A DNA stretch of 64,000 nt from positions 22,942,887 through 23,006,886 of the forward strand of contig OX359250.1 in NCBI GenBank assembly GCA_947179485.1. The letters run 5' to 3'. Position 1 is the first letter of the stretch, and the number at the start of each line of letters is the position of its first letter. This document shows positions 1 to 64,000 of the stretch, piece by piece. A program made the translations under genes and the position numbers. The notes beneath the pieces are model-generated. The model was not told the origin of the DNA, searched no databases, and was given only the letters and a program-made list of their open reading frames with translations. Origin of the DNA: Allacma fusca (lineage: Eukaryota; Arthropoda; Collembola; Symphypleona; Sminthuridae).

Positions 1-2
1 AT

Positions 3-158
3 TTCACTGGAATCTTTCATCCAAAATCTGATCATGAAATAACTGCACAAATAACAATATGTGTAACAAAACAAATAACTATAGTGGCTGTATATTCTGA
101 AGACTTCAGAGAGAAAGACACTAATGTATTCAGTAATATCTTTCCGATGTCTGCTTAA
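3..158 (+). CDS. possible last exon of a gene cut by the window edge
   Basis: The frame starting at base 3 is open from the window edge to a TAA at 156-158, giving 51 codons with a protein-like mix of residues (it opens FTGIFHPKSDHE and ends FPMSA). There is no start codon, and the upstream splice site, if any, is outside the window. No family is recognised and no clear AATAAA follows closely. An open run of this length has a chance of a few percent in DNA of this composition, so it may be nothing. Adjoining sequence to the left would decide. Confidence 0.18.
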   Translation, partial: FTGIFHPKSDHEITAQITICVTKQITIVAVYSEDFREKDTNVFSNIFPMSA

Positions 159-1593
159 GCTATAAAGGTACAAAGGCAAAATTATTGACATTTTTCAATA
201 ACACTAAAAATTTATTCTTGTTAACTTAACAATGTTAAATATTCGTCATGAGCTATTTTGCTGTAAGAAAGTCTCCCAAGGAGCATTTAAAGCACGAACC
301 TTTCCTGATGGGTATAGTAAGACACATGCGGTAATACGTCCAATGCATACATAGCTGAGCAAACATGGAATAATTTTTCCTATTTGGACTTTGGAAGGTA
401 CAGTAAAAATATCTGAACCTAAGGGATCAGTCAAATTTTACTGAATTCTATAATTACTCAAATTTACTGTACATAGAAAGTGTCTACAATTTCGTCACAA
501 TACATTACAGGTATCTACATATAGAGAATCAAAACAGAATCGGCCGTAATCCCAGGAAAAATTGCTACATGAAATTCGTATCTTAGCTTTCGTCGATTGT
601 CCCCAAAGTTTGGAATTTTATGCCTTGTTACTGTCAACAGAGATAATTCTTACGGGGTCAAAAGCCCAAACAGGAAAAATTACTCTATATTTGCGCAGCA
701 CTGCATGGATACCATTTGTTTAACCAATTATTTCCTTATTATTATTCTATGTATTGAGATCACCAAGAAACCATTGTGCACAAAGTCTTGAAAAAGTGTG
801 CTGAATAGTATTTGGTAAAATGAAAACACCCCAACGTACTTATGTATGCATTGATTGCTTTAATAATTTGTGAGCTCCAGCTCATGTAATACATTCGGGT
901 ACAATTAAAAATGTCATATGTCCCGGAGTTTTTAATAATTGAGACATTTCGAAAAATTTTTCTTTAATAATTATTACATAAAACCCCCATGTACTCAATG
1001 TTTCAAGTTAACACCAGTAGCTGGAGCAAGAAAATCCTCATTAAACCGAATCCATGTGAACGACCAATTCACGTTTTCTAATCACGAGGATCTTAGATTT
1101 TGTGGGATTGCAAACCTTGACATTCTAACATGTCTATTTCACTTTTTGAATAAACCAGAAATATTTTTTGCCAGAAATAGTAATTGTTTGATTCTTCTGC
1201 ATTACATTGGCCGTAATATATCACACTCGCAAATAGACAGTGTACAAACAGCACCATGGTCTGAATCGTTAGTCATATTCCGGACTCCAAATGCGCTTAA
1301 GTACTATTGTATTATCAACATTCTATTAATTTTTGTCTACGCCTTGTAGACAGCAAAAAGCAAAAACAACAATGGTTTCTCAGTTTTTGACTTATGAAGT
1401 ATCCCCGACAAAATGAGTGAATTTATTTGACATCTTGGGGCGTTAAAACACCGTCGATTTTTATTTATTACAACAAATTCGCATAGCTTCCATTCTACTA
1501 TTTCCACAAATTATCCATAATATTGAACAAATAGAAATATCTAGAAGAATGGCTTGAAATCCATCATATCCGAGTTTTGAGAATTAGTAATCA
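159..1593. other. AT-rich flank, no supported gene
   Basis: Open frames here (a 136-codon run at 939-1349 that begins at a TTG, and a 62-codon minus-strand run at 246-434) show no recognisable domain, no splice signals and no start context. Both are in the size range expected by chance. No tandem repeat stands out. Confidence 0.6.
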
Positions 1594-1727
1594 TATTTTG
1601 TTGTTTAAAAGATATAATAAAAATAATGAAACTTGAACAAATAAAATAATTATTGTCTTAGCGTATTCAAGGCTGAATTTGCATTTTCTTCGAACTTCCC
1701 TGCTCAACTTTTACAATATATTACAAT
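1594..1727. repeat. left 134-bp target-site duplication of the LINE
   Basis: Compared base by base, this stretch is identical to 7172-7305. The two copies abut the two ends of the retrotransposon exactly: the left copy ends in TTACAAT just before the element's ACAGAGAC, and the right copy starts in TATTTTG just after the ATCT tail. Outside these limits the flanks differ (a at 1593 against c at 7171; a at 1728 against g at 7306). That is the pattern of a target-site duplication, although 134 bp is far longer than usual for a LINE. Confidence 0.88.
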
Positions 1728-1909
1728 ACAGAGACAAACAGGAGATACCACTAGGACGATAACCGACACTTGAGAACACAACTGACCGACAACCAACAAC
1801 CAAAGACCAAGATAGGCCCTTCACCAGGCAGTACTAGTCAAAGTACTCTTTAAAAAGCTAATCCGAAGAATATCGCAAACTAAAAACAATCAGAGCAATT
1901 CCCATAAAA

Positions 1910-1952
1910 GTGTACGGGTCGCGCTGTAACCAGGAATTTGGACCCCGTACAC
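1910..1952 (+). promoter_or_regulatory. leader hairpin 1 of the LINE
   Basis: GTGTACGGG at 1910-1918 pairs perfectly with CCCGTACAC at 1944-1952, enclosing a 25-nt loop. The 10-mer GTGTACGGGT that starts this hairpin recurs in the element's 3' UTR at 6662-6671, also inside a hairpin loop. Role unknown: an RNA element for translation, packaging or priming are all possible. Confidence 0.55.
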
Positions 1953-1960
1953 CAACCCTT

Positions 1961-2122
1961 GTAAAAGCTCGGGATTGTGAAAAACGTGCCTCTGGTAACT
2001 GAAGCTAGAGGTACCCGAGAATCTCAACGGGAGTAGCAACATCCCAAACTAATAAAAGCCCGGGATTGTGTAGAACGCGCCCCTTGCAACTAGGACGCTA
2101 AGGGGTACCCGTGGCTGAATTA
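1961..2122 (+). repeat. two degenerate tandem leader units with covarying stems
   Basis: Unit A (about 1961-2034) and unit B (about 2051-2125) align at an offset of 91 bp; shared blocks include AAAGC-CGGGATTGTG, GAA-ACG-GCC and GGTACCCG. Each can fold the same way. The outer stem is CGGG/CCCG (A: 1970-1973 with 2014-2017, extended to CTCGGG/CCCGAG; B: 2061-2064 with 2108-2111). The inner stem differs in sequence but stays paired: CCTCT 1989-1993 with AGAGG 2007-2011 in A, and CCCCTT 2080-2085 with AAGGGG 2100-2105 in B. Compensatory change between the copies argues for a selected RNA fold. No known ribozyme core (hammerhead CUGAUGA/GAAA) was seen. Confidence 0.6.
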
Positions 2123-2160
2123 GTAAGAGTACTCTCCCAAATCCCAATCGCAAAACTCTA

Positions 2161-2250
2161 ATGCAGGAACACCAAAGCCCAACGATACACCAAGAAGAAG
2201 AACCACAATTCCGAAGGACATCACACCAACTTATACACAAGGCAAACTAG
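2161..2250 (+). CDS. 29-codon upstream ORF in the LINE leader
   Basis: The first ATG I find in the leader is at 2161. It opens 29 codons (MQEHQSPTIHQEEE...) ending in TAG at 2248-2250, only 8 nt before the ORF1 ATG at 2259. Such a short spacing would normally make reinitiation poor, so the small ORF could damp ORF1 translation, be bypassed by leaky scanning, or be skipped if the structured leader recruits ribosomes internally. The peptide is hydrophilic, with no recognisable domain. It could be chance sequence. Confidence 0.35.
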   Translation: MQEHQSPTIHQEEEPQFRRTSHQLIHKAN

Positions 2251-2258
2251 ACCAACAC

Positions 2259-3281
2259 ATGAATCCTGCCAACCTTGATTCCGCACAGTTCTTCACCCCA
2301 AAGCAGGAACGTGAAGTAATCTTCCGTCGATCCATCTTGATTAAAACATCGCCATCAAAATCCAATCCATCAACTAGCCAAACACATTCTCCCCTTCTAA
2401 ACGAGAAGAGGGTAGAGACAGGAAAGCTACATTCAGAAGACGAGACTGAGCAGAAAAAAAAAATAGAAAACAAAAAACGTAAACTAGAACACGAAGACAC
2501 TATACCTCGAATTATACGAAAGAAGGACGAAAAACAAGAGCAAGAAACCAGACCAGATACAAAGATGGGGCTAGATGATGAAACCAAGATGTTCTTCAAA
2601 AGCCTACTACAAGAACACCAAACGAAATACGACGAAGGACAGGGACAAATCAACGCATCCCTTGAAATCGTGACGCAAAAGCTAAACAGGCTGGAGGGAC
2701 AAGTCATTCCGGAAGTGAAAGATCTCCAAAAGAAAACAGCAACACTGGAGAAGAAGGTAACAGTACTGGAGAGAGAAAATGAAATCCTTCACAAAATGAT
2801 CAGACGCAACAACCTTCTATTCTCTGGCATACCAGAAGACCTAAATTGTGAGACATCTGCAGATCTGCCAAAGAAAATCAATGATATTCTCAAGAACTAT
2901 GCAGTGACTCCAGCTCCAGCAAATATTGATGTGGCGTTCCGTGTTGGAAAATATCAGATAGGCAAGTCCAGACCAATTAAAGTTCGTTTCATCTACCAAT
3001 CCCAAGCGGATGAGATACTGTCTAAAAGCCATGAGAAAGACGGACCACTGCGAAGAGCAAGAATATACGTGAACGAAGACGTCTCGGCAATCGAAGGCAC
3101 CAACCGGTACTTGATTAGAAAGGAAACAACTGCAGCAAAACGAGCAGGAGCATTGGTAGAAAACTGGAAAACAAGTACAGTGACAATCCAGGGCATCAAG
3201 CTGGAAGCCAAAGGAGGAATCCTTTACCGAGATGGGAAGCCGGATGAAACACAACCATCGACAGGAGATCGAAACTTCTGA
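2259..3281 (+). CDS. LINE ORF1p: coiled coil, RRM and C-terminal domain RNA-binding protein
   Basis: 340 residues from the ATG at 2259 to TGA at 3279-3281. Residues 1-100 are charged and probably disordered, with a basic patch (KKKIENKKRKLE, about 67-78) that could be a nuclear signal. Residues about 108-180 are heptad-rich (LEIVTQKLNRLEGQV, then LEKKVTVLEREN) and should form a coiled coil. Residues 181-255 start with IRRNNLLFSGIPE and include DVAFRVGK and RPIKVRF, the signature of the L1 ORF1p (Transposase_22) RRM. About 260-325 (RARIYVNEDV, KRAGALVENW, TIQGIKL) matches the C-terminal domain of the same family. Such proteins trimerise, bind the element's own RNA and act as nucleic-acid chaperones during retrotransposition. 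The coding sequence is intact. It lies upstream of ORF2 in the same frame, with only the UGA between them. Confidence 0.93.
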   Translation: MNPANLDSAQFFTPKQEREVIFRRSILIKTSPSKSNPSTSQTHSPLLNEKRVETGKLHSEDETEQKKKIENKKRKLEHEDTIPRIIRKKDEKQEQETRPDTKMGLDDETKMFFKSLLQEHQTKYDEGQGQINASLEIVTQKLNRLEGQVIPEVKDLQKKTATLEKKVTVLERENEILHKMIRRNNLLFSGIPEDLNCETSADLPKKINDILKNYAVTPAPANIDVAFRVGKYQIGKSRPIKVRFIYQSQADEILSKSHEKDGPLRRARIYVNEDVSAIEGTNRYLIRKETTAAKRAGALVENWKTSTVTIQGIKLEAKGGILYRDGKPDETQPSTGDRNF

Positions 3282-3300
3282 AAAGCCGGCCGCCCGCAAC
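3279..3300 (+). promoter_or_regulatory. ORF1/ORF2 junction: single in-frame UGA
   Basis: ORF1 ends TTC-TGA-AAA and the same frame continues open through KAGRPQPAKIATS into the endonuclease. The bases after the stop (GCCGGCCGCCCGC, 3284-3296) are a G+C-only patch in an otherwise A-rich transcript and could form local structure. No ATGA or TAATG overlap for termination-reinitiation is present here. Readthrough is an inference. Confidence 0.6.
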
Positions 3301-6300
3301 CCGCTAAAATTGCAACAAGTATTTTATTTTGGAACGTGAACGGAATTAAAAGAAAACTATCACTAATAACTAATTTTTTAAACAATATCAAACCTAACAT
3401 ATTCTGCCTAGCTGAAACTTGGACGAAGGAAAATGTAATCGCTGAAAAGCTCCTACCCAACTACAAGTGCACCACAATTAGTGCAACAACAAATGCAAAA
3501 GGGGGTAGACCAAGCGGAGGCACGCTAGTCGGCGTTAAGACAGAAATATTAAAACCTACGAAAATAACTTTTAAAAATGAAAACTATTTAGAATTAACAA
3601 TTGACGAAGGAAACAAACTCCGTGTATACTTCACTTACTTTCCCCCGCCCGAAGAATTTGATGAGTTAGTAGAAGAATTCTTAAGCAACATAACAACCTC
3701 AAACGTCATTCTAATGGGAGACTTCAACGCAAGAATAAGCGCAACAACTCCAGATAACACATCAACGAATAATATGAAAATAACAGACCATCGAAATTCA
3801 GAAGATAAAATAACAAACCGAAGAGGAAAGAAAATGAAAAGGCAACTTGAAAACCAGGGACTTACAATATTGAATGGTAGGACAAAAGGGGACGAAACAG
3901 GAAACTACACCTACGTATCTCAGAGTGGGAACTCTATGATTGATCTGTGTTTAGCTGATAACGAAGCGATGAATGGCATACTCGACTTAAAGGTGATAGA
4001 AGCACATGAATCGGATCACATGCCTATTCTTCTACTCAGACAAGAAGAGCAAACCTTTGGATCAAATGAGTCCTCTATAAATAGAATAAATTGGAACAAG
4101 GACCTCAAAAAGGCATTCACTCGCCAAATCTATATTGAACGTGAAGAAATCAGAACCCGTGTAAATGGAGATATCCAACAATTATCGAAGGAGATGTACA
4201 CATATGCAAACCAAACTGGAATGAAAACAACCAGAAGGATAGGAGAAATTCGACATAATGCACCCAAATGGTTCAACCAAGGATGTCGAAAGCTAAAGAA
4301 AAAATGCAACGAAAGACTAAAAGTATTACGGCAAAACCCAGGAAACCAACAACTGACAACAGAATACATAAACGCAAGAAACCAATACAAGAAACACACC
4401 TCTAACTCCAAGCTAGAATACTACACGTCTTTAAGAAATACCATCATATCCTCAAAGAACTCGACAGACTTCTGGAAAAGTCTGAACATTTTCAGATGCA
4501 ATAAAAGAAGATGCGAAACTACAAATTTAATTTCAAATGAAGCATGGGAAAATCACTACAGAAACCTATTCGATGGAGCGGACAGTACGCCTTACCGACA
4601 GAAACAGACGGCACACCAACCATTTCATCTTCATGAACTGAATCAGGCACTAAGGAAATTATCAAACAATAAGAGCTCAGGTACAGACGGCATTCCTAAC
4701 GAAATCTGGAAATACTTACCACTGGAATTCCGGCCATGTCTATTAGAATGCCTGAATAAATGCCTTGCAAATCCCATCCCTGATACGTGGGGGGAAATAA
4801 TCATAGCTCCAATATATAAGAAGGGCGACAAAAACTCACCTTGTAACTACAGACCAATTTCTTTAGTCAACACAATAGTAAAGCTATTTACGATGCTCCT
4901 GTCAATGCGACTGCACACATGGATCGAAAAACATAAGGTGCTATCAGAATCCCAAGCAGCATACAGAAAGCATAGAAGCTGTTCAGACCACTTGTTTGTA
5001 TTAAACACTCTAATACAGAATGCGCTGGCAAACCAGAAGAAGTTGTACTGCTTATTCGTAGATCTGTCAAAGGCATTTGATTCCATTAAGAGGAAACGTC
5101 TATGGGATAGGTTAGAAACGCTGGGAGTACCTGCCTACATTCTTCAAAAGATACAAGAAATATACAGTCAAGCAAAGGCAAAAATCCAAACATCAGGGGG
5201 ATATACAAATTTCATGGACGTACTTAATGGAGTACTGCAGGGTGAAACACTGAGTCCGACGTTATTCTCTATATATATTGATGAAATCACAGAATTGCTT
5301 GTCAAATCCAAAGTACGAGGGGCGAAACTGCTTACCACTGAAGTTACCATCCTACTTTACGCGGACGACATCGTATTAACAGCAGACTCTCCCGCAGACC
5401 TCCAAACCCAGATCGGAATTCTCAGCAGATTCTTCAGCAGAAACGATCTCAACATAAACCTGGAAAAAACCAAGGTGGTAATTTTTGGAAAAGGACCAGT
5501 ACCAACAAAGAAAAACAAAGTTATGCCAATGGAATTCTACTACAATGGAAATGTCATAGAAATAGCGAGTAGCTACAAATATTTAGGAGTAGAGTTTCAT
5601 CGAAACGGAAAATTCCACTACCACCTCAAACAAACCCTTTTGAAGACAAACGCTGCAGTCGAGTTACTTTTAAACACTACTAGGTCAACAAAACTGAACG
5701 ATATAGAAATCATTATGAGACTCTTCAACTCTCTAGTAACAACAATCCCACTCTACGGATTCCCAATTTGGGGAATGGAGTTTTTAGATGAAATGGAAAA
5801 GATACAGACTAAATTTTTACGAAGAATTACTGGAGCCTGCAATCTCACTCCTGGATACGTCCTGCGTCTGGAGACTGGAAGTAAATCAATGCGAGCATTA
5901 ATCGCGAAAAGCATTATAACAACAATGTACAACTCTATCTTCTCAGAAAATGCAACTGCTATGGCTTCAAAGTGCTACAGGTTGCTGGAAGCAATCGAGG
6001 GAGACACGAATAACAGATCTCAGTGGAGGACATTATTTAAATCAATTAAACTTGAAGAGGATTTCAACAAATTCACAAGGGAATACTTGAAAAAAAACTG
6101 CGACAGTTTATGGAGAAAGATAGATCTCCACTCTACAAACACAGATGTAGAAGATATGTTGAAAACTGAGAGCAGCCGGTACATCGGATTAAAAACCCAC
6201 GTTTGGAGGGAAGACTTTTACGGAAAGGGACACAGCTGGGCGCTTACGAAATTCATACAAAATCTCAGACTAGACAAACCAAGAATAAATGTTCAATGCA

Positions 6301-6578
6301 GAAACATTAATCTAAAAGCTATGACCTACCGTTGGAAACCAAAAAGCGGACCGATCGACGCATTATGTGCGTGCCTTAAAAATGCAGAAGACCGCTACCA
6401 TATAATGTGCGAATGTGAAGTTTACGAAGACATCAGAGCAAAGCACATCCCTGAAGCCGATAAGCTAAGACAACACGACTTTATCCAATATTTCCTACAA
6501 ACAGAAGATGACCAGAGCCGAACAAAACGAGCCTATCTATTCTGGAAGGACGCAATAAAAATAAGAAATGGTACTTGA
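3282..6578 (+). CDS. LINE ORF2p: APE endonuclease and reverse transcriptase
   Basis: The frame is open from the codon after the ORF1 UGA to TGA at 6576-6578. Numbering from the GTG at 3336, which lies inside the conserved endonuclease start ILFWNVNGI (3321-3347): ETW 27-29, GDFNAR 128-133 and SDHMPI mark an apurinic-type endonuclease that nicks target DNA. The reverse transcriptase spans about 435-700, with SSGTDGIPNEIW, the YRPISL block, FVDLSKAFD, the GVLQGETLSP block and the catalytic YADD at 675-678. A C-terminal Cys/His motif of form CxC-x8-H-x4-C lies at 1011-1027. No RNase H is evident. The protein carries out target-primed reverse transcription. The first ATG in frame is at 3714, in the middle of the endonuclease, so normal AUG initiation cannot make the whole domain. 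UGA readthrough, reinitiation or a non-AUG start must be used. No internal stop or frameshift was found. Confidence 0.95.
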   Translation, partial: KAGRPQPAKIATSILFWNVNGIKRKLSLITNFLNNIKPNIFCLAETWTKENVIAEKLLPNYKCTTISATTNAKGGRPSGGTLVGVKTEILKPTKITFKNENYLELTIDEGNKLRVYFTYFPPPEEFDELVEEFLSNITTSNVILMGDFNARISATTPDNTSTNNMKITDHRNSEDKITNRRGKKMKRQLENQGLTILNGRTKGDETGNYTYVSQSGNSMIDLCLADNEAMNGILDLKVIEAHESDHMPILLLRQEEQTFGSNESSINRINWNKDLKKAFTRQIYIEREEIRTRVNGDIQQLSKEMYTYANQTGMKTTRRIGEIRHNAPKWFNQGCRKLKKKCNERLKVLRQNPGNQQLTTEYINARNQYKKHTSNSKLEYYTSLRNTIISSKNSTDFWKSLNIFRCNKRRCETTNLISNEAWENHYRNLFDGADSTPYRQKQTAHQPFHLHELNQALRKLSNNKSSGTDGIPNEIWKYLPLEFRPCLLECLNKCLANPIPDTWGEIIIAPIYKKGDKNSPCNYRPISLVNTIVKLFTMLLSMRLHTWIEKHKVLSESQAAYRKHRSCSDHLFVLNTLIQNALANQKKLYCLFVDLSKAFDSIKRKRLWDRLETLGVPAYILQKIQEIYSQAKAKIQTSGGYTNFMDVLNGVLQGETLSPTLFSIYIDEITELLVKSKVRGAKLLTTEVTILLYADDIVLTADSPADLQTQIGILSRFFSRNDLNINLEKTKVVIFGKGPVPTKKNKVMPMEFYYNGNVIEIASSYKYLGVEFHRNGKFHYHLKQTLLKTNAAVELLLNTTRSTKLNDIEIIMRLFNSLVTTIPLYGFPIWGMEFLDEMEKIQTKFLRRITGACNLTPGYVLRLETGSKSMRALIAKSIITTMYNSIFSENATAMASKCYRLLEAIEGDTNNRSQWRTLFKSIKLEEDFNKFTREYLKKNCDSLWRKIDLHSTNTDVEDMLKTESSRYIGLKTHVWREDFYGKGHSWALTKFIQNLRLDKPRINVQCRNINLKAMTYRWKPKSGPIDALCACLKNAEDRYHIMCECEVYEDIRAKHIPEADKLRQHDFIQYFLQTEDDQSRTKRAYLFWKDAIKIRNGT

Positions 6579-7171
6579 AGCTGGGAAGGTATTAGAAACA
6601 CTTTCGAAGTACAGTTGCACCCACCCATGAGATTGGTACAAAACATGTAAGCCGAAAGGAAGTGTACGGGTAGCAGCCCATCAATAGCCTTCGACAAATG
6701 GTACCAACCTCATGGGCGGGTACCAGACAAATAAGCAGGGATGTCGTAAGGCTGGGGCTGTTGGCGGGCTGAAACACGTATAACAGTAACTCACGACCTG
6801 GAGGCACTAATATATTTGTAAACCAATTTAATGTACTTGTATATTCTCTCGCAGCTAATACATCTGATATACCCGTAATCTATAAATAATTATCAACAAT
6901 GTCTTATCTGGTACTTGATGAATAAGTAGTACAATAATGAAGTGTAATGGAGAAAGACGTGTAGGTTTTTGACGGCCCTTGTTATAGCAGGGAACCTTTT
7001 TCACCTACACCACAACACTTAGTAATGTTTTTCAATTTATTCTATTACCTTAAACAATTCACAATTCATTTACTCTAATTAAAACTATTCGATTTTTTGT
7101 AATTAATGCGATAATAAGCGGGTTGTAAGGGCTAAGGCCAAATCGACCTTTAATAAATCTATCTATCTATC
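6579..7171 (+). other. 3' UTR and ATCT tail of the LINE
   Basis: Non-coding tail after ORF2. It contains a long hairpin (6620-6720), a second hairpin with GTGTAGGT 6959-6966 pairing with ACCTACAC 7003-7010, and a terminal run of four ATCT units (7157-7172, the last base shared with the duplication). In LINEs the 3' end is what the reverse transcriptase recognises to start copying, so these folds are candidates for that signal. Confidence 0.75.
6620..6720 (+). promoter_or_regulatory. 20-bp hairpin in the LINE 3' UTR
   Basis: Bases 6620-6639 pair with 6701-6720 at 18 of 20 positions (mismatches at 6632/6708 and 6623/6717), enclosing about 61 nt. A smaller stem inside the loop joins CGAAAGG (6653-6659) with CCTTCG (6689-6694) with one bulge. 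The loop carries the GTGTACGGGT 10-mer (6662-6671) also found in the leader. A role as the reverse-transcriptase recognition element is plausible but not shown. Confidence 0.65.
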
Positions 7172-7305
7172 TATTTTGTTGTTTAAAAGATATAATAAAA
7201 ATAATGAAACTTGAACAAATAAAATAATTATTGTCTTAGCGTATTCAAGGCTGAATTTGCATTTTCTTCGAACTTCCCTGCTCAACTTTTACAATATATT
7301 ACAAT
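7172..7305. repeat. right 134-bp target-site duplication of the LINE
   Basis: Second copy of the duplication, identical to 1594-1727 at every base I compared. It follows the ATCT tail directly. The absence of any difference points to recent insertion. Confidence 0.88.
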
Positions 7306-10300
7306 GCGTCATTTTCCATTCATTTAACGAGTGAATGGTGCTCTACGAAATTAACAGTTGTTTGGGGGTACTTGAGTCTAGAGCTAACATCCAGCTGTGT
7401 ATTACAGCCTATTACAAACCCCATTGAGTTTTACAAGACTACAATACAACCTCAACAGTTCATTTACGGTCTTCTTGGCAAGAAACATGAGCACAGACGC
7501 GACCGGAATTTTAGTGTCCTTATTATTTCCAATCACTCAAGTTAGCCAGCACTCTTGTAAGCATGGTTAGAGAAAAGTCCAAGACAACACAACGGCTTGG
7601 TTTAGTAATAGATAATGATTCCATATAAAGTATGTAGTGACAAAGAGTCAGAAACAATGATGCACGTTGGAACACTCCAAGTGTCACTTGGAAAAAGTTA
7701 TCACCTTGTTCCTGTATGCTTGATTTTCGTAGTTGCAAGGGGTTTAAATTGCATCCACCACAACCCTTGACTTGAATTGTTTTGCAAAACAATTGCTGAA
7801 TATGAATGACAATAATTTTCGGAACGTAAGTCTGAACACCGTCTGAACTTTTGAAAAATGCTTCACAAAAACATCCCCTCATGTAAGTACATATTTGGCC
7901 CTGTGCTTCCCCTCACCTGTGCATGTACCAAGTCTCTCCCTACTTATACAACAACAGTACTGTCTCCCTCTGCTTACAGGCATATAGGTTGAGAAAGGTT
8001 AAGAAGTTATGTTTCCTCGTCGTTCATGCACTGAAGGAAAATTGAGCACTAAAATCCGTGGAACTACCCTGTGCATTGTGCTTGGCGCCGTGTCCATTTC
8101 TAACTCACATATATCTATACCCCTAAGAATTTCAAGATATCTTCCAGGTTTCCTAAAGGAAACACTGATTGTGAGTTGCAGTAACTCTCCACACACAATC
8201 CTTAGGGTTGATGTCAAAGTTAGTATCTATGCTGAGGTCATAATTGCTTTTGAGAAACTTTTAAAGTTAACCTTGATTCGTTTTAAAAATGCAGGAGAGG
8301 CTAAAGGTGAGTCTTTTCCCATTCTCAGTCCCAACAGAAGATATATTATGAACACTTTAATCTAATCGAAATTTGAAGTATTTCAACACTTAATTGCAAT
8401 CCAACGTCAATATCAATGACTGTCAAAGAACCAATAGGCTCCATCTAAAAAAAAACGGTATTTGATCGAAATGATTAATGTAACCGTGCAATAGCAATAA
8501 TCGCTCAGTATATTTACTTCACTTTCCTCCATGGAGCTTTCTGTTTGTGCAGAGGTTCTTTTTCAGCAGGTGAGATTTCTTGTAACCTTCAACTTCCCCA
8601 GGCTTCACAGTCCAAGCCACGAATCGTTTTTTTTTTAAATTCAAAATATGCTAAATCCAATATAAATCTTAAACTACTCATATATTATAACATGACCATG
8701 AGTGAGTCCATACTCTCATGAGAACTCAGATTTCGTCAAAGTCAAAGAGATCACTATTGATTTATTGTAAATGCATTATTAGAAATGCATAACTGTATAG
8801 AGCTCGGTATAATTGCATTACAATAATGAGATCAATTCAGGTGTCGACAACATGTAACACGAAGGTTGCTGATGGGAAGACGACCCAAACCGCAAATGTT
8901 ATTCATCGCTCATTGTTATGAAACTGCGGGCAACAGTACCTCTGAATCATATAAGAGAGGAAAATAATGAGTGTACACGAATATGTCGCACCGATGTGAT
9001 GTGATTGTACAGTTTTCTCTCGCAGTCTCTCCTTTCTTCCCCGTACTTGTAGATTAATTGTTTTGTCCGCAACGTAACCTATGTAATTACTTATGTATCT
9101 CATATACCTCCTGACATTGCTGACTGTACTTGTAGATGTACATACATATGAAGCATCAGCACTAGTTATAAGATGCCTTTCCTTTCCTGGTGAGCATTTG
9201 CAAGAGTCTGAAATATTTCTTTGGCTTTATTGTTAGCTCCGAGCCCGTCCGTCCAACAAAGGTGCAACCTACAGTAGCTTATTGTATCTATATACACACT
9301 TACTTCCAATGTATCATCTAGATTTACTGCGGTTTGGGATTCCATACACATACCCTTTATATAGATAGATATATGCATGTATAGTCCTTGTTTTGAAGCC
9401 AAGGTTGCACATGGTGACTTCCTACTGGCATACAATTTCCCTCACGTACATACATTAGTCCAGTCTGTCCACCAATTAAAACAGTATTTAATTAATAAAC
9501 CCACAGCTTGCCTCCCATTGTTTTCAGGTTTTACCCTTAAACTTAATTTCCCTCATGTCTTTATCAGGACTCTACCGAATCGAATTCATTTTAATAGAAA
9601 AGCATTCAAGTTGTCCTCCCAGCTTCTGTTCTTGGTAACTTCAGATTCAATTTCCGACGAGGAGCATAGAAAAAGTTCCTGTTATAATTTTACATAATAA
9701 TTGCAATCCGTGTATCCACTAGAACTGTTATTAAGAGTACTGAAGAAATCGGGAAGATTTTTATTTTCGCTATATTTTTTTTTTCAGAAAGGAAAATTCC
9801 AATAAGTTACAGTAGTTCTCAAGGTTTAGAATAATTCTCCACGTTGGAGCTGTGGTTGGGGAGGGATGGAGGAAAGGACAGCCTGCGACTGAGTATTTCA
9901 AAAAGATTGACTGGCTAAGTAACGTTTCTTTTCTATCCAATAATGATCTTTCGCCCTTAGAATTAACGAGAAAGACACGTTGTTGGAAGTATACAGACGA
10001 GGCTCAAGGAAAGACTTTGGTGGTGCCCAAAAGTATGCAGATTACGGGAAAGCGAATGAGGAAAAAAAATCGATTAGACGTTTGTAACCACTCAACTTGA
10101 AGAAACAAATCAATGGGGGGAGAGACTGCAAAACGTATCTTGAGAGCTCATGCTTATGGATAGAGCGACAGTTACGAAAAGGTGAAGGCAATAAGTTCTC
10201 CACGAAAAGTCTTTCGTAATTATTATGTTACTTAGACGCGTGTGGAAGGAATCTCCGCGAATTGTGCATCTCGACGGAGTAAGTATGAATGGAAAATTTG

Positions 10301-12307
10301 ACCCAGAATACGAATGACCTTTTCATTTTTCATTCTTTTTGTCAATGAGAGAATAATAAAGTAATGAACAACAATAAGTTATTGAAGAAACAAAAGGAAA
10401 GAAACGGAACTTTTCTGGAATGTGTGGAAACCATGAGCTGGCAGCCGGGTTACGATGTTACCAACAGGCCGAGGCTCTGCCCACAGAATAGGGACGATCA
10501 TTCGTCATATTGTCAATAATGGCAGGTAAGAACATCCTCACATTGTCGTGTCTATCTGTTACTGCCACTCAACATGCAACTGCGTACATGTGTATTGACA
10601 TGCTTATTGTTTATTTACTTACGCACACGGGTGTAGGAGAACTAGTGTAGCCAAAATGGTCATGAATCTTGTCTTTTGACATAATAGCAGTCCGACACTG
10701 AATAGTTGGAAACTGAAAAATCTCATTACAATGGAAGCTGATTTGAGTCTTTATGAATACATACATATAACTCCACGATCAAGATAATTTACGAATTGAG
10801 TCGGTACTTTTTTTAATATGCTCACATTTTCCCATCTTTTTGCTTGTAAAATGTAAAACTATTCGGTCACGTCTGCCCGAAGGTTAGATGATGTGCACTT
10901 GTGGCATTTATTTTCAAAAGCAATAAGTCCATAAAGTCAGGAGAAGTTCCTTCATCAGAAGTATACATATTTGCAATAAAACTACATGCCCATATTGGTT
11001 TTCTCACCATAACCTCTTCTGAAGCAATTACGCTGTGTGCTATTTTCCACATAAATGCCTACAGTAAAGATTTGTCCTACTAAATAATCTCCCAGCTACA
11101 TGGAAATACTCCAATGTAGTCATCAGTCAGGAAAATAATCAATAATGGGTGAAGATATGTAAGAATCTCCCAATCTTTTGGGTTTCCCTCAAAAACTACA
11201 AGTTACATCTCTGTCCAACATCTCACCCTTCGGGGCAGAGAGGCTCTTCTCTCTCCGACCCAGAGGTAATAACACCTTGTAGCAAATATCCTAAATCTTT
11301 CGTTAATTGCTCTATTTGAGATGAGTTTATTATATTAAGTTACAGGGAAGAGATGAAGGTAAGCACCTTCACCACCAACTTGTAACAAGTCACAGGAGAT
11401 TACAAAAAAAAAGTAGTTTTAGGCAAAACCATTATAATTCCTCAGAGACGCCTCATAAGGAGCACATAATTATAATAAAAGCAATGGTTTGTCCAAATAT
11501 GAAGCGTCTCAAGTAACTTGTCGTTGTAATACAGGTAGCCTGGAACAAACATGTAAACAATCTAAGAAATTGTAGCTACATCCAGTATTTTCACCCATCA
11601 AGAAAATATTTACATGAATAAAAAAAAAAAATGAACCGCAACTTGTAACGCATTCTGCCGAGTGTATAAACTCACATGTGATTTATTTGTAATTAAAAGG
11701 AAAATGGAGTAGTAGCCCTCACATGACTACAAGTGATTCAGGTTAAATATGTACATCCTCACTGGACAAATGAGAGCCACAAGCCAACCTACACTCTTAC
11801 AGATGATTTTCCTTAATTTTTGTCCCTTCATTTGATAGAGGACTCGTGGCTATTTCATAAAGCAATAATTATTAATAACACCTCGTCATACATCCCTCGC
11901 TTGTACTAGATTACACGCTATACTTGCTCTTCCTCCATCCCATCCCGTTTGCATATATCCCTTGAGAGTCTGTGCTTTTAGCACCATTCCATATAATCAA
12001 TCTGTATGGCTGCCAAATCAAGTTTGTACATAAACTAATCATGACACACAATTAGAGACTCAAGTTAATTTTCTCGGACCTAATACCTGTATAACACCCT
12101 TACTCCCCAACTGATGCACAAGTTGTACTCCTTGTACTTGTATTTGTTCATATCCTCGAGATATTTTCAAGTGTGGGCCAAAGGAAATTCTAGGAAATTA
12201 AGAAATATTCCCATAGATACGTTTCGGGCGAAAAGAAAAAAAATCTTCGGCGAGGAATAAAAAAAAAATGCATATACATAGGTGCTATTGGGTAGGGATA
12301 AGGGAGA
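7306..12307. other. gene-poor AT-rich DNA
   Basis: No supported gene. The longest open frames (119 codons at 7523-7882 minus, 118 codons at 8009-8365 plus) are near the size expected by chance, have no recognisable domain and no convincing splice signals. Short A and T runs and ATAGATAG-type microsatellite scraps (about 9359-9375) are the only structure seen. Confidence 0.55.
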
Positions 12308-12336
12308 ATATATATATATATATATATAGATATATA
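12308..12336. repeat. (TA)n microsatellite
   Basis: Alternating AT from 12308 to 12328, followed by an interrupted continuation GATATATAG. Confidence 0.9.
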
Positions 12337-14700
12337 GGTACTAACCATGAGTATACACCTAACTGGTCTCATTTGAAAGTGGGACGTATTATTGAATTGA
12401 GTTGAATTGTTTGTGTACATGTGATAGCTAGTGGCCAATGTAGTTCTTAAGGGATTATTTAAGTATTCCTCAGCTCGTCATGATTAGTTATCGCCTCGCA
12501 ATTCCATTTGTTGTGCTGGGTCGGTCAGCATGTTGTTTGCAGGTGGTGAAGTGCTGTGTTGTGGTTGTGGGTGCTTTTGCTCGAAAGAGAATCTTTAAAA
12601 TGGTCTTACATTGAAATTCCATGTTTAACAACGATGGAAGATGATAGGGCTGTGTGGAGGGAGTCTATACAAATATGTTTATACGCCTCAAAAACTGTTA
12701 CATGAAAATAGCTTTTGCTCAGCAAATCCAACATATTATAGTGACTCTTGAAGGATGTATGTAGAAGTACGTTTTGGAGGAAAAGTTGTATGTATACGTG
12801 TGTGTCTCTGGCTTTAGAATATCTACATAGGTGTGCATATATACCTACACTACCCGTTCCTCACCATCCTATGCATTCATTGAGTGGTATTGTATTTACA
12901 TGAACACGCGAGCTGTCGAATTGTCGTATGGACGTATGATGTACTTACTTGATGTTGGGCTGTGTGTTGGTGAACAAGTATTTTTATCAAAGTACTAGGA
13001 CACACGGACAATGCCGGACTCGTAAAGAATTTCCTTGGTTACCTCCATCCATTGTAACCACGCTTGTAAGTGCGGAAACATATTTTCTGATCTCATCTTC
13101 TCAGATAGCAAGTCAGCATCATTATCAACTGCCGCTCGGCTTCTGTGTTTCTTTACGCCGACAATAATAATTCAACTTACCCATACGCTGCATTTAACTA
13201 AAGATTTGAAGAAAAAAAAAATATATGCAGTTCCTATATGTTCCTCCGCATCCCTTGAGATGATATAGCTGTAGATACATATGTGCTTTAAGCAATCTTC
13301 AAACGTAAATACACATATGCAAGTCCACATAGAATTCCCCAGCGTCCACGCTACAAATAGCTGTGCAATCTTTTATGAGCATAATATTTATATAGATATA
13401 TGGGTGCATGAATGAAATCAACGGGGCAGTGTATAAGGAACGCACATTCTCAAAATGCACTTATCTATACAGAACAAATGTATGTTAGGAGCTGTACAAG
13501 TGACAATAAGATTACGATGCGAGGTCCAGTTGCCGTACACACAGGACTAATCTTGTAAATCGTTTCCCCGCAAATTATACAATACTGTCTGAATCAGGAA
13601 TACATGCAGAACTGAGTAACTACTGGGTGTACATACATGTGGCAGTGTCCGAGTCAGAGCTTAAAGAGGCCTATACACGGGGAAAAGATGAAAATGCTGA
13701 GCATTGTATTTCTTATTGGTACACATTCGCTTCAGTTCATTTTTACGGTGGAAGGCAAAATCACCATTCTTAAGAAGAACAGAAGTAACAATCGTGTAGA
13801 ATTCGGTAGCTCATTGAGCTCGCGGGCTACATGACAAAGAACTAGTTTTTTTCCAAGTGACAATATTATCTGATGATTATGTTGTTCCATATTTTCCCTC
13901 TCGGTTTATAGTATGACTCTTCTAAGAGCATTAAATCTAATCTTGCTTTTTTTCTTCCGCGCGTTAAATATTTTCTGATTTGAATTGAATACTTGAAATA
14001 GCTCATGGTCAACTTTTTTTTTTTGCATCGTGACGTCTAGATATACAATATTATATACATATATTGTATTTAAGTAACTATGTACCTATGTATTTTTTTT
14101 GTCATAGTCTCCCTTCCAGGGGTGTATTGAGCCATCATCGTTTACAACTTAATTCTAGGATTATGCGAGCGTGTAAAGAAACTATTGTAAAAGTTGGGAA
14201 AAAGTTTGGGCTGTATTACACATGTACGGAGGAGACAATTAAAATCTTACTCTTTTGAATGAATGGAATTCAATAAACGGTGGGGATACAAGCTGCGCTA
14301 TATATAATTGGAGGAGCAATTCAGAGTCAGGAAAGTGTGTCAGACTGATACCACAAAAAGATGCAGTTAAGTTGGAAATGTTAGTTGAAATTATTCTACT
14401 TTTTGATTTAAAATCACGTTGTGGGTGACTAGATGAACTGAATGATCCGGTGATTGATACGATTATCTTTTATGTGAAATATGACCACAGCAGTTGGAAG
14501 GTCATGAGTGACCATCGAATTCCCACGGAAGAGCATTCTTCGATCCGTGTGACACACAAGTATGTACTCCTTGAGTAGTCTCAGGCTCCATTGTACTTTT
14601 ACTCGTACTTATAATGTACGTATCTATCTGTACTGTAACCAAGTCTGAGTTCTCCACTTCTCCGCTGGTTACACATCCTAAAAGCCCATGTGTCTGAGCG
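12337..14700. other. gene-poor AT-rich DNA
   Basis: Only short open frames of 60-77 codons, with no family resemblance. Many TACATA/TATGTA words occur. I see no gene or repeat family here. Confidence 0.55.
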
Positions 14701-14703
14701 TGT

Positions 14704-14734
<31 letters not shown>
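14701..14734. repeat. (TG)n microsatellite
   Basis: TG dinucleotide run of 34 bp with one A interruption near its left end. The antisense His-Thr run of the minus-strand open frame here is a by-product of this repeat. Confidence 0.92.
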
Positions 14735-15777
14735 AACCGGTATGAAAATGAAAACCATCACACAGAGAGAGAGGTTCCGAGAAGGGTAGATTACATTCTT
14801 GTACAAAGACAACAGTAAAAGAAAGAAAGCTTTGATAGAGTAGATTACCTGTACTGACAAATCAACAATTTCTGTTTACACCGGTCATATGGAAGGACCA
14901 ATGTTTCTAAGGGAAAAGATCTGTGTGAAGTTGATCTGTGTCAAATTGCCATGGTCAATCTAATTTTTCATGGATGAATTGAGATTTGATTTGGACATGT
15001 ATGTGGCGCAATGAAATCATTTTTAAAGAATCTTCTAGATGATCTTGAGCCTCTGACATGCATACAGGCATACATTGGCATTGGCAGTAGGCAAGTCAAG
15101 AGTACTGTGAAATTTTATCATGTCCGTACCATATCCCACTATACATACTGTACATTACATACACATGTAATTCTGCTTACCTGCCTTGCTCTCGAGATGA
15201 CCGTAATCTGTCCGTCCTATAACTACCGATGTCTACCCTCATACGACATACTGGTAATCTCATTTTTTTCCCCTTACAGTTTAATGTTTAAATAAGCAAA
15301 CTACCATTCTTACGTAAAACTTTTTATTACTCATGTAGACAGCTTCTTCGGTGATTCAAGAGCATAGAGGGAAAAAGAGTCGCGTGAACACTTGAGACCT
15401 TTTGATCATCACACACACGCATACACAAATTACGACTTGACTCTTGAAGGCAGATGGACGAGACTTTTGGTATTTTGTGGAGCCGGACCGTTACTTATTA
15501 TTATTTTCATGATGTGTGGCAAAGGTCTCGGCAATCTCGGGTGCCTCATTTATGTCTCCTCAATTAATTGCATTTATAGCTTTGGTTTACCATTTGATAC
15601 CAGGCCGATGGTTGTTGGAGTAACCTTACCTAGTTAAAAAAAACAATTTAATCTCATGGAGATACATAATGATGAACTTTATCATCTACCCATATTTTTT
15701 TTTCGGTAGCTTCATCAGGCATAAAAAGCTATAGCGGCTTCTAAGCAAATGAAGCAGAATTATTTTTTTTTGCAGGG
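14735..15777. other. no gene seen
   Basis: Two plus-strand open frames (94 codons at 15011-15295 and 81 codons at 15392-15637) have no recognisable domain or splice context and look like chance. Confidence 0.5.
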
Positions 15778-15806
15778 ATACATACATACATACATACATA
15801 CATACA
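15778..15806. repeat. (ATAC)n microsatellite
   Basis: About seven perfect tandem ATAC units. Confidence 0.9.
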
Positions 15807-18800
15807 GCGTGTCCTAATTTTCTTTTAATATCTTGCGTGTGCATAGTAATTGTTTTGTAGTATTACTTTTGCCGTAACGATACCATATAGATACTTTGTA
15901 TGGGATATATTCTAGGGATGTATTCTACCAGGTCTGGAATCCAAATAACCTAGTTACAAACTTAACTAGAAAACAATTTTTTTCCCTGTGTAATAATCCT
16001 TTGCACAAAAACTATTCACGTCTTTTTTTTTGTTTTTTTTAACCCCTTTCCGAACGTTCTGAGTCTTGAAGGATGTCTCGAGAGAGTCTTGTGGAGTTGT
16101 AACCGATATTTTATGCAGAATTAGAGTGTGCAGTGTCAGTCATTACACATTAATTCATGCATGTAGGTAAGAATTATTTTGATAAAGGAGTCAATAACTT
16201 TGATGACAGTTATCAGAGCAGGAGTATGCATCGTTAAATACTCATTGAGGGCTGAAATCTTGGGATATGGTTAGGTTAGGAGGAATGCGGCATTGTAAAG
16301 TCATATCATTTCCCGAAAGGTCAGCAGGATATTTAATAACAGCTTAGAATGGGCATATCATGATATTAGAGATTTCCATATGAGTAGATATATATAAGAT
16401 ACACACACACACATGAGAAAAGTATACCGACAGCTCTCGCAGCAAGAATCCAAGGGGTTCCGTCCGGTAGATGACAATGATCTTTACAAACTGAGACATT
16501 GTGAAGGTATTGTGCTCTCTATTAAATTTGCATGCACAACCTCATAAGATAAATACTTTCGAAGTAGGCGAAATAATGGTATGGATTTCGAGCTGAATAA
16601 TACACAGATGAAGGAACCGTCTATTAGGGAAGAGGTTCATCATTGAAATTTGAATACTGTACCCATCGGATTTCAAGTAAAAAAAAAAACAATTTCGGTA
16701 ATCTGTAACATGTACTGAATGTGATTCTTATAGTATTTACTACAAATTACTTGTTCTCTTTCTTACTGTAGCACAGAGAGGGCTTGAGCTCTGAATGTAG
16801 ATAGCTAATAGCTATATTCCTTGGAATTAAAATCCAGGCCTGTCATCCACAAAATCATTCATTATTTCTTTCACTGAATGGTGGCGTTATCTAAAGAAGT
16901 TGCAAATATCAAAACAAGTTTTTCCGTTTGGAATTAATCCTATACACACTATCAAGAGCTTCCTATAAATGCTTGAGTCTCTCCTGTCCTTCCTATGTAT
17001 GTCTTGTAATTTGTGAAAGGTATAAGACAGAGGGGGATTACTTCATCTGATAATGGGCGGACACACAGTGTGCGTATTGTTGGGCGTTTAAAAACCCAGG
17101 AGCTTTGGGAAATGGGTCCTTCCTTAACTATCAAATTCACTTTTGTGTGTATACAGACACATCCATCCTGATTATCGTTACTTGCAACTATTAACGTATG
17201 TCTAATTATTTTTGAGTTTCATCCAATCAAGACCTGTACTGCCGATTGTTTCCCTCTACGACGAGTACTCCTCACTACAGATATACTGTCTGTACAGGAC
17301 TCATCATCATCCTGACGAGAGTCACACTTGTAGTAGTAACCGATATCTCCATTGTGCCTGGTATTAACTTGTTTATCTAGTAACTAGATTTGAGAGAGGT
17401 AAATCTTGAGTAACGTGGTTGTGGACAGGATTCGTTAACTGATAATACCTTGCAAATAATACCATTGTTGTCAACACTTCAAATAAAATCAATGATGTAT
17501 TATTTCTTTTGAGTTGAGTATACATACATATAAATTTATTTTGAATTATTTTCGTAGAATTTATTCAATAATATTCATTAGTTTTTTTAGGATCCTTCCA
17601 TCCTATGAACATTATTCCTTCATTTTTTTTTTTTTTGATGGTATAATGAACTGACATTTTTTTGTAGTGTCTCTCATCATGAGCCGTTGTTTTTTTTTGG
17701 TTGATTGATTCAATTTTCCATCCCAGCTCAAAAATATGATGGTTGATGAGTATCTGTTGGGCTCGAGCAGGTCCCAGGAGTGTTGTTACATGTAAAAACA
17801 CTGCCATGGAAAAAAAAATATTTGGAACGAAATATTTTATTGTGATCAGACATTCTCCATGCTGTTAACCCATCGGCACCCTCATTTATCTTCCGAGCTG
17901 CTCCCCTACGTCAATTATTGTTACAATCTCATTACATTCTCCTTTATTGTTTATCTTCATACTTATGCCAGTATATTTGCTCGGAACTTTACTGCCCAGG
18001 ATTTGATTTGCTTGTCAGTGGAGTCGTTCCTGGGCCATAGCTCATCAAGTTCAATGTTACAGTAAAATACAGAATGTTCGCTATGTAAACACCGTTGTTT
18101 GTGGGTATACCCTACCACTGGGAAATATTGAATGATAAAGATCAGGGTAGTTAAAAAACGATAACTATGGTAATTAAAACATTATCAGTTCACCCTTCCA
18201 TCAAGGAGTAATTGTAACCTCAGTATGGACATGGGGAGTGCTGACTGTGCGGCGACGGTGAAATGGACTGGCCAATAAGTTGGTGGAGTTGGAGTTGGCA
18301 TGTAGCTTTTACTGTTTCAATGTTTATTACTTAAGTACTCTTAGGCCCGAGACACACTCGCGTGATTATTTTTCCAAAGGTTGAATCGGACCAGTAAAAA
18401 AAAAACAGTTGGAAACAACCTAAGTCTCGAAGACCGAAAGCCTCAACAATACTGGGAATAAGACTAAACTGGCTATTAATTTAAACGGTTGTGGAGTGTT
18501 TAACATACATTATGCACACAAACTTAAGCAAATGGGAAAGCAGGAAGAGCTGAAAGTTGTTTAAAACAAATTGAATTCTCATATATCTCTTTTACGGCTC
18601 AAATGCAGTTTTTCAAATGCCATAATTTATTTGGAGATAAATCATGAGGAGGAAAATGCATGTCAGGGAAATAAAAATTCACAAACCTGACTGCCATAAC
18701 AGATTGCCTGTACAGAAGGAAAAAAAAACCCTTAGTATTCACAAGTCCATGAAAAATTATTAGCAAAACGAAGTGAAAAAATAAACTTGGAATTGTTCAC

Positions 18801-21544
18801 TGATCTTTGGAAGAAAACACTTAGTAGATATTGGTGATTGCTCAGAAAAGTTATTGGATGACTTTTGTACCATAAAGACCATTGCAGTGTGACGTACAAA
18901 CACCTTCCATAGTGTTTCCCATAGCATCCCAAGTATTTCCCTTCATAAACTCTCCTTCCATTTCATATCCTCCTCAACGGACCATGAGTATGTATCTATA
19001 TCTAGATATAGTCAAATGATCTCTGTAAGTCTCTCCCCATCTGGGTTGTGCAACCTTGCCGTTTTTATGCAACAGTTTTCTTCAAGACGGGGACGACGTT
19101 CGTTAAAATTGAGCAACGCCAGTTTACTTTTGACAGTTGAGACTTGAAATGTATCCTTTTACACTGACTTGAATTAATCCATCCCCTAACTTTTCGCATT
19201 ATTTGCAAAGGCACGAGAAGCACAATGAGACAGAGGAAGCCAATAGTACTAATAAGTGGCACTGGCTTCAAATTCTCATATAGATATGTGTGTACATATA
19301 AAATTATGAACCTGAGGAACTTTCAAGGGTTATAAGTACATATGTATATCTACAGATAATGGGGATGTAACCTATTGAAGCATGTTGTGCAAATAATCAA
19401 GCCATGCTGTACACAGACTGGTCAAGACATAGCTGTAGGGACTCGGATCTCCTGGATTTAATAACTAAAACATGCTGAATGCATTAGTGAACTAAAACAA
19501 TATTCCTAATTTGTTATTGTTGTTACATTGCCTGAATGCTGGGATATTTATTGTCATGTTACTCAATAAATCGTAGTACCATGATTTTTGAATTTTTTTT
19601 TTTTGCGTAACTCACAAAACTCTTGTTTTGCATATATGCAGCCTAAGTTTTTAACATTTTGAGTCTCTACACACATTTTGAACTGATCAACGTACATATA
19701 CAGTATGACTGTATTGCATGCAGGGGAATTTGTATGCTTGACACGACTGTCCGTCGATCAGGCAGAATATGGTAATGACGAATACGTTAACAACTGGTGT
19801 AATTTTTTAGTAAACGAATGTGCATGTTGTGTTGTTGATTCCTCCATACTCTGACTCTCTGGATATACTGAGAGCACCACGTTATTAAAATGGACTTTGC
19901 AAAGAGATGAACTCTGTAAAGGAACGGAAAGGGTGAAGGTAATTCAAGGATGTGTAGTGTTTCACGCCTGTGTAGCATCTCTCTCTCTTCAATAGCAGGA
20001 AATGTAATATTATGTGCATTATAATGTCCGTACAGTACTCAAGTGTCTATAGATATACAATCGCGCATCCTTGAGTAAAAAAGTGCACGCAAATAAATTT
20101 TGAGTGTAAAAAGCTTCTTTTTTTCCCCCCCTTCCCTATTTTTTTCCATGACATTGTCATTTATCTCTTTTGGAATGCATCAGTTGATTGAAAAGGTTTT
20201 CAGATAAAAGTAGATAAATTGTCATGCCGAGAATCGAATTTACGAACTTAATGGTTCCGTTCTCTCAAAATCTGCGGGTTTTTTTTCCTCCAACAGTTAC
20301 TTATACTGACTTCCCAGTAGTAGATATTGGACGGCTCCGTGCTGAACACCTATTCATTAAACTTTCACCTGAAACCACGGTTTCTCATGAGTTATTTGTA
20401 TTACAGAGTTCTGCCAAACTTCTTTACTTTTCCTGTCCCATCCTTGCCTTTTAGAATCCTCAAACGCTCACCCTCCAAAGAGTCCAATCTCCCTCAAATT
20501 AATTCCCAATGCAGACGTATGTACATTCTACTACCTACCTCTGTACAGGAGTTTATATGTCTTTGCCTAAATTACGAAATTTTGACTTGATCGTAGACGT
20601 GTATCATCCTAGGAAGAGACGACTCATTAAAAATTGTTTGACTTCCAGCCACTGAATAAATCTTGAAAATTATTAAACTCCCAGCATCAGATTGACAATG
20701 CCGACTAATTTATGAAATTGGTCTAAATGATTGATGAAAATGTGTAATATATAGTTAACATTTACCCAGCCCCCTCAAACTGTATCCTCACACTTAAACT
20801 ACCTGATTAATAAAATTATACGCGAGGCTAATCAAAGGTCATGTCACTTTCCGTATAGGCAGACAGCCAACTATTGGTGGAGTCAGATGGAGTCAGTCCG
20901 TATACTCTCAAAGTCCCTGGAGTTTGTTACAGAGATAGTCGACACTCTCGCCTCAACACAGGAGGAACCAGCGTTTACCGAAAAGACAACGTGATCAGCA
21001 TGAGGTAATAAATTAGTGGAGTATTTCCTTATTTTTCCCTATAGTTGAGAAATCCATAACTCCTTTGAAAGTGCACAGTATGCTCATCTTTACACGGGGC
21101 ACAGTAGGCCTGCTCATTAAAGGGAAGGGAAGGCGGAATCCCAAATGATTTGCATAAGTAATAAACGCCATTATTGTTTCACTCAACTTCTCAAGAATCA
21201 ATCACTAATTTGTACTTTTAAGTTTTATTCTGTATAAGAAAAAGTCGCAATTTTACTTGATAATCTTTTGATGAGACTAACTTGCCGCATGGTAGTAAAA
21301 GAAACCCAGGGTTATAGGAAGACCCTCCTTTTTGCCCAAACTGAAGTTTACCTTGAGTCTCTGGTCCCCCGAGTGGTAAACACAAGGCAGAGGTGTCTTC
21401 TTCTTCACTCGACGACTAACTCGGATCCAAACATTCACCTGAGCAAAAAAAAATTTAAAAAAAAAAATCCACCAAAAGATACGGTAGACGCCAGGGTGTA
21501 TGTATAATGTGTGGAGTAGGGAAACGGGAAATGGAAGTCTAAAT
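15807..21544. other. gene-poor AT-rich DNA
   Basis: No supported gene. Open frames are 60-109 codons without recognisable domains. T-rich and A-rich runs occur (for example 17629-17639, 19592-19604, 21445-21470). TTAGGTTAGG at 16272-16281 is only a two-unit match to the arthropod telomere repeat. Confidence 0.5.
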
Positions 21545-22250
21545 TTACGAAAGGATGATGGTAAAGTCCTTTTCTGCAAGGTACTGGGCTTGAGAAGTGG
21601 GAACACTATTAGTCATTAGCAAGTGCACATGGATACACGGATGGTTGCTTGAGAGGAGGTGAGGTTGAAACTTTGGGTCCTTTTGGACATCGTGAAGAAG
21701 CTCAAGTGTGGTGTGACGACTTGAGAGTCGACGACGGAGACGAGAAGATACCGACGCTTCCTGCATCTTTTTCTTGCAGTCATCAACTTCCACTCCGTTG
21801 ATCAACACTGAGTCCGATCGCTGGCAGAGTCCTAAACTCAAGGCTACTCGCAGAGACTCACAGATTGAGTATTTGGAGAAGATTTCCCCAACTTTCGGAA
21901 GACAACTGCAACGAAACCAATTAGTCGAGCTAAGAAGACTCACACCACTCACTCTTATACAGATAGAGGAATTTCTTCAAAAACTGATTGCTTGTGAACA
22001 CAATTATTATTACTGTGCTTCTCTCTCTCTCTCACTCAACGTCTCAATATTACTTATTGTTGTGCTCAGCAATCCGATACATTATTACAAGCCTGTGACA
22101 GTCCTCACTTGCTGTTTCTTTGCCTTTTCAAAATATTCTCATGGTCAAGGTAAGCACAATATTGGCATTTTCTCTTTGACACATACTGTGCAATTTTCAG
22201 TATATCCATGCTTTTCCTCGATTTTGTGGCCACACAACCTACAACAATAA
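21545..22250. other. stretch open on both strands; possible exon from 21781
   Basis: A plus-strand frame of 158 codons (21774-22250) and a minus-strand frame of 135 codons (21545-21952) overlap. The plus-strand one follows a good acceptor (CATCTTTTTCTTGCAG, ending 21780). Its first 70 codons look protein-like and charged (SPKLKATRRDSQIEYLEK, then QLVELRRLTPLTLIQ); after a CT microsatellite near 22019-22032 it turns hydrophobic and low-complexity. No donor is convincing and no family is recognised. One real exon on either strand is possible, but chance is not excluded. Confidence 0.2.
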
Positions 22251-25200
22251 TATTACTCATAGATACTAAAAATACAATGAGAATCTACTTGGAGATAGTT
22301 TTTTTTTTTACTATTCGGATCCATCCACTGAGTATGTAATTCCAATGCGAGCAGGTACTACAGAACAGTTTCAATTGGATAATTCCATTTTTTCCCCTTA
22401 CCATCACACAACTCTTCTGGTTAATATACCGTGTGAATTTTGTTTTGTGAGTTACGTTTCTGTAGATACATACAGTCTATTTCACACGGGTTTTTCAAGT
22501 ACATTTTTTCCCTAGTTTTTCCTCCGCTCATTCCTACAGATTTGTTGATAAGGCCAGATCCGTATCTTAAGTGATGCTTGTTTTCTCTCCCATTTTTTCA
22601 CCCCTTTAATTACCTCGGAAATGATTCATTATGACTAATTTAGACATAATGTCATTAAAAATGTGTGAGGGAACCGGTCCGCACCATTTTTAGGTGACAA
22701 TTTTGAGAAATTAGCTGTGACAGTTATTAATGCAACTACTATAATAGGAGTCCGTGTTTAACGTCTCAGTCAAAGCCTTTGAATACAGTCAGTGTCTTGT
22801 GTGTACAGAAGACAGGGGAGAGACGTTAGCATAGCTTGAGTCTCATGTGTGTTGATAGGTGTATGGTTAAAAAAAAACTCGTCTCACCTTCCAAGGTTGA
22901 TTTTGTTTTGGTTTCACAGCGCAACAGGTATAATACCTAATAATCTTCCACAAAGAAAAATGAATAATGAATCGGACTATCCATACGTTGGAGATTCCAA
23001 GAGTAGGAATACTAGGAAAAAGAGGAAAAAGCGTGCACATGTATATATATACATATACTTTGTAACAGGAAAATTAATAGCCCATTCAATCTTCCCATGT
23101 ATGACTTCATTATAATAGGACGTACTGAGCAGACACTCAATACTCTTGTCCTGAACACATTGGAAACTGCATCAGAGACCTGAGTCCATTAATTTTAATC
23201 CGGAGTCATAGTCCCGGTCAACTGACTTGAAAAATTCCATGGTCTATTCAGATAAAACTATTTAGATTTGAGCAGAGTATTTTAACCCAGTAACGAACCA
23301 GATTATGTTACTTGACGGACAGTCCTTGACTTTTACTAAGTCCAAAAATGGATGGGGCGGCCAAAAAGGAGCAGAGATGCGAGATATGCTTCTCCAACCC
23401 ACTCCAAAGTAGCAGGGTTTGGACTGGTAATGCATGTACGGGAAAATTAATCAAAGATAAGACTCATGTTTGCAAATACAAACATGAAGTGGTAGGAACT
23501 CTAAATGACATTTTGATTACAATAACAACGTGTGGGCTGGCAAAACTGACTTAAAAATATACGCCAAGCAATATAGTTGTAAATGCCGACGGAGTAAAAA
23601 CACTCTCATTCATATTTTTATCACCCATCAGCCACATACATGATTGGATACCTTTTTTGAATTTTAAGGTCTAGTAACCCAAATTATAATACAAGGGAAT
23701 TCACACGATGTACTCTTGCGGTTCAGTACATGAACAAGAAAAACAAGCTTTAATGACAATGACTTACCTTAAATGAAACCACCTCGGAATGCATATTCAT
23801 GTATTTGGGGTGTCTAGAGATTATAATCCAGTTTGGGGCTGTAGGCGTTAGTTTGCATAGGGTTTAATTATGGGTTGAACTGCAGGAAATATCTTTGCAC
23901 ACAAAAATGTAAAAATTGAGTTCAATTGCTCAGCTTGAACATTTTTATTTTTATTATCTAACACTGTTCCTCACTTGCCAAAGGTGACTATACCTTGTTG
24001 TTCTCTTCCCCCCGTTAACTTCCTCTGCCCAGTTTTAGTATTTGGAAACTGTGAGGGCACATTTGCATTTTTATCCTCTCAAAGTATAACTGAAAGTCAG
24101 TGTCACTGGAGAAGGAACTGAGAGACACCTTTTTGCTTGTATAACAGAACATCATTCAGTTGTAGCCTTTGTACCTTCAAATAACATGCATGAGTGGGGA
24201 GACTCCTGAGAAACTGTGATAATGCTATGATTGATAGAGTACTAGTACAAGTGTAAAAAGATGCTCGGTAAATTATCATTCCATACTCAGAGCTAACACT
24301 TCAAGTTAATGTGAGGAGGACATCGAGGGTAATTTAAGTTGCTGTAATAATTCAAGTGCTTACAGAAACTTGCTTTCATAGGGACGGCATTTAAAGAGAA
24401 GCAATATTTTGTTTCCATCCCGATGTGTATCTTAATGTTAATTGAAGAGAATTGGCAGACTATGTGACAAGTCTGGCGTACCACCTGGAGGGGTGCAGTT
24501 AGTGCTGTAAAGTCAAGCATCTCTCATCATATCTTTTCTCAAGTAGCCTATTTACACTCCATTCATCTTGCTTTTAACACGGGGGACTTGATGACTCTTA
24601 GGCGTTTTGGCAAGATGCATACTCATGTGTACAACACAAGTCTGCCTAGTACGAGGGCTCAATTGAGCGTTCATGTGGTGTGTACACACAGAGGCCCTCG
24701 GAAGTGGCCATTACGAAATCCATTACTAAATATACATGAATATCGTTGAAATGTCATATGCCCAATAAAGGGAAAAGAACGGTACTGCCTTTAGTAATAC
24801 TGACTTAGGTTCAATCCTTCAAACGGAATAAATGAGGAACTACTTAGAACAAGTATGTATAGAGGTATTGGATCAAATGAACTCTGGTCTAATGGGCCGT
24901 AATAATCTTGAGACCGGCATTGGGCATTTGTAAAATGTTCCAATAAAAAGTCACAGTCAATATGAATGCATGCACCCGGCACGAATTTCTTAAGTATACA
25001 CATTGGATGCGATTAGCAGTAGAGTTCGGCACTCAATCAAGTTTGTTCTTGGCATTATCTTCCCGTCCAAGCTCCTTCCAAATCTTAATCATCAATCGAT
25101 TCATTCTAATGACATCACAGACTCGTCTTTAGAGAGTGTTAACATTTCTGAAAAGAATCCGCTCTCATCGGTATCGATGGCAAGACACGCGGCTTGTCTC

Positions 25201-27391
25201 GCTCGATTGATATGTTCTGATGCCGCTGACATGGAATACAACATATTAGGCCAATGAGGTATATTACACCGCACGAAACTACTGTCAAAAGTATTTTGCA
25301 TAATAATACAAAATCCCCAGCTTATGCCATTGGAGTAGACTATTTTTCATCCCTAGCCCTCATCCAGGTCCTTAACACCTTTAGTCACATAGGCAATCCT
25401 CAGGAGTGCTCTTTCCTACACAACTACTACATACATATAATTATACATATCTACAATGTATGTGCTGGAGTGTGTAGTCCTATGTAAATATCCCAACCTG
25501 GAATCCGCGAAGCCTTCCCAACCACAGACGTCTGTACAATGAAATATTATTATGCATTCTGTATTGTAATTACCTTAAATGGTATTTATAAGACTACAGT
25601 AATAATTAAAAGACGGAAGGAGTATGCCCGTGAATACACGGACGAGGTCTGTTACTGTATAGTAGTGGCAATGAGCATGCAGGTGGGCTTAGATTCTTGA
25701 GATTGGATTTTTTTTTGGTAACTTAAAGTTAGGTGAAGCCCCGTTGGGTTGTATCCACAGATGTACTGGAGGTAAATACAAGCCATGGATTTCAAGTAAT
25801 ATGAAACGGGACTACCCGTTCTGAGGACACTGTAAGCTCGTCATGCCGTTTAAAGAAACTAGCATTAGTATTATTTTGTCTCGGGATGAAAAGATGTATC
25901 CTGGGAGACTTGCATGAACCTGACGAGTAATGTGAAATCAAAGTCATGAAACGAAATGAATTCATTATTTCCATTGTGAATTTTATATGAAGGATGAGAC
26001 ACATATATTTCGGGACCTCAGGAATAGTCAATTGATTTCAAGCCATTGCTAGTATCTACTTCGCTACAGTTCCTCCATTGCCACAAGTTTTACAGACTCA
26101 CTGCTCCTCAAATTACTGTCACAACGGGGACATAGCAAGGGGTTGTGGATGGCTGGATGGAAAAAATCTTTGAGATCGTGCAAATAACACGACTATCTTT
26201 CCCCAGATCAAAAGGTTTGCCTCAACAGGAAGGAACGGAAGAGATAGGGAAATGTCTTCGAGGCCAAGAAGCATGTACAGATAGTAGAAAGGGACATATT
26301 TTTGTGTAAATATTCCATACAATGCACACCCGTTTCTAAATCATTTCCTTGAGGGATTTGCCCTAAAATATTCAATTTCGATTGTATCCTTTGAAATTCC
26401 TAACCTTAAAAGTCCGGAATTATTATGTCTTAGCAAATTTTTTTTTTTTTTTGAGGGAAATGTTACTTGATGGGTACCGTGCACTAGTAAAGCACGAGGT
26501 TGCCCTCGCGTCCGTCTCGAAAATATGTATGTGCGTGAGACTGGGAAGAGTTGCATGTGGAAGATTTGTCAGTTTAAGTAGAAATTTATTGTTGATTGAC
26601 CATTTAAGAGCGGTCATAAATTAGTAATTTGTCTCTGCATCTCCGTCCTTTGTCATTATGAAGATTGTACAGTTAGGAGAGAGGAACAATAACAATCCAT
26701 TTAGGAGAGCACGTTTAAGGGAACTCTCACTGCCATCATGGTAGGGTATATGAATTGATTAGCATAATGTCTTAATCTTTTTCATATGTTTCGGAACAGT
26801 TTGAGACTCTATTGGAATTTCCAGGGATTCAGGAAGAAGATTTTTTGATTTATACTCTTGAAATTACTGTTAAAGCCACTCAAGTCCACTGTGTAAGTCT
26901 GGGCATGTACGACATATGTATATTATGTCTTGATAAAAAACGTGAGATGTTCCTGGCATGTTCATTGATAGACCAAGTTGTAATTCTGACTGGAAGACGT
27001 GTAACCTCCACGATAACAACCTTCACATTATGTCCGTAAATTCACTAAAAGACTTTCCCTTCACCTCCCATGACGTCAAATTAAGAGCGGGTGAGTACTG
27101 AACGTATCCCGGCCACAAATTACCCCTAGAATTTTATACTTCCCTCTAATAATCCTCTCAGCATGCCCTGCATTAAAAGAATACCCCAATGCACACGGGA
27201 AACACTGGTGCATCATGGTAATCATTTCCATGTAGATATAATTTGGACTTACATCACCCCAGCTATTTTTACATGGGGTCACTTATGGTACAATGAGGAC
27301 CGGTGCATTGCTAAAAATTTCCATTATGTTCACATGGAGCCGTTCATTGCTTATTAGAGCATTCACCTCATAGCGGATCATTTGCCCGGCT
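22251..27391. other. gene-poor AT-rich DNA
   Basis: No supported gene or repeat family. A 15-bp poly(T) run at about 26440 lacks flanking direct repeats. Open frames are of chance length. Confidence 0.5.
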
Positions 27392-27423
27392 CTGTGTGTA
27401 TGTGTTTGTGTGTGTGTGTGTGT
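27392..27423. repeat. (TG)n microsatellite, interrupted
   Basis: TG dinucleotides with two interruptions; the longest pure run is at 27407-27423. Confidence 0.88.
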
Positions 27424-28074
27424 ATTACAGGAGAATAATGATATACTGTACAGATGTACGTAACAATTGCAAAAATTTTTGGCTTTACATAGTTACAATT
27501 TCAATCACTCACAAATTCATCATCGGATTAACTCTCTGACACACGAATACTTTGACAATGAAGCTTTTCCCATTTACTCTGACGTCCACAACGAATACCA
27601 GATGAGCTATTGCTTATTATATTTTATATATGTCAAATGGTGTCATTTAGGAAGAGTAGTCCGTAGTAATGGTAGGAGTTGTGGTAGTAGAGTAACGTGT
27701 GTAACGTGCTCTCTCTCTATATCTGGTTCACTCCTATTGTTTTTCCACTCCATGCTTTTGTAGGATGGTTTGTTCTGTCTGGTTGAAACAAAAAGAGAAA
27801 AATATTGAATGGAAAAATTTACATCAAGTTCAAGTTCTTCAAGTTGATGCTATGCAATTACATTATTCCATGAGTAATTTCAAGTGGGCAATGACATAAA
27901 GGGAATTAAGAAAGCTGTGTGTTTGATCACGAATATTTAAACTAGCGTGTAAGGGGATTACACCTTTGTACACCGTACACGGCTTCACCAATAGGCACCA
28001 ACATTTCTAGGAACGAGAGAAGCAATATCTAATCTAACTGTTTTGTTATATTTTTATGAAAGAGACTCCTTGAG
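27424..28074. other. no gene seen
   Basis: AT-rich. A 98-codon open frame at 27467-27763 has no recognisable domain. Confidence 0.5.
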
Positions 28075-28102
28075 TTTTTTTTTTCTCTCTCTCTCTCTCT
28101 CT
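28075..28102. repeat. poly(T) followed by (CT)n
   Basis: About ten T residues run directly into a CT dinucleotide array of about nine units. Confidence 0.9.
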
Positions 28103-30134
28103 GTCTTCCTTTTGAATAAAAGTTTTGCAGAAAGTTACAAGTTAAATGCGGTGAGTCTGGAAATACTTGAAAGGAAACAGAAAGCAAGTGTATACTTGTC
28201 TGGGTAGAAACATACCCCAACATATTAACACAACGAAAGGTGCTGCGTGCGGTAATCATTGCATTCAGCATTGAAACGGAACAAAGCCAGTGCCTTGTAT
28301 AAGTACACGAGAAACACTGGGGAAAAAATAGGGAGATCCTTTTGAAACTGTCCACGAACTTGTCTCCTGAATAGTTTTAGTCTTGAATAATAGGTACGGG
28401 CTAAAATGCACTGACTTTTTTAAATGATTTATCAACGGAATCCGATGGAGTTTGAGTGTCTTGTCATACAGTTAAATTCCTAATTTTCTCAGGATAAGAG
28501 ATACTATAGTGAGATACTCATAGTGAGGAAAACACATCTCATTTAAGAAGAAAATAAGTTATACTTTGAGGGTATCCAGGTGGTGCTATCAGTTGTAAAC
28601 CCTAATTACATATAATTTGCTTCAGCTCTTGTGATGAATATTTAATTAGCTTTGATACCATGGTATTAAGTCTGACATGATTTTGACGTGAAAATTGTTT
28701 TCGACAGGAGATATGAATTTCAAATGAAACCTTAACCGCTTATTAAAATGTTGATTCATAAACATGGCATTAGTATTCTATTAACTTCGGAATCTCTGGA
28801 CAGTTTGGAACCACATTCCCCCTCCCCCCCATTAATCCCCAAATTTTTATTCCCAAGAACCACCGGACAATCACAGGACAGCTCTCCCATGGAATCATAA
28901 TTTTTGTTCTGAAATAGATAGCCATATGGCATTGACTTTCCTCTCTATAAAAATATTCCACAAAAATTTGTAAATTTAGGAATTTACAAAAAATAAAATT
29001 CCCTCATACTGAGATAATTGTTTCTGTAACTATTGTGTACGAGGATACGTGATTCCTGTGGGAATGAACTTTGAGGAAATGTCATGTTCATATTTTTCCT
29101 ACAGAATCAATCTGAGACAATTACTTTACGTTGATGGACTAGGAAAACAAAATTATACACCTGCATTAAAATGGACTATTGGCGAATTAAATTTCATTGA
29201 TTGTTCAATAAATTATTATTGGTTTGAGATTGAAGATCAGACTTACTGCATTTGATTTACAGTAATGTTGCACACATGGCTGGGCCTTACTCCATGTGTG
29301 GTATTCATGTCTAATGTGTTGGTAGTGGTGAGTAAGAGAACTCCCAGTATTACCACATCATCTGGCCATCAATAAGTTTCAATTTAGCCACACTACCACC
29401 GGTCAATATGGAAAACAATGACAGATATGAAAAGGTTGGGATTTGAAGAGTCCAAGTGTTCAAGCCACATATTGAATTTTAATAGGCAAGGAAAAATCGT
29501 CGGTGCTCACGTACAAATCCCATATACTCTCTGTATAAAATCTAGATTTAAGTTGGAGATAGAAACTCTTATTGTTCGACGTGCATAGCATCAATAATCA
29601 TATCTTATAATTCTGATAGATAGTTGGATGAAGACGGCTTGTATGTATGTATGTGCAGTCCGGGTTACGTCTCTAAAAGGGAAGACTCAAGTTGGTAGAC
29701 AAATATCCGTACGTCGTAAATCTTAGCTAAAATTTAACATTTGAGATTCGTATGTGTGTGTAGGGCTTCTTGACTCTTGATATGAATCTTGTGACTTTAT
29801 ATGTTCATAATAAATGTAAACTCAGAGGTGATAAATTTCCAGCTTAGGTTAGGTTATGGAAGGTTATAGGATCTGATGTCGATCCGAGATAAATTGTATA
29901 AATGTGGTGAGTAAATGTAATAACCCTCGTTATGATAAAAAATCGAGCTCACGTAAATCTCTGTAGATTCACGCATGGAAGAAAATGGTATTATGTTCAA
30001 GAAAGGCATCTCATTCAGCAGGGCGATACACTTCAACTAACTACTACTGCTTCCAATAGCAAACATATGAAGGTAACAACTTGAAGAGAGGGTATAGGAA
30101 CATGGGATGTGTATCTATACATAATATGTACATG
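28103..30134. other. no gene seen
   Basis: AT-rich sequence with short open frames only. TTAGGTTAGGTTA at about 29845 is again too short to be telomeric. Confidence 0.5.
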
Positions 30135-30158
30135 TAGAGAGAGAGAGAGAGAGAGAGC
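30135..30158. repeat. (GA)n microsatellite
   Basis: About twelve uninterrupted AG/GA units. Confidence 0.9.
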
Positions 30159-32911
30159 TCTTCGTGCTCCATACATGGCGAAACAGTAAGCTCATTTTGG
30201 TTTTTCCCTGTTTCATTCTTATCAAGAACAACTTAATTCGCAATTTATCATTCCGAGACATGATCTCATATTAATGGAGGCGCAATTAATTTCTTCCGTG
30301 TAGTGAGCCTGCACCACAGATTTTTTTTCCCCCCAAGTGCTCACTTATGTGATATCTGTTTCTAGTCCGAAGTTGGGATTTGCTCCCAGATAAATACATC
30401 CATTTTAATTCCCTCTACACTCTACACTTCTTTACAGTGTGATGAAAAAGATAGGAATTTTTCCGTTTCCGAGAGACTTGTTGGCCAAACAAGCACCGGT
30501 TGGAAATTTTTCTTTTTGTAGTCATTTTTCATTCAGCAAACCATGAAGGTACAGGAATAGGAAGGAAAGTGTGACTTGAGAGCGTTTGTAATGACTCGGT
30601 GAGGTAACTGTGAGACACACCGTCTCTCCTCACGGAGGTTGGTTAATGTAACTCCATGGGGCTGTAACTTGTTGGGGTTGGTAGAAAAGGCAGGACGTCA
30701 GGGAGACTTAAGCATGATTGCTCCATTGCCACGAGATTTTGACAGATCGATCCTACGTTTACTTAGGGAGGAATGAAAGGAAAGATTAACTTGACAACAG
30801 GAATTATATACTTATATCAGCTTGAGCTAAGGTCAAGATTCCCTGGAAGAACGCACGCTGCGTTTACTCATCATAAAAATCGAATAAATACCTTGCTCTC
30901 TGGTGTGTATGTAAATAGTAAGGTACGGTTAACTTTAAGTATTTATTTATTTATTCTCCTGCAATTGCATCTTGTTACGGACTGTGTAATCTCTTATTAC
31001 CAACTTTGCTTAATGTTTCTCGCCAAGCTGCACCTGCTCCCTGCAATCCCCATTGGAACAGCTTGCACCTGCACATGAGAAGTCATATTTATAGAAACGG
31101 GTATCACAATCTCTTCCAAAAATCTTTTCATTAATTTTATAAAGAAAATATCCCATCTCACTTCAGAGCACCAATCCATCATGATGATTACGTCAAGTGC
31201 AAAAGGGTTTCATTAACCATTTCAGCTCTGAATCCCATATATAATAAAATCTGAGGGAGCTCGTGAAGGCCAAATTAGAGCCAAGCCAGGAAAATAGGGG
31301 GAAAAACAAGGTGTAGAGATAGCGTGAGGATAAGTACACTCCAAATCAAACAACAACGCTTTATATGCCCGTAAATTATACTAATTTGATATCTTTCTCC
31401 GACTCTCCCTCCCATCCCTCTTCTCATTTGACTGACTCCTGTGTATCATAGAACCATTTGTTTCAGCCAACTTAATGTAAATTCTAATGTTTGTTATAAG
31501 TATTTTGAAGTAAACACAAGAACCTGTTTCCCTGGCTGAATCAATCTGAACAAGATTCAAAACTGGGAGGATGATTTACGCTAAGTTTTGCTGTCTATTT
31601 AAAGGATTTTCCTGTACAGAGATTCCCTGTAGCTGGATCTGAGTTATACATAGTTTCAAGCTTCCATGTACATACATAGATACTGAGCTACTAAGTAGCA
31701 TTAATGGGAGAGGTCTGTACGTTCAGTGTGACTATTTTAACTCAAAAGGGATTTCAAGTTACAGGTCGGAAATTGTAGGGCATTTCCCATTCACCATACG
31801 TATGTATGTAATTTTGGGAAATGATTGCGTAATAATGTTAAACAGTGGGAGGGGGCAATTTTAATGCAAAGTAGGGTCGCTTGACTGTTACAAAAATAAC
31901 TAGGAAGTTTAAGGGAGGTCCGGTATACTTTGTATTCAAAACTGCAAATTCTGATCATTGGTTTTATATATACATACATAAATGGTACATACCCCTTGCT
32001 TCATTATAGGGTTCCTGGCATGCTTCCCCTTCCAAGAACTTTATTGTTTCACCTTCTACCATGTACATTGTGTGTTGTTGTTTGATTTGAAACACCACTG
32101 GTTTTTGCTTTGGTGGAACCAGTGGAAGGCAGTGCATATATATACTAAGGATGATTAATAATTTTACAAGTCTGAATCCGACTAGCTTCTGAACATAAGG
32201 GAGTGGAATAAAAAAAAATTTAAAGGCGTTTTAATTATTGCAGATTTAAATCTACGAGCAAATGCCACCTTTGAACACATAGAAACTCCGTACATACACA
32301 GAGGAGACCTGTGTACGTATGTATGTATGTATGTATGTACACAGTAGACTGAATTTATGACAAGAGTGCAACGTCCAAGTGTAAGTACTTACTGTCAGCA
32401 AGGAACTTTTTTCCCTCTGTGACACTTGATAGACAGGTTACACGGAATTCAGGCTTGAACATAAAAACAGGAAACTTCCTAAACTTACACCGATGCACAC
32501 AACAAGTGCACTAATAGTATGGATCCTTGAGAGACTCAGGGGCTGTCACCTGTATGTATTTACCTAAGTATAGACTATCAGCTCTACTATGACTATACGC
32601 ACGGTGGTTGTGGTAGTTCAAAGTGAGGAGTAGCAACTACAAGTGTTTCTGACTCATACAATTGTTTTTATGCTTGTTGTCAACCATGTGGACAAAGTTT
32701 ATCTGCAAGTGTGTGTATGTATGGATGTGTGATTGTATGTAAGGGCATTGGAGGGGTTGAGGTACCACTAGGTCTCATTATGTGCAAAATTACGAGGACA
32801 TTTATGAGTTCATGTGTCACGGGTGTGTGTGTGTATTTTTCTGGTATTTGCGTCCATATCAAAGTCTCTTCCAGGGTGGTACTTTGTCAACTAATTCAGA
32901 TAAAATGTGTC
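30159..32911. other. gene-poor AT-rich DNA
   Basis: Contains a (GTAT)n microsatellite at about 32317-32339. Its left edge can fold back on ACATACACAG (about 32291-32300), which pairs with CTGTGTACGT just upstream of the array. No gene is supported. Confidence 0.5.
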
Positions 32912-33544
32912 TTATAAAAAATGGCTCAAATTATTCTTTTCATGAAAATACCTGGCATGTATACGTATCATGACGATTGGATGTACATTACATATTGTTT
33001 CCTCATGCATAAGTGCGTACACAGAACATTCCCAAGTTGAGTTACTTTGGTCGTAAACTTCCAAGTGTAAATTCCATTCTGACTCGGAGTCTGAGTGCAT
33101 ACAGACTTGTGCAGAGTATGAGGGGAATTCTTGTATTGAAGGATAGTAACGAAAGGCTAGCACAATGAAAATGTTTATATGCAAATAAATTACAGCTAAA
33201 TGAGACATTGTAGCCCGTAAGATTGCCAAATGTCCCGGAGGATCTGGCATAAAAATAAATGAAGTGGTAGCTTTAAATTGAGTTGAAAAATGTGTGTGCG
33301 GATAAGTGATTGAAAATGAAACCTTCCATACTCTCGTAAAGAATTTGTTTAAGGCCAAGTGATTGGGGCGTGGCATGATAAAAAATGTATCGCTTATGTT
33401 CCCTGATGCAGAGCCATATAGCCATCTCTTTAAATTACCATACTTCACTTTTTTTTCCTCCCCCTTTTTCAATAAACCCCGGCATGCATGGTCTCTACAA
33501 ATTAGTAAACCCTTAATTGAAAAATCTAGGATCAAGTGATGCAT
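32912..33544 (-). CDS. unexplained 210-codon ORF, hypothetical
   Basis: The longest open frame outside the recognised genes: 210 codons on the minus strand from an ATG (33542-33544) to a stop at 32912. The predicted product starts MHHLILDFSIKGLL, has a basic stretch (LKKGEEKKVKYGNLKRW), a hydrophobic stretch (LAVIYLHINIFIVLAF) that could span a membrane, and several His and Cys residues. I recognise no domain. With a stop frequency near 6.5 percent per codon, an open run this long is expected well under once in a window this size, so it merits a check. Against it: there are no splice signals I can match, no neighbouring exon, and base composition like the surrounding DNA. Confidence 0.2.
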   Translation of the reverse strand: MHHLILDFSIKGLLICRDHACRGLLKKGEEKKVKYGNLKRWLYGSASGNISDTFFIMPRPNHLALNKFFTRVWKVSFSITYPHTHFSTQFKATTSFIFMPDPPGHLAILRATMSHLAVIYLHINIFIVLAFRYYPSIQEFPSYSAQVCMHSDSESEWNLHLEVYDQSNSTWECSVYALMHEETICNVHPIVMIRIHARYFHEKNNLSHFL

Positions 33545-36500
33545 TTTAATTTACGCTTTTTAAGCCACACGGCATATGTACTAAACGGACGGAAGAAGGA
33601 AATCCTACACATTTCAAAACTTGGAAACTGTCCGGAGCATTTGAGGAAAGGGGAGCTTCCTCCTGGTATTTTCTTCCGCCAAAAACTAATTAAAACTTAA
33701 AAATTCATTAAATTTCAATCGAAGCCCAGCTATCTGGTTCCGAACGTGTTTCTCTCGACCTAATCATTAAAAAACAGACATTATGCCTTTTATGATTATT
33801 ACTCTTACAGAGAAATTGAAGAACTCTCAATATGATTTTTCTGATAGGTTCACTAAACGTTTAGCAATTTCGGCTCCTTAGAGGCAGTCCGACTTAGACT
33901 TATGTAAATAATGGAGGACCGTCAACTGGTGAATTCAAAGTTTAAAATGAGGTTGGCCTCTGACCCCGGAAATTTGAGCCGTCTTTATTGCATGCATCCT
34001 TCTATCATTTACATTTTACTTCACATTTCCTCCAACTCTCAAGAGGTCATAAAATATGGGCTTGAGCAAACAACAACGTCAAGTAAATAATTAAATGAGC
34101 CATAGGCGGGATGCGGGAGAACCTTCAAGCTCAGGCTTTTATGCTGATAACGACACCAGGCGACACAATGGCACTAGGTATACAAAACCCTCATTTTGTG
34201 TGCACGCAATGCCCAAAAATCCTTTTAATCAACTCCTAAGCTCTAAAAGTAAATAACAGGTAAGCCTGTAGGTGATGATGTGGGATATTCTGTGAGCAGA
34301 GTAATGATTATGTAGAATTAATTTAAAATTTCATTCAAAAATCACAAGTTTCCCAAAGGTTCTCAGTTTTGAATTGAAACTTCCCTAAGTAGCAAAAAAC
34401 GAGCCCTGACTTTCCAGCGCTGAATCATATTTAAATAAAAGGCTCAAACAATTATATAGGCATGCACTTGCTCACAATTAATGTCCACATGGCTTGAGTT
34501 GGGAGTTGGAGTTGGGGTTTGTACATTCGGAGATTGCAAGTTTTTCAATTGGCAAGGAGGATTTATGGGAAATGGTAATGGTTGAAATTCTCTCCACTCA
34601 ATAGATTCATAAATAATCTGACTCTCCGGTACACCCTTGCCTCATCCAGCTGGTTCTCTGGTTGAGTATTGCTATAGGAAATAATTATGTGGAAGGGTAT
34701 AGGTATACTACACTGGTGACCAGCTAATTTTAATACCACGGTCGGAGGTATGGCTAATAAAATATATTTCGGAAGAATAACACCCCCTTATGGAGTCAGC
34801 CTTTACTATAATAGGCAATGTTTTCTGAGGTGTTCAGTCAGGACAGAGCGTGCATCACGTATGTATGATTATGTGCATCAACGTGACATAAAATATTAGA
34901 TCATCGTCCTTCAAAGTTCACACTGGACTAGGTTTCGAGCTGAAGTCAAGGTGATAAAATTGAATTACTATTGAGTAGTTCTCCATCTGAGCTCGTAACT
35001 CACTGCAGGAAGTAACTCGCCATACTTTTACCTTAAAGAAAATAAGATTATCGACAGGTTCAGTGTATTCACAGTTCTACGAATCCAGATGTGTAAAGAT
35101 GAAAGTTGAAGTTTCAAACGTCAGTTTTACTTTCGCAAGTTTTACCACATGTTTTTGCCATTTCCCACTATATATATGTGTGTGTGTAAGGTGTATCGTA
35201 ACTGGCTTTCGTTGCAGGGTTATAGCACTTTAAAGATTTTTTCAGTGTTTTCAGAACAGAATTACAAACGATCTAGTTGATTTTCAAGTTTGCAAATGAC
35301 GATTTTTAAAGCGGAGAGGAGTAAGTCTAGTGTAACCGAGACTCAGTCCTGTAATGCTTACAATTACAATCTTGACCTGCACACATAAACAGATTGTAAA
35401 ATAAGAAATGTTATTTTATCACAGTAGTTTTCTGTACTTTTACTGATTAGCAAATCAGAGGTTGAGGCGTACATGTAACTCTAAAGATTATGATTTTCTG
35501 CATGGCTGTAGTATTACTCTAAAACGTGCATTAAATTCCCATTAAAAGTGAATGTAAGATTCTATCGTGAAACTCAGGTCTTTACTACAGATACAACAAG
35601 ATTCCCTTGTTTATTCATTATTTTCCTTGAAGATATGGTTCTAATTTTCAGCCAGTTTTACTTTCCAGCATTTCGTAGATACTCAAACCATACATTGGTA
35701 CATATACATACATTGTGCATACGGTACATACTACACAGAGATCCATGTCTACGTTATTTAAATGTACAGCTCTCTCCATCTCAGCTTGTAAATTAATTCA
35801 CAAACGCAGGTATATATTTACTGTCACAAAGTTGCCAACGAGCAGTATAAGAAGTGCTACTAGTTTTCCTTCGACTGTGTATCTCTAGCTTTCAATTGGT
35901 ATGCATGATAATAATTTGCAAGGTAACTTCCCTCCTCCTGTTTAATGACTTGTTAATATGTATTGAAACGCAAGTGCCAAAAACCTATTACTGAGGATAA
36001 ATGAACAAGTTCGAGGGTCATCATTACCTTTACGTAACAATATATTGTTGGCTAAATTCCACAAGTGCTATTTCTTCCGTGGGTCTATTAGAGCGGATGA
36101 GTTTTAGCACCTTTTAATATGCAACCCATGTTATCATGTCCAAGTATCTACATATGCGCTATTTTTTACCCTATGACTGGGACTCGTCGATAATCAGTAC
36201 AATTGGCAACTTAAACGTGTATAGAGAACATGTCTCCAGGAGGATTTCAGTGTAATACTCTGAGACTCGTAGAAAATAGAAGAGGACCAATTTTCCACTG
36301 TTGCATGAACATTTTTATTATTTATTTACAAATGATATCCACAACGAAGCCTCTCAACGTTTAAAAGTTACTTGAGGCATAACTATACAGCTTAGGCTAT
36401 AAAATAGCCTTTTACGCGATGTTAAACACATTCGTTTACTTGATTGCTGCAAAATGCAGTCAGAAGATCGATTTGGATGTTGAGCATGGAGGGACGCAAA

Positions 36501-39101
36501 CATGTGCTTAATCTCATCATGAAAATCCTCCCTACCTCTTTTCTGTGAAGGGATAATGAGATTTCTCATGTTCTCTTTGCATACACATTACTCGCTGATG
36601 CTATCTGAAATAAGAAACTGGAGTCACAACAATTTTAACTTGATTGCTTCAGATTATGATTACTGGCGATTCAAGATTTCAGGCAGTCCTGAGAATTCCA
36701 GGGTTGACTTGAGCCATGACACTCGTTGGTCTCAAAGCACCAGAGTAGCACATAACGCTGGCAGGGATTATGAACATTTAATCTCCTGTTAAATGTAAGG
36801 GTGCATGTTGTCTTCAAAATATTACCATAGATGTATACATGTGTCTTATTTAGACAAGATTTTAATTTTCGCATTCCTGGGATTTCTTCTATAATGAGAG
36901 TAGAATTATCGAAGTGCAAATCCTCAGACGTATTGTCAGAGGGAAATTAGCATGACCGGGATATGGAGTGTTACAACATGACACTAACCTGTTTAGGATC
37001 ACAATTATCTCAGGGTTTATCAATAGATTTGCCATGTACTTATTCTTTGATTCAAACATGGTAAACGCATATTTTATGGAGCATCTTCCCCTGATGACGG
37101 AAAGGACCTAGTATGTTAATAATCCAGGGTGAAAAAGCACAATTTTTGTCGAGATTCAGGTAGTAAACTCAAGGCGTGCTATAGGGTAATAAGAAAAATA
37201 ATTAATTCCTTTAGGACTGAAAGGTAATCATTACCAGCACTGAATTTAAACGGTAATAATGAAGTTCTACTGTAGCATAACAAATCAAGAGCCGGAGCTC
37301 CGTCAAGACTCTTGCGCTACATATGTCTGCAATTACATCTCTCATCCGCTGGTGTTAAAGTGGATTAAGAACCTTTCGATTTGCCTTAAACGGTGCCAGT
37401 TAATGTACAATTATAGCTATTGAGATGTCGGCAGACACGTAACATGCAGTTACATCCGAATTTTTAGCGATACTTTTCCCTATAACTTGCTCAGCATATA
37501 TGTTACTCCCTTGTCTTGGCATTACACTCAGGGCTATACACCTCCTGGTTGCAGGGTGTATGTAGTACTGTATGCATGCAAAATAGTATATCTCCTCTAT
37601 ACGTAGAAATAAACAGATTCCTTTCAAATAAATATTGTGGTTCGGCTTGCAATCAGAAATTTGTATTCTCCAACATTTCTAATTATTCCCCGCCAACAAC
37701 AATTAGGTGCAGACGTCTGCGGTAATTGCACCTGCATCCTCGGCTCCTGTAATTACTCTTGGACACGAAGCCTCAGATTTAAAATATTACAAAATAAGAA
37801 GAATTTAAATACTACAAAACCTTACGGCTTATTTTCAATCCCCAAAAATCCGTTCAAATAATTATTACTAACACTACTTACATATAATGCAACTCTCTGA
37901 AATTCATATGGGGATCCATATAATTTGATTTTGGACTCTAAAATTTACAAAGCCACAAGGATGCAAATATATTTTCAAAATCTACATGATGTATAAATAT
38001 ATTTACATGTGCCCAGCTTACTCATTGGGAAAATTGAGACAAGACCTGTATCTCGCTACGTGGGGAGTATTGATGTATCTATTGATTGCCAAAACAGTAC
38101 GTATACAGAAATTTCCGGTTCTCAGAAACCATAAAATGAAATCATTTCCTTCATCATGGGATATGTGGATGTTACGGGGAGAATCCAAGAGAAAAGGATT
38201 TGGAATCGGATGGAATTTTCAAACAAAAAATCTAATCTCGAGATTAAGCGACTGACTATATACCCCATGGTGCTGAGATCCTGAGCAGCGCCCCGTATCT
38301 TCCCTGCCTATGGAATTTTTTTTTTGTAATATAACTAATTCAGGGATCCCAACCCCGCAGCTGCATGTACTTATTGTAATCGTATATGTTTAATCCGTGG
38401 GGATTTAACTGGACGGCCAAATGGGTGATCTTATGTGCTACTAAAGGGGGAAAGAAAAGATGTAGGATTAGATGGATGGGGTTGGTAATGGAAGGTAAAA
38501 TACGTTGTGTGTGCTGTATTAGTGTCACATGCTAACGGTACGGGTCAGGGTACATTTGAACGTCCTCAATGTACAGCTTGAAAGAGGAAGAGACTCAAGT
38601 CCGTGAGATTCCACTTGATTGAAAATGAGTTAGCATAAAGTAAAGAATGCTTAGATGAAAATGCGAAATATGTTCAGCTTGAAAAGTCCCCACTTCTTAG
38701 GAAATGCAACAACTATCAAGATAAAAAGGGGAGAAAAATTTCATTTTATGAACACTTTTTTCTGTCAAATGCTCCTCCACAGACTCCTGCCGCAGGATCA
38801 CAAGTAAATAACATACATCTCTCCGTGTACAGCTACACCGACATGATTTTTTTTTTATCCCTAAACTAGTCTTTTGAGAGAGTAATTTAAGGAACAACGG
38901 GCACGCTGCTGATGTGTCAGTTTTCTCTGCGGACTCTCAGTTACTTCATGTTAGCTTAACACAGTCATGCAGTTGGGTGAGGATTTCCATCAAATTTACA
39001 AATAATGTTATTTCTTCGCCTTCATTATTTCCCTATTTAAGACAGCAGCACCATGTTGCCCCTCCATAAGTGAGACTCTCCGGACCGCGAGCAACCAGAT
39101 C
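33545..39101. other. gene-poor AT-rich DNA
   Basis: Short unrelated open frames only. T runs occur at 38318-38327 and 38845-38855. No gene, no long tandem repeat and no mobile-element coding sequence was recognised. Confidence 0.5.
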
Positions 39102-39158
39102 AACTTTATTTGGTAGCTTTTTTTTTTTTTTTTTGAAAGGAAACTTTATTTGGTAGCT
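39102..39158 (-). mobile_element. minimal poly(A) insertion with 17-bp target-site duplication
   Basis: The 17-mer AACTTTATTTGGTAGCT occurs at 39102-39118 and again at 39142-39158. Between the copies are 23 bp: sixteen T residues (39119-39134) and GAAAGGA. Read on the minus strand this is a few bases followed by poly(A), flanked by a target-site duplication of the size LINEs usually make. It is best explained as an extremely 5'-truncated retro-insertion consisting of little but a tail. It is not a product of the LINE at 1728-7171, which has an ATCT tail. Confidence 0.6.
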
Positions 39159-42100
39159 ACCACAGACCAGAAAGAAAGTTCATGTTTCGGCATTTGAGCA
39201 AACACATGTGTTTAAGGACGCTTAATCATGCTATTGCTCCCAGTTATGCAATTTATTTCATGAAACCGTCATCTCATTTTTTTTGTATCATGAAACAGTA
39301 AAGATCAACCGCGTGGAAGTGCACACATTGTGAGCACACATTAATTCTAAGGGTAAACGATACGGAATCGTTTTGAAGATCAGCAATCAGGCCATGATGA
39401 TTTTCTTTTGGGGGAACTGGGCAGTTGTCAATAGATTAAAACCATTGACGAGGTCATTAGAATCAATAGGGCTGGAGTCGTTTGTCGGTCTGAAGGGGCA
39501 GTTGAGACACGAACCATATATTTTCAATCAGTTTCTGAACTATTTAATGAACGTAAGTCAACTTGACCCTCATGTTTTGTGAATATACAGCCGATTCCTT
39601 CTCTCCTTCATCCCATCAGTGTAAATCTTGGGTCACTCATGCTCAGGGTATTTACTGTCAGCTACATAACTAAAATTTACGACACCCTCAAAAAAATTAA
39701 GGAAGCTTCAAGAAAACAGACTTTCTTAAACTAAACAACTACTAAAGTATGCTTTGAATATATCTTTTAATGCTCACAGTTTCCTTTAAGTACCACGTTG
39801 GATTTTTTCCTGTCCAGACTTGTTTCCTCGACCTTTTTCCCATACACTTGACCATTTTGTAACTGGCTCTAACGACTCATATTTTCATATTTATGTGTAC
39901 GCATCAGTACATAAGTGCTGGTCAGGAAAAGTGGTTAGTCCTGCCAAGAAAACCTTAGTCCGAGGCAAACGTCCGGACTGTGTCTATCCCAAGTCATGTA
40001 TGTAAAACGTACTCTAATTGTAAATTGTCTGAGTAGTCAAACTGTTCCTCCAACCCTTTCCAAGAACTGGTACTCATCAGTAATCCAATAATTACAGGAT
40101 ATTGGCATGTGTATGTAAAAACGGAAGTTCTTTAATCAAAGTACTTGGATTTTAATGGGCCATTTGAGGATAATTGTATCGTTATCGATCCTGTAACACT
40201 ATTTAATTAATAGTCCCCCATAGAAAGATCAATTCGTTCCAGCATCTCCATTCCATCTTCCTCATATTGTACTTGCGGTTTTGTTCAAGTAACTGCACCC
40301 CACCACTTGAAAGTCCTCATGAAATCATTCTATATTATGATGAGAATGATGATGCGAAAAGGGTGGATGTTGTCAACAGGATTTTTTGGAATTTCACTCG
40401 ATCAATTCATTCCCTTACAACTTCCAGTTCAGTCATTTGACGGCAATTAATTATCAAATGTAAATGAGACACCTCTTTATTCCCAAATGTGGTGTTTAGA
40501 CATAGACAGAGACAAAATGACTGTCAAGTCAAAAGCAAAACAGAGATGGGCTAGAGCCTACCTTTGAACTTACAGGTTCTTGTAGGAAGCTCTGTATCGT
40601 TTGCACAGGGGCATGTGTCTCATGTACAATGGAAATTCAAGTTCATTTACGCAATGGTAAATTATGATTTGCTCCCCAGCTCTCATTAAAACAATTGGAA
40701 TTGTACATACGGGAGACTTGAGCCAAAACAACTCCTCACACACACACACACATACACATACACAAGATATGTACATAAATTAGATTGTCTTGGGCTGATG
40801 AATAACTTTACGTAATTATAAGACTCGGTTAAATCATGTGATTACACCAAATTACAGTGCACATAAAAATTCTCTGTAATTACCAAAGGTATCAAAAATC
40901 AATTAGATACAGTGCTACCCATTGATCGACTAATATTTTTAATTGTACGAAATATGTACAGATTTAAAATCTTACCTACACTACAGTGACTTCAGCCAAC
41001 AAAGTCAGGGACGGCTCCAAGATTTGGCTTCGAGCATGAAAGATAAATATTTCAAAGCCCAAATCAGACTCTTATATGTACAAGCTGTGTGTCGGTACAG
41101 TAATTGAATAAAACATGCGGGCATTTACTCTTGCTTGATAATAAGCCGTGGACAGTTTAATGCATGCATTAGGATGCACCGCCAGCCTCCGCATCTTTCT
41201 GGAATACATTAGAATAGGGATTGAAGAGCAGGAGCATAGGGATAATTTTACTCAAGGATGCAGATTCTCTGCCATCCCTGTTGTGAGTCGACCGGGCTGG
41301 TGGAAGAAATAAAAATAATTACTCCGCATTTACGAGAATACATAATTAACCAAGTGAGCAATAAATTTTATTCACAGTTCAAAAGCTGACCTTCCTTCGG
41401 GCAAATCACGATCTGTATAGATTTACAGCCAAATTTTAAATTTGCGGTATATTTCCCCTCACATATGGAACTAATAGCAATAACAAGACGAGGCTCTGTA
41501 AGCTTTTGAAACCAATTTTTGAGACGTTATGACCGATAAAAAAACACGTCGGTCTGTTAAAAAGACAAGATACACGAGACATGGGATGGATTTCCCTATG
41601 AACTAATATGGTTCTCGGATAGAGCCTAAGGTCTCTTATTATAACTGTGATTGATGCACCATGCATGTATTGTTATACGGAGGGAATGAGAAGATAGATC
41701 TGTGACAGAACCCACGTTAATAAAGATTAAAATTAACTTGTTTCTTTTGTAATGTCGAGGTGAAATTAGAGATGGAAGGATTCTGTCCATATGTGTATTT
41801 TTTAAAGTATGAAAAGGTTTAGGATAAGTATACACAAGGTAGTTTCATTAACCTTTCGGGACCTTCAAGGATAATTTGCAAACTCTCAGGAGAGATAACC
41901 CAACTGTGACTTTTTATTGGTGTCTATTTAGCGAGCATATATTCTCCCATTTACCGTACCTCGACCTGCCTCAATCTTCAAGAAATTCAAGATGAAATCA
42001 GTAATCAGTTCTGCTCCTTCAAGTAAGGTGACACTTGTGATTACGGAAAAGGCCTAACGATAATGCACTATGGTTGTATATTGTTATGTATATATGTATC

Positions 42101-42464
42101 TATGCATTTGGATTTACAAAGCTATTTTTCAATAAAGTTTTCAATCCTAATTCCTCATAAAATTCTCCCACAAGGTTTTGATATTTATGGTCTTTTATTA
42201 AGGTACTTTTTATTAGCTAGGTATACGACTATCTATAGACATATGAAGCAAATAAACTTCTTTCATATTTTGAACTTTTATCACTGCTCTTCTTAAGAGT
42301 ATTTTAACGCCACTCAACGAATACTTGAACTATTGGAGTGTGTGGAAATATTGTAGGAATGTTGATGGAAACTGAAAATTGCAATGGTTTCAATACAGAC
42401 GCATTTAGTTCATTTGGAGAAAATAAGCTTAAAATTGTAAAAAGTTACTTCTTTTTTTTTACAG
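39159..42464. other. DNA upstream of the lipocalin; probable 5' UTR intron in its right part
   Basis: No coding exon is supported. It includes a (CA)n microsatellite at 40737-40752. The right end (42449-42464) is a strong polypyrimidine tract plus ACAG acceptor placed exactly before the lipocalin ATG, so an untranslated first exon must lie somewhere upstream. I could not place that exon or a promoter. Confidence 0.5.
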
Positions 42465-42578
42465 ATGAAGTCTAACCTAATTGGAATCCTTGCTTTTGTG
42501 ACGATTGCCAGTGGCCAAGTCCTTATGGAGGGATCGTGTCCATTAATTCCAGTCATGAAAAATTTTTCACCTGAGAAG
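42465..42578 (+). CDS. lipocalin coding exon 1
   Basis: 38 codons: signal peptide, then QVLMEGSCPLIPVMKNFSPEK, with Cys25 of the first disulfide. The ATG is the first three bases of the exon, after TTTTTTTTTACAG. The donor is AAG-GTATGT; phase 0. Confidence 0.88.
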
Positions 42579-45316
42579 GTATGTCGTGCTCGTGCTTGTA
42601 ATGTCTTTCGCTGTCATTATACTCATCCATGAAGTTTCCTTGTGAAATTGGAAAGTGACATGAGAAAAGCGTAAATCCGAATTTACCAAAAAAAAAAAGA
42701 TGTTGAAAATATCTACATCCTCTGGAGTGGTGATGACTCAACCTGCCTAAAATTAGGCTGTAATTCCACTCACAGGCGTGAGAGCAATCAGAAAGCAAGA
42801 AAATCCTCGACAGGGATTTTGGTATCAGTAGCCTCAAATCTGATTAAAGGCTTCACTTCAGCAGTCAAGATAGCTACGCTTTGTTTACACACAAGATAAA
42901 ATTAGAGTTCCATCCAAAAAGTCAGTGGTGAAGGAAAAGCTGGGCGAATGTCTGTAATTATATATACACTTCGAGATTACCACACAATGTCTGTGCGTGT
43001 ACATACACGAATTTATGTAGATATCAATGGCCGGGGTAAATTAAGCCCTCACTCATTGTGTAAAACAGACGGAATCTAGAATGACATTGTTCAACTTGTT
43101 GTTTCCTTGAAAACTCTCAGTTTCAAGTGTGCGTGGTTGGTTACTCAGAAACTATAAATATATCTATGTATACAAAAAAAAACATTATATAGAATATTCT
43201 CCCTTGATTTTTTTTCTCCCTATCTTATATTTTCTTACATTTTATATTTTGCTCAAGTATTTATCTACAGGCATTGTTATAGATACAATGTAATTACTTG
43301 AAACGCATCCACTATCCATATATACATACATAGCTGACGCTGTGAGGAAAGAACGCGTGAAGCTAAATTGTGTATTTGAGAAACAAACTATTATGTATCT
43401 TGCTTCCTTTAATTACAAGGTGTATATAGCACTAGGTATTTAGAGCAGAATCCTCAACCTCCCTGGATGTCTTGTGGTTATGGAGACCGCATCTCCACAT
43501 AAGTGTATCTGTACAAGTCTCAAGTCAGAAGAAGTCTTTGTATAGAGAGAGATGTTTTTGCAGGAAAAAAAAAACTTTTTATTTATTTGTACTTGGGTGA
43601 AAACAAACTTGTCTGTAAAATTACGTTTTCAAACCTATTAATCCTTTCCGAAGTGACCACGACTTTACCTCATTCACTCGGCATAAATTGAGTAATGCAA
43701 CCACCTGTCATTCATTTACCCAGACCTCAAACAGTCTTCTGAGGAATTCGTGGGTACTTTCTATTCTTTCCATCTGCTTTTCATCCCACTTGGCTAAAGG
43801 ACTCTGAAACATTGCTCAAAATCCTTTTCTACATCAGTTCTAAACGCTCTTGTAATTACCCTTGGCTGTTGTGGAAGGGAAATGGTAAAGAGTATTTATA
43901 TAAAGGATGTTGCGATTCTTCCTATTTGCAATGTGGGTATATGCACGTGTGTCTTGAGCCTTCTCTCGGATTATAATGTGTATACGCAGAGATTCTAAAC
44001 TTGGATATTACTGGACTCCATTGGCATTGCAACTGACTGAGACAGTATGAGGCTACTGTGTGTGTCTGTCTGTGTGTACACTTGGGATACTAAACTAACT
44101 GGCTCCTAGTACTATATACAGTACGACCCAGAGGTCGTTTTGCATTTTTATGTAATTACTCAAGCCTGTGTACACCCTCCATATAAAAATAAGGTATGCT
44201 TTGACTGTGAGCGGAGTTCCACAGAAGATTCAGACTTCATACATCAGATAATGTAATCTCGCAGTATCATATAATTATACATATGAGGATACGCCAGCCA
44301 GTCAGTCTACCGGTTCACCAGAAGGAATTCGACTTGTCATTGCCTTTCTGTTCAGGAGAAATTTCATGGTGGTAATACATAGAACCATGAATAAAATGTC
44401 ATGATATTTTTCCCTGTGGAAGCTTCCCATATGTATGTAGAAATACAACTACTATGCAGTAATTCAGGGATACCTTTTTCTCACGACGACATCTCAAATC
44501 TAATCCTTTAGCTAGTGCGCATCAATTAATACCGACATTCACATACGACTGATTTCTGCCCAAATATTTTCACAGGGAGTGCAAAACCTGATCATCAACT
44601 GAGATGTGATGTGTCTCAATGAACTTATAAACAGAATTTACACATATGTGAGATGTATGAGGTACAGTTTTTAATTACGAGACCTTCCTGATCTACATTC
44701 CCGATTCCCACGAATTATATCCACATGATATTGTCCGCTTGACGGATGGGCAATTGAGTCTCAAATCTTTTTGCTCAGCTTCAATACCTAAGGTTACTCT
44801 ATTTTTAAGTGAGTTCTCTACTCCAGCTATAGTATTTACATTACAGTGTATAATCAGCACACAGAACAACTTATTTTCTTTATATGTATGTATTTGACAG
44901 TCCCAGTTCCCAGTACACACTTGTCTAGCTTCGGCTAAACTTCAACTTTCTTGCATGTTTTACTATTGCTTTACAGGTTTTTGGAAGTCTCGATAATTTA
45001 CCTACGTTATTAGAAGCTTCTTAAGAGTAAGGATAATAATAACTATTTGCAGGTCTTAAAACGATATGGGAACTGGAACGTATTTTATTTTGTTTTGACT
45101 GTAATTATGTAAATGGTGTCAGGTCATTTGAGTGTAGTTACTGGAATTTAATTAGGTTCAAATAAATAGTTATACCTTTCAGTAAAATACCTTCAGATTC
45201 CCATGGTAAAGCTAAGAACTCACCATAGCTAGGGTACAACTGTGCAAGGCAGTGCTCTGTACTTATACTTACCAGGCGAGAATTGAAAATCGGTGTGTGA
45301 TAAATTCTAAGGGAGC

Positions 45317-45361
<45 letters not shown>

Positions 45362-48300
45362 AATCAGCTTATAAAGATGAACAAGAAGATAATGTTTAGA
45401 AAAACACTTCGAGAATAGAGTCCAAGTCTGTCTTCACAGAGTGGAATGCCTGCCCTTGAATTTTCGTTTTCTTTCCAGATTAATTGTTCAATGAGAAATC
45501 TGAGCAAATCCATTAAATTGATCATTCATTGCTATTGAAAGTTGAGGAAACCATTGGATAAAAAAGATCCCTTGTAATGATGACTTGTAGAAATATACGT
45601 TCTGTAGTAGAAACCTTTATCCCCAATCTTTGATTTCAAGTTTAATTTCTTCTATTGAATCATATAAGCATTCCATTTTAGGACTATTATTTCTTAAAAC
45701 GATAGATTTCCTCCCTGAACTTACTACTCACTCCGTACACATGAGGTGTATCTCTTCAGTGGATTAAAATCCCTGGTACAATGGTATTTGCTTTCTGATT
45801 GGTCTTCAATGAAAGGGATCGAAGACTGGGGCTGTACAATAGAGAAGAATATATTTTGTAGTGTTTTATTCATCCATGAATACAGCTGATTGAATGGGTG
45901 TGTTTGAATACGGCATATGTCTCCTGATGCTATGAATACTCATATAAGTGAGTTAATCTTTTGATAGATAAAGTCTCTATTACAATAATTTTGGAAACAT
46001 TTTTTTTTTGCAGTTTTTGGGAACGTGGTATGAAATCGAGAGGTATTACTCGGATTTCCAAGTGAATACAAAATGCAATAAAATTGATTTCACTTACAAT
46101 CCTGACGGACGAATTGGTATTTTAACAACAGCACTTCATGAAAAGTAAGATTTTTTTTAGTATATGTACATACTCCTCTTTCCTATAATATATACATGTC
46201 TAAGCATATAAGTACCTCCAAGTTTGATCTGTATAATGATGGATGGAGGGGAAAGAAAAAATCCGAAGACAACTTAAGATTCACACGTTTCGTTGCTTTT
46301 AAAAATTAGTTCTCTCTTGTTACGCAAGGAAGGGCCACTTCCTCAGCATTAGTGAGCTTCCTCAGCGTTTATTTTACCGTGATTTCATGTAATACATTTA
46401 CACTCAACACTCCTCCAATTGCTCACAATCACAGATAAGTAAGCATGACGAATTTTATTCCGCTCAGCCTTGCAGAATTTTTAACAAGAGGAAATTGAAA
46501 GCTTTTGCTGCTTCCTACGATCGATTAATCTTTAATCAGGCGGCACACGACAGATAAAGGATCGATCAAAAGATTTAAAGAGAGAGAGAAGCGTTGGAAA
46601 ACAAATTCTTCCATTTGGAACATTGTCCATCGTTGAGGTTCCGTCCGAAACCCCTTGAATGCATGACTTTACTCCAATATATCCCTCAAAATAAAGGCAT
46701 ATTTCTGCATTTCCCTCCCGATCCTCTAATTTTATGAGCTTGAGACAATGGTTCATTAAATTATTTCCAACCTTACCATGCGTTATTAGTAGTGGAAATA
46801 ATTACCCCACATAGTATTATATATACCCTGGTTATGGGAGCTGTAACACTAGGTTCGTATAGACTCCCAAAAAAAATATATATATAATTTGGCCACGCTT
46901 AGATGTTCAAGTATAGGGATTTGAGTCAGGAACTGCAACCCCGAAAGGCATTTTCGGCGGAAGAATTTGTATAATTGCCCCTACGATTGCATATCGTAAG
47001 GAAATTAATCGTGCGTTTTATTCCATAATTACTATGTATTAAGTTTAATTATTATGCATTGTACTCAGCCCTTTTTATTTACACTCATTATAGTTTCAGT
47101 TATTACAGTTTTTGCTTCTCAATCGAGCGGAGATGAATTTCCTTAGAGTTTTTGAGATATATGTGTCTCGGGATTCATATACCCATGACTTCCCAAACAT
47201 GTGCATATGACCATTGTGCTGAGGAAAATAAAAATTGCACAATTCGTTGAGCATACTCTTGATAAAGACTCCAAAGCGGCATCCCGAGCTGAGAGAGTAC
47301 GGATGATGATGATGATGATGACGACAAACCCTTATGGAAATGTATTTGATGCATGTGCATGTGTACCGTCGGAGGATGGTAAAAATCTCGAGTGCATCCC
47401 GAAAAGTTCAAAGAAGGGAAGGTGAGAACGGAGGTGGTTAGGTAGATGAAATGCTATTTTGTTTACCCGAGAACGTCAACCAACAATACAGTAAGCATAC
47501 GGTGTCCTCATACCCAGAGACAGATAGTACTGTGGGGCTGATAGCCGTGCCGTATTGAGCATTAGAAACGGATACATGGTAAATCAAAGTCTATCAAATT
47601 ACCTCAGTCATTCACATAGGCAGGCCATTTTGAGACTTATTTCGTAAACTCTTACTGCAAGGTTACTTCATTGTTATGCTCAAGTTTGACAAATGGCCTG
47701 GCAAAAGAGAAGAAAACAGAATACTTAATTTTAGTGCAGGTCCCATTCCCCTCATCCGACGTATGGAGCAACAAATTTTCACAAATTTAACTCCTTGTCC
47801 TGTTCAGCCCAAATGCAAAAGTTTTAACGGTTTATTTTATTATCGTAGGGCTAGTTAGCTTCTGTCAGTTCCGTCTCATTGCCAAACTGAACCTGTTTTT
47901 TTTTTCTAAATCCAGCCAATGAGAAATTCAAGCAACAGGATTTTATGCAACTACTAGAAGTTTACTATGCATAGATACATCAGAGCCCACAAATAATGTT
48001 TTCTATCTAAGTATTTATTTTTGCGCAGCAATGGAAAATTCTGACGCCTAGACCCAGTCGACGTTCGTTAGCTGCTGCTGCCAGTAGTGACCAATGCTGG
48101 GAGTCTGATTTGAGCGTAGTATAAGTATATCGTAGACAGTCAGAGTTTATTCCCTGTTTACATGTTCCATAACCTCGACACGTGATCCTACACTCCTAGG
48201 AGACCAAGACCACTACATAAGGGGAAAAGAGCCTAGCTCGAAGCGTCATCAAAACTCAAATCAGGATCGGAATTCATGTTAAAATTAGAATAGCATGCAG

Positions 48301-51300
48301 ACCAGAATTTTACTCACAGAAGCAGAACCTAAGACAAGGCCCTATGCATTGTCTATAAATTCCTATACTGTAAGTTCCACATAGGAAACCAAGTTCTGCA
48401 TGTATGACAAATCCAGAGACTTTGGGTTGTCGATGTGACGTCAATGTATTTGTAAATATCTGTGCCTTCAGTTGGCCTTGAGTTAGAGAATTCAGCAGGA
48501 TTACATATGTACTCATCTAATTGTGAGTGTTTTGAATGACATGGAATGAGCAGCATGCAGTGTGTTGATTCAGACAGACTTTTCTAGAGCTTTTGGCTTT
48601 TGTTATGACTTCCTCATACACAAAACATCGGTTGCCATCGCAATTCTTCAAGTAAAGTAGTGAAGTTTGAACACAGTAGGGGGACATCAAATGAGAATTA
48701 GCTTTTGAAAGGCTGGCTGGATGAGTAATTTGTTTAGGTTATTTCAGGAAGGGGAACAACTTGTACCAGTCCAAAATCTTGTCTGATTGTGAGTCTGATG
48801 TAGCTTTAAAAACCCACTGTAACTTACAATATAGCTAATTACATAGATACTTTAAGTGCTCTCTTAACTTCCCTCAAATCCTAATAACAAGCTGGCAAAT
48901 CCTCTAATCAGGTTCACAGGCTTGCCTGCCAGAAAGTTTTAGGTTTCTCTGTACTTCAGCACGTAGTCCATGCTCTCGAGAGAGGCGTCGATCTCGTTTT
49001 CTTATCATGTGGTCGACTTTCGTATATCTTTAGGCATATGCATGGGATTTGATTTTTAAGTCTTCACACCATAGGACGCATCCTTCTATTATCAGAGTTT
49101 CATGTAAAGTTTTGTTATCTTCCAATCCAGCGAGATTTTTTTATGTCCTTTTGTGACAGAAAAGTTTACTCCGGCAATAAAATCACTTGTATATACATAC
49201 CTAGGGGAGCCGCAAGATGCTTACAGTAATCAAGGACAATTTTGAGGACTCATTACTCAATTGCTGGTATATACTCGAGAATAGGGCGGAATAATTCCAC
49301 TTTGGATATGATACAAATAATACATGAGATTTATTAGCAGCTATAGATTACGTTCCGAGCTTTTAGCTCTTCTTATTACTCAAGGGAGAAATTTCCCTGT
49401 GATTTTGTCATCCTCTTCCGTCTCTGCGCTCAAAATTATTCCCTACATTAAAACACACTCAAAACATTTACTGTACTGGTGTTTTGAGTGTACTAACACA
49501 AATTCTAAAGCACTTGCTTGCTTCACCCACATTAATCTCTCTTACTATGAACTTCAAATGAAACAAATATTAAGGTTTTGACAATTTGTGCTCTCTTTTT
49601 TTTATTCAGTAATAATTATTATTACCCCTGGGCATTTATCTATGATCACTCAGAAGTAGCGGGCTTCAAAAATGCAATATGTCCAAATGTGCAGAGACTT
49701 TGCTGTGGAATTGAGTGAGACAGTGAGGAATGAGGATTCCTGAGTGAGGAAGCGCTTGATTTTTAAGGAGAGTTGACCCGTCGGGGTGAAGTTTATGAGT
49801 GTAGAGGGGATGTCCCGTTAATTTTGAGTCAATCGGCAATTCGGCATTATCATTCGATTGTTGAATTCATGTTACGTTGCAATTATCATCAAGCACATTG
49901 TGAGGAGTTGGAGGCATCAAAAAGGAGTGTGATGTGGGTACGGGCCATCCAAGGAGGTTACGTTGTGAATTCGTCCTCATAATTATAGAGACATGAATTT
50001 AATGCCCTGGTACTAATCAGTGACTCTGTGAGGCACTCACTAACTCACAACATAGTCCTAGATAGGCCCATTTGTAATGACTGGGAAGTAAACTATGAGG
50101 AAGGTAATTCGGACATGAGAGCATCCACCATATTTTCCCTTCCACATATATCTAGGTACAAGTCTCTCATATATGTATGTGACTCATCCAGGAAAAGTGA
50201 TTACAAAACACTGAAGGGAACCCGCACATTTCTGACTCATTGTCAGTTAGAACCACTCACCTTTTTGACGAACTCATAAGAGCTTTTCTCTCCACTGCAA
50301 TAAATATACGGTATTTGAGGGAAGCGCCTGGTATACACGGCTTAGCTCAACCGGGGTTAAGGATACATAAATATTGGGAGAATAAACGTGCAGTAGTCAT
50401 TCATTTAATTAGTCAAGATGACTCCACTACACGCCTTAACAATTTCCCTGTAATTATGCCTCTCGGAATCATCTCTGTAGGTATTTCATCCTTCATGACG
50501 TTTGTTTAGAAGTCGTACGTTACAGTGGGCGCACTTTGCTCCACTCCAGCAAAGAGGCTTCTGTTGACTACCGAAGCCCAACGGTTCATGAGTAAATCAA
50601 GGTGGCAGAGTGATTGATGGCATACAGATCAGATGATTCAGAATGTAATGACTGTAAAATTGGTCAAATCAGAGGACTCTCTGATGGACTTGGGTCTGTG
50701 TATAAATTGCCAATTACATAATAATGTGGACTGAGCGATATAGCAGAGAGTTAATAGTGAGCCTGGTTTCCACAATCCAATCCTTCTACAAGAGACTAGT
50801 ATGTTAATGGCGGTACAGTGTCTTTTCTGATCTAGGGAAAGGTAATAACTCTTAATTCTGTTGTTACAAATATGCCCCGTGGTGGATCGAGTTCAGGCCA
50901 TTATACTCTCTCTCGAGCTCTGTATTAAAACCATCCTCCAAACACAATAGTAATGATGAGTTACCTTGAAAGGTGAAGGTCAATAGTTCAATTAGTAAAT
51001 ATACACTTAGCAAGTGCAAGCCCAGTCAATACATTGATTTCTCGATGGTCTCTCCATGCAAATCCCATGATTACTGGGGTCTGGATAATTCCAGTAGGGA
51101 ACTTAACTTGCATTTTTATTCCATTCATCCAACCAAGATAATTTTGTGGTTTAAATCAATTAAGCAGAAATCCTTGGGGAGTGAGAGAAGGGAATCCTCT
51201 TGCACCCTGAATTTTCTTAAAAAATCCCACAACTCTAATAATTTTTCAATGAATAATAATTATTACTGATACCCAACGTACATACTATGATGATAATGAG

Positions 51301-52479
51301 AAAAATCTTTCCTTTCCATGCAAAACCCACAATGTTCTGGAGGGAAGTTGTTCCAATGTAATCATGTATCGACAATTTGCGTGCTAGTGTTAAATATTGG
51401 TTTACACTTTGCCGGAACGCCTATTACTTGATAATTTGATTACTCCGTGTGTACTTTGGATTCATTCATGCAATTCTTTACTGCCCATAGGAAAACAATA
51501 ATAATTACTTTATTCCGTGTAGGTTTCCCTCTGTTAAACAATCATTCATGAGTAGTTAAATGTTTGAGCATATGTACACATGTATGTACATAGAGGGTAA
51601 TTTTGAGTGTGCATGCAGAACCATGACCGTTTCATGGTTGGGGCATTGTGAGATCACTCCGAACTAATGTTGGTTTTGATGGCAGTGTCGGGGTGAGATT
51701 GTGGAGCACTTAATGGACATTTTTACTATATTATTTTTTATTATTACAGAAGTGGCATGCCTAAGGTAGCTTACGGCCTGGCAAATTTCGAGTATGGGGA
51801 GTCCGCCCGAATGACCATTCAGATAACACCGTCTCCCGGAGCACCCACTCCGAATGAGTTCGGCTATTGGGTTTTGGACACTGACTATGAATCCTATGCT
51901 GTTGTGTACTCATGCGATGACTTCTGCCGCGGGCGTCAACACTCACGTAATCATTTTTTTTTATGGAAAAATAAATGTGTACAGTACATTATTGCGGAAA
52001 TAATCTTGAAGAATTTAAGTAACAAATTAGCATTTAAATTCATCCTATTCCCAATTTGCAGAATCCATTTGGCTTCTGGGACGGACTGCAATCATCCCTC
52101 AACAAGTTTCTAACCGTATTCATGACAAAATCAAAATTTTGGGATTGGACCCCAAACGCTTGATGAAGGTAAGTTGATGGGTTAATTGAGCTGTCAGGAA
52201 GTAGACGTGATTTAATTAGTGGGTCTGTTTAAGAAAATTACAGGGGAAGTAAGATTCCTCGAGACAAGAGGAAATCTTCGTACTGTCAGTAAGAGAATTC
52301 TCAATGAACAGTAAATTCTTTGTCTGTAGGTGGACCAACACAAATGTGTTAATGTGGCAGTTTCCGTTCGGAGTGAAAATTCTGGTTTCTCAAGCAATAC
52401 CTTTGATCGGAACTCCGCTCGGAAATTCTTGGCATCCTTAACAAGTATCTTTGGAAGGAAGAAGTACAACTACTTTTAA
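42465..52479 (+). CDS. apolipoprotein D-like secreted lipocalin (5 coding exons)
   Basis: Joined from 42465-42578, 46014-46144, 51750-51946, 52062-52168 and 52330-52479 (699 nt, 232 residues plus TAA). All introns are GT-AG and the frame holds across all four junctions. Residues 1-17 are a signal peptide (MKSNLIGILAFVTIASG). The lipocalin first conserved region GTWYEIERY is at 41-49, the second block DTDYESYAVVYSC at 125-137, and SIWLLGR (149-155) is the third. Cys25, 59, 137 and 189 match the two disulfides of apolipoprotein D (25 with 137, 59 with 189). Cys141 is extra. Such proteins are secreted eight-stranded barrels that carry small hydrophobic ligands such as lipids or pigments, and many protect against oxidative stress; the ligand here cannot be read from sequence. 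The last 40 or so residues extend beyond the usual family end and carry an odd basic motif. The start is supported by the signal peptide. Confidence 0.93.
42579..46013 (+). other. lipocalin intron 1
   Basis: 3435 bp with canonical GT and TTTTTTTTTTGCAG ends. It contains a (GA)n microsatellite of about 40 bp at 45320-45358. No nested gene seen. Confidence 0.85.
46014..46144 (+). CDS. lipocalin coding exon 2
   Basis: Encodes FLGTWYEIERYYSDF and the following strands to HEK, including the diagnostic G-x-W motif at residues 41-43 and Cys59. Ends in phase 2 at AA-GTAAGA; the split codon becomes Lys82 with the next exon. Confidence 0.92.
46145..51749 (+). other. lipocalin intron 2
   Basis: 5605 bp, the largest intron of the gene. 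It contains a short GAT-trinucleotide run (47302-47321). A plus-strand open frame around it (47201-47425) ends at a donor-like AAGGTGAGA but has no matching acceptor in frame with the lipocalin. No nested gene supported. Confidence 0.85.
51750..51946 (+). CDS. lipocalin coding exon 3
   Basis: Encodes residues 82-148 in part: SGMPKVAYGLANFEYGE, then the FGYWVLDTDYESYAVVYSC block with Cys137 and the additional Cys141. Acceptor TTATTATTACAG, donor CAC-GTAATC; leaves one base of codon 148. Confidence 0.92.
52062..52168 (+). CDS. lipocalin coding exon 4
   Basis: Completes Gln148, then SIWLLGRTAIIPQQV and the C-terminal alpha helix region (HDKIKILGLDPKRLMK). Acceptor CCAATTTGCAG, donor AAG-GTAAGT; phase 0. 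Confidence 0.92.
52330..52479 (+). CDS. lipocalin coding exon 5 with C-terminal extension
   Basis: 49 codons and TAA. VDQHKCVNV carries Cys189, where apolipoprotein D-like proteins normally end shortly afterwards. Here about 40 more residues follow: a Ser/Asn-rich linker, then RK-FLASLTSIF-GRKK-YNYF. The GRKK after a dibasic-bounded nonapeptide resembles an amidation and cleavage site of neuropeptide precursors. Whether it is processed is unknown. Confidence 0.88.
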   Translation: MDQHKCVNVAVSVRSENSGFSSNTFDRNSARKFLASLTSIFGRKKYNYF

Positions 52480-53091
52480 CACATGAGAAGTGCTGTTAAC
52501 CATTCATCAAAACTTAATGTCTGCCAAATTTTCACGTTAATTGTATTAATTTATTATTTAAAAACCATAGGTTAGATCTGTTTGACCGTATTTATTACAG
52601 ATACTAGTTATTTCTGATGCAAACTTTGAAGTTTTACTCCATTTTTGTTTTTAAAAAAACTGACTTGCACCACCGATTAAATACTTTTGGAAGACAAAAA
52701 GTTTGCTGGAAGTCAAGCAGTAGTAGATCTGTTATTAATAACACTTACAATAATTAATAGTGCACTATAAACCAGACACAGTTTAATTTCCCCGTCATTC
52801 AATGCAATAATACTCATTGTAACCCTAAATATATCCCCTTGGGTGGGAGGGAAGTGTCACAAGAGGATTATTATTTTTGGTTCAATGATGAGGAAATGCA
52901 ATCAAACGGGTTGACAATTTTCGACATACATTGTTACAGACTAATGTATGTATTTGCACTGCAATTATTATTTTTTTCTTCAGTAGTATCATATAATAAT
53001 AAATAATGCTCTGCGGAATTCATTAACTACATACAGCGGATTATATCGAAGACAATGACATTATGGAATACATTGACTTCCTCCCTTATAA

Positions 53092-53097
53092 AATAAA
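53092..53097 (+). terminator. probable lipocalin polyadenylation signal
   Basis: AATAAA about 610 bp after the stop codon, followed within 10 bases by GT-rich TCGTGTGTGC. An alternative AATAAA lies at 53647-53652, also with GT-rich sequence behind it (GTGGGTTTTTGT), so longer transcripts are possible. Confidence 0.45.
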
Positions 53098-56000
53098 CAT
53101 TCGTGTGTGCAATCTTTATTTGTATTAATAATGTGATTAAAACTATAATAATTGTAACAGTTAAAAAAAACTAATTTTTCTTTCTGGTACTGGTGTTCTC
53201 AATACATGTGGTAATGGGGCTTTCGTCGTCCAGACGACATTTAACTGATGTATCCTGCTTAAGTAGTTTATTTAGTTGGTATTGTTACTAGGCCTCAGGT
53301 GGAACTACACTACGACTACAAGGAATATCTCTTTTTTTTGTCCATACAAAAATAATAAAAATCAGAGGATTTTACGCATGGAGAGAGTGTTGGGGGAATT
53401 GTAATGTGTTGGAGGAATGCCGCCATATGAGAGATCATACCATGATAATTATTATTAATCCTAATGTACAGTAGTCACTTGTACCTGTAATAATTCGAGT
53501 AATAATTTATATCCGTCCTGGAAGGTCCCGAGTAAGCTCGATTACTTGGGTCCACATTTCCTACACAAAGAATTCCGGTAATTCCTTATTATAATATTAT
53601 GAGATCATTGTCAACTAATAAAAGCAGCTGCTGTATATCTGAAAATAATAAAGCTTTTTCATCTCGATTCCGTGGGTTTTTGTCATTCCCATATATTACC
53701 AAGAACAGCTCCCCTCGATACGTTCCGATAACACACAATCATATTGGAGTTTGGAGTCAAGACCAATATATTTGAAGGTCTGCCTCCATCCCATGAATAG
53801 TAATTTCACCTCTTTCATAATTTCATCATATTTAACATATTTAAGGACTCATCAGCCACAGCATACAACGGAGGATTTCCTCGGAAGCTAAATATTCCAT
53901 TAGCCCTTCTATCTCTGTCTGTACGAGTCCTGAAATAAACACTGCGTTAGTAAGTAATGATAACACAAAAGTAACTCCTGTTTACTATTTCCGTTCACGC
54001 ATTGGGAGCTCGGCATTGAGACATTATGGTACCTCACTCACACTCAGAGCACTGAAAGAACTGGAAAAATGAGCAGTGTCTGTCGAAGAATAAACCGAAC
54101 AATAAAATATGAAATACAATATTACTGTTCCTACAGGACTCAGTCAGTGTATTTAATACTGTACTACTCACACGACAATGAGACAGCCCTTTCTGACAAT
54201 GAATTTACCAAAAGTCCATCCCACACTGGCAAACATGTCCCACTTTCATTTCTGTACTGCTATTAATATTATTACAAATTGTAAATATATATATATTCAG
54301 TATACGCACTCATATTTAAGTCTAATAACCTTGCCCAACGTAGTTTAGCCCTCACACTCAGTTCATTCGAAAACCCCGAATAATTCCTTCCTAGACAGGC
54401 TTCCGTCTGTACAGAGGCAGGCGAAGCGAATTAAATTACCTGCGAAAAAAAAATTGATATTACAATTTCAATACAGGCACTAAAAATGGTATTTTGGGAC
54501 CGAGTGTTCCTAAGTTGGAGGACCTCCTCCGATCTTTATATACTTTTGTAAGCTTACTATCACATGATGAGTGCTAAACTTCATCTTTCGTTACACTTGT
54601 ACTTATATATACGCTGAAGGAATATTTTTTTCATCAACACTAACCTACGCCATGGTTGATGGGAAGCATCAACCCCAATGCTGAAAACGTTGAGGGACTG
54701 CTGGTAGTGACAATATATCGGATATATTTGCGACTTCCTCATATATGTATCTACATATGAAGCTCAATAGGCGCAAGGCACAAGGACAGAGACGATTTTG
54801 CTCTGTGATCAACTTCGTCGACAGATTTCACGCACATGATCAAAAATTGACTAGTGATTTAAAAAGTGCAGGGACAGTGACGGAGAGTCAGTCATCAACC
54901 GAACGTTTTGTTTATTTATTTAAGAACCACTGGCCACTGGCAATACAGTCCTCATCCGCCAATGACAATGCTCCCCTTTATGACTATTCCTTCCCAAGTG
55001 AAAGTTCCACGGAAAGGTCAATCAGTAAGTAGGGTCTAAAAATATTCCACATGTTGAGTAGTCCGTCGAGGTAAATCTAGATTAATAAGTAACTGTCCAT
55101 GTACAATATCGACAAGAGCCCCAAAAACCTTTACTTTTATTTTATCACCGTAGTTCAAAATCCACTCTCCTCATGCTCACATTTGTTTTGTCACATCTCC
55201 CTCGGAAGCATCCCATCACTCATCACGTCTTCGGAGTCCCTCACTAATTCCAACCACTTTCGCAGTCTAATCATCCTTCTATCTTCAACGAGGACTCCAG
55301 CTGCTCCTACCCGCACAACGCTCAGACAAGCAGCCTGTCCACAAAATTTAACCTGGAACACAGCACGGGGATTCAAAGCTGACCTTCATTTCCATTGATC
55401 TCAAAGAGCCTTGTCCTGAGTCCATGACTCTGTCAACCTTCAATTTTTACAAATAAAAATTATATCATTTAAATTACTCCAAAGTGCATGGAAATCTTTT
55501 TTGGAAACTAAGCCAATCCAGAATACTCACCCCTTTTGACATAAAATTACCAGAAACCTACCCCAGACGAGTAAAAGTCCAGAAGTTCTTCTCAAACAAA
55601 AGTCCGTGTAGTCCTTCAAATTTTGGGAAATTTCCGTTCCTCCAGATCCTTCCAGTGTGTCAAGACTCAATAGAATTCTCATCATGGATTTCCCAAGCTC
55701 CTGGAGTTGCTGGTACGTTCTTAAAATATATAAATAAAATTTTCAAATTATAACCCAAATGTCATTCCTCACTTGTAAGTACTTAAGTTTGTCGTCTCTG
55801 AAAAATTCCCCTGCGGTCCGCCAAAACTGTCACATACAAATGTATGTACTGCTATTTTGGACGGAAAAGCCGGTTCAATGTCACACATGAGGGCTTTTGT
55901 AGCACTACTATTTTGTATGTATGTGTATTCACATGCATATGCATACATATATGTGTACACATGTACATATATTACCTGTAGGCTGCGTAGGGTTGAAAGA

Positions 56001-56429
56001 GGCTTTTTAGACTCAACAAATCTCCTTTTTGCTACTTCCAGTAGCGCTCTACATTTCCCAATACATTTACCGCTATATGGCTAAGGAACAAACCTAGACT
56101 CAACTCTTTGAAACCATGGATGGGGTTAAGTCTCCAGGAAGCTGTTTAGAAGGGGCTCCGAATTAGTAATTTACGATAGGCTTTACATAAAGCCGGTGTC
56201 CACATTTCCCCCGACGTTCAATGCTAGACTTGTACTAATTGCAAATCCTTGGCCTTGCAGATGCTCATATTTATGTCTTAGCCCACGAATTTACCTCGTA
56301 CAAGCTGGCCATGTTTTTTATCGTACGCTATTAAACCATTGGCTCAGATGCAAAACTATAGTGTACTAAATAAACGTATCCACATAGTCATTGTTTTCAA
56401 AGCCAAAAGAAACATCCGCACACTGCAGA
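53098..56429. other. intergenic DNA between lipocalin and TSC22D genes
   Basis: No supported gene. Open frames of 60-99 codons (for example 54745-55032 and 55099-55398 plus) lack recognisable domains. No microsatellite longer than about 20 bp was noticed. Confidence 0.5.
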
Positions 56430-56980
56430 CCTTCTGCTAAGGAACCAAATGGCTTATCTCCACACTGCAGACCTTCCGCTAAGAAGCTAAACTAGTCAAA
56501 CCATCCAACTGCTAAGAATCTAAATCGTATATCCACAAAACTGCTAAGAATCTAAATCGTATATCCACAAAACTGCTAAGAAGCAAAATTCCATCTCCGC
56601 TAAGAAGCAAAAAAAAGCATCTCCAGAACTGCTCCGACTCACTAATGAGCATCTGCAGGATTCCTTAGAATCAAAGTTGCATAGCTGGATAACTGTTAAG
56701 AAGCAGAATAGAATAGCTGGATAACTCTTAAGAAGCAGAATAGAATAGCTGGGTAACTGCTAAGAAGCAAAGTTGCATTTCTAGAAAGCTGTTAAGATGT
56801 AATGTTGAATTTCTGGAAAGCTGTTAAGGAGCAAAATTGACTCGCTGGATAGAAGTTAAGAAGCAAAGTTCCATTTACGGAAAGCTGCTAAGAAGCAAAG
56901 TCAAATACCTGGATAACTGTTAAGAAGCAAAGTTAAATAGCTAGGATAACTGTTCAGAAGCCAAGTTAAATTTCCGAAAA
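56430..56980. repeat. degenerate 32-bp-period minisatellite
   Basis: About 17 units with the core CTGTTAAGAAGCAAAGTT. Anchor cores (CTGCTAAG, CCGCTAAG, CTGTTAAG and variants) fall at 56434, 56477, 56509, 56541, 56573, 56597, 56629, 56661, 56693, 56725, 56757, 56789, 56821, 56853, 56885, 56917 and 56950. The step is 32 bp almost throughout, with one 24-bp unit and a longer first step. Unit sequences differ widely while the step is kept. It is not coding (32 is not a multiple of three). Confidence 0.85.
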
Positions 56981-58284
56981 AAAAAAAAAATTTGGGAAGT
57001 AAAAATAAATATCTGAAATTTATTAGTAGGAAGTCAAGTGGGAGTTCCGGAGATGGGTTCGGAAAGAAGTTGGAGGAAGCAGAAGGGGTCCTAAACTTCT
57101 GGGAAAAATCTAATAATTTAGTAATCAAAAAAAGGAAATGGAATTGTGAGGGATTTAGTAAGTTCCAGACTCATGATGTAAATTAGAGTAGGGTGATTTT
57201 GACTCCTTAGCGGAGGATGCATGGTTGGTTGGTGTGGATGTGTGTATATAGTTTAACGTATAGTAAAAAGTAAAGGAAGGAAATCGATTGATGTTGAGGG
57301 TTGAGACGGTTGGATGTTTGAAGGTATGTGTGAGTTTTGAGTGTATGTATGTTGTAGAGGACTGGGAGTTGAGTTGAGGTTGAGATAGGAGTGAGAGAGA
57401 TGCTGAGATGTGTGTGTGTTGTGTGTGTGTGTGTGTGTGTGTGTGTGGAAAGGTAAAAAGTGGTGCAGAGGTCCGATGGCTGGGACATCTAATGGGAGCG
57501 GAGTGGTGTTGACGGGATTAAAGTTAGAGTACTCTATCAGCTGTGTGGTGACTGACTATGGTAATGGACTTGGTTCTTACGTTGGGAAAGGAGCGAATAT
57601 TTAAGGATGTCTTGGGTGGATTGAGGTCAATCCAATTAATGAATTTTTCCTTTTCGTTGACCAAAGATGAAAGAAATCTTTTGGGAAGACTGATTTTTCT
57701 TTCATTGTGGGTTAATTAAGTGCGTAAGATAATATAGTAGAGTTGTTTGGGTGGGGAGACCGTAGTTCTATGTGTTGATCAACGACGGAGGATTGAGAAA
57801 GGACGAGGAGAAAAAAAAAACAAGTTTTTTTTCCTGCCAATAAGAAACTAGAGTAAGAATTTTTGTGACGAATAATTTGTCGAGATTGTGGTTCGTTTTG
57901 GGAAGATGAAGGAGAGTTTGAGAGAGGGTCGGTGTTTTGCTAATGGTTGTGTGCTGTTGTAGAATTTTGAGACATTAGAGTGGCCGAGCAAAAACAAAAA
58001 AAAAGAGGATTAGAGTGGCCGAGAGTATAAAGAGAGGAGAAGAAGAGCCAGAGACTTACATATCTGTTGATTCAGAAACCCCGAGGATTGATCGGAAGAT
58101 CGGAAGGACTTGTTCTGTAATAACTACTTCCGGACTGCTTGGATAATTATTGTATATGTAAAAATAAATTGGAGTTGGGTGGTTGATTGTTGTGAGGTTG
58201 AAGTTGTATTTTGTTTTTGTTCTTTTTTTTCTGGTGTGGGGGGGACTATTTACAGGAACTCATCATCCCTTGTGAGTGATCATA
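56981..58284 (+). promoter_or_regulatory. C-depleted leader/promoter region of the TSC22D gene
   Basis: The plus strand is strikingly poor in C and rich in G from about 57190 to 58270. In 57241-57420 I count 66 G and 5 C. It includes a (GT)n array (57409-57446). A 15-bp block ATTAGAGTGGCCGAG is repeated at 57974-57988 and 58009-58023. TATAAA follows at 58026-58031 and could place a start near 58055. TTTACAG at 58249-58255 behind a T-rich tract could be a 5' UTR splice acceptor. These promoter and splice calls are inferences. Confidence 0.35.
57409..57446. repeat. (GT)n microsatellite
   Basis: GT dinucleotide array of about 38 bp with one T interruption near 57420. It lies in the C-depleted region ahead of the TSC22D gene. 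Confidence 0.92.
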
Positions 58285-60066
58285 ATGGCAGAAAACAGCA
58301 GTAATCTGATAGCATCAAATCCTCCCCCGGTGTCACAGACGGACCTTAGTAATTCAGTAAAAGTAACTTCCACGCCAAATGTTATTTTTCGGACTAGTAG
58401 TGCGGATGAAGGAGCAGGGGTTGTAAATAGTCAGCTAATGCAACATGTGCTAGACAGTTTATCATCATCTAATCACTCGAGTAACTCATCAAGTTCAACG
58501 ATTACGCTTGGTTTTGCGGCCTGTAACTCCCCATCAGTGGTTTGTTCGACCCCGCAAATAACCGGAAGCATTGCGAGCAGTGATACTGTATCCATTTCAA
58601 GTAGTTCGAATCTGAAGCAGCAGAAGAAGACTTCTTTTCAGATAACTAGCGTTACCGTTGACTCTTCCGCAAGTAATGATGGAGGGGATGACTCGGCGGA
58701 TGACTTAGATGAGTCACATACGGAGGACAGTCAGGAAGTGATATCAGACTCACGGAAAGCCACGGAGTTGCGAAACTTATTGTCGACAGAAGAGAATTTC
58801 ACAAGGAATGACGTTTTTTTTAATCCGGCTCCTCCTAGTGCCATGAGTTTTGCTCCTGTTATACCAACAAGTTCGCAGTATGGTTTGGCTATTGTCGATG
58901 AAGTTAGTAATCCGCATAACAGTGAGTCAGCCCAGTCCCTAGCTCTGCAAGAGAATAACTTGACTGGAGATAAAGCAGATTATGATCATGTGCATAATAG
59001 GTTTAAAGTTGTAAAAATTGTAAGTACAGAACCATTTAAGAAAGGGAGATGGGTCTGCATGGATTATTTTGATCAGACTATGACAACCACGACGTCATCC
59101 ACTAATACGAGCACAATACCTCCGAAAGACACTGGATCCCCCCAGTCGCATCCGCAGCAGCAACCAAGTCAACAACAGCAACAGTCATCTCCCCAACAGT
59201 CCCAGCAGCCACCCCAACAGACGACGCAAACACAGCCAGCGCAGCAACAACCGCAACAACCCCAGCAACCTGTACAGCAGTCCCAACAACCTCCGAATCA
59301 GCCCCAACACCAGTCGCAACAACAACCACCGCAGCAGACTCAACAGCAGACTGCACCACCCCAGCAGCATCAACAACAGCAGACGCAGACACAGCAAAAT
59401 CCTCAACAGCAAAATCAACAAGGGCTACCAATGCAACCTACAAGTGTGACATCTCAGCCTCAACCAGTCTATCCGCAGTCGAATACAATTCTTTCTGGAA
59501 TGCCCATCGCGCAAGGAATGTCTATGTCAGGGACACAACAGATCTTGCAGCAACCTCCACAGCAGCCTCAACCCCAGCCTCCACAATCAACCCAGCCACA
59601 GCCCCAACCTCCACCACAGGTCCAGCAGCCACCGACCCAACAAAATCAGCAAGGGTTGCCAATGCAGCCTACTCCAGGGTCAACACAGCCTCAGCCAGTC
59701 TATTCGCAGCAATCGAATCAAATGCATTCTGGCATGCCCATCGCGGCGCAAGGTATGTCTATGTCTGGGACACAGCAAATCTTGCAGCAGCAGCCTCAAC
59801 AAATGGTCCAACAGCAGCCTCAAATGATGCAGGCCCACCAGGTCCCTACACAGCCTCAGCAGCCGGGGCATATGATGGCAATGTCACAACCTCAAAATAT
59901 GGTCTGGCCATCTATGATTCAACCTCAAGTTCCAACACAACCACAGCAGCAGTCTCACATGATGACGATGCCTCAGCAGCAAGGTATGGTTGCTCAACCT
60001 CCTCTGAATCCGCCTCAACAGCAGTCCGTATTGCCACAGGCTCCAATGGTGCCTCAGTTAATGCAG
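58285..60066 (+). CDS. bun: TSC22D exon with boxes 1 and 2 and the first Gln-rich segment
   Basis: 594 codons. A Ser-rich N-terminus is followed by box 1, box 2, and from about residue 285 mostly Gln/Pro. It includes two copies of a 48-50 residue block (376-423 and 453-502). Donor CAG-GTAGCC. If this 82-bp intron is retained, translation adds VAFEFDSYC and stops. Minus-strand open frames over this part are shadows of its CAG/CAA codons. Confidence 0.92.
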
Positions 60067-63000
60067 GTAGCCTTTGAATTTGATTCATATTGTTAATAGG
60101 TTAACTTGCTAATAATGATTGCTAATTACTTGATTGAAACTTTTGTAGAATTCCCAAATGAATGGGCTGGTACCCCAACAGATTGTATCACAACCTGGAA
60201 TGATTTCACAGACACCGGGAATAATGCCTCAAAGCAACATGCCGCAGCAGTCAATGATACAGCCTTTACAACCGCCCAACTTTCAACAGCAAAACCAAAA
60301 TCAAATCAATCCTACCGCTAATATGGTAAGTGAATGGCAGATATTATAGAATGCATAATGTTTTAATTTCCGAAATGTGTACTATTTATGAGGATCTTTC
60401 TAATCAGTTCTAGGACATCACAACACAATTGATTATGCACATAGTAGATTTTACTTTCTAAAGCAATTTAGTAGTAACTCGAACTACAAAGAACTGTTTT
60501 TGACAATACTTTTTTAAAACTTCACATCCGTGTGGCGTTATTGTCAGTAGCGTAGTAGAGTTTGCAAACGTCGATAAGTAACGAAAATTAACTAAGAAAG
60601 CAATGTTATGAAATGCTGTATTAGATGATTCCATTTATATACCCTATTTAGTTTTCTGCTGTATTTAGGAGAGTTGTGCAATGTATGTCTCTAGTCGTTA
60701 TGCTTTAGCTCGCCAAATGAGCCCACCTGAAATGAGTCACTTGCACGTGTAGGAACGTTACATTTCTTCAGTTTCAGTGCTTTTTTACTGGTTTGTTGCA
60801 TCTGGTGAGTTATCCACCCAATGAGGCATGGTTATTGATATAGTTTTAGAGTATTTTTGCTCTTTTTGCAACTACTAAATTACCAATCTGCCTGTTATGA
60901 TATTGTAGATACATTACATATATATCTTTTATTTAACAGCGTTCTTGTCGACACTGTTTTAGAAGAAGGCGATGTGCTAAGAATTAAAATCGAAGTAGTA
61001 ACTATCCAAACGTGTAGTATCCTATGGATTGGAAGGAGCGTTGAAGTATTGCTCGTGGTAATACGAGAAATCAAATCGATTAACAAGTGACATTTGTGTT
61101 TGGTTCAATTTTAGTTTCAAATAAGGATGCCCTTGTCTTCTTAATCATTTCTAGTGTTTCTTATCTGATTGGTAGCTCTATGTGAAAGCTAATTAAGGGT
61201 GGAGGATCGTTCTTGCAAAGTTACATTTCCAGAACACACAGTGTAGTTTTTCCTTTTTTCATATTGCTATGTATGTATTGTACGTATAGAATTAGGAGCT
61301 TTTACGCGGAATTATGAATTTATCAATTTTTGAAATCAGAGGCTGGAATCCACAGCTAATGCTTAAAGGTATAAGTAATAACTGGAGTTACTGGACATGG
61401 GCTGATTGACTTTTGTAATCCTTAAACGAGGTTCGATCGGTCCGTGGGTTCAGGTTTAGAAAATTTATCTTCAAAAGTATTAATCAGAAAGCATCATTTG
61501 TATGGAGTGTGCAGCAAATGAAGTATGCGTTACTACTCTGAGCCGGTTCAAACAATGTTACTGGAACGCAGGGTTATTCTTATCGCTTTTACGTTGTCGT
61601 GTATGCCAAGCTTGGTCTGTATTCTATTTCAGTTGATCTTTCGACTCCATTAAATGTTGTATCTAGCAACTAATTGTAACTTCAGGTTGTCTTAAGGTTT
61701 TACTAAAACTGTTAACGTTGTTCCCATTTTGGTTAATACAATTTAAATTGAGGTACTGATGTGATCACATATCATTTATTTGCGTCTCGCGCTTAACGCT
61801 GAATCTCAATATTTGGGAACAGGACTAATTATTTCAACCAGGTAAAGTCAGGTTTTGAATGTTGTCTGTTAAAAGAGTTTTTAGAGATGAAATTTACTAG
61901 TGATAGTCTTAGACATGGAACGATGGGAGAAGGGATATTTGATCCAAGCCATGGACTGTGAGTTATTTTGTGCTGTGAACCTCATTCTGTTCAGTGTTTT
62001 CTCATAATTTTTCCTGTCCTTTCCATGTCCTGACGGTAGTTGACCTATAAGTAAATGAAATTTCGTACTAGATTCCTAACAGATATGGAAATAACTATTT
62101 GCAATCTGTTTTAAACAGGCCGAGAGGTATGCAAATGTATTTCAGAAGTATTTAAGACATCTTGAAAGCATGTTTTCGCATTTATTTAAATTACAAACGT
62201 CATCATTCTGCCCAGACATATATGTGATTACAGGCAGAAAAAAGTCGGTACGAACAGTAGCTTTGAAACAACAGCAATGTAACTTTTTACGTTACTTCAT
62301 TGTAACGTGCATGAATCTACCAACATGTACATATGTGCATAGTTCTACTTACATCGAAATCATTGAAAGTTTTGTCGTAAAACTGTACTAGTAAACCCTG
62401 GGTCAGTTTGTGTATTGGCCTGTACGTTGAGCTTACAATTAAAGAAGGGTTAGGTAGACGACGGAGGGCTACCTGAAAGTTTTAATAGCAAATATAGAAG
62501 TCAAAATTCACTGCGTCAGGAATAGCTTTCATTATTAAATAACATCAATTGAAAGGTTTCTAGCCTCTCTTTTCGCCAGTACACAGTTGAATACAATACT
62601 TATCTCATAATAATATTATGCTGAGGAAAGGGATAATATAAAATTGTATTTTTTTTACTTCTTCTTGTTTACTCAATCTAAAATTTGAATCTTCGATCTT
62701 ATTTTCTTGCCTCTGGCAGTATCAGTCCGCCAGGCACAATGTTTTAACTAGGTTCCATCAACCTTTACTATCATTAGTATTAATGGTTTCTCGAAATCCA
62801 GTTATTTGGACTGCGATCTCAAATAAATTGTTTCCTCATGTGACGCCGTGTCGTGGGATTTATGGGACAGTACTAGTTATAGGGCATTGTTGTTAGTAAA
62901 GCTTCTTGAACTTTGTAATAACTGTTAAACTGAAATAACTATGTCTGGCTAGAACAGGATTAGGGTAATTATGTGGGTTATAAAGGAATAAAAATAAAAT

Positions 63001-63902
63001 GAGAAAATGAAAAATAAATTCATATTTATGTGTACTCCAAGCCATTCTTGTTCAGTTAGGTGAAGTTGTCAGCGAAAATTAGTTTATTTTTACAATTTCT
63101 AGCTTCATGTGTTACTGTGGGAAGGGTGAACGGTAAATGTTTGTACTTACTCGAGAATAGCATGTTAATGAAGTAATGAATTGGATTGAGTGTAGTGGTC
63201 TTGAGAATTTAGGTAACGCAATTTCGAACTGTAATAAATGTGTGCGTTTTGGAAAATAGTTGACAACCTAGTATTGCGGACCAATTATGATCCAATGGTA
63301 TTTTAATGTTTTGATGATTTCGTGAATTTATTAATATGCTAATCAGGACAATACGACTGATCCTCGAAGTTTCGAACTCAGTAACACGGACTAATATAAC
63401 CGTCATGAATAAACATTTAGAAATGTTATCGAATTTGTAGAAACAAATGGAAAATACGTCTGTATTCACAGAGTTAAAGAACAACAATTTATTCTAATCA
63501 CTAATTGTTGTTTTACTTTAGGGAAATATGCAGCAACCACCAAATATGCATCAAACAGGATTTTCACAGCAACAACAGCAACCTATGTCGATGGTTCAGC
63601 AGTCTCAACAAACAATGCCAATGGTATCTCAGCAACCACCCCAGCAGACTATGCCAATGGTTCAGCCACAACAGCAAATGATGGCACAGAATCCACAGAC
63701 TTCAATGGCTCCATCAATGGTGTTTTTTTCTCAATCATTATTCACAATTTTAGTTATACATTCGGTTCAAATGCTTTAATAACGATTTACTTAGTTCACA
63801 TTCAAGAATTATGTTTTTCTTGAATTTTAGCAGCAACAAAATGTGGTTCAAACACAGTTACCACAGCAGAACCAGTCACAGCAACCACAGGCCCCACCAC
63901 AG
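58285..63902 (+). CDS. bun: bunched/TSC22D long isoform, N-terminal part (4 exons seen)
   Basis: Joined from 58285-60066, 60149-60325, 63522-63719 and 63831-63902, 743 residues in frame, continuing past the window. The start ATG has A at -3 and G at +4, and an in-frame TGA lies at 58273-58275. Residues 114-150 (KKTSFQITSV, then DDLDESHTED) are long-isoform box 1 of the TSC22D family. Residues 238-263 (NRFKVVKIVSTEPFKKGRW and on to DYFD) are box 2. From about 285 the protein is a Pro/Gln/Met-rich linker. The TSC box and leucine zipper, which dimerise, must lie to the right and are not in the window. In Drosophila the long Bunched isoform promotes growth and proliferation and binds the pseudokinase Madm through the long-isoform boxes; the same role is likely here. 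All seen exon junctions are phase 0. Confidence 0.93.
60149..60325 (+). CDS. bun: TSC22D linker exon 2
   Basis: 59 codons (NSQMNGLVPQQIVSQPGMIS and on to NPTANM). Acceptor ACTTTTGTAG, donor ATG-GTAAGT. The exon is symmetric, phase 0-0. Confidence 0.88.
60326..63521 (+). other. TSC22D intron 2
   Basis: 3196 bp, canonical GTAAGT start and TTTACTTTAG end. T-rich throughout. I see no gene, long repeat or conserved RNA in it. Short TSC22 isoforms in other animals start from internal promoters, so one could lie here or further right, but nothing marks it. Confidence 0.8.
63522..63719 (+). CDS. bun: TSC22D linker exon 3
   Basis: 66 codons rich in Gln, Met and Pro (GNMQQPPNMHQTGFSQQ and on to TSMAPSM). 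Acceptor TTACTTTAG, donor ATG-GTGTTT, which is a weak donor. Symmetric, phase 0-0. Read through the donor, the frame runs 20 codons more to a TAA. Confidence 0.87.
63831..63902 (+). CDS. bun: TSC22D linker exon 4
   Basis: 24 codons, again Gln-rich (QQQNVVQTQLPQQNQSQQPQ). Acceptor TTGAATTTTAG, donor CAG-GTATTA; phase 0-0. The gene continues beyond 64000. Confidence 0.85.
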
Positions 63903-64000
63903 GTATTATGCTTACAGTTTAATGGTCACCAGATCATTAGTTCGCTTATTTGATTATTTATAACTGTCGCAGTTAAGAAATTTGCAAATGGTTGTTTCCT

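Follow-up and report, generated by a model that had tools for sequence, protein, structure and literature searches.

A LINE copy between two long direct repeats

The window, i.e. the whole 64,000-nucleotide stretch of Allacma fusca DNA analysed here, contains a 5'-truncated LINE that carries two open reading frames and is flanked by long direct repeats (Table 1). It probably sits on X2 of Allacma fusca, whose published assembly is given as 392.8 Mb, with chromosomes of 81.9, 75.61, 66.08, 58.81, 55.59 (X1) and 48.07 Mb (X2), the scaffold N50 being 66,084,411 bp (PMC10427803); the assembly searched in this work comprises 392.74 Mb in 91 contigs.

Table 1. Features of the LINE insertion, in window coordinates
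Feature	Position	Strand	Basis
Left copy of the 134-bp target-site duplication (TSD)	1594–1727	+	Identical to 7172–7305; two genome matches only
Additional trinucleotide ACA between the left TSD copy and the element	1728–1730	+	Full-length copies have GGG before the base matching 1731
5'-truncated LINE, positions 526–5966 of the full-length form	1731–7171	+	Comparison with family copies
ORF1, 340 aa	2259–3281	+	No Pfam match above cut-off
ORF2, 1080 aa (listed with a GTG start)	3336–6578	+	Open reading frame and Pfam
APE-type endonuclease domain, ORF2 aa 6–231	3351–4028	+	Exo_endo_phos 1.7e-8 (aa 6–228), Exo_endo_phos_2 4.9e-11 (aa 96–231)
Reverse transcriptase domain, ORF2 aa 497–754	4824–5597	+	RVT_1 3.3e-36; L1 and R2 among the solved-structure matches
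3' tail of (TCTA)n, following AATAAA	7158–7171	+	Like the tail in other copies
Right copy of the 134-bp TSD	7172–7305	+	Identical to 1594–1727; two genome matches only

The initial annotation had described two identical 134-bp repeats flanking an APE-type LINE, and this description proved accurate: all 134 bases match (134/134), the match ends exactly at the limits of the repeats on both sides, and a search of the 392.7-Mb assembly with the 134-mer returned exactly two matches (2 candidates, 2 scored), namely the two repeats themselves. An exact 134-bp repeat is far beyond chance. The same search disposes of the idea that the 134-mer is part of the element's own terminus in all copies, since it is absent from the other copies. 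The repeats had also been said to abut the ends of the element exactly, which holds on the right side only, and there within an ambiguity of at most 3 bases: the (TATC)n tail runs into a repeat that itself begins with TAT, which blurs the boundary and gives the window copy a TSD of 131–134 bp. On the left side, the three extra bases intervene.

Elsewhere in the window, positions 56489–56992 are occupied by a repeat array with a 32-bp spacing, in which 11 copies of a 128-nt reference were registered, the others being 61–79% identical to the reference.

A young family of APE-type LINEs

ORF2 encodes an APE-like endonuclease followed by a reverse transcriptase (Exo_endo_phos_2, Exo_endo_phos and RVT_1 all pass the Pfam cut-offs), which identifies the element as an APE-type LINE, and L1 and R2 proteins are among the best solved-structure matches to the reverse transcriptase part of ORF2. 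The copies share a common 3' end, are devoid of LTRs and are bordered by TSDs whose sequence differs at each site. No Pfam match to RNase H was found in the ORFs of the element.

The family was searched for with the last 593 bp of the element as a query, and the best 40 of 404 candidates were scored: 14 of these 40 places are identical across all 593 bp and 26 are at least 99% identical (rounded values), so close a resemblance that the family is, by this measure, young. The young set was defined as the 22 places (L003–L024) that are at least 99% identical at their 3' end, L005 being the window copy. L025–L028 were excluded, as they form a segmental array of one insertion (C8:15795493-15806608): a 5'-truncated copy with a 15-bp TSD, read on L025, recurs there in four units about 3.5 kb apart. 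Predicted 5' regions were retrieved for 20 of the 22 young places, together with the intervening stretch for 8 of those; the remaining two are the window copy and L012, whose 5' end fell within its first locus. The full-length form measures 5,966 bp and extends 525 bp further in the 5' direction than the window copy, a truncation that had escaped the initial annotation; the 5' starts of the young copies range from position 1 to position 5157 of 5966.

Outside the young set and the segmental array, 14 further places had been scored, 7 of which were looked at (L032 not on its own; its 3' flank is nearly the same as that of L031). The copy at C9:25996493 (L084/L092) has a 16-bp TSD, L091 shows a 14-bp match lying 116 bp away from the junction, L030 is without a TSD call, and in the flanks of the older copies L029, L031 and L090 no TSD was recognised. 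L069 (C1:23768530), which was not counted, matches the full-length form perfectly at its 5' end (100% over 2123 bp) and has no 3' end at the expected distance. The 5' UTR varies within the family: upstream of about position 461, that of an older subfamily (L083, L084, L086) differs from that of the young copies, and positions of about 37–452 of the young 5' UTR are 92–99% identical to six other places (L077–L082). The 5' end of the young family seems to be a new acquisition.

Short and long target-site duplications

Clear short TSDs of 11–18 bp border 13 of the 22 young copies; 3 copies have weaker short ones, 5 have long ones and 1 (L017) is without a TSD call. The long TSDs measure 134 bp (window), 415 bp (L011), 529 bp (L021), 1115 bp (L018) and 2741 bp (L007), and the two copies of each are identical: together they display 0 mismatches in 4,934 bp, which places the upper 95% bound at about 6e-4 per base. 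In L007, the five outermost bases of the comparison belong to the tail and do not enter this count; the outer ends of the other long TSDs are ambiguous by at most 3 bases because of the tail. The clear short TSDs measure 11 bp (L003), 12 bp (L015), 14 bp (L010, L014, L020), 15 bp (L013, L022), 16 bp (L008, L023), 17 bp (L004, L016) and 18 bp (L006, L009). As for the weaker calls, L012 shows an exact match of 9 bp, which is at chance level, L019 a 12-bp match beyond a 187-bp filler, and L024 a 14-bp match inside a tandem array, where a 204-bp match at 91% exists as well and the intervening element sequence is rearranged. The 16 short values have a mean of 14.5 bp (SD 2.6).

These calls were compared with a chance control, in which 462 mismatched pairs of a 5' and a 3' flank gave anchored matches of at most 9 bp; TSDs of at least 11 bp are therefore real, and that of L012 is not proven. 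The anchored flank scan alone missed L007, L019 and L024, whose calls come from other flank comparisons. L017 shows no duplication in 8.5 kb of its 3' flank, and its 5' flank is a dispersed repeat. At this locus (L017/L045, C8:18847040), the LINE starts at position 105 and adjoins the dispersed repeat, and the 3' flank is unrelated; elsewhere, the dispersed repeat has a 165-bp stretch that is repeated about 11 kb away (LTR-like).

The five long duplications exceed the thresholds that two cell-culture studies apply to long TSDs (>20 bp, PMC4245944; >100 bp, PMC5223499), and they occur beside short TSDs of the same element. No TSD of a length between 18 and 134 bp was found among the 22 young copies. 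This gap has a probability of 0.56 under an exponential distribution with the mean of the five long values; it is thus compatible with one broad distribution of long values and, with only five of these, proves little.

The flanks of other copies, which the initial annotation had proposed to inspect, thus contain the ordinary short duplications that it had named as speaking against its reading. The 134-bp duplication is exceptional, as had been asserted, when set against the 14–15 bp typical of the family, and 134 bp was rejected as a fixed stagger of the element on account of the 11–18-bp TSDs of other young copies. The suggestion of a different second-strand cutting geometry stands for a minority of insertions and fails for the element as such, given the 13 of 22 young copies with clear short TSDs and the 3 with weaker ones.

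The recurrence of the arrangement also bears on explanations in which the long repeats do not result from the insertion itself. At any single locus, the LINE could have inserted into a pre-existing tandem duplication, as the initial annotation had envisaged. However, four unrelated young copies besides the window copy show the same arrangement, with duplications of 415, 529, 1115 and 2741 bp. Five young copies would each have had to hit precisely the join of a tandem duplication that occurs nowhere else, without adding a short TSD of their own. A crossover between two nearby LINE insertions on homologous chromosomes would likewise yield one element with a long exact flanking duplication, made of the sequence between the two sites; it needs, however, two young insertions in the same orientation within 0.13–2.7 kb of each other at five places, in a 393-Mb genome where 26 places at least 99% identical were found among the best 40 of 404. 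Because the arrangement recurs at five places, insertion into pre-existing duplications is very unlikely, and we give the crossover scarcely any credence. Finally, the flank repeats, which were judged from the assembly, could in principle have been created by a wrong join. Such an artefact would have to be reconciled with 80-fold HiFi reads and a QV of 58.7, as stated in the assembly description (PMC10427803), and with five independent loci whose breakpoints lie exactly at the element ends, and is highly improbable.

Junctions of copies with long and short duplications

The 3' junction tails are of the same kind in copies with long and with short TSDs, and the first-strand sites of the window copy, L011, L018 and L021 are, by eye, T/A-rich like those of the short class. 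The long class comprises one full-length copy (L021), one near-full-length copy (L007) and three truncated copies (window, L011, L018). Little was found that sets the two classes apart; they differ at the second-strand step.

In nine young copies, the element sequence begins no more than 37 bp from where the full-length form starts. Six of these nine have 6–48 extra bases between TSD and element (among the copies with long TSDs, L007 has a 48-bp filler), L010 and L021 have none, and L019 has 187. The latter copy, a full-length one (L019/L047, C1, just left of 46246161), has a chimeric 5' extra sequence, in which 136 bp match a copy of a dispersed repeat on C5 and 52 bp a place on C10, both without a mismatch. 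From its composition, this chimera looks like a product of template jumping at the end of cDNA synthesis.

A distant second-strand end as the probable origin of the long duplications

The 134-bp repeat is almost certainly a TSD made by the insertion of the LINE. We infer that integration proceeded by target-primed reverse transcription (TPRT): the bottom strand would have been nicked just left of 1594 and the cDNA primed there; cDNA synthesis would then have halted short of the 5' end, and the cDNA would have been joined, via the three extra bases, to a top-strand end located 134 bp downstream of the first nick, versus the usual 11–18 bp. Fill-in would finally have duplicated the 134 bp. For the family, two outcomes can be envisaged, the second end lying about 14–15 bp away in most cases and 0.13–2.7 kb away in a minority (5 of 22 young copies).

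On balance, we favour completion of the 5' end from a distant second-strand end, which would most likely be a distant, unrelated nick or break. The regulated nearby second nick would most likely have failed or come too late, and the insertion would have been completed from such an end, as proposed for human L1. The presence of the same arrangement in four unrelated young copies beside the window copy points toward this reading. A distant nick leaves the same trace as a local extension of the nicked end or as replication-linked models, and these two possibilities were weighed as follows.

The second nick could be made at its usual place, about 15 bp away, and its 3' end extended by strand-displacement synthesis across 0.1–3 kb of paired target before joining, in which case the duplicated length would reflect synthesis and not cut position. 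Extension of this kind accounts for variable lengths with ordinary first nicks, for the observation of duplications only and for the identity of the copies (0 mismatches in the 4,934 bp compared), and one broad length distribution would fit the five long values. It is nonetheless without a published precedent in the literature searched and leaves no trace that sets it apart from a distant nick, and we consider it fairly unlikely.

Joining could also be linked to replication or to the sister chromatid: the first nick would lie at a fork or on one of the chromatids, and the cDNA would be attached to an end situated elsewhere on the sister or on a restarted fork. Long exact duplications of any length would then arise without the melting of kilobases of duplex, and ends exposed in replication or repair are named as possible primers in PMC5223499. 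A symmetric sister model, however, predicts as many long deletions as long duplications. The ratio of long duplications to recognised long deletions is 5:0, or 5:1 if L017 is one (one-sided p=0.03 or 0.11), which speaks weakly against this model, as deletions are hard to see where no empty site is at hand and show there only as a missing TSD. We regard joining of this type as unlikely, and completion from a distant nick or break as the better account of the long class.

Frequency of long duplications and comparison with other LINEs

The window copy was chosen for its long TSD and was therefore left out of the frequency estimate: TSDs of more than 100 bp are found in 4 of the 21 other young copies (19%, 95% CI 5–42%). 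For human L1, PMC5223499 gives a proportion of TSDs >100 bp that never exceeds 10% in HeLa cells, 3/9 in complemented XPD+ cells, and 4/7, 21/23 and 22/28 in XPA-, XPC- and XPD-deficient cells, respectively (range 57–91%), with a median TSD of 1495 bp in cells deficient in nucleotide-excision repair (NER). The proportion observed here is not significantly above a 10% rate (p=0.15 for 4/21; p=0.06 for 5/22 with the window copy) and is far below that of the pooled NER-deficient cells (47/58, p=8e-7). It is above that of human L1 in DT40 cells (0 long TSDs in 37 inserts, PMC4245944; p=0.014) and of full-length human L1 copies (at most 2/66 outside 10–20 bp, as cited in PMC4245944; p=0.03), and does not differ significantly from that of ZfL2-2 in DT40 cells (1/25, PMC2666801; p=0.16). 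Since hosts and methods differ, these tests are indicative only.

The closest parallel is the long-TSD class of human L1 in cultured cells, likewise an APE-type element, whose TSDs are partly short and partly between hundreds of bp and several kb in length (PMC5223499; Gilbert 2002/2005 and Symer 2002, as cited there and in PMC4245944); it differs by the cellular setting and by a poly(A) tail, whereas natural genomic copies of an arthropod LINE with a (TCTA)n tail are considered here. According to PMC4245944, TSDs >20 bp are numerous in one HeLa data set, whereas the human L1 inserts that its authors obtained in DT40 cells include none. With ZfL2-2 in wild-type chicken DT40 cells, target alterations were mostly short (24/25), as in our family, and a single 1228-bp TSD was obtained among 25 insertions; that study is, however, a cell assay of a transplanted element rather than a survey of natural copies, and a TSD of any length was present in 20/25 (PMC2666801). 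R1 of arthropods resembles the short class in its 14-bp TSD, which is of the ancestral type, and also has extra bases at its 5' junctions; by contrast, it inserts mainly into 28S rRNA genes, and no long TSDs appear in the portion of PMC2718515 that describes it.

In the literature searched, the long-TSD class thus appears in three cell-culture papers (PMC2666801, PMC4245944, PMC5223499). Among the literature matches listed (titles and abstract beginnings, mostly of open-access papers), kilobase TSDs were not described as a recurrent class in natural copies of an arthropod LINE. What is new here is the occurrence of the long-TSD outcome at about 1 in 5 among such copies, albeit in a small sample.

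R9 of the rotifer Adineta vaga, described by Gladyshev and Arkhipova in 2009, reportedly has a TSD of 126 bp, a length similar to that of the window copy. R9 is an rDNA-specific element of the R2 family, whereas the Allacma LINE has an APE-type endonuclease and its sites and TSD lengths vary between copies. An R9-like, site-specific insertion with a fixed long TSD was accordingly discarded: the sites differ and the TSDs range from 11 to 2741 bp.

Host repair genes and other LINE families

The authors of PMC5223499 speculate that the second nick owes its nearby position in part to NER factors. A profile search of the genome found XPA_C, Rad4 (XPC), ERCC4 (two loci) and Rad10 (ERCC1) domains above the Pfam cut-offs; the stops flagged in the ERCC1 matches lie inside an apparent intron between two good exons. 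As XPA, XPC, XPF-type and ERCC1 domains appear to be encoded, the known cause of frequent long TSDs, i.e. NER gene loss, is not supported at the gene level for the four domains searched.

A second LINE family with a similar 3' end (F2) provides a first comparison within the same genome. A 5'-truncated F2 copy at C8:53613159 has a 13-bp TSD, and a TSD was assigned in 0 of 4 further F2 copies whose flanks were retrieved. A second F2 copy was at first sight TSD-less; this reading was rejected, as the junction compared is not that of its 5' end and the copy belongs to a segmental duplication.

Papers such as PMC6895275 and PMC2881922 describe the later half of LINE integration as unclear or poorly understood. 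Outside cell assays, a genomic record of the second-strand step is offered by a natural family such as this one, which combines short with very long TSDs, comprises many near-identical copies and can be read in a chromosome-level HiFi assembly. On a bolder reading, which we consider less likely than not, about every fifth insertion of a young LINE in the germline of Allacma fusca would be completed from a second-strand end 0.1–3 kb away even though XPA, XPC, XPF-type and ERCC1 domains are encoded. LINE insertion would then be a regular source of kilobase direct duplications, through something intrinsic to how the element handles the second strand or to germline repair in springtails, and not through a defect. 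Long TSDs are a route to kilobase duplications beside a mobile element, one that is overlooked by searches for short TSDs only.

Comparing LINE families within one genome could separate causes that lie in the element from those that lie in the host. With RVT_1, the best 150 of 4154 candidates were scored, and many of them have long open frames, of up to about 1300 aa. These frames suggest that several retrotransposon families have been active recently, which is of use for comparing TSD classes within this genome.
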